64,000 nt of DNA from a bacterium (GTDB lineage Bacteria; DRYD01). A program made the position numbers and the translations under genes. Below the pieces are notes generated by a model. That model saw only the letters and a program-made list of their open reading frames with translations. It was not told the origin of the DNA and searched no databases. The stretch spans positions 19,474 to 83,473 of the forward strand of contig JAUQQQ010000006.1 of assembly GCA_030549815.1 (NCBI GenBank), written 5' to 3'. Positions within the stretch are counted from its first letter, which is position 1. Each line of letters starts with the position of its first letter. Below are positions 1-64,000 of the stretch, piece by piece.

Positions 1-92
1 CCCATTAAGTTTTCTACCAAGTTGTGAATTCTTTCGAGTTCAGATAACATTGATCTTCTTCCTAAAGGTCTTCTTTCTCTGAGTGTTAACAT
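1..92 (-). CDS. 5' end of a truncated gene, possibly a small heat-shock (Hsp20-type) protein
   Basis: Only the first 30 codons are in the window; the gene runs off the left edge. The start is well supported: a GGAGGT Shine-Dalgarno lies 8 nt before the ATG at 92. The peptide is basic and then amphipathic (MLTLRERRPLGRR, then an LSELERIHNLVENL helix). That layout resembles the variable N-terminal arm of Hsp20 chaperones, where a short basic segment precedes an E-L-E-R-I-type helix. The alpha-crystallin domain is outside the window, so the family call is a guess; the existence of a gene is much safer. Confidence 0.45.
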   Translation of the reverse strand, partial: MLTLRERRPLGRRSMLSELERIHNLVENLM

Positions 93-380
93 ACCTTATC
101 ACCTCCGTGTTTATTTAGTTTTTCCTTCTTTTCAGCTTTCCCATCTTTTTTAGCTTCCCCATCTTTATGTTTTCCCTGTTTACCCCTTCCACTTTTTATT
201 ATTCCCTTTAGAAAAAAAATTATACAAATATTTTATTAGAAATATTGGCAGTAAAAATTGATTTTTGTCAATATTTTTTTATATTTTTTAATTTACCTAA
301 TTTTTTTGATTTGAAGGTTTTATTTTTTTATTTGTTAAATACTATAATTATGAAGTGTAATTTATAGGGGGTGAAAGATT
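93..380. other. Divergent intergenic region, 288 bp
   Basis: This AT-rich spacer separates the minus-strand gene starting at 92 from hutU. A TATAAT at 343-348 faces hutU and a TATAAT on the minus strand at 219-224 faces the truncated gene. No convincing -35 box at 16-18 bp was found for either. Between 95 and 205 the minus strand has a lysine-rich open frame with no start codon. No hairpin terminator or structured RNA stands out. Confidence 0.6.
343..348 (+). promoter_or_regulatory. Probable -10 box for the hutU operon
   Basis: A perfect TATAAT lies 32 bp upstream of the hutU start, and a GGGGGTGA ribosome-binding site follows at 367-374. The nearest TTG-type -35 candidate (TTGAAG, 311-316) is 26 bp away, too far for standard sigma-70 spacing, so only the -10 is claimed. 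Confidence 0.5.
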
Positions 381-2027
381 GTGAATAGGATTGTTATCAA
401 ATCTCCAAGAGGTAGTTCTTTAGTTTGTAAGGATTGGCCCCAAGAAGCTGCAATGAGAATGTTAATGAATAACCTTGATCCTGAGGTTGCGGAAAAACCG
501 GAAGAATTAATTGTTTATGGTGGAAATGGAAAAGCAGCAAGAAACTGGGATGCTCTCAATAAAATAATTAATACACTTCAAAATCTGAATAATGATGAAA
601 CTTTAATTGTTCAGTCTGGAAAACCTATTTCTGTATTTAAAACATTTGAACATTGTCCGAGGGTTTTAATTGCTAATTCTTTACTTGTCCCAAATTGGGC
701 GAACTGGGATTATTTTAGACAATTAGAAATGAAAGGATTGATTATGTTTGGGCAAATGACTGCAGGAAGCTGGATATACATCGGAACTCAAGGCATTGTT
801 CAAGGTACTTATGAAACATTTTATTCATTAGCCAAAAAACACTTTGACGGAAGTTTGAAAGGTAAGCTTGTTGTAAGCGGGGGATTGGGAGGAATGGGAG
901 GAGCACAACCCTTGGCAATAACTCTAAATGAAGGAGTAGCATTGATAGCAGAAGTCGATAAAAATAGAATACAAAAAAGAATACAAACAGGATACCTTGA
1001 TTTATATTTTGATTCTATAGAGGAAGCTGTAAAGGAAGCATTAAAATATAAAAAAGAAAACAAAGCTGTTTCAATAGGTGTTAAAGCTAATGCTGCTACA
1101 CTTTTAGAATATCTTTATAAAAATGAAATATATCCTGATGTTATTACTGATCAAACATCTGCTCATGATGAACTGAATGGATATTTTCCTGAAAACTTGG
1201 AATTTGAAGAAGCATTGGAATTGAGGAAAAATAACCCGCAAGAATATATTAAAAGAAGTTTGGAGACAATCTATAAACACTGTTATTATATGGTAGAGTT
1301 TAAAAAGAAGGGAGTTATTGTTTTTGATTATGGTAACAACATAAGAGGGCAAGCTTATAAAGCGGGATTCAAAGATGCTTTTGCTTTTGAAGGATTTGTT
1401 AAACTTTATATTAGACCGCTTTTTTGTGAGGGTAAAGGACCTTTTAGATGGGTTGCAATATCAGGAAATCCTAAAGATATATACGAAACTGATAATGCTA
1501 TTCTTAAACTTTTCCCTGAGGATGAAGGGGTTAGACGGTGGATAACAAAAGCTCAAGATAAAGTTAAATTCCAAGGATTACCTGCAAGAATATGTTGGTT
1601 GGGTTATGGACAAAGGGATAAAGCTGGAATGTATTTTAATCATATGGTTGAGAAAGGTATTTTGGAAGCTCCCATAGTTATTGGTAGAGATCATTTAGAT
1701 ACGGGAAGTGTTGCTTCTCCCTATAGAGAAACAGAAGGAATGTTGGATGGTTCTGATGCTATTGCAGATTGGCCTATACTTAATGCTCTACTTAATACTG
1801 CTTCTGGTGCGCACTGGGTATCTGTTCATCATGGTGGGGGAGTAGGAATTGGTAATTCAATACACGCAGGGATGGTTGTTGTTGCTGATGGTAAGAAACA
1901 AACATATGACCGTTTAGAAAGAGTTTTAACTAATGACCCTGGAATTGGAGTTGTTAGGCATGCTGATGCAGGATATGGTGAAGCTAAAAAAACTGCAAAA
2001 GAAAGAGGTATTAAATGGATAGAATAG
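381..2027 (+). CDS. hutU: Urocanate hydratase (urocanase)
   Basis: This cytoplasmic NAD-dependent enzyme of histidine degradation converts urocanate to 4-imidazolone-5-propionate. Length (548 aa) is typical of the family. The urocanase signature [10 protein letters not shown] is intact at residues 397-406 and includes the conserved Cys405. A glycine-rich [11 protein letters not shown] segment near residue 167 fits the NAD-binding part, and a late [16 protein letters not shown] stretch is also characteristic. The GTG start at 381 is preceded by a strong GGGGGTGA site. No hutH, hutI or hutG lies nearby, so the rest of the pathway must be elsewhere or absent. The next gene overlaps its end by 13 bp, implying co-transcription with an Fe-S scaffold gene. 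Confidence 0.96.
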
Positions 2028-2407
2028 ACCAAGATAAATTGGAGCTTTTTCTCGAACATTTTGAGAGTTCTCCTTATAGGAAAAAACTTGATAATTATGA
2101 TGTTGAGGTTGAAGGTGGAAATCCTGGATGTGGGGATGTTGTCAGAATTTATATGAAAGTTGGGGATGACGGAACAGTGGAGCTTTCTTTTGAAGGTAAT
2201 GGCTGCACGATTAGCCAAGCTTCTACATCGATACTTATCGAGAATTTACAAAATAAAAAGCTTCAAGAAATAGAAAAAATAGATACTGATTTTTTAATTA
2301 ATTTAATAGGTAGGGAAGTATATACGTTGAGACCTAACTGTGCTTCCTTAGGTTTAAATGTATTGAAAGCTGTTATCAAAAAGTATTATAGAATAAAAAA
2401 TAAGTGA
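2015..2407 (+). CDS. sufU: SufU/IscU-type iron-sulfur cluster scaffold protein
   Basis: The protein (130 aa) is an IscU/NifU-N-like scaffold on which Fe-S clusters are built from cysteine-desulfurase sulfur, or a SufU-type sulfur-transfer protein. The three metal-ligand cysteines are visible: Cys39 in NPGCGD, Cys64 in [10 protein letters not shown] and Cys109 in RPNCASLG. The acidic residue after the first cysteine (Asp41) is also kept. Between the second and third cysteines the insert is of the long SufU-like kind. The reading frame starts inside the 3' end of hutU and shares 4 bp with the following pseudopilin gene. No sufS or sufBCD is adjacent, so its partner desulfurase cannot be named. 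Confidence 0.85.
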
Positions 2408-2856
2408 AAGGTTTTAGTACGATTGAGATAGTTGTTACATCTATTATTTTGTTTTTGTTAATAATAATAGCTGCTCGTTACTATTTCATTAATGTTGAGT
2501 ATGCTAAATTGGCTGTTTTTACTGAAAATTTAAGGTTTATAAAGATGGCATCCGAAAAGTTTTATATTGATAAATCTAAATTCCCTGACACTATTTTGGA
2601 TTTGTTTACTGACCCATATAAAGATTACTTACCCAGACAATTTGCTTCAAATTTTATCTACTCACCGTGGAATACAGAAATATATTTAAAAAGCTTCTAT
2701 TTGAATAATATGTCTTTGTTGTATTTATATTTGGAATTAAGGAGAAAAAATAATGGGATCCCAAAATTTATCGAAAAAAAGATGGAAGAAAATCAATACT
2801 TTAGAGGGTATTTTAAAGAGTATATTGTTTTTCTTGTTTCTTTTGTTTATCGATAG
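2404..2856 (+). CDS. Type IV prepilin-like (pseudopilin) protein
   Basis: The 150-aa product begins with a very short leader ending in G-F-S-T-I-E, then about 20 hydrophobic residues. That matches the class III signal cut by prepilin peptidase before Phe, with the conserved Glu at +5. The rest is a short globular domain with no disulfide pair typical of major pilins, so a minor pilin or pseudopilin is likely. The GTG start overlaps the stop of the preceding gene (GTGA). The 3' end overlaps the convergent antiporter gene by 44 bp. A PilC-type platform protein is encoded at 30.4 kb, consistent with a type IV pilus or type II secretion-like machine in this organism. Confidence 0.7.
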   Translation: MKGFSTIEIVVTSIILFLLIIIAARYYFINVEYAKLAVFTENLRFIKMASEKFYIDKSKFPDTILDLFTDPYKDYLPRQFASNFIYSPWNTEIYLKSFYLNNMSLLYLYLELRRKNNGIPKFIEKKMEENQYFRGYFKEYIVFLVSFVYR

Positions 2857-3922
2857 TTCTTTGTTGGAGTATTTTAAAAAATAGAGTAATTAAGTTTGAA
2901 AAAATGATAGATATAAAGGCAACTAATTCTAATTGGCCTAATTTTGAAATATAAGCGGAGAATTCACCCCGTGGCAGAAAATAAATTAAGTCCTCTACCT
3001 TGAATTTTACTTTCAATTTTCTAAATGCTAAATATATAGTAAGTATTTTAATAATTACAAAAAGCGGAGTAATAATAAGAATAAGATTTGGAATTGTTAT
3101 TAATTCGAATTTAGTTTTCATCAAAAAATCTATTACAAATATTCCTATTGAAAAATTTTTGAAAATTTCTATTTTTGATTTTATGGTATATGATATTTGT
3201 TGTGGTATTAAGATACCTGCTAAAAAGATTATAAGTGATTCGGGCAAGTGAAAATAAAGACAAAAATAGTGAATAAGTAGAAAGTAACCCAATACGAAAA
3301 AAATTCCTGACTCTTCTTGAAGATATCTTTCAAAAAATAAGGAATATTTGTTAAGTAATTTGGAAAATAAAAATAAAGTAGTAATACATAAAACTGTTAG
3401 AGATATTGTTTGTAAAGAGAAAAGTGATGTTTTAGATGAGAGTATTGACAGAATTACTATTAGGACTATGTCTTCAAAAAGTAAGATACCAACCATTATT
3501 TCCGCTGCTTTTGATGCTAATTTTTTCCTGAATTCTAAAATTTTTACAACTATTGCTGTGCTTGATGGATATATTAATAGACCAACAAGTAAAGATAGAA
3601 AAAAATTATGCGTTATTATTAAAGTAACAAAAAAAGGAATTAGTAAATTGAGTAAATCCATCAGGGAACCGAAAATGGTTTTTTTTATATTTTTGTAAAA
3701 ACCCTCAAATGTATATCCAAGCCCTAATGAAAAAAAAATTATGGATATTGCAATCTCTGAAAATATTTTGAAATCGCCTATGTTGAAATCTAAATTGTAA
3801 AAGTTATTCAAAATTGCTATGAACGAACCGATTAGTATGCTGATTAATACAAACGATGACCTAAAAAGTAGGGAAAGGATAAAGATTATTAAAAGTAATA
3901 GCGAAAACCCTATTTTTTCCAT
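2813..3922 (-). CDS. CPA2-family monovalent cation/proton antiporter (Kef/NapA-like)
   Basis: The 369-aa protein is almost entirely membrane-spanning, with about 10-12 hydrophobic helices, as in the Na+/H+ exchanger domain of KefB/NapA relatives. Family landmarks are visible: SSTAIVVKIL near residue 120, an LLFEDIVLI segment around 150 in the place of the usual LFQDI(V), and RGEFSAYI near the C-terminus, where CPA2 proteins have RGEF. The TrkA-N domain of full Kef channels is absent, so it is a bare transporter core. It stands alone on the minus strand, convergent with the pseudopilin gene. Substrate ion (Na+ or K+) cannot be told. Confidence 0.82.
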   Translation of the reverse strand: MEKIGFSLLLLIIFILSLLFRSSFVLISILIGSFIAILNNFYNLDFNIGDFKIFSEIAISIIFFSLGLGYTFEGFYKNIKKTIFGSLMDLLNLLIPFFVTLIITHNFFLSLLVGLLIYPSSTAIVVKILEFRKKLASKAAEIMVGILLFEDIVLIVILSILSSKTSLFSLQTISLTVLCITTLFLFSKLLNKYSLFFERYLQEESGIFFVLGYFLLIHYFCLYFHLPESLIIFLAGILIPQQISYTIKSKIEIFKNFSIGIFVIDFLMKTKFELITIPNLILIITPLFVIIKILTIYLAFRKLKVKFKVEDLIYFLPRGEFSAYISKLGQLELVAFISIIFSNLITLFFKILQQRTIDKQKKQEKQYTL

Positions 3923-3958
3923 ATTAATCTTATTTGCATAATATTTCTTTACTCCTTT

Positions 3959-3987
3959 TTGTAGGAAGTTGTTTTTTTTTGTAGAAT
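3959..3987 (+). promoter_or_regulatory. Promoter of the rplY operon
   Basis: TTGTAG (3959-3964) and TAGAAT (3982-3987) are separated by 17 bp, and a T-tract fills the spacer. The start codon of rplY is 34 bp further down, with an AGGGAGGA site at 4007-4014. The TGTAGAAT core recurs before rpsK and atpB. Confidence 0.55.
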
Positions 3988-4021
3988 CTTATTCATATAA
4001 GATAAGAGGGAGGAATTAGTT

Positions 4022-4624
4022 ATGTTAGCAACACTTGTTAAAAATGAAAAAGAATCATTAACAGTAGAAACTTTCCCAAGAAGAAAAGGAAAAGTTGAGT
4101 CTAAAAATATTAGAAAAAAAGATTTAATACCTGCGTGTTTATATGGCAAAGATATACCAAATAAGGAGTTTGCAATACCACATAAAAAAGCATCTTCCCT
4201 AAGGGTTGGACAGATAGTTGATCTTCAGTTAGAAGGGAAGATTTATAAGTGTGTTGTCAAAGAAATACAATTTGATTACTTAAAAGATAGAATTTTGCAT
4301 GTTGATTTCTTGGGATTGGTTGAAGGTAGGTTTATTGAAATTGAAGTGCCTGTTGAAATAACTGGAGAAAGTCAGGGAGTTAAGCAAGGTGGAATCCTAC
4401 AAGTTCTACTTAATTCATTGACTATCAAAGTTTTACCTGATAACATACCTGAAAAAATTATCGTTGATGTATCTAACTTGGATATTGGTGATAGTATCCA
4501 CGTTTCTGACTTAATGAACTCTGAACAATTTAAAAATATCAAATTTGTTAATAAAGCTGATACTGCTATAGTCACAGTAACAATATCTAAGGAAGAAGAA
4601 GAAAAAACTGAAGAACAAAAATAA
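4022..4624 (+). CDS. rplY: 50S ribosomal protein L25/general stress protein Ctc
   Basis: L25 binds 5S rRNA in the large ribosomal subunit; the long two-domain form (called Ctc or TL5) is about 200 aa, as here. The N-terminal L25 domain (about residues 1-95) has the expected RRKGKVESKNIRKKDLIPACLYG start. The C-terminal all-beta domain (about 100-190) includes the PVEITGESQGVKQGG block. A short Glu-rich tail follows. The ATG at 4022 has a strong AGGGAGGA site. The stop codon overlaps the next start (TAATG), so at least five genes to 7219 probably form one operon in which L25 expression is coupled to small accessory proteins. Confidence 0.95.
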   Translation: MLATLVKNEKESLTVETFPRRKGKVESKNIRKKDLIPACLYGKDIPNKEFAIPHKKASSLRVGQIVDLQLEGKIYKCVVKEIQFDYLKDRILHVDFLGLVEGRFIEIEVPVEITGESQGVKQGGILQVLLNSLTIKVLPDNIPEKIIVDVSNLDIGDSIHVSDLMNSEQFKNIKFVNKADTAIVTVTISKEEEEKTEEQK

Positions 4625-4932
4625 TGAATCAAAACCAAATAGATAAACTGTTGAATACTTTTAAAAATAATAAAGAAATAATAGCTTTGTATACTTTATC
4701 AAACATGCAAAATTTGTACGGACAAAAAATAGAAGAAAAAGTACTTGACGATATAAAAAATATAATACAAAAATTTGATCAATTCTACAATGTTGATTAC
4801 TTAGCATTTGATATAAATAATCAAAATACGGTTATAACTTTTAGATATGCTGATGATATAGTTATAATTATAGGTTTGCTGAGCATGAAAGAACCTGTAA
4901 TAAGGTTGAGTATTAAATCATTAACAACATGA
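4624..4932 (+). CDS. Small uncharacterised protein, 102 aa
   Basis: I do not recognise this family. The protein has an N-terminal helical half (residues 1-55, rich in Asn, Lys, Ile) and a C-terminal half predicted as beta strands (YLAFDINNQNTVITF, then DDIVIIIGLL). The size and helix-then-strand pattern are loosely like a Roadblock/LC7-type domain, but no signature proves it. No signal peptide or membrane segment is present. Its start overlaps the rplY stop by one base and its stop overlaps the HEPN gene by 4 bp, so all three are translationally coupled. The gene is real on grounds of coupling and tight packing; the function is unknown. Confidence 0.65.
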   Translation: MNQNQIDKLLNTFKNNKEIIALYTLSNMQNLYGQKIEEKVLDDIKNIIQKFDQFYNVDYLAFDINNQNTVITFRYADDIVIIIGLLSMKEPVIRLSIKSLTT

Positions 4933-5342
4933 AAGAAAAAAAAGATTTAAAAAAATTTATATCTGAATCCTGGTATAAGCAAGGGTTGAGAGATTTAGAG
5001 GTTGCTGATTTGTGCTTGAAAAATAAATATTACGAATGGGCATGCTTCTGTTACCAGGAGGCTACTGTAAAAGTAATAAAGGCTGCTTTGAAGAAACTTG
5101 ACCTCGATTCCTTTAGGCATTCTGTTTTTAATCTTTTAGAAACTCTATCGCAAAAGATAAATGTACCGAATGAACTTTTTGAGATGTCTACTGAAATAGA
5201 TAAACATTACATTATTTCAAGATACCCTGGTGCAAACATGCTTAAACCACCTTATGAAAACTATAAACTTGAAGATGCTAAAAAGATTCAAAAATTATCA
5301 CAATCTATAATTCAGTTTGTTAATAAAAATTTTTTTGAATAA
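4929..5342 (+). CDS. HEPN-domain protein
   Basis: The 137-aa protein matches the HEPN fold (PF05168-like). A W-x4-L-x-DL-x-VAD helix starts at about residue 16. It is followed by YEWACFCYQEATVKVIKAAL, a segment typical of HEPN helix 2, then a RHSVFNLL helix, and near the end a DKHYIISRYPGANM block, which is the common family ending. HEPN proteins are often paired with MNT nucleotidyltransferases, yet neither neighbour has the GSx9-10DxD motif. The clean Rx4-6H RNase motif of toxic HEPNs is not obvious, so a binding or scaffolding role is as likely as RNase activity. It lies in the rplY operon, overlapping the previous gene by 4 bp. Confidence 0.75.
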   Translation: MKEKKDLKKFISESWYKQGLRDLEVADLCLKNKYYEWACFCYQEATVKVIKAALKKLDLDSFRHSVFNLLETLSQKINVPNELFEMSTEIDKHYIISRYPGANMLKPPYENYKLEDAKKIQKLSQSIIQFVNKNFFE

Positions 5343-5349
5343 CTATTTG

Positions 5350-6876
5350 ATGTTTTTTTTTAGATTTTTACTTAATTTTTTAGTAAAAAAAGTTGTATTG
5401 ATGATTGTTTTTTTTATTTTTGTTTCTTTTATTTCTAAATCTAATGAAAACAACAAAAGTTTGGAAAAATTTCAATTAAACTGTATAAGATCAAAAGTTG
5501 ATTTTTCTTACGATTCCGAATATATTTGCATCGAACTTTTGAAGCCAAAAGTTTACAAATTGTTTTACTCTGATAAAAATACGATAAATATTTTTCTCCC
5601 ATTATACAATATTGAAAATTTTGAGGAGAGTTTTTCTCATTCTTTTTATAATGTTAATTTTCAAATATACGATTCTCTTTATTCAGTGATAAAAATTTAT
5701 ACTTTGTATCCAATTCCTTTTAATTTGATAAAGACTGAAGTGGGGGAGGGGGATCATCAGAAAATAACTTTTTCTTTCCCTTTACAATATCATTTAAATA
5801 GTGTTGTTTATTTTTATACACCTGAAAACTCGTTGATCTCAACTTTAAAGTATAATCTTATTGTAAGGAATTTCCCACCAATAAACATTACTTCCTACTT
5901 AATGGAAATTAATCAACCCCAATTTTTTGAAATGAAGTTTATAGAGTATGATAATAAGAAAGAATTAACTTACAGAGATCAAAATTTTTGGTTTGCTGTT
6001 AATGGGACATACTTTGCAAAAAATAATGACAAGTATTTTACTGTTGCAGGTGTTGTCGAAAATGGAAAAATAGTTTCCTATCCAGTTGAATATCGCCCTA
6101 AGAGAGGATTTTTTGCTTTACTAAAAAATGATCAAAATCAATATAGTTTTATGTTTGATAGATTAGTAAATAAAAAACGGGAATTTGAAGAATTTGTCCA
6201 AAATTTGAGACAAAAATATTTATCGGTTTTCTTAATTCAAGCAGGACCATTAATATATAAGGATTATCTCTTAGTTATGGATCCTGATAATGAAGGATTA
6301 GGAAAAAGTGGTAATAACATAGTGGAACCTGCCCCAAGAACTGTTATCTATACTGATAAGAATGAAACGATAAAGGTAGAGACAATTTACGGTATTGGAT
6401 TAAAAAGAAAAGAAGGGTTGTCATTGTATGAATTAGCATCTTATTTGGAAGGAGCAAAAGATGCACTAAATTTAGACGGAGGTAGTTCCTCTTGTATGTA
6501 CATAGCAGGAAGAAAAATAGAACCAATGTGGGAAAAGTCAATAAATTATAAATCTCAAAATTATTTAGTATTTTCAACAAATTCCAATTTTTATCACATT
6601 TCTCTAAATAACTTCTATTATTATTTCCCTGGGATTTTTGGCTATGGAGATTTATATGACAATATGTTTGGTAGTAAGGTTGTTACTTTCTTTGATGGAT
6701 ACCAAAAATACCAAAAAGTAATTTTCAATGAAAATATTGAGTATTATGTTGATGAAACAGAAAAAATAATTTTTATCCAAACAAATGACATAGATTTAGC
6801 TTTGGAAAAACTTGGTAATTATAAAATACGTAAAAAAATAAACTATCATAATTGTTATTTATTGTTTTATGAGTAA
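5350..6876 (+). CDS. Phosphodiester glycosidase family (NAGPA-like) exported protein
   Basis: The C-terminal half contains the NAGPA-domain hallmark LNLDGGSSSCMY (around residue 375), known from phosphodiester alpha-GlcNAcases and bacterial exopolysaccharide-associated proteins. Upstream strands such as FAVNGTYFAKN and PRTVIYTD fit the same domain. The N-terminus (from the ATG at 5350) has a strong hydrophobic segment preceded by lysines, so it is an exported or membrane-anchored protein. The middle region (about residues 40-200) is unassigned and may be a beta-rich carbohydrate-binding part. A TTG at 5317 would add 11 residues but overlaps the HEPN gene; ATG 5350 or 5401 are better, though no good Shine-Dalgarno precedes any of them. 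It overlaps the next gene by 8 bp. Confidence 0.78.
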   Translation: MFFFRFLLNFLVKKVVLMIVFFIFVSFISKSNENNKSLEKFQLNCIRSKVDFSYDSEYICIELLKPKVYKLFYSDKNTINIFLPLYNIENFEESFSHSFYNVNFQIYDSLYSVIKIYTLYPIPFNLIKTEVGEGDHQKITFSFPLQYHLNSVVYFYTPENSLISTLKYNLIVRNFPPINITSYLMEINQPQFFEMKFIEYDNKKELTYRDQNFWFAVNGTYFAKNNDKYFTVAGVVENGKIVSYPVEYRPKRGFFALLKNDQNQYSFMFDRLVNKKREFEEFVQNLRQKYLSVFLIQAGPLIYKDYLLVMDPDNEGLGKSGNNIVEPAPRTVIYTDKNETIKVETIYGIGLKRKEGLSLYELASYLEGAKDALNLDGGSSSCMYIAGRKIEPMWEKSINYKSQNYLVFSTNSNFYHISLNNFYYYFPGIFGYGDLYDNMFGSKVVTFFDGYQKYQKVIFNENIEYYVDETEKIIFIQTNDIDLALEKLGNYKIRKKINYHNCYLLFYE

Positions 6877-7219
6877 TCAAAAAGGGGACAGTTATCAACA
6901 AGAAATTTTTGAAGAGGGTTTAAAACTTTTTAGAGATTTCTTGTTCTGGGAAGCTCATGAAAAGTGGGAAGAACTGTGGAGGATTAATAAATCAAATTTT
7001 GTAAAAGGTATAATTCAAATCTCTGCTGCTTTTCATAAGATATATAAACAAAAAAATGTTAGCGGCTTTTACAAAATAATCAATAATTGCCAGAAATACT
7101 TTCAAGATAGAGAGGATTTTATATACTTGTTAATGGAACTAAAGCAGCATTACCAAGATTCTTTAAAGAGTATCCATGAAAAGTTTTGCTATCTTCTTGA
7201 AAATTATGAAAAAGAATAA
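6869..7219 (+). CDS. DUF309 family protein
   Basis: The 116-aa protein carries the DUF309 core FLFWEAHEKWEELWR near residue 24, followed by VKGIIQISAAFHKI. These match the family pattern F-x-x-HE-x-WE-x-x-W and the G-x-IQ-x-A-A-A helix. DUF309 proteins are small all-helical cytoplasmic proteins without a known reaction. It is the last gene of the rplY operon, its ATG lying 8 bp inside the preceding gene. Nothing in it is unusual in length or composition. Confidence 0.85.
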   Translation: MSNQKGDSYQQEIFEEGLKLFRDFLFWEAHEKWEELWRINKSNFVKGIIQISAAFHKIYKQKNVSGFYKIINNCQKYFQDREDFIYLLMELKQHYQDSLKSIHEKFCYLLENYEKE

Positions 7220-7268
7220 AAAGATTTAAGAAGTTTTGTATTTTTCCAACATTTACCTAAATATAATG

Positions 7269-7340
7269 CTCAAGAAAGTTTCGTCCGTTTCAGGGAAGGT
7301 AGAGTTAGGCAGGAAGCTTCTTTGAGGAAAGGGGTTCTTG
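7269..7340. ncRNA. Candidate structured RNA in a GC-rich intergenic island
   Basis: The 156-bp gap between the convergent DUF309 and hspR genes contains a block of about 50% G+C, far above the surrounding ~30%. CTCAAGAAAG (7269-7278) can pair with CTTCTTTGAG (7317-7326) in 9 of 10 positions, counting one G-U pair. CAAGAA (7271-7276) can alternatively pair with TTCTTG (7335-7340). In AT-rich genomes such islands are often structured RNAs. It does not match SRP RNA, 6S, tmRNA or any riboswitch core I know. The strand is undecided. Confidence 0.4.
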
Positions 7341-7375
7341 TGCTAATACTGCAATTATTAACTTTATAGTATTTT

Positions 7376-7789
7376 TTAAATATTTTCTTTTTTGGCTAAT
7401 TTTTTTGATTCATATTTTACTATTCCTATTTCTCCATAATTTTGGGTGTAATAATTTAGTTTTGATTCTAATTCTTGTATTTTTGTCTCGTATTTATTTT
7501 TTAGTTGTTCTATTTCATTTAATAACTTAATTATTACTTCTATTCCTGAAGTGTTTATTCCCATATCTTTTGATAGGGTTGTTATTATTTTGAGTTTAGC
7601 GATATCTTTTAAGTTATACATTCTTCTACCGCTTGGTGTGCGTGATGGAGTTATTAATCCTTGTTTTTCATAGTTTCTTATTGTTTGTTCGTGAATTTTT
7701 AGAATTTCTGCTACTGCTTTTATCGAAAAATAATTTCCTTCTAATGGATAGTTTTCTAAAAACATTTTTATTAATTGTTCGATTACCAT
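7376..7789 (-). CDS. hspR: MerR-family heat-shock repressor HspR
   Basis: The 137-aa protein has the MerR winged-helix layout: FSIKAVAEILKIHEQTIRNYEKQGLI at about residues 21-46, then TPSRTPSGRRMYNLKDIAKLKII. The RT-x-S/G-x-R-x-Y pattern and the Q-T-I/L-R-x-YE helix are typical of HspR, which represses dnaK/dnaJ-type genes in many bacteria. A C-terminal coiled coil (residues 85-115) would dimerise it. It lies directly downstream of cbpA, whose TAA stop overlaps its ATG by one base, and co-transcription with a DnaJ-type gene is the usual HspR arrangement. A classical HAIR operator was not found upstream of cbpA, so its binding site here is unknown. Confidence 0.85.
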   Translation of the reverse strand: MVIEQLIKMFLENYPLEGNYFSIKAVAEILKIHEQTIRNYEKQGLITPSRTPSGRRMYNLKDIAKLKIITTLSKDMGINTSGIEVIIKLLNEIEQLKNKYETKIQELESKLNYYTQNYGEIGIVKYESKKLAKKENI

Positions 7790-8724
7790 TATATCACCCC
7801 GCTTAGTATTTCTCTTATTTTTGATAGTTTTTGTTTATCTTTTGGTAATAGAGGAACAGGAATTATAATTAAGTCTCCATAATTTTGTTTGCTATCTGTT
7901 AAACCTAAATTTTTGAATACCACTTCTTGATACAGTTGGTCTATACTAAATGTTGTCTTTAATTTTTTATTGTTGGGAAGTATTATTGTTACTTCTTCGT
8001 TGTTTAAGATTTTTTCAATTTCTATTGGTAATATTAGAAGAAGATTTTTTTCTTGGATTACTTTGTAATTAGATTTATTTATTTTTATTTTTATCTTTAT
8101 GGGACCGTAGGGGGTATTTACTGTTATTTTGGAGTTTTCTTTTATTCTTGGTGGTATGGTTATATTTACAGTTGTTGGTTTGTTGTTAATGGAAAGTGTT
8201 AATGTTTTTTGTGTTCCGTTGTAAATTTCTTCTAAATTGAAATAGACTTCTATTTCTGGGATATTTGATTGAGTATTATGTTGATAGTTTTGGTATTGGT
8301 AATTTTGGTATGGTTCTGTAAAATCGAAGTCAAAAAATATAGTTTCAAAAGGATTTTTTCTATTTTTTGATTTTCCGAATGAGCCAAAAATTTCTTGCAG
8401 TATTTCTTCTAAATCTTTTGATGCTTTTGAGCTGTAGGTGTATTGGTTACCTCGTTGGTTAAATTGTTCTGGGTCAAAACCTTTTTTACTTGCTTCGTAC
8501 ATTGTTTTCCAATTTTCTCCGTATTTATCGTAGAATTTTCTTTTTTCGGGATCACTTAGGACTTCGTATGCTTCATTTATTTCTCTAAATATTTTTTCAG
8601 CTTCTTGTCGGTTGTTTGGGTTTAGATCGGGATGGTATTTTCTTACTAATTTTCTATATGCTTCTTTTAATTCTTTTTCGTTGGCATTTCTGCTTACACC
8701 TAATATTGAATAGTAGTCTTTCAT
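7789..8724 (-). CDS. cbpA: DnaJ-type co-chaperone without zinc finger (CbpA class)
   Basis: This co-chaperone stimulates DnaK ATPase through its J-domain (residues 1-70), with the catalytic HPD motif in KYHPDLN at about 30. A Phe/Gly/Asn/Tyr-rich linker follows (about 85-145), then the two beta-barrel C-terminal substrate domains (about 150-311). The four CxxCxGxG zinc repeats of DnaJ are missing, which makes it a class II (CbpA) protein; length 311 aa is typical. The ATG at 8724 has an AAAGGGGTGA site. It is the first gene of a two-gene operon with hspR, so it is probably autoregulated through HspR. Confidence 0.92.
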
Positions 8725-8756
8725 TTTTTTTCACCCCTTTTCTTTATATACCCTCT

Positions 8757-8762
8757 ATTATA
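8757..8762 (-). promoter_or_regulatory. Probable -10 box of the cbpA-hspR operon
   Basis: A perfect TATAAT on the minus strand lies 32 bp before the cbpA ATG. The -35 region at 17-bp spacing is only TTTTAT, which is weak and may reflect activator- or repressor-dependent control. No CTTGAGT-N7-ACTCAAG HAIR repeat or CIRCE element is visible between 8725 and 8853. Confidence 0.5.
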
Positions 8763-8853
8763 TTTTTTATACAAAATTTATAAAAAATCCTTATAAAAAT
8801 TTTGTTATATTTTTTAATCTGAAATTTTTAATCTAAAATTTGAAATAGGAAAT

Positions 8854-9720
8854 TTATTGAAATCTATAGAGCTTTTTCATTAATTTCAGAAATATTATTG
8901 AAATAATCCAAATGAATATGATGGAGAAAACTGTTAGAGCACTTGCGTAACCAACATCCAAGTATTTAAAGAAATTTTCATAGATATACATTGGTAATGT
9001 TTTTGTTGAATTCGCGGGACCACCACCAGTTAATACAAAAGGTAAATCGAAAACAACCATAGCATATAAAAACCTAAAAAGTAAAGCACTGGAAATCGCA
9101 GGAATAGATAAGGGTAAAATAACCCAAAAAATTTGATGATAAAGATTTCCTTTTTCAATACTTAATGCCTCAAAAAGCTCCTTGTTTATATTTTTAAATG
9201 CAGAATAAAACATTATAGCAATAAAAGGAGTTGTTTTCCATACATCTATTATAACCATCCAAATAAAAGCCCATACAAAATTTGATAAAAAAATGTTTTC
9301 AATATTGAAAAAACTAAAAATTTTTGGAATAATTCCGTATTCCTCATTTAACATAAATCTCCATGATAAAGCCATTATTGCTGTTGGCAAAGCCCAAGGT
9401 AAAATAATACTTATCCTTAAAAATTTATTGTTTTCATTTTTCCATATAATAAAGGCAAGAATAAATCCTAATACAAATTCAATGAGGAAAGAAATAATAC
9501 TGAACCGAAGACTATTATACAACGATACCCAATAATTCGAATCTGTCAAAATATAACGATAGTTATCGAACAAAACAAATTTCCTAACATCTAAATATAT
9601 AATCTCTATAAGAAAAGAAGATATTAGAATTTTGACAAATGGATAAACTACAAAAACAAATAGTAATAACATAGTTAAAAAATTTATCAAAATAATAAAA
9701 AAATAGCTTTTCCCTTTCAT
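8854..9720 (-). CDS. ABC sugar transporter permease (MalF/UgpA type)
   Basis: The 288-aa protein has six predicted membrane helices and the binding-protein-dependent transport permease domain. The cytoplasmic EAA loop is recognisable as ELFEALSIEKGNLYHQIFW plus VILPLSIP near residue 195; it has Ser-Ile-Glu-Lys in place of the usual xxDGA. GGGPANSTKTLPMYIYENFF near 233 is a stretch typical of carbohydrate-uptake permeases. The solute-binding protein, second permease and ATPase are not in the window downstream, so it may be an orphan. Its ATG follows the rapZ stop without a gap, making it the last gene of the atpB-rapZ transcription unit, an odd place for one ABC subunit. Confidence 0.87.
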   Translation of the reverse strand: MKGKSYFFIILINFLTMLLLFVFVVYPFVKILISSFLIEIIYLDVRKFVLFDNYRYILTDSNYWVSLYNSLRFSIISFLIEFVLGFILAFIIWKNENNKFLRISIILPWALPTAIMALSWRFMLNEEYGIIPKIFSFFNIENIFLSNFVWAFIWMVIIDVWKTTPFIAIMFYSAFKNINKELFEALSIEKGNLYHQIFWVILPLSIPAISSALLFRFLYAMVVFDLPFVLTGGGPANSTKTLPMYIYENFFKYLDVGYASALTVFSIIFIWIISIIFLKLMKKLYRFQ

Positions 9721-10593
9721 TTAATTTTTATATATATCCCTGTGCTCGATTAAAACTTTTATATTTTGGTATTTGTTTTTGATAAAGTTATAAATATATT
9801 CTGCGACGAATACGGAACGGTGTTTCCCTCCTGTGCAACCTATCCCTATCTCCAAATAATTCTTTACATTATTAAAATAAAAATTTAAAACAAAAAGTAT
9901 ATATTCTATCGTTTTATTTAGAAATTCAGTTGTCAGAGAATCAGAAAGTAAGTATTCTTTTACTTCTTTATCTAAACCAGTTTTATCCGATAGTTCCCTG
10001 ATGTAAAAAGGATTTTTTAGTACTCTTACATCTATAATAAAATCACTGTTTAAAAATCCATATTTATAACCAAAAGATGTTATTTTTAAAATATAAACTT
10101 TTTTAGAAGATATTATTTCAGAGATTTTTATTGATAAGTCATAGGGTGAAAGATCAGAAGTATCTATTACAAAATGTGATTTTCTTTTTAATTCTTCTAA
10201 TAATTCTTTTTCTAACTTTATCCCTTCTTCTATATTTTCTGGATTCAATGGATGGATTCTCCTGTTTGAATTATACCTTTTTATTAAAGTTTTTTCGTTG
10301 CTATCTAAGAATATTATTTTTACATTGTATTCACTGGCTAATCTTAGGGTATCTTTTATTAATTTATTGATTGATTTTTTTAGTTTTGGTAAATCTCTTT
10401 TTTTTGAGACAAAAATTAACCTTGGGTCGATAATGAAAGAAATGTTTTCTATATTACTATTTTGTGCTATTTGCACAATTTTAGGAATTAGATTAAGGGG
10501 TGTATTATCTATACAATAGAAACCACTATCTTCTAATATTCTTAACGCTGTATTTTTTCCCGCACCAGATATTCCAGTAATAAATATTATCAT
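9721..10593 (-). CDS. rapZ: RapZ/YvcJ-family P-loop nucleotide-binding protein
   Basis: Members bind GTP/ATP; in enterobacteria RapZ controls glucosamine-6-phosphate synthase mRNA decay, in Bacillus YvcJ is linked to competence. The N-terminal P-loop is GISGAGKNT (residues 7-15), followed by ALRILEDSGFYCIDNTPLNLIP, an almost exact family block. The C-terminal RapZ domain has IGIGCTGGKHRSVFVAEYI. Length (290 aa) is standard. One oddity is Asn in place of the Ser/Thr that follows the P-loop Lys (GKN instead of GKS/T), the position that normally ligates Mg2+. The gene is 9 bp after pgm, a plausible link to amino-sugar and cell-wall precursor supply. Confidence 0.93.
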   Translation of the reverse strand: MIIFITGISGAGKNTALRILEDSGFYCIDNTPLNLIPKIVQIAQNSNIENISFIIDPRLIFVSKKRDLPKLKKSINKLIKDTLRLASEYNVKIIFLDSNEKTLIKRYNSNRRIHPLNPENIEEGIKLEKELLEELKRKSHFVIDTSDLSPYDLSIKISEIISSKKVYILKITSFGYKYGFLNSDFIIDVRVLKNPFYIRELSDKTGLDKEVKEYLLSDSLTTEFLNKTIEYILFVLNFYFNNVKNYLEIGIGCTGGKHRSVFVAEYIYNFIKNKYQNIKVLIEHRDIYKN

Positions 10594-10602
10594 TAATTGT
10601 TT

Positions 10603-12069
10603 TTAAGTTTGAAAAAGATTTATAACTTTCTGGACTTTTTCTTTTGCATTATCAAATGTTTTTGATTCTGAATATATTCTTATTAATGGTTCTGTGCCTG
10701 ATGGCCTTAAGACTACCCAATTAATATCATCTTCCTCGATCTTTATATAATCCTTAATTTCAATATTTCTGATATTAAATAAAGATTTGATTTTATCAAT
10801 ATTTTTTGAAATTAATTCATATTTTGATTTTTGTTCTTCAACAGAACTAAAATGTAAGTCATACCTGTAGCAGTAAGATTCATCTGTAAGAGAATGAAGA
10901 AAGGAAAGAATTTCATGAGGTTTTATGTTGCTTTCTGACATTAATTCTATTATATAAAGTGCATTCAATAAACTATCCCTTTCTGGAATATGGTTTTTAA
11001 AACCTATACCTCCACTTTCTTCTCCTCCTATTAAAATATTGTCTCTAACAAAAAGGTCTGCAATATATTTAAATCCGACAGGTGTTTCTAACGTTTCTAC
11101 ACCTAACTTTTTTCCTAATCTTTTTAACTTTGTTGATGTTGGCAATGTTCTTATTAATTTTCCATCCCATCCTTTGTTTTTGATTAGATGGAAAGCGAGT
11201 AATGGCAATATTTCATGTGGAGTTATCCACCCTTCTGAATTAATTGAAAATATCCTGTCTCCATCTCCATCAAAAGCAAAGCCTATACAATTCCTACCTA
11301 TCATTTTTACGATTTTTTTCAAATCCCCCAAGTTTTGTGGTATGGGTTCTGGGGATAAACCATTAAAATATGGATTCTTATAATTATTAATTTCTACTAC
11401 ATTATTCGATTTAATTAAACTTTTGAAACTATTAGATAATGAGCCAAACATGTAGTCTATAACTACTATTATGTTGTTTTTCTCTATAAAATTCTTTATT
11501 TTTTCTAAATCTATTTTTTGTTTTATCGTTTCTAAATATTCTTCTTGGAAATTTGATTTATTTATTATACTTTTATTTCTTTGTTCCGGTGGTATTTCAT
11601 TTGACAAAAATTTCTCCAAGATTTTAACCATTTCATTTGTTGCTGAACCACCATATTCAGCTTTATATTTTATACCGTTATAATAGTATGGATTGTGTGA
11701 TGCTGTTATCATTATACCTGCTGCTAATCCATTGAATGTTTTTAAAGATAGTGCAGGTGTTGAACATGAACTACTTGATAAATAAACGGGTATATTAAAT
11801 GATGCTAAAACTTCAGCCACTGTTTGAGCAAAATATTCAGACATAAATCTATTATCATACCCTATTGCTACACCTTTGGTAAAATCCCTGTATTCTACTT
11901 TGTAGGAAGAATGATAATGCTTATTGTAATCGATATTATATATGTCTAAATTTCTTCTTTCTTCTGATTTTACTAATTGTGCTATTGCAGTAGCTACTTT
12001 TTTTACATTGTATACTGTAAAATCTTCTGCAATTATTGCTCTCCAACCGTCTGTGCCAAATTTAATCAT
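10603..12069 (-). CDS. Phosphoglucomutase/phosphomannomutase family enzyme
   Basis: This alpha-D-phosphohexomutase (488 aa) interconverts hexose 1- and 6-phosphates. All four functional loops are visible: the phosphoserine loop ITASHNPYYYNG (about residue 137), the Mg2+ loop FAFDGDGDRIF (about 265), the sugar loop GGEESGGIG (about 350) and the phosphate loop RPSGTEPLIRIY (about 455). Whether it prefers glucose, mannose or glucosamine phosphate cannot be read from these loops. The ATG overlaps the rplQ stop (ATGA). Its neighbour rapZ regulates amino-sugar synthesis in other bacteria, which is compatible with a cell-wall role but is not proof. Confidence 0.93.
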   Translation of the reverse strand: MIKFGTDGWRAIIAEDFTVYNVKKVATAIAQLVKSEERRNLDIYNIDYNKHYHSSYKVEYRDFTKGVAIGYDNRFMSEYFAQTVAEVLASFNIPVYLSSSSCSTPALSLKTFNGLAAGIMITASHNPYYYNGIKYKAEYGGSATNEMVKILEKFLSNEIPPEQRNKSIINKSNFQEEYLETIKQKIDLEKIKNFIEKNNIIVVIDYMFGSLSNSFKSLIKSNNVVEINNYKNPYFNGLSPEPIPQNLGDLKKIVKMIGRNCIGFAFDGDGDRIFSINSEGWITPHEILPLLAFHLIKNKGWDGKLIRTLPTSTKLKRLGKKLGVETLETPVGFKYIADLFVRDNILIGGEESGGIGFKNHIPERDSLLNALYIIELMSESNIKPHEILSFLHSLTDESYCYRYDLHFSSVEEQKSKYELISKNIDKIKSLFNIRNIEIKDYIKIEEDDINWVVLRPSGTEPLIRIYSESKTFDNAKEKVQKVINLFQT

Positions 12070-12494
12070 GCTTCTATCCTAATTAATGCTTTTATTGCTG
12101 CATCTCCTCTTCTAAAACCAACCCTATATATACTTAAATATCCACCTTTTTCTTTGTTTTTACTATTAATCATTGAACCTATGTCTATTGCACTTTTAAC
12201 CAAGCTTCTATCTCCAAGGTATTCATATATTTTTCTTGATAGATTAACTAATTGTGTTTTAAGTTTTTCTTTTTGATCTTCTGGGGCGTTGTTTATAAGA
12301 TTCTTTATTTTTGCTGCTTTTTTGGCATAAGTCAAAACTTTTGATCCAAATCTTTGCAATGCTTTTGCTCTTGCTAATGTGGTAAATATTTCTAACCTTG
12401 GACTTTTTATTAAATTTTTTAGTAGATTTTTTAACATTGATATTCTGTGTTCAGTATATCTACCTAATTTTTTATATCTTTTTCTGTGTCTCAT
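12066..12494 (-). CDS. rplQ: 50S ribosomal protein L17
   Basis: L17 is an early-assembling large-subunit protein near the exit tunnel. The MRHRKRYKKLGRYTEHRISMLKNL start is diagnostic. The mid-section contains TTLARAKALQRFGSKVLTYAKK, and the end is YRVGFRRGDAAIKALIRIEA, as in most bacteria. At 142 aa it is slightly longer than the E. coli protein. In most genomes rplQ directly follows rpoA; here it follows the ATP synthase genes while rpoA is at 49.2 kb, so the alpha operon is split. A stop-start overlap couples it to pgm. Confidence 0.97.
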   Translation of the reverse strand: MRHRKRYKKLGRYTEHRISMLKNLLKNLIKSPRLEIFTTLARAKALQRFGSKVLTYAKKAAKIKNLINNAPEDQKEKLKTQLVNLSRKIYEYLGDRSLVKSAIDIGSMINSKNKEKGGYLSIYRVGFRRGDAAIKALIRIEA

Positions 12495-12507
12495 CTTTTT
12501 TCCCCCT

Positions 12508-13074
12508 TTATGAAAGTATTTTTATTGAACTTAATTTGTTGTTTATGACTTCCTCTACATTTTTTAATAGTTTATCTAAATCTTTTTTAACTGATAGATC
12601 AAGGACTAAGTTATCACTCATCAAAACTATTCCTCCTAATATTTCTTTATCTACGTGGATATTTTTGATTTTTATTTTTATACTTAATTTCTCTTCTATT
12701 GTTTTTATTATTTTTTCAAGTTCTTGATTATTAATTTGAAATGCTGTTTTTATATCAACTTCGAGTATTTTATTTTGATTGTTATACATTAATTTGTAAT
12801 AGTAGAAAATTTTGGGTAATAATTTTTGTCTCTTCTTTAACAAGATGAGCTTTAAAAATTTTTTAGTTATTTCTGATAATTCTATTTTTTTTAGAATTAT
12901 TTCCTCTTTATCAAAGGGTGAAATTGATAATGAATTCCATAGTTCTGCTATATTTTTATTTTTTTCTAATAATTTTATGAATTGTTCTAAATCTTTCATT
13001 ACCTCTTCTATTTGATTTTTTTCTTTTGCTTTTTGGAATACTGAGGAAGCATATCTTGCTGCTATCGATAACAT
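12508..13074 (-). CDS. atpH: ATP synthase F1 delta subunit (OSCP)
   Basis: Delta forms the stator link between F1 and the b subunits. The N-terminal six-helix domain starts LSIAARYASSVFQKAKEKN. The C-terminal domain contains VDKEILGGIVLMSDNLVLDLSVKKDLDKL, which corresponds to the family's (V/I)DP-x-L-x-GG-(I/V) and D-x-S-(V/L/I) block. Length 188 aa is typical. An AAGGGG site sits 8-13 bp upstream. A 101-bp GC-rich gap separates it from atpF, unusual in an operon otherwise packed with gaps under 40 bp. The catalytic subunit genes do not follow; rplQ does. Confidence 0.93.
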   Translation of the reverse strand: MLSIAARYASSVFQKAKEKNQIEEVMKDLEQFIKLLEKNKNIAELWNSLSISPFDKEEIILKKIELSEITKKFLKLILLKKRQKLLPKIFYYYKLMYNNQNKILEVDIKTAFQINNQELEKIIKTIEEKLSIKIKIKNIHVDKEILGGIVLMSDNLVLDLSVKKDLDKLLKNVEEVINNKLSSIKILS

Positions 13075-13083
13075 TTTTTATTT

Positions 13084-13175
13084 ACCCCTTTTATGTGAGT
13101 TTTCCACTACGGCCCTTTCTTCTGGAGTTGGGAACTTCTTTTTGTCAGATCCCTTCTCCCTTGCGGCCTACACCC
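13084..13175. other. GC-rich intercistronic segment between atpF and atpH
   Basis: The stretch 13104-13175 is a little over 50% G+C, against about 30% around it. It contains GGCC on both ends (near 13111 and 13164) and short AGTT/AACT pairing, but no long stem. The minus strand has no coupled reading frame. The atpH ribosome-binding site occupies its left end. It could be an RNA element setting the subunit ratio, a processing site, or an inserted repeat. Confidence 0.45.
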
Positions 13176-13673
13176 CTAATTTTTTTCTGTTTCTTTCAAT
13201 TTTTGGGTTGCTACTTCTATTATTTTTTGATTAATATTTGGATCGATAACTTCCTTTAAAACCCCTTTTGCTAAGGAAGTTACTATTTCTATGTAAGTAT
13301 TTCTTATTTCATCGATAGCTTTCTTTTGTGCTAATTCTATTTCTTTAAGTGCTTTCGTTTGTGTTTCTTGTGCTTTATTTTGTGCTTCTTCAATAATGTA
13401 ATTCTTTATATTTTCTGCTTCTTTCATTGCTTCCTGAATTATTCTTTCTCTTTCTTTGTAGATTTCATTCAATTTAGATTCTAATTCTTGTTTTATTTTT
13501 TCTACATCTTTTCTTATTTCTTCAGCAGTGCTAATATTTTTCTGGATAATATTTTTTCTTTCTTCTGTTATGGCTTTAAATGGTTTATAAAACAGAAAAT
13601 AAGCTAAAATTGAGAAAATAATAAAATTTACTATTTGTAAAACCAATGTCCAAACACTTAGTATCTCTCCCAT
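13176..13673 (-). CDS. atpF: ATP synthase F0 b subunit
   Basis: The b subunit is the membrane-anchored peripheral stalk. A hydrophobic anchor (about residues 8-28) is followed by YKPFKAITEERKNIIQ, matching the family's KP-x-x-x-x-x-x-R-x-x-x-I, then more than 100 residues of Ala/Glu/Lys-rich coiled coil. I prefer the ATG at 13673, giving 165 aa: a GGAGTGA site lies 6 bp before it, whereas the alternative GTG at 13682 would sit inside that site. It follows atpE by 12 bp. Confidence 0.93.
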   Translation of the reverse strand: MGEILSVWTLVLQIVNFIIFSILAYFLFYKPFKAITEERKNIIQKNISTAEEIRKDVEKIKQELESKLNEIYKERERIIQEAMKEAENIKNYIIEEAQNKAQETQTKALKEIELAQKKAIDEIRNTYIEIVTSLAKGVLKEVIDPNINQKIIEVATQKLKETEKN

Positions 13674-13685
13674 TTTTTTCACTCC

Positions 13686-14024
13686 TTATTTTGCAAAGAA
13701 AAGTTGGAATACAAAGAACAATGTATATAGAACTTGAGCCTCTATTAAAGCAAATGCAACGAAATACCAAATCAACATCTTATTGGTTGTTTCTGGATTC
13801 CTGTATATTCCTTCAATGAATGCTTTCGATAGCAGACCTATACTTGCTGCTCCTCCACCAGCTGCAAGACCTAAGCCTACAACTCCAAGAGCTTTAAATA
13901 ACTTTTCATTATTTAAATTGGGTAAAACCTGTTGAGATACCTCTGCATCATTTGCTAAAACAAAACTTACTACAAAAAGTAATGAAATTACTGCTACTGC
14001 TAAAATCATGTTTTTTCTTTTCAT
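13686..14024 (-). CDS. atpE: ATP synthase F0 c subunit with N-terminal signal-like extension
   Basis: Multiple copies form the rotor ring. The two ring helices are clear: GVVGLGLAAGGGAASIGLLSKAF plus IEG, and WYFVAFALIEAQVLYTLFFVF, joined by a polar RNPETTN loop (usually RQPE). The ion-carrying carboxylate is the Glu of ALIEAQ. The Gln of helix 1 and the Ser/Thr after the Glu, seen in sodium-binding rings, are both absent, so proton coupling is more likely. At 112 aa it is about 30 residues longer than usual; the extra N-terminus looks like a cleavable signal peptide (KRKN, hydrophobic core, FVLANDAE). Confidence 0.95.
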   Translation of the reverse strand: MKRKNMILAVAVISLLFVVSFVLANDAEVSQQVLPNLNNEKLFKALGVVGLGLAAGGGAASIGLLSKAFIEGIYRNPETTNKMLIWYFVAFALIEAQVLYTLFFVFQLFFAK

Positions 14025-14056
14025 ATGTTTTACCTCCTTACTTGTTTATTTTTTTA

Positions 14057-14896
14057 TTAATGACTCTCCTCATGTGGTAAATATAGAGCAATATAAATTG
14101 CACTTAAAACTTCAAAGATTAAAGCTTGTATTATCGATGCGGCTAAACCTAAAAACATCACAAAGAATGTTAAAATATACAAGAATAATTTAATAAATAC
14201 TAAGTTATTTTCTACTATTTGCTCAACAAATTTTTCTACCATCAGGTGTTCGGAAAATATATTTGCAAATAACCTCAAGGATAATGATAGTGTTCTTGCA
14301 AAAATATCAATAATATTTAAAAAAAGAAACAGTGGTAATAAAATTATTCCGATAAATATTGCTGTTTTTTCTTTCCCCATTTTGAAAATGTAAGGTATTG
14401 GAAAAATAAAATGTTCCAACCAATTTTTTATACCTGTCTCCTTTATTGCTATTATATTATAGGTAATCACAGAAATTAGGGTTAAAGCTAAAGTTGTGCT
14501 CAAATCTGATGTTGGAGGAGTTATTAAACTTTGCCCTTCATACTTTATGATTGGGGGAATATAACCTAATAAATTTGAAAACAGTATAAAAATAAAGTAG
14601 GAAACTAATAAGACCATATATTTATCTGCTATTTTACCACCCAATATACTCTGATTTATTGAATTTATACCTTCTATAATCATCTCGAAAATGTTTTGTA
14701 TGCTAATAGCTTTAGGTATAAGCAGTTCGGATTTAAACGGATAATTTTTTAATTCTTGTAATGTTTTCATTACTGAGATTCTATAAAAAACGCCAATTAT
14801 TAGTATTACTGCCATTACAATCCATGTGCTTATGATTGTGTTTAAATGTATTTCTACATTTGCTATTTGATATTTTATAAAGCTACCTAAAAACAT
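14057..14896 (-). CDS. atpB: ATP synthase F0 a subunit
   Basis: Subunit a provides the proton half-channels next to the c ring. The essential arginine is in LSLSLRLFANIFSEHLMVE (about residue 215), the equivalent of E. coli Arg210 in LxLRLFGN. The last helix, ASIIQALIFEVLSAIYIALYL, contains the conserved Gln. Length 279 aa with 5-6 membrane helices is typical. It is the first gene of the operon: an AAAGGAGG site and a TGTAGAAT promoter element lie within 35 bp upstream. No atpI precedes it, and atpA, atpG, atpD and atpC are not in the window. Confidence 0.95.
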   Translation of the reverse strand: MFLGSFIKYQIANVEIHLNTIISTWIVMAVILIIGVFYRISVMKTLQELKNYPFKSELLIPKAISIQNIFEMIIEGINSINQSILGGKIADKYMVLLVSYFIFILFSNLLGYIPPIIKYEGQSLITPPTSDLSTTLALTLISVITYNIIAIKETGIKNWLEHFIFPIPYIFKMGKEKTAIFIGIILLPLFLFLNIIDIFARTLSLSLRLFANIFSEHLMVEKFVEQIVENNLVFIKLFLYILTFFVMFLGLAASIIQALIFEVLSAIYIALYLPHEESH

Positions 14897-14921
14897 TTTT
14901 TCCTCCTTTGATATAATAAAG

Positions 14922-14929
14922 ATTCTACA
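14922..14929 (-). promoter_or_regulatory. Putative promoter core (TGTAGAAT) of the atp operon
   Basis: TGTAGAAT on the minus strand ends 25 bp before the atpB ATG. At 17 bp further upstream is only TTAAAG as a -35. The same octamer followed by CTT precedes rplY, and the octamer also precedes rpsK. Confidence 0.45.
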
Positions 14930-14970
14930 TTTAAAAAAATTTACCTTTAAAAAAAACTAATTTGGAAATT

Positions 14971-15336
14971 TTAGTGGCAACCACAACTACCATTACCGCA
15001 AGAACAAGAATGCTCTTCTTTATCAGAACATCCACAACCACATCCACAACCATTACTTTTTTCTATATCTATCACAAAGTAACTCTTACCTTCTTTATCT
15101 ATAATATCTACCTTTAAATTTTCTACAAATGGATATGAAAAATCATCTACTACTACTTTGAAATCTCCAAATTCTATGAATGTATCTGAACTATCGGTTT
15201 CATTGGTTAGTTCCATCCCAAAATCTAATCCGCAACATCCTGCTGGTATAGCATATATCCTTAAATAATAACCTTCACCTTCTTCTTTTATCATTTGTTT
15301 AACTTTTTCTTTTGCTTTTTCACTTAATACTAACAT
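14971..15336 (-). CDS. IscA/HesB-family protein with Cys-rich C-terminal tail
   Basis: The 121-aa protein aligns with the A-type Fe-S carrier fold: LSEKAKEKVKQMIKEEG, then a beta strand YYLRIYAIPAGCCGLDFGMEL, in the place of the family's LR-x-x-x-x-x-GGCSG-x-x-Y. The tail after residue 100 is remarkable: GCGCGCGC, then CSCGNGSCGCH, giving ten cysteines in about 28 residues plus two His. Ordinary IscA has only a CGCG ending. This suggests extra metal binding or a metallothionein-like tail. The gene is monocistronic, divergent from the PLD gene. Confidence 0.8.
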   Translation of the reverse strand: MLVLSEKAKEKVKQMIKEEGEGYYLRIYAIPAGCCGLDFGMELTNETDSSDTFIEFGDFKVVVDDFSYPFVENLKVDIIDKEGKSYFVIDIEKSNGCGCGCGCSDKEEHSCSCGNGSCGCH

Positions 15337-15494
15337 TTTATTTTACCCCCTTTCTCTGTTTCTCTAATTATAAATTTATCTATAATTCTTATTTACTCCT
15401 TTGTTTTTTTATTATATTTACATTTTTTTTACAAAAAAATAGTTATGAAAAATGTTTTATTTTTTATTACTTTTATTGTAAGGAGGGGTAAATT

Positions 15495-16667
15495 ATGAGG
15501 ATAAATGATAATATTTGCCCTAACAATTATTACAAACCTAATAATAAAGTGGAATTTCTTACATCAGAAGAAGTTACTGCAAAAGAAGCTGAAATAATCC
15601 TGAATGCTAAAGATACAATACATATAGCTAAATACAGTTTCAATAGTATGTTACTCGCTAATCTACTTGTAAAAAAAGTCAAAGAAGGGGTAAAAGTGAG
15701 AGTCGTTATTGATCCCTTGTCTTTGCAAGGAGCAGGAAAAGAGTGGGAAAAAAGGAAATACGTCGTCCAATACCTTAAAGAAAACGGGGTTGAAGTTGAG
15801 ACTTTCCCTTATGTACCTACCGACAAAAATGCTAATCTTAGTAATTTTTCTAAACCTTACTCTACTTCATTTTATACAGTTAATCAGGATAATGATTACG
15901 AGAATAAATCTAATTACCAATTAATGCATTCAAAGTATGTTTCAGTTGATGGTAAAAGGGCAGTAATTTCAGGCGTTAATTGGTCTGATGGTAGCTTTAA
16001 AAATGTAGATTCTGGTATATATGTTGAAGGAAAGGTTGTTGATGACTTGGAAAAAGATTTTTGGTTCCTTTTCAAAAAATCGGGCGGGAAAGACTATGAA
16101 TATGTCCCAAGAGCAGAAGATGCTGGTAATTCCTGTGCTTCCTTACTAATAGCAGATAAAGTTTTTTCTAAAACAAGTTATTCAGCAGCGGTTTATAACG
16201 CCGTCGCTAACGCTAAAAATAATATATATATTAGTGCTTTTGTCTTATCCGACCCTTACCTAATAAAGCTACTAATACAAGCAAAAAATAAAGGAGTTAA
16301 AATTTATGTCATATTAGATCCTAATAAATCACCTGATTATAGTAACCCTAATTACGATACAGCACAAAAATTAAAAGAAGCTGGTATTATTCCTCGATGG
16401 TATAAAGTGAAAACTTATGATACTTCTCTTTCAAATTTCCTTCACACTAAACTACTTATAACAGACGATACACTTATCGTTGGAAGTGGAAATTTCTCAT
16501 ATAAAGGACTGAGAATAAACCACGAAGTAGGAATAGAAACAAATGATAAAGAAGCGATATCTAAAGCAATCCAATATTTTAAAACTATATGGAAAGAAAA
16601 TACCTCTACTATCCCTTATCTACCACCTCCACCTTCTAATCCACAAACAATAAGAGAATACTACTGA
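15495..16667 (+). CDS. Phospholipase D-like protein with two HKD motifs
   Basis: Two PLD catalytic motifs are complete: H145-x-K147 in MHSKYVSVDGKRAVISGVNW and H317-T-K319 in LHTKLLITDDTLIVGSGNF. The two halves form one active site that acts on phosphodiester bonds through a phospho-histidine. Substrates in the family range from phospholipids to DNA, and none can be chosen here. There is no signal peptide or membrane helix, which argues against cardiolipin synthase. Length 390 aa; the C-terminus is Pro-rich (LPPPPSNP). A GGAGGGG site lies 6 bp before the ATG. The cupin gene follows at 19 bp, probably in the same operon. Confidence 0.88.
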   Translation: MRINDNICPNNYYKPNNKVEFLTSEEVTAKEAEIILNAKDTIHIAKYSFNSMLLANLLVKKVKEGVKVRVVIDPLSLQGAGKEWEKRKYVVQYLKENGVEVETFPYVPTDKNANLSNFSKPYSTSFYTVNQDNDYENKSNYQLMHSKYVSVDGKRAVISGVNWSDGSFKNVDSGIYVEGKVVDDLEKDFWFLFKKSGGKDYEYVPRAEDAGNSCASLLIADKVFSKTSYSAAVYNAVANAKNNIYISAFVLSDPYLIKLLIQAKNKGVKIYVILDPNKSPDYSNPNYDTAQKLKEAGIIPRWYKVKTYDTSLSNFLHTKLLITDDTLIVGSGNFSYKGLRINHEVGIETNDKEAISKAIQYFKTIWKENTSTIPYLPPPPSNPQTIREYY

Positions 16668-16686
16668 AACAAAAGGAGGTAAGTGT

Positions 16687-16968
16687 ATGCAAAAGGTAGA
16701 AAATAAAGTTGTTGTGTATAAACCAAATCAAAAAGAAATCCAAGAAGCTTTGAAATGGAATACATGGTCCAAAGAAGTATCCTCTTTTGAATGGTTTTAC
16801 CATACAAAGGAAAAATTCTATGTTGTTCAAGGAGAGGTAGAAGTTATACTGGATGATGGAAGAAAAATCCATATAAAGGAAGGAGATATGGCTATTTTTG
16901 AAAGAAATGTAAAATGCACCTGGAATGTTAAAAAACCAATATTTAAGCACTATACTTTCTTGGAATAA
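16687..16968 (+). CDS. Small cupin-domain protein (DUF861/ureidoglycine-aminohydrolase-like)
   Basis: This 93-aa single cupin barrel shows the pattern of the Cupin_3 family: NTWSKEVSSFEWFYHTKEKFYVVQGEVEVILDDG in the first motif and IKEGDMAIFERNVKCTWNV in the second. The first motif keeps the Glu-Lys-x-Tyr and G-x-V-x-V features; the metal-binding His of classical cupins is not clearly present. Reaction is unknown. An AAAGGAGGT site precedes the ATG. It is downstream of the PLD gene with a 19-bp gap. Confidence 0.82.
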   Translation: MQKVENKVVVYKPNQKEIQEALKWNTWSKEVSSFEWFYHTKEKFYVVQGEVEVILDDGRKIHIKEGDMAIFERNVKCTWNVKKPIFKHYTFLE

Positions 16969-17147
16969 AAGTAAAGTGTTATAGACTATCGGAGCTTTCT
17001 TCTTAAGCAATGGAAAATTCTCTTTTTTTCCGGTATCAGAGCTATTATCTGGCTTTGACAATTCATTATTAAAATATCCATCTCTTTCTTTTTAGCACTT
17101 ACTTAATTTATTATTTCTTTGCAAAATAAAAAAACAAAATAAAAAAA

Positions 17148-17164
17148 GGGGAAAAATTTCCCCC
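17148..17164 (-). terminator. Rho-independent terminator after the one-blade lipoprotein gene
   Basis: On the minus strand GGGGGAAA and TTTCCCC form a stem, followed by TTTTTTTATTTTG. It is 29 bp beyond the stop at 17193. A very similar hairpin ends the second repeat copy. Confidence 0.8.
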
Positions 17165-17192
17165 TTCTTTCCTCCCTTTTTCTCCTTCCTTT

Positions 17193-17537
17193 TTATTCTA
17201 TTATTACATATGCATCAGAATTACTACTAGCATTCAGACTCTCTCCCGTAATATAAACTTTTCCACTTCCATCTATCGCTATTGAGTAACCATAATCATA
17301 TCCACTACCACCAGCAATGTTGTTTAGAACAACAGCACTGTCATTATCAGTATCTCCATCTATATCTCTACTTAAAGGAGTACCAAATGTGTTTGATACT
17401 TTTCCTATTGCAGGGACAAATCCTCCTACAATCCCACTATTACCCCAAAAGTTTATTCCCCTACTATTACAACCTAATATTATTAGGACCATTATTCCTA
17501 TCATCACTAATACTAAGATCCATACATTTTTTTTCAT
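17193..17537 (-). CDS. Short lipoprotein with a single SBBP/delta-60-type beta-propeller repeat
   Basis: The 114-aa product has a lipoprotein signal peptide (MKKN, hydrophobic core, lipobox LIILGC with Cys23). A spacer follows, then one repeat: VVLNNIAGGSGYDYGYSIAIDG and SGKVYITGESLNASSNSDAYVI. The same repeat builds the 459-aa protein at 59.6 kb (VYIT/IYIT, AYVIKL). One blade cannot form a propeller alone, so the protein is a truncated member or acts as an oligomer. The stop comes exactly where other repeats continue with KLNxxG. The start is followed by eight A residues in a row. It lies inside the left direct repeat. Confidence 0.7.
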   Translation of the reverse strand: MKKNVWILVLVMIGIMVLIILGCNSRGINFWGNSGIVGGFVPAIGKVSNTFGTPLSRDIDGDTDNDSAVVLNNIAGGSGYDYGYSIAIDGSGKVYITGESLNASSNSDAYVIIE

Positions 17538-17605
17538 TTTTATAACCTCTTTTTTCTCCCTCCTCTTTTATCTTCTATTTTATCTTCTACTTTTTTTTAT
17601 TTTTT

Positions 17606-17690
17606 CCTGCATATTTTTCAAAATTTCTGATTCAAATTCTATTAGACATACATAAACCTCTACCTTATACCATTTTCTTTATTTCCCTCA
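17606..17690 (-). pseudogene. Remnant of a small reading frame shared by both repeat copies
   Basis: In the minus strand a frame reads WYKVEVYVCLIEFESEIL and continues to a stop near 17577, but no start codon lies between it and the preceding in-frame stop. The right repeat copy has a matching EVYVCVIE segment inside a 47-codon frame with a proper start. The match in protein sense suggests a decayed small gene upstream of the lipoprotein. Confidence 0.3.
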
Positions 17691-17704
17691 CCATAATTAC
17701 TACA

Positions 17705-19216
17705 TCATCTATATCTTTCAATGTCCATTTTTTTCACTTTCCTTTCTTTACTATCTATTACTATTCCTACCAAATATATTTCTTCTCTATCCAAATACTT
17801 CTCATAATATCTTTTCTCTTTTATTTGTTCTATTGCTCCTTCTTTATCTACTTTCAATTCTATTATATATACCTTCCCTTTACTTATCACTGTTAAATCT
17901 ATTCTTCCTATACTTGTTACATCTTCTGCTATCACTTCTAACCCACTTGACACTAACAATACATAAAACAATGCACAATAAAAACTCTCATATCTACCTA
18001 CATCTCTATACCATATGTTTGGTACACTTCCATATACCTGATTTAATACATTTTCTAATTCTAACAATTTACCTTCAACAAATATCTTCCTTACTTCTCT
18101 TATCCAACTTTTTTCTGACCAAATACTATCTCCTATATAACTATTTAATGCTACTTTTACCTCTTTGTTTGGATAACACAATCTATACTCTAACCAATCT
18201 TCTTCCTCTATCATCTCTTTTATTGTCAAATATCCTGTTTGAAATAATAATGCTTCTATCCTTATTTCTTCTATATCAAACATATCTAATACATTATCAT
18301 CTACTACTACCTCTTCTAAATTTGGTATGTAGTATCCCTTCTCTCTTATAACTTTTACTAAAAATTCGGGGTTGCCTGTTTTAAACCAATACGACCTATA
18401 TACCCTATTTTCCATATACAACAACACATCAAATGGATTATATATCCTTGAACCTAACCAACAATACCCATTGTACCATTCCCTTATTTTTTCCAATTCC
18501 TCTTCTCCCTTTATTAACTCCCCAAATACTTGTATTAATTCTTCTTCTGTATACCCACATATATCCCCGTATTCCTTATTCAAACTAATATCATTTAACT
18601 GATTTAATCCTGAAAACAAAGACACTTTTGCAAATTTACTTATCCCTGTTATAAATACAAAATGCAAATATTGATCCAGATCCTTCAAAACTGAATAAAA
18701 CTCCTTCAATTCCTTTCTAATTCTTTCTGCTTTTTCTCTATCCTCTATGTTATCTATTATTGCCTTATCGTATTCATCTACTAATAATACTACCTTCCTT
18801 CTATTTTTTCTATAAAGTCCTTTAACCAAATTCTCTAACATTGTTCCTATGCTTTCTCTTTCTTCTATTTCTACTTCCTCTTCCCTTGCTTTTTCCTTTA
18901 TTATTGATCTTACCCTATTCTTTAAGTCATCCACACTTAATGTATCTTTGACAAAAGATATTCTTACAACAGGATACTTTTCTTGCCAATTCCAATTGTT
19001 TTCCAAATACAAGCCTTCAAATAATTCTTTTTTTCCTTCAAAAGCAGACTTTAAAGTATCAACAAACAAGCTTTTTCCGAACCTTCGAGGACGCGATAAA
19101 AAGTAATATTTTCCTTCTTCCACTAATTTTTTTACAAAATATGTTTTATCTACATAATAGTAGCCTCCTGTCCTTATCTCTTCAAAACTACTTATTCCTA
19201 TCGGTAACTTCTTCAT
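17705..19216 (-). CDS. AAA-ATPase-like / PDDEXK nuclease-domain protein (AAA-ATPase_like + DUF1703)
   Basis: The N-terminal ATPase has the family-specific P-loop RPRRFGKSLFVDTL at residues 42-55, preceded by FEEIRTGGYYYVDKT. The Walker B-like strand is KVVLLVDEYDKAI (about 145). The C-terminal PD-(D/E)XK domain shows GRIDLTVISKGKVYIIELKVDK with the D-x(n)-E-L-K core (about 440-465). This family occurs in many near-identical copies in some bacteria and is suspected to be mobile or a conflict element; its activity is not settled. I choose ATG 19216 (503 aa): the AGAGGTG site would overlap the upstream GTG at 19225. It is flanked by direct repeats. Confidence 0.88.
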   Translation of the reverse strand: MKKLPIGISSFEEIRTGGYYYVDKTYFVKKLVEEGKYYFLSRPRRFGKSLFVDTLKSAFEGKKELFEGLYLENNWNWQEKYPVVRISFVKDTLSVDDLKNRVRSIIKEKAREEEVEIEERESIGTMLENLVKGLYRKNRRKVVLLVDEYDKAIIDNIEDREKAERIRKELKEFYSVLKDLDQYLHFVFITGISKFAKVSLFSGLNQLNDISLNKEYGDICGYTEEELIQVFGELIKGEEELEKIREWYNGYCWLGSRIYNPFDVLLYMENRVYRSYWFKTGNPEFLVKVIREKGYYIPNLEEVVVDDNVLDMFDIEEIRIEALLFQTGYLTIKEMIEEEDWLEYRLCYPNKEVKVALNSYIGDSIWSEKSWIREVRKIFVEGKLLELENVLNQVYGSVPNIWYRDVGRYESFYCALFYVLLVSSGLEVIAEDVTSIGRIDLTVISKGKVYIIELKVDKEGAIEQIKEKRYYEKYLDREEIYLVGIVIDSKERKVKKMDIERYR

Positions 19217-19454
19217 TTTCCGCACCTCTTTGTTTATTCTCTATATAGCTTTAAAACACCTGCTATCTAGTAGGAGTTTCATATCTGTGTTTGATGTTAA
19301 ACTTTATTCAGTAAAAACCAACAACAACAAACAATTGATTACAGTTTATATCTGAATTATTTACTATCCTCTTTTGACCCTTTTTTATATTTCTCTAATC
19401 AGAACAAATTTCCTATTTCCTATATTTCTGTTATTTCTGTATAATACAACAAAA
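19217..19454. other. Intergenic region upstream of the AAA-ATPase gene
   Basis: This 238-bp AT-rich spacer lies between the AAA-ATPase gene and the right direct repeat. It has the AAA gene's ribosome-binding site and an imperfect palindrome (CCTGCTA-TC-TAGTAGG, 19259-19274). No gene or clear promoter is visible. Confidence 0.5.
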
Positions 19455-19462
19455 TAAAAAAA

Positions 19463-19480
19463 GTGGGAAAATTCCCCCCC
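19463..19480 (-). terminator. Rho-independent terminator of the right lipoprotein copy
   Basis: On the minus strand GGGGAATTTTCCC can fold, and CACTTTTTTTATTTTG follows. The stem is shorter than in the left copy (GGGAA/TTCCC core), but the U-tract is equally good. Confidence 0.65.
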
Positions 19481-19509
19481 TTCTTTCCTCCCTTTTTCTC
19501 CTTCCTTCT

Positions 19510-19850
19510 CTATTCTATTTTTATTACATATGCATCAAAATTACCACTAGCATTCTGACTATGTCCCGTAACATAAACATTTCCACTATCTATCCATAGT
19601 GATCTACCAATATCAGCTCCACTACCACCAGCAATGTTGGATAGAACAACACCATTGTCCTTATCAGTATCTCCATCTATATCTCTACTTAAAGGAGTAC
19701 CAAATATGTTTGATACTTTTCCTATTGCAGGGACAAATCCTTCAATAGAACTATTACCCCAAAAGTTTATTCCCCTACTATTACAACCTAATATTATTAG
19801 GACCATTATTCCTATAATCACTAATACTAAGATCCATACATTTTTTTCAT
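19510..19850 (-). pseudogene. Frameshifted (or phase-off) copy of the one-blade lipoprotein
   Basis: This copy matches the gene at 17193-17537, but the run of A after the ATG at 19850 is seven instead of eight. That puts the ATG into a frame which stops after a few codons. Downstream of the run the frame is intact: IIGIMVLIILGCNSRG, then NIAGGSGADIGRS and YVTGHSQNASGNFDAYV. A GTG at 19821 could start a shorter product, but it would have a signal peptide without positive charges and no visible ribosome-binding site. The copy is therefore inactive, or switched off by slippage in the A-tract. Confidence 0.65.
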
Positions 19851-19920
19851 TTTTATAACCTCTTTTTTCTCCCTCCTCTTTTATCTTCTATTTTATCTTC
19901 TACTTTTTTTATTTTTTCCT

Positions 19921-20064
19921 CTATAAAATTTCTCTTGTTTGTTGATCACATTCTATTACACATACATATACCTCTAAGCATACCAGCAGACTTCTAACTA
20001 CACATCCCTTCTTCAATGCAAACTTTTCTAAAAATGGCTTTTCCCTACAACCGCATCTATTCAT
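19921..20064 (-). CDS. Possible 47-aa cysteine-containing small protein
   Basis: A 47-codon frame begins with ATG at 20064, preceded by AGGAG at 7-bp spacing, a good site in this genome. The peptide starts MNRCGCREKPFLEKFALKKG and has six Cys in all; it then has a hydrophobic LLVCLEVYVCVIEC stretch. The last part resembles the remnant in the left repeat copy. No family is recognised. The frame lies directly upstream of the lipoprotein copy and could be co-transcribed. It is short enough to be chance, but the ribosome-binding site and the partial conservation favour a real or recently lost gene. Confidence 0.4.
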   Translation of the reverse strand: MNRCGCREKPFLEKFALKKGCVVRSLLVCLEVYVCVIECDQQTREIL

Positions 20065-20190
20065 AATTTCTCCTACTTGTAGTTCATTTTTCTTTTCTTA
20101 ACATCAAATTTATCTTCCTATATTTTTCTAACAACCTGTTTATTGTATATCTTTATAAAGTAAAGAAAAGGATATAGAGGAACAGGATAT
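20065..20190. other. Intergenic spacer
   Basis: An AT-rich 126-bp stretch separates the small frame from the end of hepT. No hairpin, promoter or gene is visible in it. Confidence 0.5.
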
Positions 20191-20643
20191 TTACAATCTT
20201 TTTCTATCCTTCAAATATCTTTCGATTCTATTTATAACTTCACGAAACAAGGAAACATATTCTAATGCTTTGCCTAAAAAGAATTTTATCTCTTCTACAT
20301 CTTCTAAATAGTCATGTGCTATAATGTTTCTTATTTTTCTTATTTTTATCCATTCATCAACATTTTCTATTATACCTATTTTTTCTAATTTATCAAGTAT
20401 ATCTATAAAGCTCATGTTTTCCATATAATCTCCTGTCTCGATGAGAAAATTTTTAAAAAGATTTTGTCCTATGTAATCTTGTAGAAAAGAAAATCTATAA
20501 ACAAATGAATCGATGAGTTTAATATCCTCTTTATTGTCAATGTTTAAATTTTATACCAATTTTTTTTCCTTTATTTCTTTTGTATAATTTTCTAATCGAT
20601 TAAGTATTATTTTTGCTTTTTTTAGAACTTTATAAAAAATCAT
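20191..20643 (-). pseudogene. hepT: HepT-type HEPN toxin gene interrupted by an in-frame TAA
   Basis: Reading from the ATG at 20643 (GGAG site upstream, ATGA overlap with mntA) gives a 150-residue HepT protein with one stop, TAA, at 20551-20553 (codon 31). The frame is continuous on both sides: VLKKAKIILNRLENYTKEI before it, SFVYRFSFLQDYIGQNLF after it. The C-terminal part contains the toxin motif RNIIAHDY (Rx4HxY). A restart at the internal ATG 20424 would give 77 aa lacking the first helices. Known HepT proteins are RNases that MntA silences by AMPylating the motif Tyr. Here the toxin is probably inactivated by the nonsense mutation. Confidence 0.8.
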
Positions 20644-20966
20644 ATTTTTACTCCTGTATTTTTTGCTATTTGGTATATTGCTTTGTCCCTTTTTGTTGGA
20701 CCCTTTACTAACAAATCCACTTTTCTTTCTATACCTTTTTTTTCTAATATACAATAAAAGTTAAGTATATCTTCTAACTTTATTTGGTTTTTACTTTCGA
20801 TATAGATATCTATATCTCCGCCTTTTTTGTTCAAATCTGCTCTGCTTCCAAATATGTATATTTCTATTTCTTCTCCGAATAATAAAGTAGCGGCTTCTTT
20901 TATTATTTTTATTTCTTCAGGCTTTAGTCTAACTTTTTGATCCAAAAATTTTTCAGTTTCAGACAT
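20640..20966 (-). CDS. mntA: MntA-type minimal nucleotidyltransferase antitoxin
   Basis: The 108-aa protein has the MNT active-site pattern: YIFGSRADLNKKGGDIDIYI, that is G40-S41-x9-D51-x-D53. Such proteins are antitoxins of type VII toxin-antitoxin systems, transferring AMP to the HEPN toxin. The N-terminus (LDQKVRLKPEEIKIIKEAATLLF) is a helix typical of the family. It is 5 bp from the upstream SDR gene and overlaps the hepT start by 4 bp. All catalytic residues are present, so the antitoxin looks intact even though its toxin partner has a stop codon. Confidence 0.88.
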   Translation of the reverse strand: MSETEKFLDQKVRLKPEEIKIIKEAATLLFGEEIEIYIFGSRADLNKKGGDIDIYIESKNQIKLEDILNFYCILEKKGIERKVDLLVKGPTKRDKAIYQIAKNTGVKI

Positions 20967-20971
20967 TTTAT

Positions 20972-21724
20972 CTAAATTGTGATTCCTCCATCAAAAGCAA
21001 AATGTTGTCCAGTTATATAGGTATTTTCATAGGAAAGTAGGAATGATACAAATTTTGCTAATTCCTCTGCTTGGCCGATCCTTCTTAATGGAATATTTTT
21101 CTCTATGGCTTTTTTGTATTCGTTTGGTTCCACATTTAATATTTGTGATTGTTTTTGAATGAAATCTTTCAATCTTTCTGTTTCTATATATCCAGGAGCT
21201 ACAGCATTTATTAAAATATTCTTATCTGCAAATTCTAAAGCAATTGTTTTTAAAGCGTTAACTAACCCTATCCTTAAACTATTTGAAATTACCATATTTT
21301 TTATCGGTTTTATCGAAGTGAAAGAAGTTATAGCCACTATTCTAGGATAGTTTGATCTTTCTAAATATTTTATTAATTCTTTGATTATAGTTAAAGGGGA
21401 TAAAAACATGAGATTAAAGTATTCCACCCATTCTTTTTCACTTACTTCCAAAAATGGTTTAATTGGAGGACCACCATAGTTAATTAAAACTGAATCTATG
21501 TAGCCATAACTTTCTACAATTTCTATTAAGTTTTTTAGGAATGATTCTTCGGTTATGCTTCCTGCTAATTCGATTACTTTGAAATTTTGTTCTTGAAGTT
21601 TTCTTACTGCTTCAAAAGGATTCCGAGAATTAAGTATTATCGTATATTCTTTTTCAGCCATCTTTTTAGCTATTTCGAAACCTATTCCTTTAGACCCACC
21701 AGTTATTAAACACAATTTCTCCAT
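20972..21724 (-). CDS. Short-chain dehydrogenase/reductase with atypical catalytic residues
   Basis: The 250-aa protein has the Rossmann start TGGSKGIGFEIAKKMAEK and NYGG in place of NNAG, so it is an SDR that binds NAD(P). The catalytic Ser is in AITSFTSI. The next segment reads ISNSLRIGLVNALKTIALEFA, where the classical Y-x-x-x-K would lie; Tyr is missing and Lys is replaced by Arg. A subset of SDRs has such an SN-x-LR motif. The VAPGYIETERL block and a GQHFAFDGG ending are otherwise normal. It cannot be assigned to FabG with confidence. The gene is 12 bp from the Fe-S oxidoreductase gene upstream. Confidence 0.85.
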   Translation of the reverse strand: MEKLCLITGGSKGIGFEIAKKMAEKEYTIILNSRNPFEAVRKLQEQNFKVIELAGSITEESFLKNLIEIVESYGYIDSVLINYGGPPIKPFLEVSEKEWVEYFNLMFLSPLTIIKELIKYLERSNYPRIVAITSFTSIKPIKNMVISNSLRIGLVNALKTIALEFADKNILINAVAPGYIETERLKDFIQKQSQILNVEPNEYKKAIEKNIPLRRIGQAEELAKFVSFLLSYENTYITGQHFAFDGGITI

Positions 21725-21736
21725 AAATTTTTCCCC

Positions 21737-23632
21737 CTATTCTACATCTATCCATTCTACTATATCTTTAACAACTACTTGGTTTTTTAAACCTTTTGTA
21801 TTTACTGCATCTTGAAGCATTAGTAAACAAAAAGGGCATCCTGTAGCTATGTTATTTGAAACTTTAATTGCTTGCTCTAACCGTTGGTGATTGATTTTGG
21901 GATATTTTTTTTGTTCATTCCAATACATTCCTCCACCTGCTCCACAACAAAAAGAATTTTTCTTACTTAATTCCATTTCTTTTAACCTGAATTTACTCAA
22001 TATTTGTCGAGGTTCATCTATGATACCATTTTGTCTACCTAAATAACAGGGATCGTGAAATGTTATGGTATCTTCTTTCCTTTTTGTTCTTATAACACCT
22101 TTCTTTATTAAATCTGCTAAAACTTGAGAATGATGGTAAATTTCTATTTTGAAACTACTGTCTAATTTGGGATATTCATTTTTTAAGGTATTATAGCAAT
22201 GGGGACAAGAAGTTATTATTTTTTTGTTGTGTTTTTTCAAATTTTCTATATTGTTTTGTGCCATAATTTGAAAAAGATAATCATTTCCTATTCTCTTAGC
22301 AGGGTCTCCAGTACAGCTTTCATTTTTCAGTATACCAACTTTTATTGAAACAGAATTGAGTATTTTCAAAAGTTTTACTGCGACATTCTGAGCCTGTTCA
22401 TTATAGCTAACTGCACAACCAACCCAATAAATATAATCAACTTCATTAGAATTGTTTTCTATTATTTTAACATTATCTAATTTTTGAGTCCACTGTAATC
22501 TATCTATATTTACTCCCTTAAAAGGATGATTTCTTACTTCTATTGAATTCAAGATATCTTGTAGTTGGGTTGGTAATTCTCCTTTTTCCATTACTAAATT
22601 TTTTCTAATTTCTATTATTTTCTTGAATGGATTGATAAGGACGGGACATGAATTAAAGCACGCTCCACAAGTAGTGCAACTCCATATGCTTTCAATACCT
22701 GTATATTCTGTTATACTTTTCCCATTTTTCCCGTTTCTATAATCATCAATGCTATCTATTAAATTTACTAATATTGATTTAGGAGATAGGGGTTGATTTG
22801 ATAAGAATGCTGGACAAGCTTCTTGGCATCTTCCACATTCCGTGCAACTGAAAACCTCTAAAAAATCCTTAAATTCTAAATCTTTTATACTATCTATACC
22901 AAATTTTTCATCTTTTTCTATATCTATATGTTCTATTGAAAAATCTTTTTCATCGGTATTTATTATGTTTATTGGTGCTAAAACGAAATGAAAAATTTTT
23001 CCTTCCTCTATTCTACTAAATAAAATATACAGTGATAACAACCATATTATTCCCCCTACCAAACTTAAAGGTATTGCCATTGTAGAAAAATTTGTTTTGA
23101 TCAAATTATTAATTGAAAAAAGCAGGGGAGAGGAAGGAGGAAAATTTAAATACATCAAAAAAGTAAAAGAAATAACATTTACCAAAATTAAAACATGAAA
23201 TAAAAAGTATCTATCTTTTGTTGATGATTGGATTATTCGAGGAACTTTGAGAATATACCTTCTCGCTAATGCTAAGATTATTCCAATTAGTGCACCTAAT
23301 AAGAAAATATCCATAATCCATTGAAATACTAATGGATTTATCAAAAATAATGGAGATAAGAGGAAAATAAAACCGAAGAATGATAGGGGAGTGTGCATCA
23401 ATTTAGTCCTAAAATTTGAAATCCTCTCTTGTAAAATTACGTGCTTTAATATGTTAAGTAATTTATGTTTTGGTGAGAGTTTATTTTTGATTTTAGCTTC
23501 TTTTTTGCTAGATTTGTCTGCACTTTCTGTTATTTCCCTGTATAAATCCTTTAAGAATTTTACTTTATTGATGATGAAATATACTGTTATTAACCATCCT
23601 AAGATGTAAATAATAAAAAATGTCACATTCAT
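21737..23632 (-). CDS. Membrane-bound Fe-S oxidoreductase with two CCG domains (HdrD/GlpC-like)
   Basis: The 631-aa protein has about five N-terminal membrane helices (residues 1-210) ending in FHFVLAPINI, typical of NarI/HdrE-like anchors. Two [4Fe-4S] motifs follow: CTECGRCQEACP at 263-274 and CTTCGACFNSCP about 55 residues later. Two CCG domains come next: GCAVSYNEQAQ...SCPHCYNTL and HDPCYLGRQNG...NSFCCGAGGGMYW. Such fused proteins pass electrons between a soluble donor (often ETF or a dehydrogenase) and the quinone or thiol-disulfide pool. No partner dehydrogenase is adjacent apart from an SDR 12 bp downstream, so the substrate is open. Confidence 0.88.
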   Translation of the reverse strand: MNVTFFIIYILGWLITVYFIINKVKFLKDLYREITESADKSSKKEAKIKNKLSPKHKLLNILKHVILQERISNFRTKLMHTPLSFFGFIFLLSPLFLINPLVFQWIMDIFLLGALIGIILALARRYILKVPRIIQSSTKDRYFLFHVLILVNVISFTFLMYLNFPPSSPLLFSINNLIKTNFSTMAIPLSLVGGIIWLLSLYILFSRIEEGKIFHFVLAPINIINTDEKDFSIEHIDIEKDEKFGIDSIKDLEFKDFLEVFSCTECGRCQEACPAFLSNQPLSPKSILVNLIDSIDDYRNGKNGKSITEYTGIESIWSCTTCGACFNSCPVLINPFKKIIEIRKNLVMEKGELPTQLQDILNSIEVRNHPFKGVNIDRLQWTQKLDNVKIIENNSNEVDYIYWVGCAVSYNEQAQNVAVKLLKILNSVSIKVGILKNESCTGDPAKRIGNDYLFQIMAQNNIENLKKHNKKIITSCPHCYNTLKNEYPKLDSSFKIEIYHHSQVLADLIKKGVIRTKRKEDTITFHDPCYLGRQNGIIDEPRQILSKFRLKEMELSKKNSFCCGAGGGMYWNEQKKYPKINHQRLEQAIKVSNNIATGCPFCLLMLQDAVNTKGLKNQVVVKDIVEWIDVE

Positions 23633-23643
23633 TGATATTTATT

Positions 23644-25041
23644 CTATTCAATATTTCCCAATATTTCCCTTTTGATTATCTTTTTGGCAAATCTTATTAT
23701 TTGTTTTGTTGTTCTTACTTTGTTTAAGATAAACATTCTGTTTATAGTGTTAATTATTTTTTTTGTTGTTTCTAAATCTAAGTTTTTCTCAAAGTAATAA
23801 ATGGAGATTGAATTTATAAAGTTTGGTGTAATTTTTTTGTTGTCTATTAGGAAGAGTCTTTTTATCATTTTTTTTATAGCAAATTTTAAATTCAAGGCTT
23901 TATATTTAAAAATGAAGAATAAAAGGATCACAAAGGGTTCAATCTTTTTGCTTTTTATAAAATGCTCATTGCAGAAATTTTCTAAGAATATTCTTTTTAT
24001 GTGTTTTGATTTTAATTTTTCTTTAAATTGTTCAAATTGTTCTTGAAATTTTTGCCATTGAGATGAAAGTTTTTGCACATCTTTCGATATTAGGTTTCTG
24101 TATTTGGGATTTTTTAAAAATTTATTGGCTATTAAGAATGATAAAATTAAATCGATTTTATTAAATTCAGTCTTAAACTTTACTTTTTGGTTATCAAAAA
24201 ATTTTTCAAAGCTTATGATTGATTTTCTAAGAATTTTAAGGTCTTTTTGTAGATTATTTTCATTTGTTTCTTCCAAATTTATAGGGTCAAAACCTATTTT
24301 GAAAAATTCTTCTATAACTTTATCGAATTTTTTTTCATTAAAAATTCGTTTTAATTCATTAAAAACTCTGTTTATCGATAGCATTTTTATGAAATGTTTT
24401 GAATTTTTTATTAGTTCAAATGTTTCTTTTTCTATTTCCAAATTCATTCTAACTTTATATCTGAAGATTCTGTATATTCGTGTAGGATCTTCTTTAAATG
24501 TTTCATTATGCAATACTATTATTCTTTTTTGTATTAAATCTTTGTATCCTCCAAATGGGTCTACTATTTCGAAGGCAATTTCTTCGTAATTTGGTATTCT
24601 CTTGAGAAGTATAGAATTTATTGTTATGTCTCTTCTCATTAAATCTTCTTTTATATTTTGTGTAGGTTTTATTATTGGTAATGAAGTAGGTTGGGGATAA
24701 TATTCATTCCTTGCTGTTATTAAATCAATTATTAATCCATTTTTTAAGGTGGAGGTAAATAGTTCGAAAACCAATTTCGCAGTTAAAAATCGTGGATGAA
24801 AATATTTTTCTTTTATGTATTCATTTAATTTTTCTATTAGAAAATAAAAGATTTTGTCAATGGGATGAAAAAAAATAATATCTAACTCATTTGTTTTTAG
24901 TTTTTTTTGATAAAAAAGGAAATCCCTTGGTATTCCACCAACGAAGCCCCATTCTTTGGTTTCATTATCTATTAACTTTAAAATTGGTAAGATCTTTTTT
25001 AATGTTTTTGAATGAAAAATATTTTCTAACAATATTGCCAT
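23644..25041 (-). CDS. tRNA nucleotidyltransferase/poly(A) polymerase family protein (CCA-adding-like)
   Basis: The class II nucleotidyltransferase head is visible: FVGGIPRDFLFYQKKLKTNELDIIFF, that is GG-x-x-RD-x-L with ELDI in place of the DxD pair (one Asp replaced by Glu). LMRRDITINSIL matches the RRDFTINAL block. DPFGGYKDLIQKRIIVLH and DPTRIYRIFRY match the head-neck region. The C-terminal half (from about 230) is helical and Lys/Phe-rich. Function is addition or repair of tRNA 3'-CCA, or A-addition in a split system. The window's one tRNA already encodes CCA. The ELDI variation deserves attention because two Asp normally bind Mg2+. Start and stop overlap the LptC-like gene by one base. 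Confidence 0.85.
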   Translation of the reverse strand: MAILLENIFHSKTLKKILPILKLIDNETKEWGFVGGIPRDFLFYQKKLKTNELDIIFFHPIDKIFYFLIEKLNEYIKEKYFHPRFLTAKLVFELFTSTLKNGLIIDLITARNEYYPQPTSLPIIKPTQNIKEDLMRRDITINSILLKRIPNYEEIAFEIVDPFGGYKDLIQKRIIVLHNETFKEDPTRIYRIFRYKVRMNLEIEKETFELIKNSKHFIKMLSINRVFNELKRIFNEKKFDKVIEEFFKIGFDPINLEETNENNLQKDLKILRKSIISFEKFFDNQKVKFKTEFNKIDLILSFLIANKFLKNPKYRNLISKDVQKLSSQWQKFQEQFEQFKEKLKSKHIKRIFLENFCNEHFIKSKKIEPFVILLFFIFKYKALNLKFAIKKMIKRLFLIDNKKITPNFINSISIYYFEKNLDLETTKKIINTINRMFILNKVRTTKQIIRFAKKIIKREILGNIE

Positions 25042-25568
25042 TATAGATAAATTTCTATGATCGGATAAAAAATCTTTATGAAATTGTCCCTATTTTTGTA
25101 GTAGATATAATTTTTTTGTAGTTCTATCTTCTTATTTTTTATTATTAAATTTTCAGAGTAGATTAAAATGGGGGAGCTTAAATCAATTTTATCTTTTTCC
25201 TTCCTGTATATGATTCCTTTTATATTTTGTGCTTTTCCATAGTAAAGGTTGGTATATATTTCTAAGGAAGGTAAATAAATGATTCCGATATTTTTTTTAT
25301 CATTTTTGTATATTTGAGTATTTGAGGCATATAGGTAATTGGAATAAAAAGGATTTTCTAATTTCTGTGCTTTTGCTTCAAAATTAACAGTGTTATAGTT
25401 TTTCCAACTAACTATCTTTACTTCATATATGGTAAATTTCATCCTGTTGTTTGAAAGGTCTATGTTTTGTGTTATGTGTTCATTTTTTGCCATTATTAAA
25501 AGAAGAACAAAAAACATTAATGTTAATAACATTGCTATTAGGGGATTATTTAAAATATTTGACAGCAT
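25041..25568 (-). CDS. Membrane-anchored beta-rich protein, LptC-like
   Basis: The 175-aa protein has one N-terminal membrane helix (about residues 8-27) followed by short alternating strands: FTIYEVKIVSWKN, VNFEAKAQKLENP, GIIYLPSLEIYTN, IKGIIYRKE. LptC, the periplasmic part of the lipopolysaccharide export bridge, has this size and layout (anchor plus a half beta-jellyroll, with A-x-x-a-x-Y and G-x-x-Y-type steps). No strictly diagnostic motif exists, so the call rests on shape. No lptA or lptB is adjacent. It overlaps the CCA-type gene by one base and starts 16 bp from the GH57 stop. Confidence 0.5.
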   Translation of the reverse strand: MLSNILNNPLIAMLLTLMFFVLLLIMAKNEHITQNIDLSNNRMKFTIYEVKIVSWKNYNTVNFEAKAQKLENPFYSNYLYASNTQIYKNDKKNIGIIYLPSLEIYTNLYYGKAQNIKGIIYRKEKDKIDLSSPILIYSENLIIKNKKIELQKNYIYYKNRDNFIKIFYPIIEIYL

Positions 25569-25584
25569 TATTTATGTGTTTTAG

Positions 25585-27657
25585 CTATTTAAGTAGAAAA
25601 TAATCTCCATCAACTATTTCATTTCTTTCATTGATTATTTCTATGTTATATTCTCCTTTTCTATTTATATTTGGTATTACTATTTTGTTTTCTTTTACTA
25701 AATCTGAGAATTTATATTCTTTTATATCTTCACCATTTTTTACAATGATTTTGTATTCTTCCAATTTTTGTGGAAGTGAGAATGGGTTTAGTATTTTTAT
25801 ATCAAATAATAGGTTATTGTTTTGTATTTGGGGGTTGTATGTTACGAGGGTTGGCTCCAATGGTTGGTTATCTTGGTCTAAGGGTTCGAATATAGATTTT
25901 GGAAAATCGACATTATATCCTGCTTTTAGTGCCATCTTTAAAGCGTTTATCATTAGTTCTCTATGTTTTCTTGCAAAGTATTTATCATTTCCCGAATCCC
26001 AATCGGTTCCGTACCACCAGAACCAGTCTGATCCTTCTGCAGCAAACAATGTTTGCCATGCTTTAAATAAATAATATTTTTCTCTGTCTTCTTTTGATGG
26101 TTCCTCTATTAAGTTGTTTGTTATATCTCTTATGTAAGGAATTTTAATAAACTCTTGTCTTAGTTTGTTAAGTAAATACCATCCTTTGTTTTCTGATTCT
26201 TCACCAATCCATGTTGTTAAATCTCCATATACCCAGGATCCGGTTGCTAATGGTTCTAATTCCCATTGTTTGTCTATGGGTTTTACTGTAGTTATATATT
26301 CTTTTGGTGTCATTGTTTTAATTTTTTCGTCTTTCTGGAGTAGATCGTAGAGAGCTGTTAAAAAATCCTTACCGTCATCTTTATAGTATGTCCATACATT
26401 TTCTCCATCGCAAGTGTTTGTTATGTAGATAGGTTCGTTTTCTGGCACGCCGTTGTAATGTTTTTGAGATTTTATGAAATTGATAAAATCTTTTGCTGCT
26501 TCATAACCATCTGCTTTACCTCGGTATAAACCGTAATCCCATCCTATTTTGTCATGGATTGATCTTGGGATAACGGTTATGGCGTCGTTATTTAGGTTAT
26601 CGATAAATTCGCTGTCGACATCAACTCTGTAGGGTTGTAGTACGTCTCCTGCATGGCCAGATTTAAGGACTACTTCGTGTCCTGTTGCAAACCATTTTAT
26701 CCCGTTTTTTGCAAAATGTTTTATAATATTTTCTCCGACTGCTCCTTCCCCAGGCCACATACCACTTGGATATTTTCCAAATAGTTTCTTGTAATATTCT
26801 ACTGCCATTTTTACTTGAGTATCTGCGTCTTCGGGATACTGAAATTTTGGAGGTAATGGTATGTTAGGAGATTGCTCTTTAGCGCTATCACTGTTATCTA
26901 TTAATGGCAATATTGGGTGATAAAATGGAGTTGTTGTTACTTCTATTTGCCCTTTGTTTTGTAAGTACCTGTGAATAGGGATAATGAATTTCATTATTTT
27001 ATATGTTTCAAGGATTATGTTTTTTGCATCTTCTTCATTGAAATTTTCTCCTCTAATTCCTTTAGTGTATATATCTTTAATTTTTGTCACTTTATCTTTA
27101 ATGACGTTACCTTTTTCGTCTTCTCCTATTAATTCAACTTCTCTTGTTAGGAAATCTGGGTCAAACCAGGCTAAGTGAAACCATACTTTTAGGTTAAGAT
27201 ATTCTTGGTTTGTTAAACTTTGTCCATTTTTTGCTTTTTCAAATATTTTTTTGTATGGAGGATATTTAAAGATTTGAGACTCGGGGAGAGCATCAAAAAA
27301 TCTCTGTTTAGCAAAATTTTTGTCATCTTCTGTCCATTGATCCACAGGTTTAAAAAGTAAATCAAGAGCTCTATCTAATTTGCCTCTGGGAAATGCAGAT
27401 TCTTTCTTGTAGTTAGGGCTTTTTTCATCTGCATAATCTTTTAATTTATTAACATAATCTTCAATTTGAATTAGAAGCGATGGTGTTAGATTTATAGTTA
27501 GTTTGATTTTTGGGAAGTTAAGCAGAATTGCTGCCATATCGTAGTAATCTTTGGTAGCGTGTAGTCTAACCCATGGTGCTGTATATGTATCTTTGATAGG
27601 GTCTTTGTACATTGGTTGATGTTGATGCCAAAGAATATTAAGATAAATTGGTTCCAT
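25585..27657 (-). CDS. Glycoside hydrolase family 57, amylopullulanase-type
   Basis: GH57 enzymes cleave or transfer alpha-glucans. The 690-aa protein starts directly with the first GH57 motif (LNILWHQHQPMYKDP). The nucleophile region is GMWPGEGAVGENII (around residue 303), and the acid/base region is ITNTCDGENVWTY (around 416). These W-P-x-E-G and T-x-DGEN forms are those of the amylopullulanase branch. A further conserved stretch is GSWVYGDLTTWIGEE, and the catalytic part ends near GSDWFWWYGTDWDSG. A beta-sandwich tail follows (about 600-690). There is no signal peptide, so it acts on cytoplasmic alpha-glucan such as glycogen. A GGGGGGAT site precedes the ATG. It heads the LptC-like/CCA operon. 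Confidence 0.9.
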   Translation of the reverse strand: MEPIYLNILWHQHQPMYKDPIKDTYTAPWVRLHATKDYYDMAAILLNFPKIKLTINLTPSLLIQIEDYVNKLKDYADEKSPNYKKESAFPRGKLDRALDLLFKPVDQWTEDDKNFAKQRFFDALPESQIFKYPPYKKIFEKAKNGQSLTNQEYLNLKVWFHLAWFDPDFLTREVELIGEDEKGNVIKDKVTKIKDIYTKGIRGENFNEEDAKNIILETYKIMKFIIPIHRYLQNKGQIEVTTTPFYHPILPLIDNSDSAKEQSPNIPLPPKFQYPEDADTQVKMAVEYYKKLFGKYPSGMWPGEGAVGENIIKHFAKNGIKWFATGHEVVLKSGHAGDVLQPYRVDVDSEFIDNLNNDAITVIPRSIHDKIGWDYGLYRGKADGYEAAKDFINFIKSQKHYNGVPENEPIYITNTCDGENVWTYYKDDGKDFLTALYDLLQKDEKIKTMTPKEYITTVKPIDKQWELEPLATGSWVYGDLTTWIGEESENKGWYLLNKLRQEFIKIPYIRDITNNLIEEPSKEDREKYYLFKAWQTLFAAEGSDWFWWYGTDWDSGNDKYFARKHRELMINALKMALKAGYNVDFPKSIFEPLDQDNQPLEPTLVTYNPQIQNNNLLFDIKILNPFSLPQKLEEYKIIVKNGEDIKEYKFSDLVKENKIVIPNINRKGEYNIEIINERNEIVDGDYFLLK

Positions 27658-27822
27658 TTTATCCCCCCCTCTTCTTTTTCAACCCCTATTTTTTATTTAA
27701 TCTTTTTACTTTTAAAAACCTTTTCTGGTAAAATTCTGATAAAAATGTTTTTTGTTAAATTTTTGTTAAAAAAATGGATTTTATAAGGAATTTTTCAAAA
27801 ATAGTTAAATTTAAATAAAGAG

Positions 27823-29187
27823 ATGAGGTTTATTATTATATTTTCTTTACTTATTTCTATTTTTGCTTTTCCTTACATTTATCAAGATAATAGTTTCGGT
27901 AATGAATATTATGAATTAAAAATGAAGTATGATAATGATCAAAAATTTAGTAAGACAAGAATTAATTCTTTAGTATTGCCACTTGATAATTTTGTTATTA
28001 ATTCGCCTTTTGAAAATGAAGGATACTACCCTGTATCTTTGGATGAAGAAGGAAATATAGTTATTATTAACTATACTTTGAATGGTATTGAATTTTATAG
28101 GTTTTCTTCAAATGCTCTAAGCACGAATAAGCTAAGCTTTTCTTCAAACAGAAATGTATCTGAGGTTAAAAAAGATCTTATTAATTTAAAAAATCACTTT
28201 GTTCATTTTATAAAATTTCCTTTTATTGTTGGTTCATTTTATGATAATAAGAATGATACCCCTTCATTTTTTATAGCAAAATTAAAAATTAAATCAGAAA
28301 AGTTTATTTTAGATGAATATAAAGTAATGGATTTTGGAAGTAAAATTGACAATTTGTATTTTATACTGTTCCGAGGATTTTTCCCACTTTCTAACCATAA
28401 TTTTATAATCTTAGGTAATCTTTTAGATGAAAAAGTAAGTGCTAATTTTTATCCGTATCTTGATATCTTGATTTCTAAGCTTGATGAAAGTATGAAAATA
28501 ACAAATGTGAATATATTAAAAAATATTGCTGGTGGAAACCAACAAGATAGTATTAGTAAATCGATTGTTGATAATGAGGGAAATATATACATGGGTGGGA
28601 CAAGTAAGAGCTTAAACCATTGCACTGATATTCTTTTGGTAAAACTTAATAACCAAGGTGATTTTGATAAAAATTTTGGTAATGATGGAATATTATTGAT
28701 AAATGGTGTTGGAAATGGTGTTGATAGTATTTCAGATATGGAAATTTTTCAGGATTATCTTATCTGCGGTGGTATAACGTATGATAAAAATTCTATCGGT
28801 AGAGCTTTCGTTATGAAGTTAAGTAAAAAAACAGGAGATTTTGACCCTACTTTTGGAAATTATGGAGAAAAAATAATCAATAGTAACTATAATTCGCAGG
28901 TTGTTAAACTTGAGGTTGGAAATGATATTTTTGCACAAGTTTGCGAATTTAAAAATTCATCTAACCCTATTCGTGACTATTACAATTTAAAAATTATAGA
29001 GATAAATCAAGAGGGCAAGATAGTTCAAGAGATGCATATGAATTTTACTGAACCTACTCATCTTTTGGATATTATTTACCGCGATGGAAAGCTATACTTA
29101 ATAACAATTCAAAAATCTAATCAAAATTATAACCGCTATTTTTACAGAATTTTTAGATTTTATACATCGGATAATTATAAAGGTTAA
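27823..29187 (+). CDS. Exported delta-60/SBBP-repeat beta-propeller protein
   Basis: The 454-aa protein begins with a signal peptide (MRFIIIFSLLISIFAFP). The N-terminal 200 residues are strand-rich but have lost a clear repeat pattern. From about 225 on there are blades of the delta-60 type: NILKNIAGGNQQDSISKS with IVDNEGNIYMGG, then LLVKLNNQGDFDKNFGNDG and VMKLSKKTGDFDPTFGNYG. The K-L-x-x-x-G-x-F/I-D-x-x-F-G-x-x-G ending is the signature. A single propeller outside the membrane is likely; ligands are unknown. The ribosome-binding site is weak (AAAGAG). It is the first of a plus-strand run, 15 bp before the next gene. Confidence 0.75.
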   Translation: MRFIIIFSLLISIFAFPYIYQDNSFGNEYYELKMKYDNDQKFSKTRINSLVLPLDNFVINSPFENEGYYPVSLDEEGNIVIINYTLNGIEFYRFSSNALSTNKLSFSSNRNVSEVKKDLINLKNHFVHFIKFPFIVGSFYDNKNDTPSFFIAKLKIKSEKFILDEYKVMDFGSKIDNLYFILFRGFFPLSNHNFIILGNLLDEKVSANFYPYLDILISKLDESMKITNVNILKNIAGGNQQDSISKSIVDNEGNIYMGGTSKSLNHCTDILLVKLNNQGDFDKNFGNDGILLINGVGNGVDSISDMEIFQDYLICGGITYDKNSIGRAFVMKLSKKTGDFDPTFGNYGEKIINSNYNSQVVKLEVGNDIFAQVCEFKNSSNPIRDYYNLKIIEINQEGKIVQEMHMNFTEPTHLLDIIYRDGKLYLITIQKSNQNYNRYFYRIFRFYTSDNYKG

Positions 29188-29202
29188 AAGAGGTGATTTA
29201 TT

Positions 29203-30243
29203 GTGAATAAAATACAAAATATAAGGATTAATATAAATAGTGGTGTTGTAAATCAAGTTCCTTCTAAACGTGTGGATTTCCCAAATTCAAATAACTTATC
29301 TTCTGATGCTTTCTATATTAAAGATATAGACAAAGAAACGGAAGATAGGGTTAGAAAAAATGTAGAAAACTACAAGAATCTTACTCTTACTGAATTAAAG
29401 AAGATTTTAAAAAATAAAGATAGTAAAGTTGAATTTTATAGAACTTTTAATGCTGCTGTTTATAATAATTTTCACGATATTTCTAGAATAATTTTTGAAT
29501 CAAATTCAACTTCCATCCCAAATTTTGCTATTCAAAATTTGGATGGAAAAATCAATACCAAATTCCAAATTGATGATATAGAGTTTGTTGCTAATGTAAA
29601 ATCGATTAATAGAATAATAGAAAAAATGGAAAGGAAAGGTAAAGAAACATTAGAGGAAGTTAATGATGTTGTAAGAGGGAGAATTAATTGTAAAGATGTT
29701 AACCAAGCTCAAAAAATATTGGAAATATTAAAAGAAAAATTGGGATCACAAAACAAAGAAATTATTGAAGTAGATGATATGATTAATAATCCGAGACCGG
29801 ATTACATGGGTAGAATACACTTAACCATAAAAGATAAAGAAACAGGAGTAAATTTTGAATTACAAATAGGAAGTAAAAATATTACTGATTTTATTGAAAG
29901 ACCAATAAACATAAACTATGGAACAAGGGAGAGTTTTTCCAATGATGGTAGAAGTTTATTAATCGAAGAAGATGTATTTAAAAGTAATTACCATGATCTC
30001 ATTTATAAAGCAGCAAAGAAACTTGAAAAAGACTCAAAATATGAAAAAATCAAACCAGAATTCCAAAAAATATATGAAAAATATGTCGATATACAAAGAA
30101 AAATATTCGAATCTGAAAAAGAAGGAACTTTTCAAAAAAATAAAAATGATATAGATAAAAGCATTAGAGAGTTAGATAATTTATTAATAAATACTTTCTC
30201 CAAAATACCAAAGGAAGATGTTATTAAGGCAATAGAATCTTAA
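29203..30243 (+). CDS. RelA/SpoT-like nucleotidyltransferase-domain protein
   Basis: Residues about 130-235 resemble the (p)ppGpp-synthetase fold: VKSINRIIEKMERKG, then EEVNDVVRGRINCKD (D-x-x-x-G-R-I in RelA), VDDMINNPRPDYMGRIHLTI (the P-D-Y-x-G-x-x-H block) and NFELQIG with the catalytic E-x-Q. No HD hydrolase, TGS or ACT domain is present. The N-terminal 120 residues and the helical C-terminal 110 residues are unassigned. It is not a normal housekeeping RelA; stand-alone or toxin-like synthetases (including ones that pyrophosphorylate other substrates) are the alternatives. GTG start at 29203 with an AGAGGTGAT site. A 64-aa acidic protein follows and could be a partner or neutraliser. Confidence 0.6.
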   Translation: MNKIQNIRININSGVVNQVPSKRVDFPNSNNLSSDAFYIKDIDKETEDRVRKNVENYKNLTLTELKKILKNKDSKVEFYRTFNAAVYNNFHDISRIIFESNSTSIPNFAIQNLDGKINTKFQIDDIEFVANVKSINRIIEKMERKGKETLEEVNDVVRGRINCKDVNQAQKILEILKEKLGSQNKEIIEVDDMINNPRPDYMGRIHLTIKDKETGVNFELQIGSKNITDFIERPININYGTRESFSNDGRSLLIEEDVFKSNYHDLIYKAAKKLEKDSKYEKIKPEFQKIYEKYVDIQRKIFESEKEGTFQKNKNDIDKSIRELDNLLINTFSKIPKEDVIKAIES

Positions 30244-30259
30244 TAAGGGGGAAAAGGTT

Positions 30260-30454
30260 ATGAAAATGAAAGTTACCGTGTTTGTTAAAGATAAAAATAA
30301 CCAAGTTATTTATTCAGAAGACTACTTTATTAATGATAAATCCGATATTCCTGAAGTATCAGACAAAGTTGCAGAAAAAATGTCAGAGTTAGAAGATAAG
30401 TACCCTTACCCAGAATACGAAGTAGAGCAAAACATTAGCTTAGTAAATGAATAA
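30260..30454 (+). CDS. Small acidic protein of 64 aa next to the RelA/SpoT-like gene
   Basis: The product has a beta hairpin start (KVTVFVKDKNNQVIYSEDYF) and a Glu/Asp-rich rest (about 15 acidic residues). No family is recognised. An AAGGGGG site lies 12 bp before the ATG. The stop overlaps the pilC start by 8 bp, so translation is coupled. Small acidic proteins beside nucleotide-modifying enzymes are sometimes antidotes, but the sequence gives no direct sign of that. Confidence 0.7.
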   Translation: MKMKVTVFVKDKNNQVIYSEDYFINDKSDIPEVSDKVAEKMSELEDKYPYPEYEVEQNISLVNE

Positions 30455-31739
30455 GTATAGCGTAGAGTATTTAAACAACAATAATGAAATTAAAAAATTA
30501 ACTTTAGATGCGCAAGACGAACAAGAAGTTATTTCTAAAGTTTTATCAATGCCTGATACACAGGCTATCGTATCTGTTAGACCGAAAGGTTTGTTTGAAC
30601 CGAAAGGTTTATCTGAGTTAAATTTAAATATTAAAAATTTTTTTTCTGAAAGAAGGATAGATCTGTCTACTCTTTCTTTTATATGTCGTCAATTCAGTCA
30701 AATGTTTGAAGCAGGACTTCCTGTTAGTAGTATGATGAACATTTTTATTAAAACATTAAAAAAACCATATTTAAAATTAATTTTTGAAAATATAAGTAAT
30801 GATATTCAGGGAGGAGTTAGTTTCTATAAGGCTTTTGCTAAGTATGAAAACTACTTTGGTAGTTTGTTTGTCAATATGATAAAGGTTGGTGAAAGTAGTG
30901 GAAATTTAGATAAGATTTTTGCAAGTCTTGCTAATTATTATGAGTATTCATTATCTTTAAGGATAAAACTGGTTAATGCTTTTATTTATCCTCTTTTTGT
31001 TATGTTTGCGGTTTTGGTTGTTTGGGCTATTGCTATGTTTTTTGTTGTCCCAAAATTTAAACAAATTTTTATACAAATTCTTGGCAGTGAAAGAATTTAT
31101 AGAGAATTACCATTTATCACTGTTTTAATGCTTAGGCTTTCGGATCTTTATAATAGTGACATCATTTTGTTTAGTAAAAAAATAAAAGTGGGAGTTATTC
31201 TTTATCTTATTAAATTTAGTATCTTTGGTTTAATATATTATCTTTGGAAGAATATGGATTTTAGGAAATATTTTGAAAATATTTTATTGAAGATACCGGT
31301 TTTGTCGAAAGCTCTTAAATTTTATTATTGTTCGATTTTTTTTAAATCCTTGCATACTACGTTAACAAATGGAATATTGATAGTTCCTTCTTTAAGAATG
31401 TCTGCTAATGCGACAACGAGTGCTTTGTTTAAAAATAAAATCGAGGAAGTTATAGCAAGTATTGAGCAAGGAAAAAGACTTAGTGAAAGCTTGATAAATA
31501 CTCATCTGTTTGAACCTATAGTTGAGCAGATGTTAATAACAGGAGAAAGGAGTGGAAGCATATATAAAATGCTTGAAGAAGCAGATAAATTTTATACACG
31601 GGAAATGGAAATATTAATGGAAAGATTGATGAGGATGGTAGAACCAATGCTAATAGTTGTCATTGGTATTTTTGTTTTCTTCATCCTTCTTTCGTTATAT
31701 TTACCAATATTTATATTACCATCGAAAATAATGCGGTAA
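30447..31739 (+). CDS. pilC: Type IV pilus/type II secretion inner-membrane platform protein (PilC/GspF)
   Basis: PilC is the inner-membrane platform on which pilus ATPases work. The 430-aa protein has the two GspF domains: the first around ICRQFSQMFEAGLPVSSMMNIF (about residue 72), the second around YYCSIFFKSLHTTLTNGILIVPSL (about 290). Both contain the G-x-x-(I/V/L) step, and G-x-S-F-x-x-A and E-x-S-G-x-L/I features are kept (VGESSGNLDKIF; TGERSGSIYKML). Three membrane helices lie near 170, 255 and 405. An unusually long cytoplasmic N-terminus is typical. No pilB or pilT is nearby. It overlaps the genes on both sides (8 bp and 1 bp). Confidence 0.92.
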   Translation: MNKYSVEYLNNNNEIKKLTLDAQDEQEVISKVLSMPDTQAIVSVRPKGLFEPKGLSELNLNIKNFFSERRIDLSTLSFICRQFSQMFEAGLPVSSMMNIFIKTLKKPYLKLIFENISNDIQGGVSFYKAFAKYENYFGSLFVNMIKVGESSGNLDKIFASLANYYEYSLSLRIKLVNAFIYPLFVMFAVLVVWAIAMFFVVPKFKQIFIQILGSERIYRELPFITVLMLRLSDLYNSDIILFSKKIKVGVILYLIKFSIFGLIYYLWKNMDFRKYFENILLKIPVLSKALKFYYCSIFFKSLHTTLTNGILIVPSLRMSANATTSALFKNKIEEVIASIEQGKRLSESLINTHLFEPIVEQMLITGERSGSIYKMLEEADKFYTREMEILMERLMRMVEPMLIVVIGIFVFFILLSLYLPIFILPSKIMR

Positions 31740-32584
31740 TGAAAATAATTTCAAGTGGAAGTGATAGAAGTTTTATAATATTTAAAGATAAAGTTATCCT
31801 GATTGATCCAAATAAAGAAAATCTCAGAAAATACGTGGATATATGTTATTTTTTACAAAAGAAAAGAATAAACGTTCCAAAAATTTATAAATTTTACCCT
31901 AATTTTGTTATCCTTAAAAACCTTGGAAGAAATTTTTACTCTCAGATTAATAATGGATTGAAAGAAAAATATCTTGGTAAATACCAGAGAATACTAAAGG
32001 AAATATCTAAAGTTCATAAAATACCCCTTAATTCGGAAACTATTAAAGTATTCAATAAGTTTTTCGATTTAAGAGTTATAAGGTGGGAATGGCAGTATTT
32101 TCTTGAAAATTATGTTCTTAACTATAAAGGTTATTATGGGAAAAAACTTAATAAATGGTTGTATTTTTCAGAAGTTGTCATTAATAGTTGCCATAACATT
32201 TTTATGTATCATAAAAATTTAATACATAGGGACCTGCAATCGACTAATATTATATTCTATACTAAAAATAAACCTTTTTTTATAGATTTTCAAGGAATGA
32301 TGATAGGTAATTTTCTTTATGATTTGGCGTCTTTGATCGAAGACCCATATGTATCTTTACCTTATTGGTTTAAAAATAAACTTCTTGATTATTACTTTAA
32401 GATTAATAATTCATTATTGCCGTTAAGTAGATTTTATAAATATTACAAAATTCAGAGATTGGTTCAGGTTCTTGGTGCTTTTGCTTTTCTTTCTATACAT
32501 AAAAATAAAGAATTCTTTTTTAAACACCTTAAGAATTCCGAAATAGTACTACGAGATATTACGATAGAAGCAGATTATTTATGA
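31739..32584 (+). CDS. Aminoglycoside phosphotransferase-fold kinase, AmgK-like
   Basis: The 281-aa protein has a kinase-like fold with the APH catalytic loop LIHRDLQSTNIIFYT (about residue 160) and metal loop PFFIDFQGMMIGNFLYDLASLIEDPYVSLP. This H-R-D-x-(H/Q)-S-x-N plus DFQ-x-x-x-x-G-x-x-x-YDLASL-x-x-DPY pattern is the one seen in AmgK, which phosphorylates anomeric N-acetylmuramate/N-acetylglucosamine in peptidoglycan recycling. No murU-type partner is adjacent, so the substrate stays a hypothesis. Start overlaps the pilC stop by one base; stop overlaps rnc by 4 bp. Confidence 0.75.
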   Translation: MKIISSGSDRSFIIFKDKVILIDPNKENLRKYVDICYFLQKKRINVPKIYKFYPNFVILKNLGRNFYSQINNGLKEKYLGKYQRILKEISKVHKIPLNSETIKVFNKFFDLRVIRWEWQYFLENYVLNYKGYYGKKLNKWLYFSEVVINSCHNIFMYHKNLIHRDLQSTNIIFYTKNKPFFIDFQGMMIGNFLYDLASLIEDPYVSLPYWFKNKLLDYYFKINNSLLPLSRFYKYYKIQRLVQVLGAFAFLSIHKNKEFFFKHLKNSEIVLRDITIEADYL

Positions 32585-33303
32585 ACTTAAGCAAGGTAAT
32601 TAATAATATTGATAACATAGAGAATAAAATTCAGTATCACTTTAGAGATAAGCTTTTATTGATTCAATCTTTTATTCATAGCTCTGTTTGTAATGGTTTT
32701 TGTCAGATAGAATTGGATGGAGGGTCTGTGGTTATTGGTAATAATCAAAGATTGGAATTTTTGGGTGATGGAATTTTGGATTATATAGCAAGTGAGTATG
32801 TTTATTTGAAATATCCTACTTTCTCTGAAGATTTTCTTTCTTCTTATAAATCATTGATTGTGAATTATTATACACTTTACAAAGTTTGTGTTTCTTTGAG
32901 TTTACAAGAATTTTTGGTTTTTAACTATGAGAGTTTAGGTAGGAATAGTGCCAATATCAAGAATTATGGTGATATTGTTGAGGCTGTTATTGGAGCTATA
33001 TATTTAGACTCTCAAAATATGAACTGTGTTAAAGATTTTTTCTACAACATCGTATTAAGAATTTTTAATGATAATCTTGATGATATAGTTGAGAATTTGT
33101 TTGATTGGAAGGGATTTTTGCAGAGTTTGCTTCAAAAGAGGGGTATTGAAGTGCCTAAGTATAGTTTGATAGATAAAAATCAGGAAGGTTTTTATATAGT
33201 AGCGTATTTAAATGGTGTTGAGGTTAGCTCGGGTTTTGGAAGAACCAAAAAGGAAGCTGAAAAGCAAGCCGCACTGAATTTCATTAAAAAGATTGAACTG
33301 TAA
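32581..33303 (+). CDS. rnc: Ribonuclease III
   Basis: RNase III cuts double-stranded RNA in rRNA and mRNA processing. The 240-aa protein has the signature NQRLEFLGDGILDY (about residue 57) and the second active-site helix YGDIVEAVIGAIYLDS (about 130), with the catalytic Glu and Asp residues in place. The C-terminal dsRNA-binding domain (about 175-240) includes KGFLQSLLQKRG and GRTKKEAEKQAALNFI. Length is normal. The 3' end overlaps the convergent DUF3137-like operon by 20 bp, so antisense effects between the two transcripts are possible. Confidence 0.96.
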   Translation: MNLSKVINNIDNIENKIQYHFRDKLLLIQSFIHSSVCNGFCQIELDGGSVVIGNNQRLEFLGDGILDYIASEYVYLKYPTFSEDFLSSYKSLIVNYYTLYKVCVSLSLQEFLVFNYESLGRNSANIKNYGDIVEAVIGAIYLDSQNMNCVKDFFYNIVLRIFNDNLDDIVENLFDWKGFLQSLLQKRGIEVPKYSLIDKNQEGFYIVAYLNGVEVSSGFGRTKKEAEKQAALNFIKKIEL

Positions 33304-33994
33304 TTGATTTTATCAATTTAAATATTTCTTTTATTTCTTCGATAGCTTTATTTATATACTCGATTGAAATAGAATTTTGTGTATTATGTTTTAAAAATGG
33401 CTTTGTTCTATTTACTTTGACGTAAATGTAATTGGGCTCTTCTGAATAAAAAAAAGTCTCAAAATCCTTTATATTTTCTTGTTTTATTTTATCGATTGGT
33501 ATTTTTATAATTATTCCGTGGAATAGGGTTTTGGTTTCGTCGCGTATTTTGATAAGCTTTTGAATTTCTTCTTCCAAAATTGATTGTGCAAATTCAATAT
33601 TGATACTTTTGTATTCTATTTGAAAATAATTAAACTCGCGGTATATGGAAGATTCCGATGGACGAAATTTGAAAATTATAGGATCTTTAAAATTATTACT
33701 TTGCCAGTTATACTTGTTAATTTTAAATTCTTCGAATCCTTCCACTTTTTTTATATTTTCAAATAGTATTTTATTTATTTCTTCGGAATATTTGTCATCT
33801 ACAAGTAATATTTCTTTTATTGTAAATAACGCTAATAATAGTGGGAAAATGATGAAAAAGATGTTAATATTTAAGTGGATTAATATAATTATTGCAATTG
33901 CATTTGTAAAAGTAAAAACTTGACAAGATATGAGATTTTTTTGGTATTTCTTTCTTATGTTTTCTAATTCATTTATTATGATATCGTTTATCAT
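33284..33994 (-). CDS. DUF3137-like membrane protein, paralogue A
   Basis: The 236-aa protein starts with a helix (NDIIINELENIRKKY), has two adjacent membrane segments (about 25-65) and a soluble C-terminal domain. The domain has the pattern Y-x-x-I-E-x-A followed by a charged loop, then LFHGIIIKIP, which resembles DUF3137, where (F)xG ends a strand after a basic loop. Function is unknown. It is the last of five tandem relatives and the least typical, with FDF-poor loops. Its ATG overlaps the stop of paralogue B (ATGA). It shares about 75 near-identical residues with the decayed copy at 34.7-35.2 kb. Confidence 0.65.
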   Translation of the reverse strand: MINDIIINELENIRKKYQKNLISCQVFTFTNAIAIIILIHLNINIFFIIFPLLLALFTIKEILLVDDKYSEEINKILFENIKKVEGFEEFKINKYNWQSNNFKDPIIFKFRPSESSIYREFNYFQIEYKSINIEFAQSILEEEIQKLIKIRDETKTLFHGIIIKIPIDKIKQENIKDFETFFYSEEPNYIYVKVNRTKPFLKHNTQNSISIEYINKAIEEIKEIFKLIKSITVQSF

Positions 33995-34698
33995 GTTATT
34001 ACTATTTCTCTAATAATAGAGAAAGCTTTACTTATTTCTTCTATTTTTTCTTTGATATCTTTTTCTGATATTTTTCTGAAAATGTTAAATTCGAGGAATA
34101 ATGATTTTGTCTCTATTTTCACGTATATATGATTGGGGTTTTGTGGTATGGAAAATATGAAATAAGATTCATTTGTTACAAAATTTTGTTTTGTTAGTTG
34201 TTTTGGTATTTTTATTAATATTCCATTGAATAGTGGTACTATTTTTGTTCTTCTTTTTCCTTCACTATAGTATGATTCTATTTTGTATATCCTACATTCA
34301 GCTAATTCTATTTTTTGGTTTTTGTATTCTATTTCTAAATAGTCTTCTTCGTGACAATCCGTTGATGAAGGATACAAAAATAATGATACTTCCCTAAAGG
34401 TGTTACTGTGTGGAGAATATTTTTTTATAGTAAATTCATTAAATTCATCTACTTTTTTTATTACATTGAACAAGCAATTTTTTATTTCAAAAGAATATGA
34501 TTTTTGGAATGTTGGTATTACAAACAATAAAGATGCAGTAAAAAAACAACTGAAGCATATAAAATGTACAATACCGAATAGAAATGATAGAAATAGTGTC
34601 AGCAAAATAATCAAAATAATAGAGAAAAGATATAAAGAAAGCTTTCTAATATTATTATTCCTTATTTTTTCTAATTCATAGATAATGATTTCATTCAT
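33991..34698 (-). CDS. DUF3137-like membrane protein, paralogue B
   Basis: Starting at ATG 34698, which has a GGAGG site 8 bp upstream (the upstream ATG at 34719 would bypass it), the protein is 235 aa. It has an N-terminal helix, two membrane segments (about 20-65) and a soluble domain: EEDYLEIEYKNQKIELAEC, a basic GKRRTK loop, then PLFNGILIKIPKQL. This is close to the DUF3137 pattern. It is very similar to paralogue B2 at 35164-35886 (long identical stretches such as LTKQNFVTNESYF), so the two arose by recent tandem duplication. Confidence 0.65.
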   Translation of the reverse strand: MNEIIIYELEKIRNNNIRKLSLYLFSIILIILLTLFLSFLFGIVHFICFSCFFTASLLFVIPTFQKSYSFEIKNCLFNVIKKVDEFNEFTIKKYSPHSNTFREVSLFLYPSSTDCHEEDYLEIEYKNQKIELAECRIYKIESYYSEGKRRTKIVPLFNGILIKIPKQLTKQNFVTNESYFIFSIPQNPNHIYVKIETKSLFLEFNIFRKISEKDIKEKIEEISKAFSIIREIVIT

Positions 34699-35167
34699 TA
34701 TTTTGCCTCCATTATGCATTTTTTTACGATTGTTAGAATTTCTTTTATTTGTTCCAAGAATTCTTCTAAATTTTGTTGGTTTATTTTTTTAGGATATTAA
34801 TTTCAAACAGGTTTTTTATTTTATTTTTAACACTTCTTTTTATGGTTTGATTACGCAAGTTTTCAGAATCCAAAATAACAAAAACATTTTCGTTTTCTTT
34901 TACTATTATATTTTGATAAATGTTTTGAGGATTAAATATTTTTTCTGGTATTTTTATGATTATTCCTTTGTATTCTATTTGAAAATAATTGAACTCGCGG
35001 TATCTGTAAGATTTAGACGGACGAAATTTGAAAATTATAGGATCTTTAAAATTATTACTTTGCCAGTTATATTTGTTAATTTTAAATTCTTCGAATTCTT
35101 CCACTTTTTTTATATTTTCAAATAGGAAAATGTTTTCTAATTCATTTATTATGATATCGTTTATCAT
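34698..35167 (-). pseudogene. Mosaic, decayed DUF3137-like paralogue (A2)
   Basis: The intact part (34781-35167, 128 aa) matches paralogue A at its start (NDIIINELENI) and at KINKYNWQSNNFKDPIIFKF, but lacks both membrane segments and the middle of the soluble domain, through two in-frame deletions. From GIIIKIPEKIFNPQN on it matches paralogue C instead, so it is a hybrid. The frame stops after NILKK because an A-tract has seven bases where paralogue C has eight. Adding one A restores a C-like ending (QQNLEEFLEQIKEIL) up to a stop that overlaps paralogue B's ATG. Confidence 0.75.
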
Positions 35168-35886
35168 GTTATTACTATTTCTCTAATAATAGAGAAAACT
35201 TTACTTATTTCTTCTATTTTTTCTTTGATATCTTTTTCTGATATTTTTCTGAAAATGTTAAATTCGAGGAATTCCGATTTTGAATTTATTTTTATGTATA
35301 TATGATTGGGGTTTTGTGGTATGGAAAATATGAAATAAGATTCATTTGTTACAAAATTTTGCTTTGTTAATTGTTTTGGTATCTTTATTAATATACCTTT
35401 AAATAGGGTTATTGTTCTTGTTCTTCGTTTTCCTCCACTATAGTATGATTCTGTTTTTTCTATTTTACATTCAGCTAATTCTATTTTTTGGTTTTTGTAT
35501 TCTATTTCTAAATAGTCTTCTTCATAACAATTTGTTGATGAAGGATATAGAAAAACGGAAACATCTCTAAAAATAGAACTATGAGGTAAATATTTATTAA
35601 TTGTAAATTCATGAAATTCATCTATCTTATTTGTTATCTTGAATAAATAATTTTTTATTTGGAAAGAATATGATTTTTCAATGAAGGATATTATAAGGGC
35701 TGGAATTAATATTAACAAAATAGCGACGATAAATAAAATAAATATAGGATCTATACTATAAATGTAGTTAAATGAGAATGATATTATTAAGACGATGATA
35801 AAAAAGTAAAAAAGAAGATATAGAATGAGTTTTTTAAAATTATCTTTTCTTACTTTTTCAAATTCATAAATAATAATTTCATTCAT
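35164..35886 (-). CDS. DUF3137-like membrane protein, paralogue B2
   Basis: The 240-aa protein is a near-duplicate of paralogue B. It has two strong membrane segments (about 20-65), then the soluble part with EEDYLEIEYKNQKIELAEC, a GGKRRTRT loop and TLFKGILIKIP. The N-terminal membrane part differs from B much more than the soluble part does, so selection or gene conversion acts on the latter. The stop overlaps the start of the mosaic copy A2 by 4 bp. The ORF order B2-A2-B-A shows that a two-gene unit was duplicated. Confidence 0.65.
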   Translation of the reverse strand: MNEIIIYEFEKVRKDNFKKLILYLLFYFFIIVLIISFSFNYIYSIDPIFILFIVAILLILIPALIISFIEKSYSFQIKNYLFKITNKIDEFHEFTINKYLPHSSIFRDVSVFLYPSSTNCYEEDYLEIEYKNQKIELAECKIEKTESYYSGGKRRTRTITLFKGILIKIPKQLTKQNFVTNESYFIFSIPQNPNHIYIKINSKSEFLEFNIFRKISEKDIKEKIEEISKVFSIIREIVIT

Positions 35887-35889
35887 TTT

Positions 35890-36633
35890 TTACTCCTGTG
35901 TTGTATATCTTTTTATGATTGTTAGGATTGATTTTATTTGTTCAAGAAAGTTATTCAAGTTTTCCTGAGTTATTTTTTTTAGAATATTAATTTTTATATT
36001 TTGATGATGCAAGGTTTCTGAATCTAATAGTATGAAAGCGTTTTCGTTTTCTTTTACTATTATATTTTGGGGGATGTTTTGGGGATTAAATATTTTCTCT
36101 GGTATTTTTATGATTATTCCTTTGAAAATTTCTTTTTTAATTTTGTATTTTCCTGGTCCTGTAATTCTGAATACTTTTACTTTGGCTAATTCTATTATGT
36201 TTTCTTTATATTGTATTTGGAGGAAATCTTCTTCTATTACTTTGATGGGTTCTTGATTCTCTTCTCTAAAGTATTTCTTTAAAAAATTTCTAAAGAATGA
36301 AGAGTAGGATTTATAGGTGATTATTTTAAATTCATCGTATTCAGGAATTTTTTTTTGCAGGTTGAAGATGATTTTTTTTATTTCTTCGGAGTATTCTTTT
36401 GTTAAGTTGAAAGGTATTGAAATAGTAAACGCAAAAGTTAATATAGCTAAGAAAGCAAACAAAGAAGTTAGTTCTTCCCATATTTTATCGTGTAAACTCA
36501 ATTGCAGAGCTTTCCAAAAAATAAAGAGAATTATCATAAGTAATATTACCCCGACTAAAATTGAAATAATTATCTTCTTAATATAGTTTTTTCTTATGTT
36601 TTCCAGTTCTGAAAGTATGTATTCATCTAACAT
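35890..36633 (-). CDS. DUF3137-like membrane protein, paralogue C
   Basis: This 247-aa protein is the most complete of the group. It has an N-terminal helix (DEYILSELENIRKNY), two membrane segments (about 20-45 and 55-78) and a soluble domain with EEDFLQIQYKENIIELAKVKVF, a basic GKYKIKK loop and EIFKGIIIKIPEKIF. A C-terminal amphipathic helix (ENLNNFLEQIKSILTIIKRY) follows. It donated sequence to the mosaic copy A2. It lies 36 bp after the HExxH gene and 3 bp before B2, within the same minus-strand operon. Confidence 0.68.
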   Translation of the reverse strand: MLDEYILSELENIRKNYIKKIIISILVGVILLMIILFIFWKALQLSLHDKIWEELTSLFAFLAILTFAFTISIPFNLTKEYSEEIKKIIFNLQKKIPEYDEFKIITYKSYSSFFRNFLKKYFREENQEPIKVIEEDFLQIQYKENIIELAKVKVFRITGPGKYKIKKEIFKGIIIKIPEKIFNPQNIPQNIIVKENENAFILLDSETLHHQNIKINILKKITQENLNNFLEQIKSILTIIKRYTTQE

Positions 36634-36669
36634 ATTCCATCTATTTCTTCCAAGGATGATTGGTAGTAT

Positions 36670-39048
36670 CTACAGTAAAATATTTATGACAAAATCTGAA
36701 AAAAGTCCTTCATTTGAATCTGAAGATGATCCTATGTTTAAATTAGAGTAAAATAGTTCAAGTAAATCTTTTACCTTTACCTGCTTGATTTGTTTTTTAT
36801 TTTCTTGGTTAGTATTTTCTTCTGCAGTTTGATTAATGGGAAATGAAGTAATTATTATGTTTCTTTGGTCAAAACAAAAATTAACATTCATTTCTCTGAT
36901 TGTATTCTTTATTTTTGTTTTTACATGATCAATTATCTCTGAATAATTTTGGTTAATATTATTTGTTATATATCTTGTGCTTAATCTTAATTTTATGATG
37001 AATTTTTCTAAAAATACATTTTCAATTATATCTTTGCCTATGAATACCTCTATTTCTGGCTTTAGGATTAGTGTAATATTAAAATTTTGGAAAAAGATGT
37101 TGTAAATTTGATTAAGATTGATTTGTTTTTTATCATCGTTGTTTGAGATAATGAAGATGTAGCATAAGTCGTGCCATTCTAAGGAGAATGTAGGAATCAT
37201 ATCACATTGCCCAATTTTGCTCTTTATTTCTTCAATTATCTTTTCAAAAATTTCGTCAACTTTTTGATTATTATTTGATGTATTGATTTTAAATTTTACG
37301 AAAATTAGTATTTTATCATTTATGTTTTCCAAATTTTTTTCAAGATTTTGTATGTTGGTAAAAGTTGTTAAATCGAAAGTTTCGCGAAAGTATTGGACTC
37401 CTTCCTCTATATGTATATTGTTTTTTTCAGCCTTTTCTTTTATGAACAAATTTAGAGAGGAGTAATATCCTATGCAGAATGCCATATTTTTTGCAGAAAT
37501 AATTTGAAAAATATTTTTATCACTATTGTTGTTATTTTTATCACTATCATAGCGAATCCTATAATAATTAACTGATATTACTTTTTGATTAATAGCTTGA
37601 TTTTTATCGATGTTTTTGTTTAGGTAATTTTTAAAGATATTTTCGTAAAATAAAAATACAAAATATCTACCTTCTCCTTCAATATCAAAAAAGGATTTAT
37701 TTGTGATATCTATTGTATTTTCTTTGTTTGTTAATTCATTATACTTTTCTAATAATTTTTCGTAGAAAAAACAGAGATAATCAAAGTAAATGAAGTATAA
37801 TTTGCTATTGTTTTTTATGATAAATAAATCTTTGAAAATTCCAGAGTGTTTTTTTATGAATTTGTTAATAATTCTCTCTGAGATGTAAAAAACTTTTTCT
37901 TCAAACGAAAAGATGTTTTGGTATCTAATATCAGATGAAAAAACATAATATAAGGATTTTAATAGTTCTATTATATCATCTTTTATTTTGTCTAATTTTA
38001 AGTGGTCTTCTTGTTTGAATAATTTTTTTATATTGTCATTTTTGCAAAAATGGGATGCGAAGGTTAATCTCAAAAACCAGCTTCTTGTTATTATTTGGTT
38101 ATTTTCAGAATTTTCATCAAGCAAGAAAAGTTCAACGAATATAGGGACAAGGTATAGAACCCCAAAAACATTACATAGTAATGAATCAATTAGTATGTCT
38201 TCTATAGAATTAGGCACAATTCCAGAAAAATCGGTGTCAATTAAATAGTAGCTAATTGCGTGTCTTATAATATCTGAGTATTTTAGTAAATCTTCAAACA
38301 TTTTGGGTAAATTTTCGTTTCTGCTAACTGAAATGGCTGAATGTATAATTTCATGAAGAAAGATTATCCATTTAAATCTTGTATAGGGTAGAAAATAGTC
38401 AGTGCTTACACATAGAACATAATTTCTATCCTGGATGTATTTATCAAAATTTATGCTTGAAAAAAAACTCCAAAAAAATAAACTTTGAATCTTATCAAAT
38501 TGAATTTTACCAAATTTATCCTTGAATAATATTTTCATAATTTCTTCGCAAAATTCTTCTAAGAAAAAGTGTTTTTTTGTAGATTCTCTGAAACTACTTA
38601 TTTTAGGACTTGGATAATAACTGTAGTAGCTTTCTAATACGTTAAAAATTTTCTTTTGCCAAAAATCAAGTTTTCTAACTATATTGGCTATTATTTCTCT
38701 GCTTTCTGAAATATTATCTATGATATAATATGTAAGACCATAATTATAAAAATTTTTTCCTTCTCTGAGATCTGATTTGAGCAAAAATAAGTGATTTTTT
38801 ATCATTTTTTCCTTATTTTTGAGATTTTCTATTTCTTCTTCAACAGGTAGATAGTTTTTTAATTTGCCAAGCAGATATTCTAACTGTATTTTACTTGCTA
38901 AATTTTCACCCCAGTTATCTTTTTTTATTGTAAAAAAATCTAATATTTCCTTCAAATAATTTTTTTCTTGTTCAAGAAGATTTCTTTTATAGGTAATATC
39001 CGAAAGAATGAGGCTTAGAGATCTGTAGATTTTTTCCTTTATTACCAT
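36670..39048 (-). CDS. Large protein with an HExxH metalloprotease-like motif
   Basis: I do not recognise the family of this 792-aa protein. Residues 232-236 are HEIIH, placed in a hydrophobic helix (KWIIFLHEIIHSAIS) exactly as in zincin metallopeptidases. About 47 residues on is EDILIDSLLCNVFG (Glu283, Asp288), a plausible third zinc ligand region. The N-terminal 130 residues are helical and charged, likely a coiled coil. The C-terminal 300 residues alternate strands and helices and contain an Asn/Asp-rich loop near 490. No signal peptide or membrane helix is present. Its partners are a membrane protein 3 bp upstream and the DUF3137-like array downstream, which suggests action at the inner face of the membrane. 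Confidence 0.7.
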   Translation of the reverse strand: MVIKEKIYRSLSLILSDITYKRNLLEQEKNYLKEILDFFTIKKDNWGENLASKIQLEYLLGKLKNYLPVEEEIENLKNKEKMIKNHLFLLKSDLREGKNFYNYGLTYYIIDNISESREIIANIVRKLDFWQKKIFNVLESYYSYYPSPKISSFRESTKKHFFLEEFCEEIMKILFKDKFGKIQFDKIQSLFFWSFFSSINFDKYIQDRNYVLCVSTDYFLPYTRFKWIIFLHEIIHSAISVSRNENLPKMFEDLLKYSDIIRHAISYYLIDTDFSGIVPNSIEDILIDSLLCNVFGVLYLVPIFVELFLLDENSENNQIITRSWFLRLTFASHFCKNDNIKKLFKQEDHLKLDKIKDDIIELLKSLYYVFSSDIRYQNIFSFEEKVFYISERIINKFIKKHSGIFKDLFIIKNNSKLYFIYFDYLCFFYEKLLEKYNELTNKENTIDITNKSFFDIEGEGRYFVFLFYENIFKNYLNKNIDKNQAINQKVISVNYYRIRYDSDKNNNNSDKNIFQIISAKNMAFCIGYYSSLNLFIKEKAEKNNIHIEEGVQYFRETFDLTTFTNIQNLEKNLENINDKILIFVKFKINTSNNNQKVDEIFEKIIEEIKSKIGQCDMIPTFSLEWHDLCYIFIISNNDDKKQINLNQIYNIFFQNFNITLILKPEIEVFIGKDIIENVFLEKFIIKLRLSTRYITNNINQNYSEIIDHVKTKIKNTIREMNVNFCFDQRNIIITSFPINQTAEENTNQENKKQIKQVKVKDLLELFYSNLNIGSSSDSNEGLFSDFVINILL

Positions 39049-39051
39049 TAT

Positions 39052-39798
39052 TTATTTCCAAAAAAGAAACTTGATTAAATCAAATTCCTTGAACAATAAT
39101 TTTTTATCTTTGCTTATAGCACAAAGATATTGTAATAGTTTTCTATCTATTTCCAATAACTCTACCTTACTTTTGCTTTCTATGAAAATGACTAAGTTTT
39201 TAAGGATTATGTTTAAAACATTAATCTTTATGAAAGGAAGCAAAATAATTAGGAAAACAAAGAAAAAACTTAAAATAATATCGTTGAAAGTATGGAATAA
39301 TGGATTAGTTTTAGTTTGTGTATTTAGAAAAGGAAGAATTGTGAGTAAAGTTAGAAAAGTTATGCAAATTAACTCAGGAAAAATTATTAACTTTACTATT
39401 ATAGATTTTGACATTTCTTCAAAAAGAGATAAAGCAAAGATTATAAAATTTTTCCTATTTTGTCCAAATTTTGATCTATTATTATCAAAATTAATTTTTC
39501 CTAAAACTTTATCTCTTTTTTTTACTATTACAAAACCTTTGTATTCTTCTATATTAGTATTTTCTATCTCTTTGAATATTTGTTGATTCGAAATATAAAA
39601 TATACTTAAAATTATGCCTGAAATTATCAAAAAAAGAGGGAATGGAAGTAAGGGTTTTAAAATTATAACCAAAAACAGAAAAATAAAAATAATGTTAACT
39701 GTGTAAAAGAACGTATAAATTATCCCTGGCTTTTCTATAAATTTAATACTTAAGAACAAATCTACTTTACTCTTTGGTTTAAGATTAAAAGAACTCAC
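39052..39798 (-). CDS. Multi-pass membrane protein of unknown function
   Basis: The 248-aa protein has four or five hydrophobic segments: a close pair at about 30-70, one at about 120-145 and a pair at about 150-205. A soluble loop around residues 75-115 contains EEYKGFVIVKKRDKVLGK. It has no resemblance to a transporter family that I can name. It is the first gene of the minus-strand operon, 3 bp before the HExxH gene, so the two are probably made together. It could anchor the HExxH protein or be its substrate; the sequence does not decide. Confidence 0.6.
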   Translation of the reverse strand: MSSFNLKPKSKVDLFLSIKFIEKPGIIYTFFYTVNIIFIFLFLVIILKPLLPFPLFLIISGIILSIFYISNQQIFKEIENTNIEEYKGFVIVKKRDKVLGKINFDNNRSKFGQNRKNFIIFALSLFEEMSKSIIVKLIIFPELICITFLTLLTILPFLNTQTKTNPLFHTFNDIILSFFFVFLIILLPFIKINVLNIILKNLVIFIESKSKVELLEIDRKLLQYLCAISKDKKLLFKEFDLIKFLFWK

Positions 39799-39833
39799 TT
39801 ACTTTTTTCTTATTACTTTTGTAGTTAAAGCTT

Positions 39834-40271
39834 TTATCTTTTTACTTTAACAATGGTTGTATCATTAAATCCTTTGCCTGAGTAATCATATTCTTCTTTA
39901 AATTTGAACATACTTCCAGGTCTTGCTTTGAAACCGTCTGCTATGGCTTGCATTGTTAATTGGATAAGCTCAACACTCTCAACTTTCTCATCTAAACTCT
40001 TCATATCTCTCTTGATGTTTTCTACATCTTGTTTTAAAACGTTAACATCTTGTTTTAAGATATTAACATCTTGTTTTAAGATATTAACATCTTGTTTTAA
40101 GATATTAACATCTTGTTTTAAGATATTAACATCTTGTTTTAAGATATTAACATCTTGTTTTAAAACGTTAACATCTTGTTTTAAATTTTGAATCTCTTCC
40201 TCTATTTTATCTAATTTATCTAATTTTTTCTTTATTTCACTTAATTCTTGCATGATTTGCTCGATATTCAC
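39834..40271 (-). CDS. Coiled-coil protein built on LKQDV heptads
   Basis: From the GTG at 40271 (AGGAAGGTG site just upstream) the protein is 145 aa. The N-terminal 25 residues form a heptad helix. Eight near-identical heptads follow, LKQDVNI or LKQDVNV, with Leu and Val in a/d positions, ideal for a parallel coiled coil. The last 50 residues (LIQLTMQAIADGFKARPGSMFKF and so on) are a distinct domain. An upstream ATG at 40307 would add 12 residues but lacks a ribosome-binding site. It is 36 bp upstream of the membrane-protein gene on the same strand, and may head the operon. Confidence 0.65.
   Translation of the reverse strand: MNIEQIMQELSEIKKKLDKLDKIEEEIQNLKQDVNVLKQDVNILKQDVNILKQDVNILKQDVNILKQDVNILKQDVNVLKQDVENIKRDMKSLDEKVESVELIQLTMQAIADGFKARPGSMFKFKEEYDYSGKGFNDTTIVKVKR
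40024..40191. repeat. Eight tandem copies of a 21-bp unit
   Basis: The plus-strand unit ACATCTTGTTTTAAGATATT (20 of its 21 bases) repeats eight times with a period of exactly 21 bp. Units 2-6 are identical; units 1 and 7 share a variant end (AAAACGTT) and unit 8 differs at its end. Each unit encodes one heptad of the coiled-coil gene, so unit gain or loss keeps the frame. Confidence 0.95.
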
Positions 40272-40387
40272 ATAAATCACCTTCCTATATAATTTTTTGT
40301 TTTGCAAATACTTCCATTTCCCATAATTAATTTTCTATGAATTACTTATATTCTCCTTTTGGTAAAAATTTTTTATATAAAATTTTT

Positions 40388-40417
40388 TTGAAGGGGGAAA
40401 TAAAATGGGAATATAAT
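40388..40417 (+). promoter_or_regulatory. Promoter of the coiled-coil/kinase operon
   Basis: TTGAAG (40388-40393) and TATAAT (40412-40417) are 18 bp apart. Transcription would start near 40424, leaving a leader of about 28 nt before the ATG at 40452. It faces away from the LKQDV gene in the 180-bp divergent gap. Confidence 0.65.
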
Positions 40418-40451
40418 TTTAAAATAGGGTTTAATAATAGAAAAAGTTGAT

Positions 40452-42230
40452 ATGAGCTCGATAAGTTTTGGAAGGTTTTATTACCATCAGTATTTCATAA
40501 ATAATGAAAAAACCTTCCTAGCAAAAATTGACAACACTTTACGTGAAATAAAAAACTTAATAAATACTGAGATCAAAGAATTATCTGGAATTATTCATGA
40601 GATAAAAAGTTATTTTGATTATGAAAAGGAAGATTTCAAAAGAAAGCATACTCTCGATTTTTTCAATAGTCATAATTACGACTCATGGTATAATTCAAAA
40701 TTGAAAAGTGTCAATGAAATAGGAATAAAAATAAAAAGACTAATAAAAGATTTATCGTTAGAAGGAATTATTCCTAATAGCAAACAAAACTGCCAAAAAT
40801 TAATTAAATTACTCCAAGAGTATCAATCAGATAGTCTTAAATTTACAAAAACTATTGAGTCATTGCAAAGCAAGATGGAAAAATTTGAATTACAAGAAAG
40901 AATGAACAATATAAATGAAAAGATTAAAAGTTTACAGATAAAAATTAATAATCCTTATATTTACGAATTTCTTAATTTGTTAAGTTTTGCTTTCAAAGAA
41001 GTAACCCAGGAATTTGATCCTTTTTCTTTTGACTATAACCAAAAGAAAGACAAGAAATTAAAAAGAGAATTATCTAATATTGAAAATTTCCTTGAAAATT
41101 TTGAACAGAGAATCACTAATTTTGAAAAATTACCGCTGGATAAAAAAGAAATGATATACAAACTTATTCAATTCTTTGAAAAATTTGGTGAACCAATTTA
41201 TGAATACAAAGTTTTACAAAATTTTGTAAATAAACTTAAGAATGAAAAGTATGGGATTGAGATTGAAGAGCAATTTGCTTTAATAAAATCGCAACTTACT
41301 GAAAAAACTATTAAAATAAACACACAAGAAATTCCAGAAAAATCAAAAGAAGATGAATTAGGAATTAAAGTAAAAAATTTAAAACGAAAAATAAAGGAAA
41401 AATTCCCACAGTTTTACGATGAAATTGAAAATAAATATTCAAATATTAAGGATTTAAAATTGCTCCTTGATTCTTTAGAGTTTGAATTTTTGAAATTAAA
41501 AAAACAGATTGTGGATGACTTTATTTATAGGCAAGAAATTGAAAATATCAAGAAAGAATTAATGGAGTTTTTCAAATCATTTTCAAATTTTCCTGAAATT
41601 GGTAAACCTGTTTTTCTTGAATTCAAAACAAATTTTGAAGACATTATGAAGTCCATCGATCATTATTTGGCAAAGAAAAATGTGGAAGAAAAAGATTATA
41701 TGTTAATAAAAAATAATGCTGATGAATTTATTCAAAAACTTGAAAGATTCTTATATCACTTAGAAAAAAAGAAAAAATCACAAGAATTTAAAAACATTAT
41801 AAAAGAAAAACTTAATGCAATTGGATACAGTGTGATCTTTGTTAATGATAAGGATGTGAGCTTTCTGGATACACCCTTTGATTTTGTTTATAAAATAATG
41901 TTGAAAATCGAGGATGATATTATTAAAGTCCAGTTTGTTAGAATTCTTGATGATAGTGAGACCTTGACGGAATACGAAAAACAAAAAGATATATACTATG
42001 CTGAAAGATGGTGCAATGATTATAAGAATTTATTAAATTTATTAGAAAAAAACGGGATTGTTATAAAACCTGAAAACATCATAGAACCCAATCAAAGAAT
42101 GAATTATTTATATATTTCTGAGCTTCCAGAATACCTTAGAAAACAGGCTTATGAATACTTTAAATCCTATCAAGGTAAGAAAACTAAAAGTATATCTGAA
42201 CAGCAAAAATTTCAAGAAAAAATAGAATAA
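40452..42230 (+). CDS. 592-aa coiled-coil protein with a distinct C-terminal domain
   Basis: Family not recognised. Residues 1-30 contain SISFGRFYYHQYF. From about 25 to 440 the chain is highly charged helix with heptad stretches (for example MEKFELQERMNNINEKIKSLQIKI). Residues about 445-580 form a compact alpha/beta domain: IIKEKLNAIGYSVIFVND, DFVYKIMLKIEDDIIKVQFVRIL, YAERWCNDYKNLLNLLEKNG. It has no membrane segment. The kinase gene follows at 15 bp in the same operon, so it may be a scaffold or a substrate of the kinase. The ribosome-binding site is weak, unlike that of the kinase (GGGGAGAAAGAGG). Confidence 0.7.
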   Translation: MSSISFGRFYYHQYFINNEKTFLAKIDNTLREIKNLINTEIKELSGIIHEIKSYFDYEKEDFKRKHTLDFFNSHNYDSWYNSKLKSVNEIGIKIKRLIKDLSLEGIIPNSKQNCQKLIKLLQEYQSDSLKFTKTIESLQSKMEKFELQERMNNINEKIKSLQIKINNPYIYEFLNLLSFAFKEVTQEFDPFSFDYNQKKDKKLKRELSNIENFLENFEQRITNFEKLPLDKKEMIYKLIQFFEKFGEPIYEYKVLQNFVNKLKNEKYGIEIEEQFALIKSQLTEKTIKINTQEIPEKSKEDELGIKVKNLKRKIKEKFPQFYDEIENKYSNIKDLKLLLDSLEFEFLKLKKQIVDDFIYRQEIENIKKELMEFFKSFSNFPEIGKPVFLEFKTNFEDIMKSIDHYLAKKNVEEKDYMLIKNNADEFIQKLERFLYHLEKKKKSQEFKNIIKEKLNAIGYSVIFVNDKDVSFLDTPFDFVYKIMLKIEDDIIKVQFVRILDDSETLTEYEKQKDIYYAERWCNDYKNLLNLLEKNGIVIKPENIIEPNQRMNYLYISELPEYLRKQAYEYFKSYQGKKTKSISEQQKFQEKIE

Positions 42231-42245
42231 TAGGGGAGAAAGAGG

Positions 42246-45200
42246 ATGGAGGAAAATGAAAAGGAAGAAAAAAATCCGGAAGAGACAACAACATTAGAGC
42301 AAACTGTATTAGAAAAAACTATTCATCAATCCAAGATATTACAAAAAGAAGAACGAACAACTAAAAACAAAGAAGAGAGTGAGTTAGAAGGAGATTTTCA
42401 TGAATACAAAATTGAAAAACAATTGGATTTTTTAGGAGCAGAAGCTGATTACTTTCTTTTAAGTAAAAATAACCAGTATTTTTTCTTAAAATATTATCGC
42501 AGGAATTATAAGCCAAGAAATTTTGAAAAAATACTTCAACTATCAAAAGAATTTCCGCAGCATATCATCCAAATTGTAGATTATGGGGAGCATAAAGGAA
42601 GGTTTTTTGAAATTCAGGAATACGCCGAATGTAACCTTAAAGATTTCTGTATTAAATATGAAGTTCAAAAGAATATCGAGTTGATAGAAAAAATAATTAG
42701 TGAAATTACGGATGCCCTTTCTGCTCTACATAAAAGTAATATAATTCATAGGGATATAAAGCCACAGAATATCCTTGTTAGAAAGATGGATCCATTGGAT
42801 CTTGTTTTGACAGATTTTGGGATTTCCTCTTTTGTAGAAGAAGATGTATCCAAAGTTTTGACAGAGAATGTTAGGGGAACTTTCCTTTACAGTGCTCCCG
42901 AGACATTTTCGGGATTTTTTGGAAAAGAAGCAGATTATTGGTCATTTGGAATGGTATTACTTGAAATAATAACAGGTCAAAATCCTTTTGCTTTACTTCC
43001 GCGGCAAGTAATAATGAATAACTTATTTACCCGTGAGGTTCCCATACCTGAAGATATTGATGAAATTGTTTATGGACAGAAAAAAACAAATAGAAAATCT
43101 TTGAAAAAATTATTAATGGGACTACTTACAAGAGATCCAAGCTTAAGATGGAAGGATAAAGAAATATATACGTGGTTGAAAGGAGATGAAAATATAGAAG
43201 TTTTCTATGCTTTAAATACTGAAGATGAAAAAGTTAAAGAATACATAAATGAAGGAATAAAAAATGTGCAGAGTATAAAAGAATGGGTAAAGTTAGGGAT
43301 AACACCAAAATATGCAAAAGTTTTTGATAAAAAATCAATAAAACCACAAGAAATAGAAAAATTAATTTCCAAGAATATAAGCCTTGATGAAATAATAGTT
43401 TTTGTTGAAAAGGGTTATGAGGTAAATCAAATAATAGAAATATTGGATAATGGAATAAGTTTAAAAGAATATCTCGTTTGGCTTGAAAAGGGTTTTACTT
43501 TACAAGAAATTATAAAATACAAGAATAGTAATCTTAGTTTAGATGAGGCATTGGAATGGAAAAAACAATTGGCAAATTTTAACCAAAGCTTATTGAAAAT
43601 ACCTGAGAATGAGATTATAGAATGGATAAAAAATGGATTTAATGAAGAGGAGATAATTGAATGGAAACAGACGAATCTTAAACCTGAAATTGCAAAGGAA
43701 TGGAAAAAATTAAGATTGTCTGCTATTGAAACAATTAAAATAAAACAAAAAGGTATTTCATTGGCAGAAGTTATAGAATGGAAGGAAGAATTTGAAAAGA
43801 ACAATTTAAAATTTATTGTCAGTGATTTCTTAGAATGGCGTCAAGTTAAGGTTTCTTTCCAGAATGCTATAAAATTGATAAAAAGCAAAGTTCCTCCAAA
43901 TATTGCACAGGATTTATTGGCAAGAGGCTTAAATGTTCAAGATATTATACAATTGGTAAATGAAAATATTCCATTGGTTTCATTAAAAAAATGGATAGAT
44001 ATGGGTTTTAGTTTGAATGATATTCCATATCTAATAAAGGGTAATCTGAGGGAAGAACAAATTCAGAGAATATTGGGAATGGGAATAAAAAAGGAATCCA
44101 TTTTACAGTTAGTAAAAGGAAATATTTCATTAGATACTATAGAAGAAATTATCAATCAAGGTTTTACTGTTAAGGATTTAGAGGATTTTCTACAATTACT
44201 TATTTTTGGTGTTTCCGTAAAGGAAATAGTAGAATGGAAGAAAAAAGGGTTTAGTGGATATGATGCTTTGGGATGGAAGAAACATGGATTTACTCCACAG
44301 GAAGCAGGGAAATGGAAAAATGAAAAATTTAATCCTTCAACGGCAAGATTATTAAAGGAGAATGGATTGTCAGTGGAGGAAGCAAAAGAATGGATATCTT
44401 GTGGATTTAATATTGATGAAATAGTGGAACTAAAGAGAAGAAATTTTTCACTGTTGGAAGCTGTTAAATTAAGAAAAGAATTATCAGATGCTGGAATATC
44501 TATAGAGGAAAAATTTGAATTGGAGATGTATGGTTTTACTATCTCTGAGGCAAAGAAATGGAAGGATGTAGGATTTAGTATTACAGAAGCTTATCAATGG
44601 AAAGAAATGAGTTTTGGACCTATTGATGCAATGCAGTGGAAAAAAATAGGCTTTGACCCTAATGAATCGATAAAGTGGAAAAGAGCAGGATTTACTCCTA
44701 ATGAAGCAATACAGTGGATAAAGAAAGATTTTTCCTTAGAGCAAGCAAAAAAATGGAAAGAAAAAGGTTTTAATCCTGTAGATGCAAGAAAGCAAGAGTT
44801 GGAAATGTGGATATCACAAGGATTTACTAAGGATGAAATAAGTGAATGGATAAAGTGTGGATTTGACGTAATTAATGCTAAACTTTGGAAGGAAAAGGGA
44901 TTTACAGCAAGGGGAGCTATGGAATGGAAAAATAATGGGTTTTATTTAGAGGAAGCTTTTGAATGGTCTGGATTAAAGAATAATAATAATGCAGCAAGTG
45001 GATGCCTATTATTACTTTTATCTTTATTATTTCCACCTCTTTTGATTTTTTTCATTTTTTATTCTATTTCTTATCCTTTTAATCTTGATCTCTTAATTGG
45101 ATTTTCCCCTTTGGAAGCAAAAGAATGGAAAAAATATGGATTCAATTGGGAACAAGCAGCAAAACTGCAAAAATCAAATGTTAGTCTTGAGGAAGCTGTA

Positions 45201-45371
45201 AAATGGAAAAATAATGGATTTTCTGTGGAAGAAACAATAAAATATAAAACGAAAGGTTATGATATAACCCGAGCAAGGAAAGAAAAAAAACTGTTGACAA
45301 TTGTTTGGGTGGTTGTTTTTCTCTTATATTTCTGTTTTTTATATTTCTTTTGCAAATTTCTTGGTTGGTAA
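42246..45371 (+). CDS. Membrane Ser/Thr protein kinase with ~44 copies of a 13-residue repeat
   Basis: Residues 50-315 are a eukaryotic-like kinase: Lys82 in FFLKYYRR, catalytic loop IIHRDIKPQNIL (His168-Arg-Asp170), metal loop TDFGISS (Asp190) and GTFLYSAPET. All catalytic residues are present. From residue 352 to about 1010 the chain is an array of about 44 units of 13 residues, consensus F-(S/T)-x-x-E-A-x-x-W-K-x-x-G. The S/T-x-x-E start is a helix capping box and the Gly a helix end, so each unit is one short helix in a solenoid. A hydrophobic stretch (919-952) interrupts the array five units before its end, and a final membrane helix (1014-1036) closes the protein. Confidence 0.85.
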   Translation: MEENEKEEKNPEETTTLEQTVLEKTIHQSKILQKEERTTKNKEESELEGDFHEYKIEKQLDFLGAEADYFLLSKNNQYFFLKYYRRNYKPRNFEKILQLSKEFPQHIIQIVDYGEHKGRFFEIQEYAECNLKDFCIKYEVQKNIELIEKIISEITDALSALHKSNIIHRDIKPQNILVRKMDPLDLVLTDFGISSFVEEDVSKVLTENVRGTFLYSAPETFSGFFGKEADYWSFGMVLLEIITGQNPFALLPRQVIMNNLFTREVPIPEDIDEIVYGQKKTNRKSLKKLLMGLLTRDPSLRWKDKEIYTWLKGDENIEVFYALNTEDEKVKEYINEGIKNVQSIKEWVKLGITPKYAKVFDKKSIKPQEIEKLISKNISLDEIIVFVEKGYEVNQIIEILDNGISLKEYLVWLEKGFTLQEIIKYKNSNLSLDEALEWKKQLANFNQSLLKIPENEIIEWIKNGFNEEEIIEWKQTNLKPEIAKEWKKLRLSAIETIKIKQKGISLAEVIEWKEEFEKNNLKFIVSDFLEWRQVKVSFQNAIKLIKSKVPPNIAQDLLARGLNVQDIIQLVNENIPLVSLKKWIDMGFSLNDIPYLIKGNLREEQIQRILGMGIKKESILQLVKGNISLDTIEEIINQGFTVKDLEDFLQLLIFGVSVKEIVEWKKKGFSGYDALGWKKHGFTPQEAGKWKNEKFNPSTARLLKENGLSVEEAKEWISCGFNIDEIVELKRRNFSLLEAVKLRKELSDAGISIEEKFELEMYGFTISEAKKWKDVGFSITEAYQWKEMSFGPIDAMQWKKIGFDPNESIKWKRAGFTPNEAIQWIKKDFSLEQAKKWKEKGFNPVDARKQELEMWISQGFTKDEISEWIKCGFDVINAKLWKEKGFTARGAMEWKNNGFYLEEAFEWSGLKNNNNAASGCLLLLLSLLFPPLLIFFIFYSISYPFNLDLLIGFSPLEAKEWKKYGFNWEQAAKLQKSNVSLEEAVKWKNNGFSVEETIKYKTKGYDITRARKEKKLLTIVWVVVFLLYFCFLYFFCKFLGW

Positions 45372-45485
45372 TGACGATTAATAATAACCAAAATTAGGTT
45401 TTTTAAGTGGTAAAAAATTCGAGGAAGGAAAGGGAGGCTTTTTTGTAAAATAATAATTAAGAAGTTAATTTTTAGAGGGGTAATC

Positions 45486-47471
45486 ATGAGTGAAGTCAAT
45501 TTTGAAAAAACTAAATACCTTAAATACATCGATTACCAAACTATAAAAGATTTAAACTATCAACAAATTTCTGTTTTATCTCAGGAAATAAGAGATTACA
45601 TAACGGAGGTTATATATCACAACGGGGGACACTACGGGAGTAATTTAGGAGTTGTTGAACTTACTATCTCTCTTTTAAGAAATTTTAATCCCCCAACAGA
45701 TAAAATAATCTTTGATACGTCACATCAATCTTATGTTTATAAAATCTTAACTGACAGGAAAGAAAAATTTAAGACTTTAAGAACATTTGGAGGGATTTCA
45801 GGGTTTTCAAAAATAAAAGAAAGCCAATTTGATCATTTTGGTGCGGGACATGCAGGCACAGGACTCTCTGCTGCTTTAGGATATGCAAAAGCCAGAGATT
45901 TAATGAATTTACAGCATGAAGTTGTATCTATCATTGGAGATGCAGCCCTAACTTGTGGTGTTACTTTTGAAGCTATAAACAATATTGGACAATACCCAAC
46001 AAAAATTATCATTGTTCTAAATGACAATGAATATTCTATAGCAAGGAATGTTGGAGCTATATCAATGTACCTAAAAAAATTAAGAAATAATCCTTTGGTT
46101 TTGAAAGTAGAGGAAAAAATTGACGAAGTATTAACCAAAATGCCTGTTAATAGCGTAATAAAAGAATGGATTAGAGATACTAAGAATTGGGTTGAAGAAG
46201 GTTTTACTAAGTTGGTTTCCCCTTCACTTGTCGGAATTATCTTTGAGGAATTTGGAATTCAGTATATTGGACCGATAGACGGACACGATGTTAAAATGTT
46301 AGACGAAGTATTCATGTTTGCTAAATCTTTAAGTAAGCCTGTTATAATTCATGCTATAACCCAAAAGGGTAAAGGTAATAGTGAAGCAGAAAGCCATTCT
46401 GAAAGGATGCATGGAGTTGCCAAAGGAAAAGTAAAACCAGGAAACTTTATTTATTTTAGCACCGATGAAGGGATGAAAGTGGATGATTTTACAAAAAGCA
46501 ATAATAAAACTTACACTGAGGTATTTGGAGAATCAATCGTTGAATTGGCAAGAAGAGATGAAAAAATTGTTGCTATAACTGCTGCTATGCCATCGGGAAC
46601 AGGATTAGTAAATTTTTCTAAAATTTTCCCAGATAGATTTTTTGATGTTGGTATAGCTGAGGAACATGCTGTTATATTTGCTTGTGGATTAGCTTTACAA
46701 GGATTAAAACCTGTCGTTGCTATATATTCAACTTTCTTACAAAGGGCTTTTGATATGTTAATTCATGATGTCGCTTTGCAAAAAATCCCAATTCTTTTTG
46801 TTTTAGATAGGGCGGGAATTGTTGGTGAGGACGGACCTACTCATCATGGAGTTTTTGACATATCTTACTTAAGGATGATCCCAAATGTTCAAATTTTTGC
46901 TCCATCTAATGAAGTTGAATTAAGAAACATTTTATATACAGCACTCAATAAACTTGAAAAACCAACTTTCATAAGATATCCACGGGATTTTGTCGAAGGA
47001 TTAGAAATCCAAGATTTTCAAAAAATCGATTTATACAAGTGGCAAAAAATTTATGAAACACAGGAAAATAAGTCTTACTCTAAAAAAGTAATGATTTTAT
47101 CAACGGGAAGAATGAGGAGATTTATTAATTCTATTTCCAAAATTTTAGAAGAAAATGATGTGAATTTGAAAGTTTTCAATTGTATTTCAATTAAACCATT
47201 GGATGAAAATGTTTTAATGGATGCTAAGGATTTTGATTTAATCGTTAGTTTAGAAGACAATATATTAGCTGGGGGATTTGGAAGTTATATTTTGGAATTC
47301 TTAAACGATAACGGAATATTTAAGAAAGTTTTGAGATTTGGATGGAATGATGAATTTATTGAACACGGTGCAATGAATGTTTTATTTAATCATTATGGGT
47401 TAGAACCTGTAAAAATATCGGAGAAAATATTGGCTGAATTTAATCAGGCTGTTATTATAAAAAGTGGATAA
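45486..47471 (+). CDS. dxs: 1-deoxy-D-xylulose-5-phosphate synthase
   Basis: This thiamine-diphosphate enzyme makes DXP from pyruvate and glyceraldehyde 3-phosphate, the first step of the non-mevalonate isoprenoid pathway. Landmarks: GGHYGSNLGVVELTISLL, HQSYVYKILTDR, the ThDP motif GDAALTCG...LNDNEYSIARNVGA, and the second-half block DRAGIVGEDGPTHHGVFD. At 661 aa it is some 40 longer than usual. Two small deviations are SHQSY for GHQAY and GDA for GDG in the ThDP motif; these could hint at a paralogue, but overall similarity is high. The AGAGGGGT site lies 5 bp before the ATG. The gene is monocistronic. Confidence 0.9.
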   Translation: MSEVNFEKTKYLKYIDYQTIKDLNYQQISVLSQEIRDYITEVIYHNGGHYGSNLGVVELTISLLRNFNPPTDKIIFDTSHQSYVYKILTDRKEKFKTLRTFGGISGFSKIKESQFDHFGAGHAGTGLSAALGYAKARDLMNLQHEVVSIIGDAALTCGVTFEAINNIGQYPTKIIIVLNDNEYSIARNVGAISMYLKKLRNNPLVLKVEEKIDEVLTKMPVNSVIKEWIRDTKNWVEEGFTKLVSPSLVGIIFEEFGIQYIGPIDGHDVKMLDEVFMFAKSLSKPVIIHAITQKGKGNSEAESHSERMHGVAKGKVKPGNFIYFSTDEGMKVDDFTKSNNKTYTEVFGESIVELARRDEKIVAITAAMPSGTGLVNFSKIFPDRFFDVGIAEEHAVIFACGLALQGLKPVVAIYSTFLQRAFDMLIHDVALQKIPILFVLDRAGIVGEDGPTHHGVFDISYLRMIPNVQIFAPSNEVELRNILYTALNKLEKPTFIRYPRDFVEGLEIQDFQKIDLYKWQKIYETQENKSYSKKVMILSTGRMRRFINSISKILEENDVNLKVFNCISIKPLDENVLMDAKDFDLIVSLEDNILAGGFGSYILEFLNDNGIFKKVLRFGWNDEFIEHGAMNVLFNHYGLEPVKISEKILAEFNQAVIIKSG

Positions 47472-47575
47472 AAAATATAAAAAACCTGATAATCTTTTGT
47501 TTTGTAGATTAATCTTTATCTTTAATTAGTAAGGGTTTTTTGTGCATTTTGTTTAAAGAATAAATAGGGGTATTG

Positions 47576-48022
47576 ATGATTTTTGATAACTTTTTTTCTA
47601 AAATAGTTTTATCTGCTATATTTTTTATCATTTTGTTAGGTATATTTTGGGTTTATTCACCTTATTCAAGTGATAGAATTTACATGGATTTTCTTAGCCA
47701 AATCAAGTTTATCAAAGAAATTGTTATTAATGGTCATTTAGATAACGGAATAATAAAGGATATTTCTAATGTTTTTAATGTTACCTATTGGGATAAGGAT
47801 AAAATCATTTTGCTTTCTTCCTATAAGACTGATATAACTCTATATTTAGGAAAGAATATCTATGCTGAGATTAAGACTGTTAGTAACGATGGTGTTGTAC
47901 CTGTTAAAAGTATAGTTGATGTTGATAGTTTTTTAGATGATGGATTACCAAATAGTGGTATTATAAAATCTTTAAGTTCCAATTATTATTCTGGATGTGT
48001 TATTGTCGTGTCATTAAAATAG
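47576..48022 (+). CDS. Small single-pass membrane protein, unknown
   Basis: From ATG 47576 (AGGGG 5 bp upstream; the TTG at 47573 is too close to that site) the protein is 148 aa. One hydrophobic helix (about residues 8-27, KIVLSAIFFIILLGIFWVY) is followed by a mostly beta domain outside (YWDKDKIILLSSYKTDITLYLG, GCVIVVSLK). No prepilin cleavage site precedes the helix. No family recognised. It stands between dxs and rpsK and has its own T-rich upstream region. Confidence 0.6.
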   Translation: MIFDNFFSKIVLSAIFFIILLGIFWVYSPYSSDRIYMDFLSQIKFIKEIVINGHLDNGIIKDISNVFNVTYWDKDKIILLSSYKTDITLYLGKNIYAEIKTVSNDGVVPVKSIVDVDSFLDDGLPNSGIIKSLSSNYYSGCVIVVSLK

Positions 48023-48061
48023 TAATTTAGGTTTTTGAAAAACAGGGTAGTTTTGTTTTTT

Positions 48062-48069
48062 TGTAGAAT
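48062..48069 (+). promoter_or_regulatory. Putative promoter core (TGTAGAAT) before rpsK
   Basis: A T-tract followed by TGTAGAAT occurs 58 bp before the rpsK ATG, as it does (34 bp) before rplY. No good -35 lies at 17 bp. A second candidate -10, TATATT at 48074-48079, is close by. Confidence 0.4.
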
Positions 48070-48127
48070 ATTTTATATTGTAGAGTGTAATGAAAGTAAT
48101 TTTAAAAGCAATAATGGAGGTTAGTTT

Positions 48128-48508
48128 ATGGCTGTAAAGAGGAAAAAGAAGTTAAAAAAAGTTGGTAGCACGGGAGTAGCTCATATTCATTCAACGTTTA
48201 ATAATACGATTATTACTATAACGGATGAGCATGGTAATACGGTAAGTTGGGCAAGTGGTGGAACTGTTGGATATAAAGGGACGAAAAAAAGCACACCTTT
48301 TGCAGCGCAATTGGCTGCAAGGCAGGCTGCTGAAAAGGCAATTCAACAAGGTTTGAAAGAGGTTAAAGTAATTGTCAAAGGTCCTGGAGTGGGAAGAGAA
48401 TCTGCGATAAGAGCTCTTAGAGCTGCTGGTTTAGAAATAAGTGATATAAAGGATGCTACTCCGATACCACACAATGGTTGCAGACCACCTTCAAGAAGAA
48501 GAGTGTAA
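48128..48508 (+). CDS. rpsK: 30S ribosomal protein S11
   Basis: S11 lies on the platform of the small subunit near the mRNA exit. The 126-aa sequence is highly typical: [51 protein letters not shown] and the C-terminal [22 protein letters not shown] site precedes the ATG at 48128. In most bacteria rpsM (S13) comes directly before it; here a small membrane protein does, so the alpha operon begins with rpsK. Confidence 0.98.
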
Positions 48509-48512
48509 TATC

Positions 48513-48567
48513 ACCGCTTGCTGGATAGAAGCGGTATATAAATTATCCAGCCCTTGTGAAAACAAGG
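48513..48567 (+). promoter_or_regulatory. Candidate S4 autoregulatory leader upstream of rpsD
   Basis: Three perfect pairings fill the 72-bp gap between rpsK and rpsD. Stem 1: ACCGCTT (48513-48519) with AAGCGGT (48529-48535). Stem 2: GCTGGATA (48520-48527) with TATCCAGC (48544-48551), interleaved with stem 1. Stem 3: CCTTGT-GAAA-ACAAGG (48552-48567), a GNRA-capped hairpin abutting stem 2. Stems 1 and 2 interlock as a pseudoknot, or as two exclusive folds. The rpsD start codon is 13 bp further on, behind a weak AGGAA site. S4 is known to bind a pseudoknot to repress its own operon in E. coli and a related leader in Bacillus. Confidence 0.75.
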
Positions 48568-48580
48568 AATATAGGAAAAA

Positions 48581-49219
48581 ATGGGTAGATACATAGGTGC
48601 TAAATGTAAGCTGTGCAGAAGAGAAGGAATAAAGTTGTATTTGAAAGGGGAAAAATGTTTTACCGATAAATGCCCTCTGGAAAAAAGAAACTATCCACCT
48701 GGGCAACATGGATTTGTTAAAAGAAGACCCAAATTAACTACTTTTGGTGTCAGATTAAGAGAAAAACAAAAAGTTAGAAGAATATATGGTGTTAGTGAAA
48801 AAATGTTTAGAAAATATTTTGATGAATCAAAGAGATTAGCAAGGTTGGGTAAGGGATTTACAGGACAAAACTTATTAAAAATATTGGAAAGAAGGTTGGA
48901 TAATGTTTTATATAGAGCAGGAATAGCAGTATCAAGAGCGCAAGCAAGACAAATTATTTCTCACGGATTTGTTTTAGTTAATGATAAAAATGTTGATATA
49001 CCATCTTACTTGATTAAAATGGGTGATGTAATAAAATTTAGACCAAAAGTTTTGAATATTATTAAGGATCATTTAGATAGTGCTAAAAATTCATTTATCC
49101 CTTCTTGGTTAAATGTAGATTTTAATAATCTAACAGTTAAAGTCCTTAGAGAACCGGAAAGAAACGATGTTGAATATCCAATAGAAGACAACTTGATCGT
49201 CGAATTCTACTCAAGGTAG
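48581..49219 (+). CDS. rpsD: 30S ribosomal protein S4 (zinc-binding form)
   Basis: S4 nucleates small-subunit assembly and commonly represses its own operon. The 212-aa protein starts MGRYIGAKCKLCRREGIKL and has four cysteines (CKLC, KCF, KCP) forming the zinc site of the C+ type. The S4 domain contains LLKILERRLDNVLYRAGIAVSRAQARQIISHGFVLVN. The C-terminal is typical. The start codon follows a structured leader with a weak ribosome-binding site, which fits translational repression. rpoA follows at 16 bp. Confidence 0.98.
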   Translation: MGRYIGAKCKLCRREGIKLYLKGEKCFTDKCPLEKRNYPPGQHGFVKRRPKLTTFGVRLREKQKVRRIYGVSEKMFRKYFDESKRLARLGKGFTGQNLLKILERRLDNVLYRAGIAVSRAQARQIISHGFVLVNDKNVDIPSYLIKMGDVIKFRPKVLNIIKDHLDSAKNSFIPSWLNVDFNNLTVKVLREPERNDVEYPIEDNLIVEFYSR

Positions 49220-49235
49220 AGGAGGTTAATTAAGT

Positions 49236-50174
49236 ATGCTTACTGTTAATCAAATTAGCACTGGGATATTAGCTATAGAGCCTAATTATGGAAGGTTTTT
49301 TATAGATAACTTACCTTATGGTATGGGTATTACTATTGGAAATTCCTTGAGAAGGATACTTCTTTCCTATATACCTGGAGCGGCAATATTTTATGTTAAG
49401 ATAAATAATGTTTTACATGAATACGAAAGTATAGATGGAGTAAAAGAAGATGTCATTGATATAATTATTAATTTAAAAAAAGTGAGGTTTAAATATAGGT
49501 CAAGCAACAATAGTGAAAAAGTTTTTCTTAATGTTACAGGGCCTGCTGAAGTTAAAGCAAAGGATATAAAATGTCCTGCTTTGGTTGAAGTGGTTAATCC
49601 TGATCAACATATAGCTACTATAACTACAAGTACTGCTTTGACTATTGAAGCTGGTGTAAAGTTAGGGTTTGGATACGTCTCTACTGAAGATCAAGTATTG
49701 GATGAAGAAGCTAAAGCTATTGGATATATAAAAGTTGATAGCATATTTTCTCCTATAGAAAAGGTCAACTATTACGTAGAGAATGAGAGGAATGAAAACA
49801 ATGAACTAATGGATAAATTATATGTTGAAATATGGACGGATGGAAGTGTTTCTCCAAAAGATGCGCTTATAAAAGCACTTGGACTCCTTAAAAATTTTGT
49901 TGAAAATATAATTAATGGGTACGGTAAGGAGAAAGATCTCATCGAAGAAAGCCATATTTTATCAAGCAGTGGTGATATATTAAGTAAAAATATTAAAGAG
50001 TTGAATCTTTCTTCGAGAACTCTGAATTCACTAAAGAGAATAGGTATTAATACTGTGGGTGATTTACTAAAATACAGTGAAGATGATTTAATTACTATAA
50101 GAAATTTAGGTGGAAAATCAATACAAGAAATTAAGCAAAAATTAGAGGAATTAGGGTTAAGCTTAAAAGAATAA
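49236..50174 (+). CDS. rpoA: DNA-directed RNA polymerase alpha subunit
   Basis: Alpha dimerises to start RNA polymerase assembly, and its C-terminal domain touches UP elements and activators. The 312-aa protein has ALPHA-NTD hallmarks: EPNYGRFFIDNLPYGMGITIGNSLRRILLSYIPGAAI, and the C-terminal helix-hairpin-helix LNLSSRTLNSLKRIGINTVGDLL plus LGGKSIQEIKQKLEELGLSL (about 245-310). An AGAGGAGG site precedes the ATG. rplQ, its usual downstream neighbour, is at 12 kb; a Xer recombinase gene follows here instead. Confidence 0.98.
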   Translation: MLTVNQISTGILAIEPNYGRFFIDNLPYGMGITIGNSLRRILLSYIPGAAIFYVKINNVLHEYESIDGVKEDVIDIIINLKKVRFKYRSSNNSEKVFLNVTGPAEVKAKDIKCPALVEVVNPDQHIATITTSTALTIEAGVKLGFGYVSTEDQVLDEEAKAIGYIKVDSIFSPIEKVNYYVENERNENNELMDKLYVEIWTDGSVSPKDALIKALGLLKNFVENIINGYGKEKDLIEESHILSSSGDILSKNIKELNLSSRTLNSLKRIGINTVGDLLKYSEDDLITIRNLGGKSIQEIKQKLEELGLSLKE

Positions 50175-50183
50175 AAAATAAAA

Positions 50184-51101
50184 TTGCGAAAAGAAGTTTT
50201 TAACATTATAGAAGATTTTAAGTATTATCTTATTAGTTTAGGGCTTTCCAATAGAACAGTAAGGGAATATATACTCGATGTAAAAAGATTTTTTGATTAT
50301 GCAGGTATCAAAACTATAGATGAGAATAATGTTGAAAAAATTATTGCGGCAATCAAGAAATATGTAGTATTTTTGAAAACAGAAAAAAATTGTTCGAGTA
50401 GGGGAATAAATAGGAAAATATCGAGTTTAAGATCTTTTTTTAAATTCCTGTGGAAAGAAAAATTATTTGAAAATAACTATTCTGACTTAATTGAGAGTAT
50501 GAAGACCCCAAAAACTTTACCCAAGGCTATTTCTTTAGAGGATGTTAAAGAAATATTGTCAAGTATTAACTTAGTTTTTTCAAAAATTTCGCTTAAATAT
50601 AGAGATTTTATACAAAGTAGAAATAGGTTAATATTTATATTTTTAGTTTTTACAGGTTTAAGGGTTTCTGAATTGGTAAATGTTAAATTATCTGATTTTG
50701 ATTTTTCTAATAATACTCTTAAAGTTAAAGGTAAAGGTGATAAGGAAAGAATAGTAATTTTTAGTGATTATGTTAAAGAAAATCTAAATGATTACTTGAA
50801 GCTAAGGGAAAAATTTTGTAGTAGTGATTACATTTTTGTAAGTTTAAGAAAGAAAAAAATAAACGTTAGGACTGTGCAGTATATTTTTCAGAGGATTTCA
50901 AAAATAATTAGTTATAGGTTTAAATTAACACCGCATGTTATGAGGCATACTTTTGCTTCCTTAATGTTGGAAAATGGTGCTGACATAGTTGCTATTAAGG
51001 AATTGTTGGGACATTCTAATTTAAGTACTACACAGATATATACAAAAATTTCAGTTGAACATTTAAAAAAGAATTACAAGATTGAAAAGATAAATATATG
51101 A
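50184..51101 (+). CDS. xerC: Tyrosine recombinase of the XerC/XerD type
   Basis: Xer recombinases resolve chromosome dimers at dif with FtsK. The 305-aa protein has the N-terminal SAM-like domain and a catalytic domain with the Arg of [18 protein letters not shown], the Lys of [12 protein letters not shown], His-x-x-Arg in [15 protein letters not shown], His in [14 protein letters not shown] and Tyr nucleophile in the same block. XerC and XerD cannot be told apart by eye. The start is a TTG at 50184 without a clear ribosome-binding site. It is 9 bp after rpoA and overlaps dnaX by 4 bp. No integron or phage genes accompany it. Confidence 0.9.
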
Positions 51102-52639
51102 GCTATATAACTTTATACAGAAAATACAGGCCACAAAAATTTTCAGAAGTAATTGGACAGGATATTAGTGTAAAAATAATAACAAATTCTATTTTGAAAG
51201 AAAATTTTTCCCATTCTTATTTGTTTACTGGGACAAGAGGAACTGGAAAAACAACGGTGGCAAGGATATTCGCAAAGGCTTTGAATTGTTTAAATAGGCA
51301 GGGTTTTGAACCTTGCAATGCTTGTCAAAATTGTATTTCCTTTAATAACGGGAGTTTCCCAGATTGTATAGAAATAGATGCTGCTTCTAATAGAGGTATA
51401 AATGAAATAAAACAAATAAGAGAAAATTTGAAATTGAACCCTATTAAAGACAAGTTCAAAATTTACATAATAGATGAAGTCCATATGCTTACTATAGAAG
51501 CTTTTAATGCTCTCCTTAAAAGTCTTGAAGAACCGCCTTCTTTCGTTGTATTTATCCTTGCTACTACCGATATTCATAAAGTTCCGATAACTATACAATC
51601 AAGATGTCAAAAAATAGAATTCAAAAAAGTCCATCATAAGATAATATTTGAGCATTTAAAGAGTATTTGTGACAAAGAGAAAATTGTAATAGATGAAGAT
51701 GCTTTAATGTTTTTAGCTAAAGCTGCTAATGGATCAGTTAGAGATTCACTTAGCTTATTGGAACAAGTAAGAAATATATCTGATAATATTACTTTGAAAG
51801 ATGTGTTACAAATGTTCTCTGTAGTTTCCTTAAAATGGGTATATGATTATATAAATTTTATCTTGAGGGGTGATGTAGTTTCTTTTATTGATTTGATCAA
51901 TAAGGTAAAATTTTACTCTGTTAACCTTTATCAATTTTTGTATATGATTGTTAATGAATTGAAAAATTGTATATATTACAAGTTTGTTGGCCCAATAGAT
52001 GAATTTAGTTCTTTTCAAATAGAAAATTACAAAGGCATTAGTTCTTATGCTAAAATTGAAGATTTGAGAAAGATGATGAATTCATTGAATATGATGCTTA
52101 ATTTTTATAAATCGGAGAATGATTATATACTTTTTGAAATTTATTCTCTTAATTTGATTTTTGAAAGAGGTATACAGATTGACAAGAAGGAAGAGGAAAA
52201 AGTAGAGAAAGAAAAAAAGTTAGAAATTACTGAAACTAAGGAAAATATGGATGTAAAAATGAGAGATAGTAGAGATGAAGAACATGATCATACTTTTGAT
52301 AAAAATAATGAGGAAAATAGTGATTTTCATAAAGATATTAAATCTGTTAAGGAAAAAATATTAAAGATATTCGAGAATGATAAATTATTATATAATGCGA
52401 TTAGTAATGTTGAAGGTGTTCTTGTTGAGGAAGGAAAATTAGTTTTTATTTTTCAATCTAATAAGAAAGATGTTTATGTTAAGATATTAAAAAATAAGTC
52501 GAGTACTATCGTTGATCGTCTTAAGGATTTGTTTGATATTAATAGCGTTGAAATTAGGGAATTAAAAGGTCAAAAGATTACAAAATCTTCAAAAAATTCC
52601 CAATTTGAGAGGATTGTGGATTATACAAGGAGAATATGA
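51098..52639 (+). CDS. dnaX: DNA polymerase III subunit gamma/tau
   Basis: DnaX is the clamp-loader ATPase. The 513-aa protein begins [19 protein letters not shown], with P-loop [20 protein letters not shown] (about residue 46), a zinc module (CNACQNC), Walker [11 protein letters not shown] and sensor [17 protein letters not shown]. The C-terminal third (from about 375) is Lys/Glu/Asp-rich and weakly conserved, as in tau. No obvious A6-type slippage plus hairpin for programmed frameshifting was found, so a shorter gamma form is not predicted. The gene overlaps xer and is followed by a GGDEF gene 16 bp later. Confidence 0.96.
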
Positions 52640-52655
52640 AAAATAGGAGGTAAGA

Positions 52656-55022
52656 GTGAGAATAGTAATATTTTTTATATTGTTATTCATAACTATTTTT
52701 GCTTCATGGGCAATTAGTCCTCAGGATTTGGAAGGTAAAAGTGAAAACGAACTTTATAATATGGCAGTTGATTATTACAATAAATTTGACGATAAATCTG
52801 CTTATATAGTTTGTGCTTACATAATTAAAAACGTTAATCCAAGAAATAGATATGCTTTTTATTTATTGTCTGAGATATTAATAAGGAATATTACTTCATC
52901 TTCTGATAAACAAAAAATTTATAATGAGATTTTAAAATACGCTGATTATGTTATAAATAATATTGATTACTATGATGCAAGAGCTTATTATTACAAGGGT
53001 TGGGTTTATTTTAGTATGGGTGATTATGCTTCTTCTGAAGTAAATCTAAAAAAATCTCTTCAGAATGACCCTTATTTTTTACCATCTTTAAGGTTATTAC
53101 TTGACTTGTATATTAATAAGAAAAATTTTGATGATGCTTTAGATGTTGCGAAAAAGATACTTGATAGAGGATATATAAATAAGGATTTTGCTTATTTAAT
53201 ATTCAGACTTTATGTTGAATCTGATAAGCTTGACGAGGCCAAGAAATTTGCTGATAAATATCAATCTTTTCTTAATGATGATAAATCATTTTACTTGCTT
53301 TCTTTATTAAACTATAATCTTGGTAATTATAATGTAGCCTTAGATTTTATTGAAAAAGCTTTGTCATCTTTTCCTGATAACCTTGATTACTTGAAATTGA
53401 AAGTAAAAATACTGTATTCTCAGAAAAGGTATAAGGAAGCTTACGATATAATAAAGCAAAGATTTGCAGATACTAAAGATGATGAAATTTTGATAATAAA
53501 AAAAGAAATAGAAGCTTCTAATTTTAGGAATATTTTCTTTATTGTTTTAGGATTTGTTATTATAATGGTTATAGGAGTATTTATTTTGTTCTATATTAAA
53601 GAGAAGAAAATTAAGGAAGAGAAAATTAGCATACAAAATATTAAGAAGAAATACCAAGAGACAGTTTCTGTTAAAGCAGAAAACTTGGATATACTTGTTA
53701 GTTTAATACAGGAATTCTTTAATGAAAATATATTAAGTGAAGTTCGTAATTTTACTTCTTTTATGGCTATTTATGTTTCTGACCCACGAAAAGATAATGT
53801 GATGTATCTTTACGTTAGTAGCCGATTATTTGAAGTTCCAGATGTTTTATATATATACCCTAAATATTCGGCTTGGCTTTCTGAGTATGCTAATACCCCT
53901 GTTCATTTAATGGAACTACAAAATAATAATATCTTTTATGAATGGTTTGGGGGTAAGAATATAACAATGTTTAAAAAACAAAGGCTATTATTTTTAATTC
54001 CTTGTATGAGTAGAGGGTTGTTGCAATGTGTTATTTTTATTGGTGCTAAAAATGAGGAAGAAGAACAAAGTATAATTCAAGTATTAAGAAAATATAAGGA
54101 AGTAATTGGTGAGGTTGCCGAAGAAATCGCTAATGATGTTATTTCTGTTAGGTTTAAGGAAGCTGCTATTTTAGATGAATTGACAAGGCTTTATAACAGA
54201 AGATTTATGTACCAAAAAATGGAGGAGGAAATAGGAAAGGCTTCTAAAACTAATCAGAAAATTTCTTTTATTCTATGTGATATTGATAATTTTAAAAAAT
54301 TTAATGATACTTATGGACATCAGGTGGGGGATGAAGTTTTAAGAGCAGTTGCAAGAGTATTTAAGGGTGTTGCACGAGAATTCTTCGATTGGCCTTTTAG
54401 GTATGGTGGTGAGGAAATAGGGATAATTCTGCCAAATACCCCTACTGATAAGGCATTTGAGATAGCTGAAAGAGTTAGAACTGAGGTTTCTTCTCAAAGA
54501 TTTGAAAATGTCCCTACTATCATTACTATATCCTTGGGTTTGGCTACTTATCCTGATCATGGTAAGAGTATTGATGAAATAATAAAAGCAGCGGATGAAG
54601 CACTCTATTATTCAAAAAGAACAGGAAAAAATAAAACTACTATTGCAGGAGTTAAAGTATTATCAGAAGCTAATGAAAATAAAAATGAAGTTGTTAAAGA
54701 AACATCAAAAAGTATAGATTTTAAAATACCTTCATTCGTATATAGTTTGGAGCAGTTTGAAGAGTATTATGCAAGTGTCAGAAGTAATTATAAACATAAA
54801 ATATTAACAATTGAAACAACAGTTAATGAAAGTTTGGAAAAAATGGTAATGGAAATTTATCATGAGCTTATGCTAGTAGAATCCATGGGAATGAAAATGC
54901 AAGATAATAAGGTAATAATAAAGATTTTATTAATAGAAAGAAGCGAAGAAGATATACAGAAAATAGTAAATGATATTTCTAGTAAATACAATGTTAAACC
55001 AAGTATTGAAACTAAAATATAA
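52656..55022 (+). CDS. TPR-repeat membrane protein with diguanylate cyclase (GGDEF) domain
   Basis: The 788-aa protein has a signal peptide (residues 1-18), several TPR helices facing outside (about 25-275, e.g. ARAYYYKGWVYFSMGDYASSE), one membrane helix (290-312), an intracellular GAF-like region (about 330-500) and a GGDEF domain (about 510-670) with DIDNFKKFNDTYGHQVGDEVL and the active-site RYGGEEIGIILP at about 584. The GGEEI variant keeps the metal and GTP residues, so c-di-GMP synthesis is possible. A further 115 residues follow without a known domain. The GTG start has an AGGAGG site. Signals sensed by the TPR part are unknown. Confidence 0.88.
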   Translation: MRIVIFFILLFITIFASWAISPQDLEGKSENELYNMAVDYYNKFDDKSAYIVCAYIIKNVNPRNRYAFYLLSEILIRNITSSSDKQKIYNEILKYADYVINNIDYYDARAYYYKGWVYFSMGDYASSEVNLKKSLQNDPYFLPSLRLLLDLYINKKNFDDALDVAKKILDRGYINKDFAYLIFRLYVESDKLDEAKKFADKYQSFLNDDKSFYLLSLLNYNLGNYNVALDFIEKALSSFPDNLDYLKLKVKILYSQKRYKEAYDIIKQRFADTKDDEILIIKKEIEASNFRNIFFIVLGFVIIMVIGVFILFYIKEKKIKEEKISIQNIKKKYQETVSVKAENLDILVSLIQEFFNENILSEVRNFTSFMAIYVSDPRKDNVMYLYVSSRLFEVPDVLYIYPKYSAWLSEYANTPVHLMELQNNNIFYEWFGGKNITMFKKQRLLFLIPCMSRGLLQCVIFIGAKNEEEEQSIIQVLRKYKEVIGEVAEEIANDVISVRFKEAAILDELTRLYNRRFMYQKMEEEIGKASKTNQKISFILCDIDNFKKFNDTYGHQVGDEVLRAVARVFKGVAREFFDWPFRYGGEEIGIILPNTPTDKAFEIAERVRTEVSSQRFENVPTIITISLGLATYPDHGKSIDEIIKAADEALYYSKRTGKNKTTIAGVKVLSEANENKNEVVKETSKSIDFKIPSFVYSLEQFEEYYASVRSNYKHKILTIETTVNESLEKMVMEIYHELMLVESMGMKMQDNKVIIKILLIERSEEDIQKIVNDISSKYNVKPSIETKI

Positions 55023-55383
55023 TTATTCGCAGAAATATCAGAGAGAATTAGCTTTGTCTATTGTATTTCAATACATATTTTTTAATAGGTTTTTCTTACC
55101 TTTTTTTCTTTCTCAATATTTTGTTGAAATTCTTAATGAAATTATATTGAATTATTATAGATATAATGAATTAGTATGGGAAGCTTTGTATAGATCGAAT
55201 TTTTTTGTAATGAATTACATGGAAAGAGCTCTACTTCTGTTATTATTTGCTGAAATAAAGAAAGGAGATATAGAACCTAAATTGCTGGCATACATTTATA
55301 TAAGGCTGGCAAAAAAATATTGTAGAAAAAATTTTTATAAGCTAATTCCTGTTTTTGTTTCCAATGTTGAAAAAAGTATATAG
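54991..55383 (+). CDS. NusB-like protein
   Basis: The protein of about 130 aa resembles NusB, the antitermination factor that binds boxA RNA with S10. RELALSIVFQYIFFNRFF fits the first helix (R-x-x-A-x-x-x-L-Y/F-x). MERALLLLLFAEIKKGDIEPKLLAYIYIRLAKKY corresponds to the D-x-x-L-L-R-x-A-x-x-E-L and IN-E-A-V-x-L-A-K-x-F block, though the conserved FVNG-V-L is degraded to IPVFVSNVEKS. The start may be 54970, 54991 or 55006, all inside the end of the GGDEF gene. Confidence is moderate because similarity is only by pattern. Confidence 0.5.
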   Translation: MLNQVLKLKYNYSQKYQRELALSIVFQYIFFNRFFLPFFLSQYFVEILNEIILNYYRYNELVWEALYRSNFFVMNYMERALLLLLFAEIKKGDIEPKLLAYIYIRLAKKYCRKNFYKLIPVFVSNVEKSI

Positions 55384-57406
55384 TATCATCCTAACTTTCC
55401 TTAGCTTTTCTCTTAAGACTATTTTATTTATTTTATTATTAGCAATATTTTTTGGGGTCTACTTTATAGTTGGGATTATAAATGAAGCAAAAAAAGAAAT
55501 GATTGATGTAAGTAAAATTAGAAAAAAAATTCCTATTCAGTCTAGTGAATTTTTTTCAATTGACAATAAAAGAGTAGCGAAAGTATATGTAGAAAATAGG
55601 TATTGGATTCCAATAAATGAAATACCTAATTCTGTTAAGATTTGTCTAATTGCTTCTGAGGATGAAAGATTTTATGTTCATAAAGGTGTGGATTTTTTAG
55701 CGGTTTTAAGGGGAATTATTGATATTATTCAAAAGAAAGAGGTTACACAGGGAGCAAGCACTATCACTCAGCAGTTGGCCAGAATTTTATTTCTAACTCC
55801 CGAAGTTAGTATAAGAAGAAAAATAAAGGAAGCTTTAATTGCAGTAGAACTGGAAAAAAATTTCTCTAAGCAAGAAATCATGGAAATGTATTTGAATTTA
55901 GTGTATTTTGGTGAAGGTGCTTATGGTATCGAAGCGGCTTCCAGAGTTTATTTTGGTAAAAGCGCTAAACAGCTCGATATTCCAGAAGCTGCAATGCTAA
56001 TCGGATTATTACCTGCTCCTTCTGTTTATTCTCCCTACGTCAATTACAACATGGCTAAACAAAGGCAACTTTATGTCCTTAGAAGATTGGTGGAACTCAA
56101 ATATATAACACCTAATCAATATCAAATCTATAAAAATTACCCTATCAAGTTAAAAAGAGAAAAATTGGAAGAAAATAATTTACTCTACCCTTATTATACA
56201 TCTTTTGTTATTCAAAATTTTAAAAAAATCACAAACATTGATTATGAATCATTAAAAACATTGGGTTTAAAAGTTTATTTAAACTTGGACACGAGAATAC
56301 AGGATGATATTCAAAATATTGTTAAAAGTGAAATAGACAAAAATAGAAAAAGTTATAATGTCAATCAATGTGCGGTTATATTGATTGAAAACTATACGGG
56401 AAGAGTTTTAACCATGGTTGGAGGATATGAATATAAAATTTCTGATCAATTCAATAGGGCTTACCAAGCATATAGACAACCAGGATCTGTTTTTAAAATA
56501 GTTGTCTATACTACTGCATTAAAATATGGATTTACTCCAAATACCATAGTTGAAGACAGGGTATATACTTATACAGGTGCTGATGGCAAACCGTATTCTC
56601 CCGTTAATTGGGATAAGAGATATTGGGGAAGGATGACTCTTGCTGACGCTTTTGCTTTCTCTCGAAATACTGTTGCTGTTTACTTAGCAAATAATGTAGG
56701 TATTGATAATGTCATTAAAACTGCTTATGATATGGGGGTTAAAACCCAATTGGAGCCATATCTTTCTACTGCTTTGGGATCATCTGTTTTAACTCCCTTA
56801 GAGGTAGCTACATTTACTTCAGTAATAGCAAATTATGGTTACCTTATAGATCCTCAATTTGTTAGTAAGGTTGAAGATAGGTATGGTGGAGTTATTTTTT
56901 ATTCACAAAACACTTATAAGCAGGTTATACCTTATGAAGTTGCATCTAATATGAGAGTTTTAATGAAAGCAGTTGTTGATAAGGGAACAGGATACTCTGC
57001 TAAAATACAAGGTATTGATTGTTATGGAAAAACTGGAACTACCAATGATCATAGGGATGCTTGGTTTGCAGGATTCACCGATGATTTTACCTGTGTTGTA
57101 TGGGTTGGTAATGATGATTATTCTCAACTATATAACGTTTACGGAGCAACTTTACCTGCTGAAATTTGGAAAAAATCAATTCTTGCTGCATACAAATATT
57201 ACACCAAAAAGAATGATCAGCGAAGAGAAATTTTACTTAAGAACGAACAAAGTAAAAATACTACAACATTTATTAATGAAAATACACAAGATAAAAATAA
57301 TGAAAATACTTTTACTCAAAACACTAAGACTAATAACCGACAAACTTCTTCAACAACAACAGTGGATTACAACACTTTTCCATGGGAAAATACTACTGAA
57401 GAATAA
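55364..57406 (+). CDS. Class A penicillin-binding protein (PBP1A-type)
   Basis: This bifunctional enzyme polymerises and crosslinks peptidoglycan. From ATG 55364 (the TTG at 55355 is in the preceding gene and less likely) it has an N-terminal membrane helix (about 10-32). The GT51 domain shows SEDERFYVHKGVDFLA, QGASTITQQLARIL and the RKIKEALIAVELE helix. The transpeptidase domain has S-x-x-K in QPGSVFKIVVYT, S-x-N in FSRNTVAV and K-T-G-T in YGKTGTTNDHRDAWF. The C-terminus (last 50 residues) is a Thr/Asn-rich linker. Overlap with the NusB-like gene is 20 bp. Confidence 0.95.
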   Translation: MLKKVYSIILTFLSFSLKTILFILLLAIFFGVYFIVGIINEAKKEMIDVSKIRKKIPIQSSEFFSIDNKRVAKVYVENRYWIPINEIPNSVKICLIASEDERFYVHKGVDFLAVLRGIIDIIQKKEVTQGASTITQQLARILFLTPEVSIRRKIKEALIAVELEKNFSKQEIMEMYLNLVYFGEGAYGIEAASRVYFGKSAKQLDIPEAAMLIGLLPAPSVYSPYVNYNMAKQRQLYVLRRLVELKYITPNQYQIYKNYPIKLKREKLEENNLLYPYYTSFVIQNFKKITNIDYESLKTLGLKVYLNLDTRIQDDIQNIVKSEIDKNRKSYNVNQCAVILIENYTGRVLTMVGGYEYKISDQFNRAYQAYRQPGSVFKIVVYTTALKYGFTPNTIVEDRVYTYTGADGKPYSPVNWDKRYWGRMTLADAFAFSRNTVAVYLANNVGIDNVIKTAYDMGVKTQLEPYLSTALGSSVLTPLEVATFTSVIANYGYLIDPQFVSKVEDRYGGVIFYSQNTYKQVIPYEVASNMRVLMKAVVDKGTGYSAKIQGIDCYGKTGTTNDHRDAWFAGFTDDFTCVVWVGNDDYSQLYNVYGATLPAEIWKKSILAAYKYYTKKNDQRREILLKNEQSKNTTTFINENTQDKNNENTFTQNTKTNNRQTSSTTTVDYNTFPWENTTEE

Positions 57407-57438
57407 AAGGTAAAAAAATAAAAAAGGAGAATAGAGAA

Positions 57439-58773
57439 ATGAACATTTATGATATCCTGAGAAAAAAAAGAAAAGGCCAAAAGTTAAATGAGAAGGAAAT
57501 AGATTTTATGGTAAAAAACTACTATAACTCTAACATACCTGATTACCAAATGGCTGCATTTTTAACAAGTGTAGTAATTAATGGTATGGATGAAGAAGAA
57601 ATTTTCTATTTTACTAAATCTATTGTTGAAACTGGAGTAATTATGAATTTTGATGATGTTGATGGAATAAAAATAGATAAGCATTCAACAGGTGGTGTAG
57701 GTGATAGTGTAAGCTTAATAGTTATACCAATCCTTGCATGTTTGGGTTATAAGGTCCCTAAATTATCTGGTAGGGCTTTAGGACATACAGGTGGGACAAT
57801 AGATAAGCTTGAATCAATACCTAATTTTAGGACAGATTTGCAAATTGATTTAATGAAGGAAGCTTTGAGAAGGGTAGGTGCTTTTATCTGTCAACCACTT
57901 AATCTGGCCCCGGCTGATAAGAAAATATACGCTTTAAGAGATGTTACAGCAAATGTAGATAGTATTCCACTTATAGCTTCCAGTATAATGAGCAAGAAAA
58001 TAGCATCAAATGCTGATGTTATAATTCTTGATGTTAAAGTTGGAAATGGAGCTTTTATGAATGATTATAATGAAGCTGTAGAACTATCTAAAACAATGTT
58101 GAATATAGCCAAGAATTTTAATAAAATTGCGAGCACGATTATTACTGATATGAACGAACCACTTAATACTCATATCGGTAATTATCTTGAGGTTATAGCT
58201 GCTATTGATTTTTTAAAAGGAAATTATTCGAACTATCCAAAATTGAAGGAGGTTTGTTTTACAGTTATTAAAGCTGCAAAATATATTCTTGAAAATATTG
58301 ATACTATAAAAGAGAAAGGGAGAATAGAAGAAATTAATTTGAATTTTAGTGATGAGAATATAAAAAAAATTATAGATAGTGGGGAGGCTTTAGGAAAGTT
58401 TAAGCAAATAGTGGAATTCCAAAGGGGAGATACTTCTGTTATTGATGATCCTTATAAATATTTTAATCCTTCTGTTGAGTATTCTTTTTATTCAAAGGGG
58501 GAAGGTTTTATAAGTTTTGACACTTATCTTATTGGCTTGGCTTCAGGAGAGTTGGGATTAAGCAGAAAAACTTTGGAAGACAAAATTGATAACAACGCAG
58601 GGATAATAATGTATAAAAGGGCAGGGGATTATGTTAAAGAAGGAGAAATAATAATGAAATTGTTTGCAAAAGATAATAGGTCTTTGGAAAATTCATTAAA
58701 AATACTTGAAAATGCTATTTCTTTTAAAAAAGAAAAATTTGAAACCAAAGCTATCTATTCTGTTTTTATATAA
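57439..58773 (+). CDS. pdp: Pyrimidine-nucleoside phosphorylase
   Basis: The enzyme splits thymidine, uridine or deoxyuridine with phosphate. The signature KHSTGGVGDSVSLIVIP is at about residue 80, followed by KVPKLSGRALGHTGGTIDKLESIP, the phosphate- and base-binding block. ASSIMSKKIASNADVIILDVKVG is also diagnostic. The C-terminal alpha/beta domain ends with AIYSVFI. Length 444 aa suits the pyrimidine-nucleoside class rather than AMP phosphorylase. An AAAAGGAGAA site precedes the ATG. It opens a run of salvage genes with the kinase, upp and apt. Confidence 0.95.
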   Translation: MNIYDILRKKRKGQKLNEKEIDFMVKNYYNSNIPDYQMAAFLTSVVINGMDEEEIFYFTKSIVETGVIMNFDDVDGIKIDKHSTGGVGDSVSLIVIPILACLGYKVPKLSGRALGHTGGTIDKLESIPNFRTDLQIDLMKEALRRVGAFICQPLNLAPADKKIYALRDVTANVDSIPLIASSIMSKKIASNADVIILDVKVGNGAFMNDYNEAVELSKTMLNIAKNFNKIASTIITDMNEPLNTHIGNYLEVIAAIDFLKGNYSNYPKLKEVCFTVIKAAKYILENIDTIKEKGRIEEINLNFSDENIKKIIDSGEALGKFKQIVEFQRGDTSVIDDPYKYFNPSVEYSFYSKGEGFISFDTYLIGLASGELGLSRKTLEDKIDNNAGIIMYKRAGDYVKEGEIIMKLFAKDNRSLENSLKILENAISFKKEKFETKAIYSVFI

Positions 58774-58869
58774 GCGAATATTTTACAATTTTTTTCTGAA
58801 AATATCAATAAAAATTTGATAGGTTTTTATTTGTTTTTGTATAATTCTTATAAGAAGGAAGTGAGGAAT

Positions 58870-59541
58870 ATGGGGGGATGTAGAGTGTTTGCAGTAGTTG
58901 ATGGAAATATAGGTGCTTACAAAAGTACTGTTCTTAACTTAATTTCAAAAGAACTAGGATTTTTACCAGTTGATGAACCTTGGTATGAAAATAATTTCCT
59001 TGATTTATTTTATCAAGACAAGAAAAGATGGGCTTATTCTACCCAATGGGAGTTCTTTACTATAAGGGCTATCAGGCATATGGAAGCACAGAATAATACA
59101 AACGAAAACCTACTTCTTGAAAGATCTGTCTATTCTGACAGATATGTTTTTGCACGGTATTTGTATGAACATGGTTATATGAACGATAGAGAATGGGCAA
59201 GTTATACCAAATGGTTTGAATTCCTTACTGAGAAATTGTTGAAAAAACCTACTTTTATTCTTTATCTTCGAGCACAACCCGAAACACTATATAATAGAAT
59301 TCTCCAACGGTCAAGGGAAATAGAACTACAAAAAGATGGCATAACAGTTGATTATATTAGAGGATTAAACAAATACTATGATGAATTCCTATATAACAAT
59401 ATTTTCAATCTTGATATACCTGTTATTGTAGTAGAAACAGATGGGAAATTCTATCGGGATAATGAAAATGATAGACAGGAATTAATAAATAAAATAAAAG
59501 ATTTTTTGGATAATTTATCTCTTAGTAAAACTAACGTCTAA
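58870..59541 (+). CDS. Deoxynucleoside kinase family protein with altered P-loop
   Basis: The 223-aa protein belongs to the dNK/dGK/dCK family that phosphorylates deoxynucleosides: VDGNIGAYKSTVLNLISKELG at the start, LPVDEPWYENNFLDLFYQD, the ER-S motif LLERSVYSDRYVFARYLYEHG and ILYLRAQPETLYNRILQR. The P-loop is unusual: G-N-I-G-A-Y17-K-S, where the family has G-K-S/T preceded by Gly. The start is ATG 58870 with an AAGGAAGTGAGG site; the in-frame TTG at 58816 adds an unrelated hydrophobic leader. It is well placed next to pyrimidine-nucleoside phosphorylase for salvage. Confidence 0.85.
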   Translation: MGGCRVFAVVDGNIGAYKSTVLNLISKELGFLPVDEPWYENNFLDLFYQDKKRWAYSTQWEFFTIRAIRHMEAQNNTNENLLLERSVYSDRYVFARYLYEHGYMNDREWASYTKWFEFLTEKLLKKPTFILYLRAQPETLYNRILQRSREIELQKDGITVDYIRGLNKYYDEFLYNNIFNLDIPVIVVETDGKFYRDNENDRQELINKIKDFLDNLSLSKTNV

Positions 59542-59557
59542 AACTAATAACATATCA

Positions 59558-60937
59558 ATGAAGAGGTTTTTGAAAAGGGGTTCATTTTTCTTTTTACTTT
59601 TTATTATTTTAGGATTGGCAATGATTATAATTGGATTAATCTATATCCTTATATCATATTATGATAGGGTTAATTTTTACGGTAATTTTTTATCTGGCGG
59701 AACTGTAATTTACGATGTTTCTAAAAGGAAATCTGATGACGTAGGATGGTCAATAATTGTAGATAGGGATGGAAAATCTTATTTGGCTGGATATAGTGGA
59801 AGTAGCGATAAGGATTATGATTCTTTCATAGTGAAACTTAATCAGGATGGAAAGATTGACGATACTTTTGGAAATAATGGTAAAATTATTTTATCTAAAG
59901 TTTTAAATAGTAAGGGGAAAGATTACGCTGAATCAATGGCTTTAGATTCGGAACAAAAAATTCTTATCACTGGTTATTTTTTCAACGGAAAAAATTTTGA
60001 TTCTTATATATTAAAACTCGATACTAATGGTAAGATAGATAAAAGTTTTGGAAAACGAGGAAAATTAATTTTCAATGGTATTGCAACTAATAATCCCAAA
60101 GCTAATCTTAGTGATATATCACGCTCGATTTTTGTTGATAAAAGTCAAAACATATATATTGCAGGATCAGCATGGAATAGAAAAAACTACCAAGTATTCA
60201 TAATTAAAATAAATCGCGATGGTAAAGTAGATAGTAGTTTTGGTAAAAATGGAATAGCACAGTTTGATGATATTGCAATTAAATATTCTGATGATCACAT
60301 TAGTGCAGTTTATGAAAAAAATGGAAAGATCTATATTGCAGGTTGGAGTGTTAGTCGTAAAAATAAAAAAACCTTTGTGATTAGGATTGATCAAAATGGA
60401 AATTTGGACAATGATTTTGGAGAACAAGGAAAGGTAATCCTGGATGAGAATTCATACCCTAACTCTATGGTTGTAGATGAAAACGAAAACATATTTGTTG
60501 TTGGAGATATTGAAAAGGGAAAATTGGATCTTGATGCTTATTTGATAAAACTAAATAAAGAAGGAAAATTTGATAATAGTTTTGTAGATAATGGGAAAAT
60601 TTTATTTGATAATATTGCAGGAGGTAGTAGAGAAGATTCTGCTACGTCACTATATGTTGATGAATCAGGGAAAATCTATATTACCGGAGTTAGTTGGAGT
60701 GGAAAAAATTATGTTGCTTATGTTATAAAATTAAATAGTGATGGTAATTTTGATAAAGACTTTGGGGACAATGGAAAATTACTTATTGATAGAGTTTTAA
60801 GTTTAGGTAATAATAGCATAGGAAATTCGATATTTGTTGATAAAATTGGTAGGATATATATAGTTGGAAGTGTTTGGAATGGGAAAGATTTGGATGCTTT
60901 TGTTGTAAGGTTACTTAATAATGGTAATCCTGGCTAA
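59558..60937 (+). CDS. Membrane-anchored delta-60 repeat beta-propeller protein
   Basis: The 459-aa protein has a membrane anchor (residues 8-35, after KRFLKRG) and then seven delta-60 repeats. Each ends K-L/I-N/D-x-x-G-x-x-D-x-x-F-G-x-x-G-K, for example KLNQDGKIDDTFGNNGK; the last repeat is cut short at NNGNPG. The count suits one seven-bladed propeller. There is no lipobox, unlike the one-blade lipoproteins at 17-20 kb, but the repeat GGSREDSATSLYVD with SGKIYITG is clearly their relative. No catalytic residues can be named; binding of carbohydrate or protein is the usual assumption. Confidence 0.82.
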   Translation: MKRFLKRGSFFFLLFIILGLAMIIIGLIYILISYYDRVNFYGNFLSGGTVIYDVSKRKSDDVGWSIIVDRDGKSYLAGYSGSSDKDYDSFIVKLNQDGKIDDTFGNNGKIILSKVLNSKGKDYAESMALDSEQKILITGYFFNGKNFDSYILKLDTNGKIDKSFGKRGKLIFNGIATNNPKANLSDISRSIFVDKSQNIYIAGSAWNRKNYQVFIIKINRDGKVDSSFGKNGIAQFDDIAIKYSDDHISAVYEKNGKIYIAGWSVSRKNKKTFVIRIDQNGNLDNDFGEQGKVILDENSYPNSMVVDENENIFVVGDIEKGKLDLDAYLIKLNKEGKFDNSFVDNGKILFDNIAGGSREDSATSLYVDESGKIYITGVSWSGKNYVAYVIKLNSDGNFDKDFGDNGKLLIDRVLSLGNNSIGNSIFVDKIGRIYIVGSVWNGKDLDAFVVRLLNNGNPG

Positions 60938-60970
60938 CTACCTATTGGAAGATTTGAAATTTTTGTTTTA

Positions 60971-61609
60971 TTAGGGGTAGATATAGCTTTGCAGGGTTCC
61001 AAAAGTTCTATCGCCTGCATCTCCTAAACCGGGCACTATGAAACCTTTATTATTCAAGTTTTTATCTATCGAAAGCACAAAAAATTCAATAAACGGGTAC
61101 TTTTCGTTTAATTCTACTAATGACTTTTCATATGCTATTATTGAGCAGGCTTTGATTTTTGATATTTTTCTTTCTAACAGGATTTCTATTGCTTTATTTA
61201 TACTACCTCCTGTTGCGATCATAGGTTCTAGTATTATTCCTGTAAAATTAGTTAAATTTTCTGGTAGGTTTGTATAGTATTGTGTTGGGGTTAGGGTTTC
61301 TTCATTTCTTGTTAAGCCGATTATTCCAACAACGATGTCTGGTATTAATTTTGTAAATGCTGGTAATAATCCCAAGCCTGCTCTTAAGATAGGAATAACT
61401 ATGTATTTATCTTTTAAACTGAAACCTGGTGCTTTGTCTAAGGGTGTTTGGACTTGGAATTCATTTAATTCTGATTTTTCGAAGCAGTAGAATACGAATA
61501 AGTAGGATAATTCTTCTAATGATTTCCTGAATTGATCTGGAGGTGTGTTTTGATCTCTGAGGATAGTTAATTTGATTTTTGCTACGGGATGGTTTATAGG
61601 TATGATCAT
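60971..61609 (-). CDS. upp: Uracil phosphoribosyltransferase
   Basis: The enzyme makes UMP from uracil and PRPP. The 212-aa protein starts IIPINHPVAKIKLTILRDQNT, has the uracil-binding IPILRAGLGLLPAFTKLIP block, the PRPP loop EPMIATGGSINKAI (about residue 127) and a GDAGDRTFGT ending with the uracil hood. The start is certain from the family's NHP-x-x-x-x-K-x-T-x-L-R opening. It has no room for its own leader: the tRNA CCA ends 5 nt before the ATG, and there is no Shine-Dalgarno other than tRNA sequence. Expression therefore probably follows tRNA processing. Confidence 0.95.
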   Translation of the reverse strand: MIIPINHPVAKIKLTILRDQNTPPDQFRKSLEELSYLFVFYCFEKSELNEFQVQTPLDKAPGFSLKDKYIVIPILRAGLGLLPAFTKLIPDIVVGIIGLTRNEETLTPTQYYTNLPENLTNFTGIILEPMIATGGSINKAIEILLERKISKIKACSIIAYEKSLVELNEKYPFIEFFVLSIDKNLNNKGFIVPGLGDAGDRTFGTLQSYIYP

Positions 61610-61614
61610 TTTGT

Positions 61615-61689
61615 TGGTGGGCCCCCCAGGATTCGAACCTAGAACCCTGCGGTTATGAGCCGCATGCTCTGCCGTTGAGCTAGGGGCCC
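61615..61689 (-). tRNA. tRNA with CAT anticodon (Met elongator or Ile2)
   Basis: The 75-nt sequence folds into a full cloverleaf with encoded CCA. Acceptor GGGCCCC/GGGGCCC, D stem GCTC/GAGC, anticodon arm TGCGG-CTCATAA-CCGCA and T arm CTAGG-TTCGAAT-CCTGG. It is not initiator tRNA: the three G-C pairs and the mismatched first pair are missing. C4-G69 and C5-G68 in the acceptor stem are features that TilS uses on tRNA-Ile2, so Ile2 (lysidine-modified) is a bit more likely than elongator Met. Confidence 0.95.
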
Positions 61690-61696
61690 TTTCCTA

Positions 61697-61702
61697 TTTA
61701 TA
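61697..61702 (-). promoter_or_regulatory. Likely -10 box of the tRNA-upp unit
   Basis: TATAAA on the minus strand lies 7 bp before the first tRNA base, so transcription would begin almost at the tRNA 5' end. No clear -35 at 17 bp is seen; TTGTGG is 12 bp away. Confidence 0.4.
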
Positions 61703-61841
61703 TTAATACTACATCCACAATTTTTTCCCTCTTTTTTTGAATTTTATATTTTTATTAATCAAAGAAGGATAGTTAATAGAATGTTTAGAATAATTTATAT
61801 GTGAAATTTTTGAAAGATTAATAAAGAAAAGGGGGATCTCT

Positions 61842-62369
61842 ATGATACAAACAATAGATTATGTAAAAAGTTTAATAAGAGAAATTCCTGATTTTCCAAA
61901 ACCAGGTGTTAATTTCAAAGACATTACTCCGCTTTTAAGAGATAAAAAGGCTTTTCAATTTGTTGTTGACAGCATTGCTAATTATTACGTTGATAAGAAT
62001 ATTGATATAGTTGTTCCTATAGAAGCAAGAGGATATATAATTGGTTCTGCAATTGCTTACAAGCTTTCTGCTGGTGTAGTTCCTGTTAGAAAACAAGGGA
62101 AATTACCATCTGAGAAGCTCTCTGCTGCTTATCAACTCGAATATGGTGAAGAAATTCTCGAAATACATACGGATTTGATTAAACCTGGTGAAAGAGTTTT
62201 AATCGTTGATGACCTTATTGCTACAGGTGGGACAGCAGAAGCTACAAAAAGATTAGTTGAAAACTTGCAGGGAGTAGTGGTTGGGTTTGCTTTTATCATA
62301 GAACTAACATTTTTAAACGGATATGAAAAAATAAAAGGGTACCCTTATTTTTCATTGATTAAGTACTAA
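61842..62369 (+). CDS. apt: Adenine phosphoribosyltransferase
   Basis: The enzyme converts adenine and PRPP to AMP. The 175-aa protein has the typical start IREIPDFPKPGVNFKDITPLL, the EARGYIIGSAIAYKLSAG block, the flexible-loop region RKQGKLP and the PRPP loop VLIVDDLIATGGTAEAT at about residue 125. Length is normal. An AAAGGGGG site lies 8 bp before the ATG. It is separated by 152 bp from the divergent tRNA-upp unit and followed at 2 bp by a peptidase gene. Confidence 0.96.
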   Translation: MIQTIDYVKSLIREIPDFPKPGVNFKDITPLLRDKKAFQFVVDSIANYYVDKNIDIVVPIEARGYIIGSAIAYKLSAGVVPVRKQGKLPSEKLSAAYQLEYGEEILEIHTDLIKPGERVLIVDDLIATGGTAEATKRLVENLQGVVVGFAFIIELTFLNGYEKIKGYPYFSLIKY

Positions 62370-62371
62370 GA

Positions 62372-63508
62372 ATGAGATTGGGAATAAAAACAAGGAAGTT
62401 TTTTCTTTTTTTATTCTCTTTCTTTTTTTTATTAATTTTACAAGCTAAATCTCAGCAATATTTATTATATATTTTTAACTTACCCATTGATTCAAATTAT
62501 TATTTAATTGAAGGAGAAAACATATGGATAGATGAAAAAGTTATTCATTTGATTCAAAAAAAAGTGGAAATAAAAAATTTAAAAAAATATTTTGATGTAT
62601 CAAAAAGACTTTATTCCCTTAATTCACTTTGTCAAGATAATAAAGATAAATTAATTCTCATTAAGAATGATCAAACAAAGATAATTGACGTTAATACTCT
62701 AAGATATCAACAGCAGGATTTACAAAATGTAACTAATAATTACAATAATATAAAAGTAGAAGGTTACAGGACTTTGGAAACAAAATATTTTAAATTATTT
62801 TATACTAACTACCAACTTGGATTGATTTTGTCTAATCTTTTGGATACCTACTATGAAAACATAGTTGGTTTTTTTGATTTTAGGTATTCTGATTTGTATA
62901 GATTAAACTATAAAGTTCCGATATATTTGGCTCCTACTGATGAAGTTTATAAAAAATTCAATTTGGTACCGGATTGGTCCACTGGTGCATTCGTTTTTGA
63001 TTTTTTCTCACCAACACCTAATTTTGTTATCTATGCTCATGAAAGGGATTCTTTTCTTGTTCAAAGAGTATTACCCCATGAAATAACACACCTTATTTTA
63101 GCTCTTCACTGGAAGGAAAATGTTATGGACTTTAGGACAAAGTTTATACAGGAAGGGGTAGCACAGTATATGGAATACCGATTACTTACAGGTCTGGAGG
63201 AAATTACTATACATCCTTCTAATAAGTTAAAATTCCAAGATATGCTATATCCTGTTTTTAACTCTAAAGATGACGTTAGAAATTTTTATGAAAGTGCTCT
63301 TTCTTTTACATCTTTTCTAATAGTTCAATATGGAAAGTATAAGTACATACAGTTTATAAGAAAATGCAGGTATAGTATGGATGTTATTAAAAATCTCAAT
63401 GATGTTTATCAATTTACTTTGTTTTATGATGAAAAAAAGGTTATAGATCAAATAGAAAATAGATGGGAGCATTTCATAAAAAATAGTTCTCCTACACCCC
63501 TTAAATGA
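62372..63508 (+). CDS. Exported peptidase MA-like (HExxH + E) protein
   Basis: The 378-aa protein has a signal peptide (RKFFLFLFSFFFLLILQAKS). The catalytic motif is LPHEITHLILAL (HEITH at about residue 238), followed 24 residues after its end by FIQEGVAQYMEY, the E-x-x-A that completes the gluzincin zinc site. This arrangement fits the MA-like peptidase domain found in periplasmic or surface proteins. The N-terminal 130 residues are unassigned. The gene follows apt by 2 bp and shares 4 bp with the next, but its location outside the membrane means it has little to do with purine salvage. Confidence 0.8.
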   Translation: MRLGIKTRKFFLFLFSFFFLLILQAKSQQYLLYIFNLPIDSNYYLIEGENIWIDEKVIHLIQKKVEIKNLKKYFDVSKRLYSLNSLCQDNKDKLILIKNDQTKIIDVNTLRYQQQDLQNVTNNYNNIKVEGYRTLETKYFKLFYTNYQLGLILSNLLDTYYENIVGFFDFRYSDLYRLNYKVPIYLAPTDEVYKKFNLVPDWSTGAFVFDFFSPTPNFVIYAHERDSFLVQRVLPHEITHLILALHWKENVMDFRTKFIQEGVAQYMEYRLLTGLEEITIHPSNKLKFQDMLYPVFNSKDDVRNFYESALSFTSFLIVQYGKYKYIQFIRKCRYSMDVIKNLNDVYQFTLFYDEKKVIDQIENRWEHFIKNSSPTPLK

Positions 63509-64000
63509 ATCTCAGTATTATTATACCAACTTTAGGAATTAATGAGGTTTTAATAAAAACTCTTTATTTACTCAATTTTCAAGAAAATAAAGATTTTGAT
63601 GTTTTTGTTGTTGATACATCTTTAAATTCTGATTTTTGTTTACCTTTCGAAACTGAATATAAACTTAACTATGTTAATTGTAACAATTATTTTAAAGGTT
63701 TGGGAAAAGATGAAATAAGAACGAAGGCTTTTGCAAGGAATTTAGGTATTCATTTATCTAAATCAAAATATATACTTTTTATTGATTCTGATATGATTCC
63801 GCACCCCGATTTAGTAAATGAACATTTGAAATTACTTAAGTTTGATGTTGCTGTTGTAGGTTTAGAATTGCGAACTATTTTGCTAATCGAATACCAAAAA
63901 ATAAAGGCATATTTGGATGGAGTTAAAACCAAAACAGACTTAGAAAAAATTTTTGTTTATAGTTTTTCTAATAGAAGCAGGAAGGTTTTAAAAAGAAGAA
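63505..64000 (+). CDS. Family 2 glycosyltransferase, 5' part
   Basis: The frame starts at ATG 63505, overlapping the previous stop (ATGA), and runs to the window end without a stop (165 residues seen). It begins LSIIIPTLGINEVLIKTLY, the GT-A opening, and has RNLGIHLSKSKYILFIDSDM followed by IPHPDLVNEHL: the DxD metal-sugar site of family 2 transferases with the R-N-x-G before it. Transferred sugar and acceptor are unknown. The rest of the gene lies beyond the window. Confidence 0.8.
   Translation, partial: MNLSIIIPTLGINEVLIKTLYLLNFQENKDFDVFVVDTSLNSDFCLPFETEYKLNYVNCNNYFKGLGKDEIRTKAFARNLGIHLSKSKYILFIDSDMIPHPDLVNEHLKLLKFDVAVVGLELRTILLIEYQKIKAYLDGVKTKTDLEKIFVYSFSNRSRKVLKRR

Follow-up and report, generated by a model that had tools for sequence, protein, structure and literature searches.

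The stretch between rnc and dxs in a hot-spring bacterium of the Calescibacterium lineage (genome G000; 1.59 Mb, 90% complete) raises the question whether its genes form one system, as proposed in a first-pass annotation that described them as a membrane-signalling or conflict island. The stretch lies in the window, by which we mean the whole 64,000 nucleotides analyzed, on contig C10 of this genome. Every open reading frame named in the annotation was found in its place. Between the end of rnc (33303) and the start of dxs (45486), the minus strand carries five DUF3137-like genes, a gene for a 792-aa protein with an HExxH motif, a gene for a 248-aa membrane protein and an LKQDV coiled-coil gene. 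The plus strand encodes a 592-aa coiled-coil protein (CC592) and a 1041-aa kinase (KIN1041), with 15 bp between the two genes, and the divergent operons have a common intergenic region of 144 bp. Our analysis does not support a unified twelve-kb conflict system. Instead, the block is probably made up of two units, namely CC592-KIN1041 on the plus strand and a lineage-specific operon on the minus strand.

Comparison of the slot between rnc and dxs showed that close relatives lack the block, a check proposed in the first-pass annotation. The slot contains a single DUF3137-like gene, convergent with rnc, in the congeners G002 and G003, and no gene is found there in the congener G001. The neighbours of dxs are different ones in the sister genus (G004, G005). 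With one or no DUF3137-like gene at this position in the congeners, the 12-kb block represents an expansion seen only in G000, where it has to be considered that several of the relatives are drafts with a completeness of 71–88% and that absences there are weaker than presences. An APH-like kinase gene (31739–32584, plus strand) is located between pilC and rnc and is kept in G001 and G002.

Counted from rnc, the minus strand operon carries the DUF3137-like gene D1 (33284..33994), the positional orthologue of the single rnc-dxs gene in G002 and G003, followed by the paralogues D2 (33991..34719; an internal ATG 7 codons later is an alternative start), D3t (34781..35167), D4 (35164..35886) and D5 (35890..36633). 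Five genes are indeed present, but the description as five DUF3137-like membrane paralogues holds for four full-length members only, since D3t is a truncated mosaic of 128 aa without transmembrane helices. The family label has to be used with care as well. The D proteins appear to resemble DUF3137 (PF11335) in an N-terminal transmembrane stretch and a beta-rich domain and match the C-terminal end of the profile weakly, but the best score is 18.3 bits against a Pfam gathering cut-off of 26.1 and only two of the six members match at all. D1 comprises a transmembrane stretch, a beta-rich domain and a helix at the C-terminus; an AF2 model (alignment A1, pLDDT 79) showed two long N-terminal helices alongside the latter two elements. 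A fold search with this model gave no PDB match at E < 0.001, with rows for the soluble domain at Z < 6; the rows were dominated by the two helices, and TtfA (6t84; Z 5.6 over 107 residues) is a weak lead. Good matches of the DUF3137-like profile were confined to the genus, to which the family appears essentially restricted; none was found in Ca. C. nevadense, a single draft genome, so that this shows little.

Within this operon, the proposed tandem duplication and mosaic copying could be traced in detail. Bases 1–38 and 43–222 of D3t match D1 at 95–100% and bases 198–331 match D5 at 85%, which makes it a mosaic deletion copy. D2 and D4 share 87% nucleotide identity over 537 bases with a dN/dS of 0.31, therefore indicating purifying selection, and these duplicates look kept by selection. 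The family diversifies by duplication and mosaic copying, and the cluster provides a compact case of such a lineage-specific expansion at a fixed chromosomal slot. The sole further DUF3137-like cluster seen is that of G002 (L090, 486–3133), where one gene string comprises a membrane-anchored degenerate kinase of another type (HRD replaced by FVD, DFG by SFA), a NUDIX gene and two DUF3137-like genes.

Upstream of D5, the operon contains the gene of the HExxH protein (36670..39048, minus strand), an orphan and possible zincin. Its HEIIH motif occurs once, at residue 232; since 0.9% of same-composition shuffles also contain an HExxH motif, its presence by itself counts as modest evidence. Together with SIEDILID at 281, where E283 is a candidate third ligand, it would be compatible with a zincin. 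Relatives were found in 0/385 other genomes, no match was obtained in viral contigs, phages or plasmids, and searches of Pfam, NCBIfam, PHROGs, PADLOC and PDB sequences gave no match of weight. A single-sequence AF2 prediction reached a pLDDT of 36 and is unusable as a model. The neighbouring gene MEM248 (39052..39798, minus strand) encodes the 248-aa membrane protein with four transmembrane segments (hydrophobic stretches 24–72, 129–161 and 166–207), for which 0/6 kin genomes contained a relative. Next to it, the LKQDV gene (39834..40307, minus strand) harbours a tandem repeat array of 21-bp units at 40024–40184 (7.7 copies, 95% matches), which encodes the LKQDV heptads and could vary in copy number from strain to strain. 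The ancestral element of this operon would be a DUF3137-like gene in the rnc-dxs slot, around which duplication and mosaic copying enlarged the set; an orphan possible metalloprotease and a four-transmembrane protein also belong to it. The operon may share its membrane setting with the kinase.

On the opposite strand, KIN1041 (42246..45371) consists of an N-terminal tail with TxxE motifs (residues 1–53), a kinase domain (54–310) and a region of WKxxGF repeats at about 340–1010. The repeat unit is 13 residues long, with autocorrelation peaks at 13, 26 and 39. With 116.2 bits against PF00069 (cut-off 31.7), KIN1041 passes as a Ser/Thr protein kinase, and its catalytic motifs are intact (K82, HRDIKPQN, DFG, APE). 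In a search with the decapeptide repeat profile PF25296 (cut-off 45), it stayed under the cut-off with 30.2 bits, and two proteins of Ca. C. nevadense reached 93.6 and 66.2 bits. Hydropathy places transmembrane stretches only at 915–951 and 1013–1041, and related kinases of G000, G002, G004, G005 and G262 likewise carry them at the C-terminus. In a tree whose alignment was seeded with the same subfamily, the kinases that carry these tails group together to the exclusion of other Ser/Thr kinases (support 0.94).

The N-terminal tails of this clade show a conserved short acidic motif. Among ten non-redundant kinases, T-x-x-[D/E] was present in 10/10 tails with 20 occurrences against 8.06 expected from shuffles (p 5e-5), and [DE]xTxx[DE] occurred 18 times against 1.65 expected; because the tails share ancestry, the p-value from shuffling exaggerates their independence, and the result describes motif conservation rather than ten independent observations. 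Phosphothreonine is recognized by FHA domains (PMC3953482); for the FHA1 domain of Rad53, a title cited in PMC3146460 names a complex with pTXXD. Judged from its sequence, the tail motif would correspond to the pT+3-acidic pattern bound by some FHA domains.

CC592 (40452..42230, plus strand), a putative coiled-coil adaptor without transmembrane segment by hydropathy, has a conserved C-terminal domain at about residues 440–560 with a WCxDY motif. This domain was found in all six searched genomes of its taxonomic family and also in two genomes outside the phylum; its sister in the tree is CC605 of G002 (support 1.0). A match of CC592 to the effector-associated domain PF19961 was weak (16.3 against 27 bits) and was set aside.

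Recurrent linkage of the components was observed for the kinase and the 592-aa protein. In G262, which belongs outside the phylum, a kinase of the KIN1041 clade comes directly after each of two CC genes, in the same order as in the window, with gaps of 11 and 8 bp, and the kinase domains gave matches with E-values of 1e-58 and 2e-52. In Ca. C. nevadense, a kinase with WKxxGF repeats is located at a contig end (L149), and another contig (L086) begins inside a repeat protein that is followed by genes for CC, PP2C, AAA_2, radical SAM and FHA (zinc-ribbon) proteins; the two pieces belong to two contigs that are not joined. AAA_2 and FHA genes precede CC605 in G002; CC478, a paralogue, has AAA and FHA genes ahead of it in G000, G002 and G003; and a CC gene of G272 overlaps an AAA620-like gene. 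G000 itself encodes FHA and AAA+ proteins at other loci (C9, C5) away from the window, and in its FHA99 the GR, SRKH and NG residues are conserved on visual inspection. The single-AAA ATPase is kin to the D2 half of ClpB and, by NCBIfam cut-offs, is neither ClpB, ClpA nor ClpV. Outside Ca. C. nevadense, none of these loci carries every component. Based on the linkage in G262 (twice), Ca. C. nevadense, G002 and G272, CC592-KIN1041 is a real, recurrent module. The same linkage, which the first-pass annotation had also envisaged for the HExxH protein and the DUF3137-like proteins, did not extend to these or to MEM248: the kinase-CC loci fetched from Ca. C. nevadense, G262 and G004 contained no homologue of any of them nearby.

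We consider it fairly probable that CC592-KIN1041 is the two-gene piece of a recurrent membrane Ser/Thr phospho-signalling module. The membrane-anchored kinase would phosphorylate threonines in T-x-x-[D/E] motifs, probably including those of its own N-terminal tail, and FHA proteins would bind the phosphorylated threonines. We infer that the CC protein uses its conserved C-terminal domain to link the kinase with FHA readers and the ClpB-like AAA+ ATPase; genes for both lie beside its relatives elsewhere, including locus C9 of G000. Where present, a PP2C phosphatase could reset the module. The roles of writer, reader and eraser are assigned by homology, and that of the ATPase remains a prediction.

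The closest parallel is the threonine phosphorylation pathway of type VI secretion (T6SS), which comprises the kinase PpkA, the PP2C phosphatase PppA, Fha and the AAA+ ATPase ClpV (PMC3953482). Similarly, Ca. C. nevadense encodes a membrane Ser/Thr kinase, PP2C, FHA and a Clp-type AAA+ protein together. However, the module has an extra coiled-coil partner and WKxxGF repeats, and its single-AAA_2 ATPase scores 220–226 bits against a ClpV1 cut-off of 885. In the underlying comparison with ClpV1/TssH (TIGR03345, cut-off 884.95), the single-AAA forms obtained 220 and 226 bits and a two-AAA form 618.7 bits, all below the cut-off. As the ATPase fails the ClpV test, the module is on present evidence not a member of the T6SS pathway but may work like it; T6SS structural genes were not seen within the fetched loci. 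PknB/Stk1-type kinases with an Stp1/IreP PP2C share the kinase domain, and the PP2C of Ca. C. nevadense matches Stp1_PP2C (150.9 bits, cut-off 230). In contrast to these kinases, KIN1041 has no PASTA match and reaches 94.8 bits against a cut-off of 450 for the PknB PASTA kinase family (NF033483), its transmembrane segments are C-terminal around an internal repeat region, and the module adds FHA, AAA+ and coiled-coil partners. In NTP-dependent conflict systems, kinase genes adjoin PP2C genes and some kinases have transmembrane helices (PMC7159879), but we saw neither the vWA domains nor the GAP1-N2 GTPases that are the partners in those systems. No account of an operon like this turned up in a literature search, which is not proof of absence.

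Three other explanations of the locus were weighed. The kinase, the scaffold, an HExxH protease released as an effector by phosphorylation and DUF3137-like sensors might all belong to one integrated membrane-signalling or conflict system, to which the common 144-bp intergenic region of the divergent operons, the fast duplication and mosaic copying and the G002 string, in which a degenerate kinase, a NUDIX gene and a second DUF3137-like pair lie together, would lend themselves. The HExxH protein and MEM248 were, however, found nowhere else (among 385 other and six kin genomes, respectively), the kinase-CC loci fetched from these lineages (Ca. C. nevadense, G262 and G004) have no DUF3137-like, HExxH or MEM248 homologue nearby, and the DUF3137-like genes of G002 and G003 sit at rnc-dxs without a kinase. 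We regard such a system as unlikely. Cooperation of all genes, as suggested by the first-pass annotation, narrows to the CC592-KIN1041 pair, and for a role in conflict we found no positive evidence: similarities to defence families are limited to generic kinase-domain and coiled-coil matches, and the HExxH protein is unmatched in viral contigs, phages and plasmids. An anti-phage defence kinase locus of the PD-T4-6, MAD6 or BREX PglW type is very improbable. PADLOC and NCBIfam do report matches (e.g. mad6, E 9e-36), but these cover the kinase domain only, the scores are far from the cut-offs (MAD6, NF047741: 72.7 against 460; PglW: 32.1 against 990), no other defence component is present and the phage matches of KIN1041 are again generic kinase-domain matches.

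It is also conceivable, though rather doubtful, that genes unrelated to one another, either decaying or of slight use, have accumulated at rnc-dxs as a hotspot, where CC592 and KIN1041 met by chance. Recurrence of the CC-kinase adjacency outside the phylum and the dN/dS of 0.31 for D2/D4 argue against this explanation, which would account for the patchy content among the congeners and the truncated mosaic D3t. The GC content of 21–26% in all block genes except the kinase gene could be read in the same direction, but as a sign of foreign origin it was rejected: DUF3137-like and CC genes of the congeners are similarly low in GC, so that GC is no marker of foreign DNA here.

Beyond the two-unit reading of a CC592-KIN1041 module next to a lineage-specific operon, a bolder and rather improbable one would be an undescribed cross-phylum phosphothreonine module in which membrane kinases bearing TxxD/E tails would be coupled by a CC adaptor family to FHA readers and a ClpB-D2-like AAA+ remodeller, as a T6SS-independent functional counterpart of the threonine phosphorylation pathway, here controlling a lineage-specific membrane protease operon. 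The phospho-signalling module itself, if borne out, would define a Ser/Thr phospho-signalling pathway for a phylum represented almost exclusively by metagenomes and single cells, place a kinase/phosphatase/FHA/AAA+ circuit in use outside type VI secretion and make the coiled-coil family usable as a tag for finding the same module elsewhere.

Besides that, further kinases were noted. On contig C1 of G000 (L093, 7852–12190), two neighbouring membrane kinases of the KIN1041 clade closely resemble each other and lack the repeats. G004 carries three paralogous repeat-kinases (L064, 9652–11429; L065, 9673–12131; L066, 2959–5306) that share a frame change of one base immediately ahead of the APE motif (GATAAGCACCGG). 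The frame is open on either side of it, with a dN/dS of 0.33–0.47, and a programmed frameshift is possible; for one kinase pair, a dS of 0.21 upstream against 0.68 downstream suggests gene conversion. Elsewhere in the window, a gene at 17705–19225 (minus strand) beginning MRKMKKLPIGISSFEEI sits in a stretch with a GC skew near -0.6, and several copies or fragments of it are found in G000, G002, G003 and G004.

Follow-up and report, generated by a model that had tools for sequence, protein, structure and literature searches.

The window analysed here, a 64,000-nucleotide stretch of a bacterial contig, carries on its forward strand a gene (42246..45371) for a 1041-residue protein in which a Ser/Thr protein kinase domain is followed by a predicted solenoid of 47 units, each of 13 residues, interrupted by a hydrophobic insert and closed by a hydrophobic tail. 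The initial annotation had given the open reading frame exactly these coordinates. We would give an even chance to the reading of the product as a membrane-anchored kinase whose one-helix solenoid arm spaces the kinase and docks partners. The kinase domain, the repeat unit, its predicted one-helix geometry, the relatives and the hydrophobic tails on which this reading draws were all computed.

The kinase domain occupies about residues 51-316 (42396..43193, + strand). A Pfam search matched it to PF00069 at 116.2 bits against a cut-off of 31.7, and the motifs HRD (168-170, within HRDIKPQN), DFG (190), APE (217) and FFLK (79-82) are present. The glycine-rich loop is non-canonical, reading GAEAD at position 64 where GxGxxG is usual, and the PF00069 match begins at profile position 54. 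The domain had been described as complete, which holds for HRD, DFG, APE and the PF00069 score but not for the glycine-rich loop. By score and motifs the protein is a Hanks-type Ser/Thr kinase, and its catalysis is predicted. The PknB PASTA kinase model NF033483 reached 94.8 bits against a cut-off of 450 and covered the kinase part only; no PASTA domain was matched in the protein. Defence kinases were also considered. The best PADLOC matches (PD-T4-6, mad6) cover residues 67-315 only, that is, the kinase domain alone, which leaves a role in defence unsupported; a PADLOC search of three neighbouring proteins gave no match.

Neither Pfam nor flank comparison yielded a functional clue from the genes adjoining the kinase-repeat gene. 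A 592-residue protein with no assigned function is encoded immediately upstream (40452..42230, + strand), ending 15 bp before the kinase-repeat gene, and is a possible operon partner; of its homologues in the genus, both of the two whose flanks were read are not adjacent to such a kinase. Elsewhere in the window, the - strand encodes a 157-residue protein (39834-40307) of near-identical seven-residue units (LKQDVNI) forming a heptad coiled coil, for which Pfam returned generic coiled-coil matches only. Five small membrane-protein-like genes of 128-247 residues, also on the - strand (33284-36633), resemble tandemly arranged paralogues of related types.

An ungapped unit profile divided residues 339-1017 into 47 units of 13 residues. 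The initial annotation had recognised a 13-residue array after the kinase and estimated about 44 units of exactly this length; the array stands, the number is 47, and the spacing is exact at 40 of the 46 junctions, the remaining six carrying inserts of 9, 6, 3, 4, 5 and 41 residues. These inserts delimit seven blocks, all on the + strand: units 1-8 (residues 339-442, 43260..43571), 9-13 (452-516, 43599..43793), 14-23 (523-652, 43812..44201), 24-30 (656-746, 44211..44483), 31-37 (751-841, 44496..44768), 38-42 (847-911, 44784..44978) and 43-47 (953-1017, 45102..45296). The 13-residue period is far above chance. BLOSUM62 autocorrelation gave z = 17.2 at lag 13, 14.5 at lag 26, 9.1 at lag 39 and 8.8 at lag 52, and the segmentation score of the array was 805, while 100 shuffled sequences reached 29 at most. 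Of the two tests the autocorrelation is cleaner, because the unit profile was partly trained on the window protein itself. Tandem repetition at the DNA level is confined to 44619-44777, with a period of 39 bp and mostly inside the fifth block, so that recent duplication is apparent for some units only, the majority having diverged.

Residue preferences within the unit are marked. Position 1 is hydrophobic in 45/47 units and position 6 is A, I, L, V, F or M in 42/47; position 2 is S, T, N or D in 35/47 (background 18%), position 5 is E, D or Q in 35/47 (background 20%) and position 13 is G or N in 34/47 (background 12%). At position 9 a large hydrophobic residue is found in 46 of the 47 units, being W in 26, against a background of 37%. 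The pattern lends itself to interpretation as a hydrophobic staple and a capping box, both established elements of helix capping. Placed on the predicted helix described below, position 2 would be the N-cap and position 5 the N3 residue of a capping box, positions 1 and 6 would be N' and N4 of a hydrophobic staple, and position 13, lying after the helix, would act as its stop.

Structure prediction with AF2 gave regular tandem helices. For residues 653-915, which span the fourth to sixth blocks, the model had a mean pLDDT of 93.5 and a pTM of 0.70 and contained 19 helices, one per unit. The typical helix has nine residues at unit positions 3-11 and is followed by a four-residue turn at positions 12, 13, 1 and 2; it lengthens to 13-14 residues at the four- and five-residue insertions and at the C-terminal end. 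The alignment behind this model held 13 rows, some of them the window protein's own repeats. A full-length model, which also takes in the first three blocks and the last, shows the helices at the same 13-residue spacing throughout 339-1017, with lower confidence; its kinase part remained unfolded, as the alignment supplied just two kinase rows. One capped helix per unit is very probable as a prediction, and better supported than the docking role discussed below. The initial annotation had expected one short helix per 13 residues, with the S/T-x-x-E capping box and the glycine stop at its ends, and both the helix and its boundary signals fall where it put them. The array might instead be a disordered K/E-rich tail whose predicted helices reflect a habit of AlphaFold. 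Its composition is indeed K/E-rich, the alignment is shallow, and AF2 can over-predict helices in repetitive sequences. Against this, F, A, W and G are conserved by position across distant lineages, pLDDT is at least 90 for 241 of the 263 residues modelled, and the glycine and N-cap positions match the predicted helix ends. We regard disorder as very improbable.

Two hydrophobic stretches accompany the array. The first lies five units from its end, as the initial annotation had noted, and was delimited by the unit profile and hydropathy to residues 912-952 (44979..45101, + strand). The full-length AF2 model places two low-confidence helices there (910-928 and 930-942), and the insert is a candidate for one transmembrane pass or for a hairpin kinked at PP. 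The second, found by hydropathy at the very C-terminus, comprises residues 1018-1041 (45297..45368, + strand); it coincides with a predicted helix at 1007-1038 and is probably transmembrane. Hydrophobic segments inside the array occur in some relatives as well as in the window protein (912-952), as in copy L032 of genome G004, introduced below. If such segments are single passes, part of the array would lie across the membrane, a point against the reading given at the outset.

The kinase-repeat protein was the only protein found in its own genome with the 13-residue repeat; the other kinases there are without it. When the single window protein was used as query in a genome scan, no named relative was recovered. 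Relatives were found with a narrow pattern, WK[DK]AGF[TS]P. The repeat was present in 5 of 386 genomes sampled across the domain, the window's own included. Two genomes share with the window both the kinase subgroup and the 13-residue repeats: G004, from the same family, and Candidatus Calescibacterium nevadense (loci L077 and L131). G004 has three kinase-repeat loci, with 18, 28 and 32 units, and one repeat protein free of a kinase. C. nevadense has an 817-residue open kinase fragment with the repeats and a separate 937-residue fragment of about 64 units with C-terminal hydrophobic segments; the unit counts, about 30 and about 64, come from two incomplete genes. Of the G004 copies one has C-terminal hydrophobic segments, as does C. 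nevadense L131.

The G004 loci differ from the window gene in that their kinase frames are broken at the activation loop. All three copies have an identical break before APE (GGAAC[AT]ATAGATAAGCACC); the regions concerned are L031:8674-10368, L032:2959-4665 and L033:8652-9659, each together with the DNA adjoining it upstream on the coding strand. Between copies, dN/dS was 0.04-0.12 for the N-terminal parts and 0.05-0.08 for the C-terminal parts, and both halves look to be under purifying selection. There are hints in these sequences of recoding, of a split kinase, or of a break spread via gene conversion.

The repeat also occurs outside kinases. In G026, whose contig C73 is the record DX4.bin27, a protein of L034 has an N-terminal hydrophobic segment and 27 units. 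RIFOXYA12_FULL_61_11 has a 1898-codon open reading frame with repeats and an internal lipoprotein-like signal (MSEHASSRLVSLFCALLLLGC), in which units are spaced by 13, 14 and 23 residues; this lipoprotein-like array (L069:5453-11149, - strand) repeats at a higher order every 50 residues (23+13+14). For the phylum that includes G014, matches came from 34 of 46 genomes; they lie in open frames about 150-560 residues long, some of which also contain TPR. Similar units were found on two actinobacterial replicons, of Euzebya pacifica and Nonomuraea gerenzanensis. One phage contig, IMGVR_UViG_3300042965_000182, encodes repeat proteins of 400, 179 and 196 residues, three in all and none with a kinase, near a protein with weak matches to tail proteins; tblastn of phages gave no repeat match, and further viral scans found nothing beyond this contig. 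Four proteins of the same contig (L076:5716-6918, L076:7318-7905, L130:1851-2390 and L130:2397-2987), three of them the repeat proteins, share a short helix-like N-terminal peptide, about KISEKLLKIAEELL, possibly a tag for targeting or packaging.

In a tree of the kinase domains, the repeat kinases of the window, G004 and C. nevadense form one group (support 88/90). This group adjoins a pair of G004/G005 kinases with a different middle region (100/100), and the two together belong to a set of eight that has full support. The paralogues beside the repeat kinases share the C-terminal hydrophobic segments and differ in the middle region, which suggests a design of kinase, middle and membrane segment in which the middle is exchangeable. 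The window genome itself has on contig C1 a tandem pair of near-identical kinases of 719 and 724 residues (L038:7852-10011 and L038:10016-12190), with C-terminal hydrophobic segments and an unassigned middle region; Pfam matched only kinase models in the first. Placement of C. nevadense in the window's phylum was considered and found no support. Its RpoA is 39% identical to that of the window genome, while the genomes tested from outside the phylum gave 35-43% and those inside it 61-79%. As its RpoA is no closer than that of the outside genomes tested, the kinase-repeat fusion is common to distant lineages, and we infer that it was probably spread by transfer.

The conserved core and the variable positions were compared between window, C. 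nevadense and phage units; the variable positions are mainly 4, 7, 8, 11 and 12. The C. nevadense repeats are far more uniform than those of the window, with near-uniform core positions (F in 56/64 units, A in 57/64, W in 58/64), and the window units are more diverse at almost every position. In the reading we favour, the C-terminus would hold the kinase at the membrane, with the solenoid of 47 short helices lying between the two. Each 13-residue unit would be a self-contained capped helix, in which the hydrophobic residue at position 1 and A or I at position 6 form a hydrophobic staple, S or T at position 2 and E at position 5 a capping box, W or L at position 9 packs inward and G at position 13 terminates the helix; successive units would stack as a continuous rod or superhelix. 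Positions 1, 6, 9 and 13 would thus build the stack and the variable positions would offer a surface for partners or substrates, making the array most likely both an adjustable spacer and a docking scaffold. If the variable surface docks partners or substrates, the kinase would act on what docks along the arm. We infer the membrane side, the docking and the substrates. The arm is likely to be fast-evolving, and the great differences in array length between relatives fit growth via block duplication.

In a rival reading the array is a mechanical rod or spacer only, binding no specific ligand, and the number of units sets nothing but its reach. The contexts of the repeat are very diverse, from kinases, a lipoprotein-like frame and an N-terminally anchored protein to TPR and phage proteins, and the near-uniform core in C. 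nevadense is what would be expected where the stack alone is selected. The window units, however, are more diverse than those of C. nevadense, beyond what a pure rod would need, and we consider a purely passive role rather unlikely. Because the repeats also occur without a kinase, they have no kinase-specific role, which counts against the reading we favour.

The initial annotation had known of no named family with this repeat. No curated family describes the 13-residue unit, and a named 13-residue one-helix repeat was not found in the literature; one model, PF25296 (Decapeptide, of DotG/IcmE), does match weakly, and two relatives exceed its cut-off. It was the sole repeat model with a meaningful match in the profile libraries searched. 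The window protein scored 30.2 bits, below the curated cut-off of 45, while the long relatives from C. nevadense and RIFOXYA12 reached 93.6 and 86.7 bits; the family is built on a 10-residue unit and the window period is 13. The NCBIfam DotG model gave 20.6 bits against a cut-off of 750. A search of PDB sequences with the repeat region alone found no match, and the 13-residue profile matched IcmE/DotG at E = 4.6e-18, with a three-residue gap per unit.

It is tentatively possible that the repeats branched off from the DotG/IcmE decapeptide and diverged, so sharing its ancestry; this possibility concerns origin and fits either functional reading. The profile match, the two scores above the PF25296 cut-off and the mixture of 13-, 14- and 23-residue spacings in the RIFOXYA12 protein argue for it, and that array is possibly a bridge between 10- and 13-residue units. 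The window protein itself falls short in both score and unit length, and the profile match is summed over many short stretches, which could arise from any series of capped helices with GF at their ends. From the three-residue gap in the alignment the 13-residue unit looks like a decapeptide plus one helical turn; the two units are similar in design and possibly related, and the window protein is not filed in PF25296. We think it unlikely, though worth stating, that there is a separate fold class of one-helix solenoids with units of 10, 13 or 14 residues, serving as variable-length docking arms of bacterial membrane kinases and envelope proteins, with a free phage form perhaps competing for the same partners. 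The profile libraries searched hold no model of the 13-residue unit, so long carriers are probably annotated as hypothetical proteins. If the predicted geometry is true, few of the helical repeats known to form solenoids would be as short as this unit, and as all its helix-capping signals can be read in the sequence, it would be useful for protein design and for the study of repeat-protein growth.

Among known systems, the PASTA-type kinases PknB and StkP share with the window protein a bacterial Hanks-type Ser/Thr kinase domain and differ at the C-terminus, where the hydrophobic tail of the window protein ends the chain with nothing beyond it. Two-helix alpha-solenoids (TPR, PPR, TALE, mTERF) resemble the array as elongated helix stacks, and weak Foldseek matches included MTERF4 and TALE-like proteins. 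Their unit, however, takes some 30-35 residues to form a helical hairpin, as in the TALE repeat (PMC3978159), whereas that of the window is a single nine-residue helix per 13 residues; the initial annotation had rightly called it shorter than TPR, PPR, HEAT or Sel1 units, and none of the Pfam models for these matched the window protein. Foldseek against the PDB detected no overall likeness, with query TM-scores of at most 0.26 among the matches listed, and a search of viral structures gave no match at E <= 0.001. The best PDB E-value, 1e-4, was for the designed left-handed alpha/alpha toroid 5byo, which likewise has tandem short helices but is a closed ring and globally dissimilar (TM-score 0.19). 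The DotG/IcmE decapeptide (PF25296; PDB 7muc and others) shares the tandem S/T...E motif, a likely helical stretch and the G-F turn. Its 10-residue unit is about one helical turn shorter, its core residue is L in place of A..W and, unlike the window protein, it is part of a type IV secretion channel. In the cryo-EM paper (PMC8486379) the modelled parts of DotG are residues 791-824 and about 857-1046, neither of which includes the matched repeats. The geometry predicted for the 13-residue unit, if right, suggests a structure for the decapeptide of that channel that can be put to the test.
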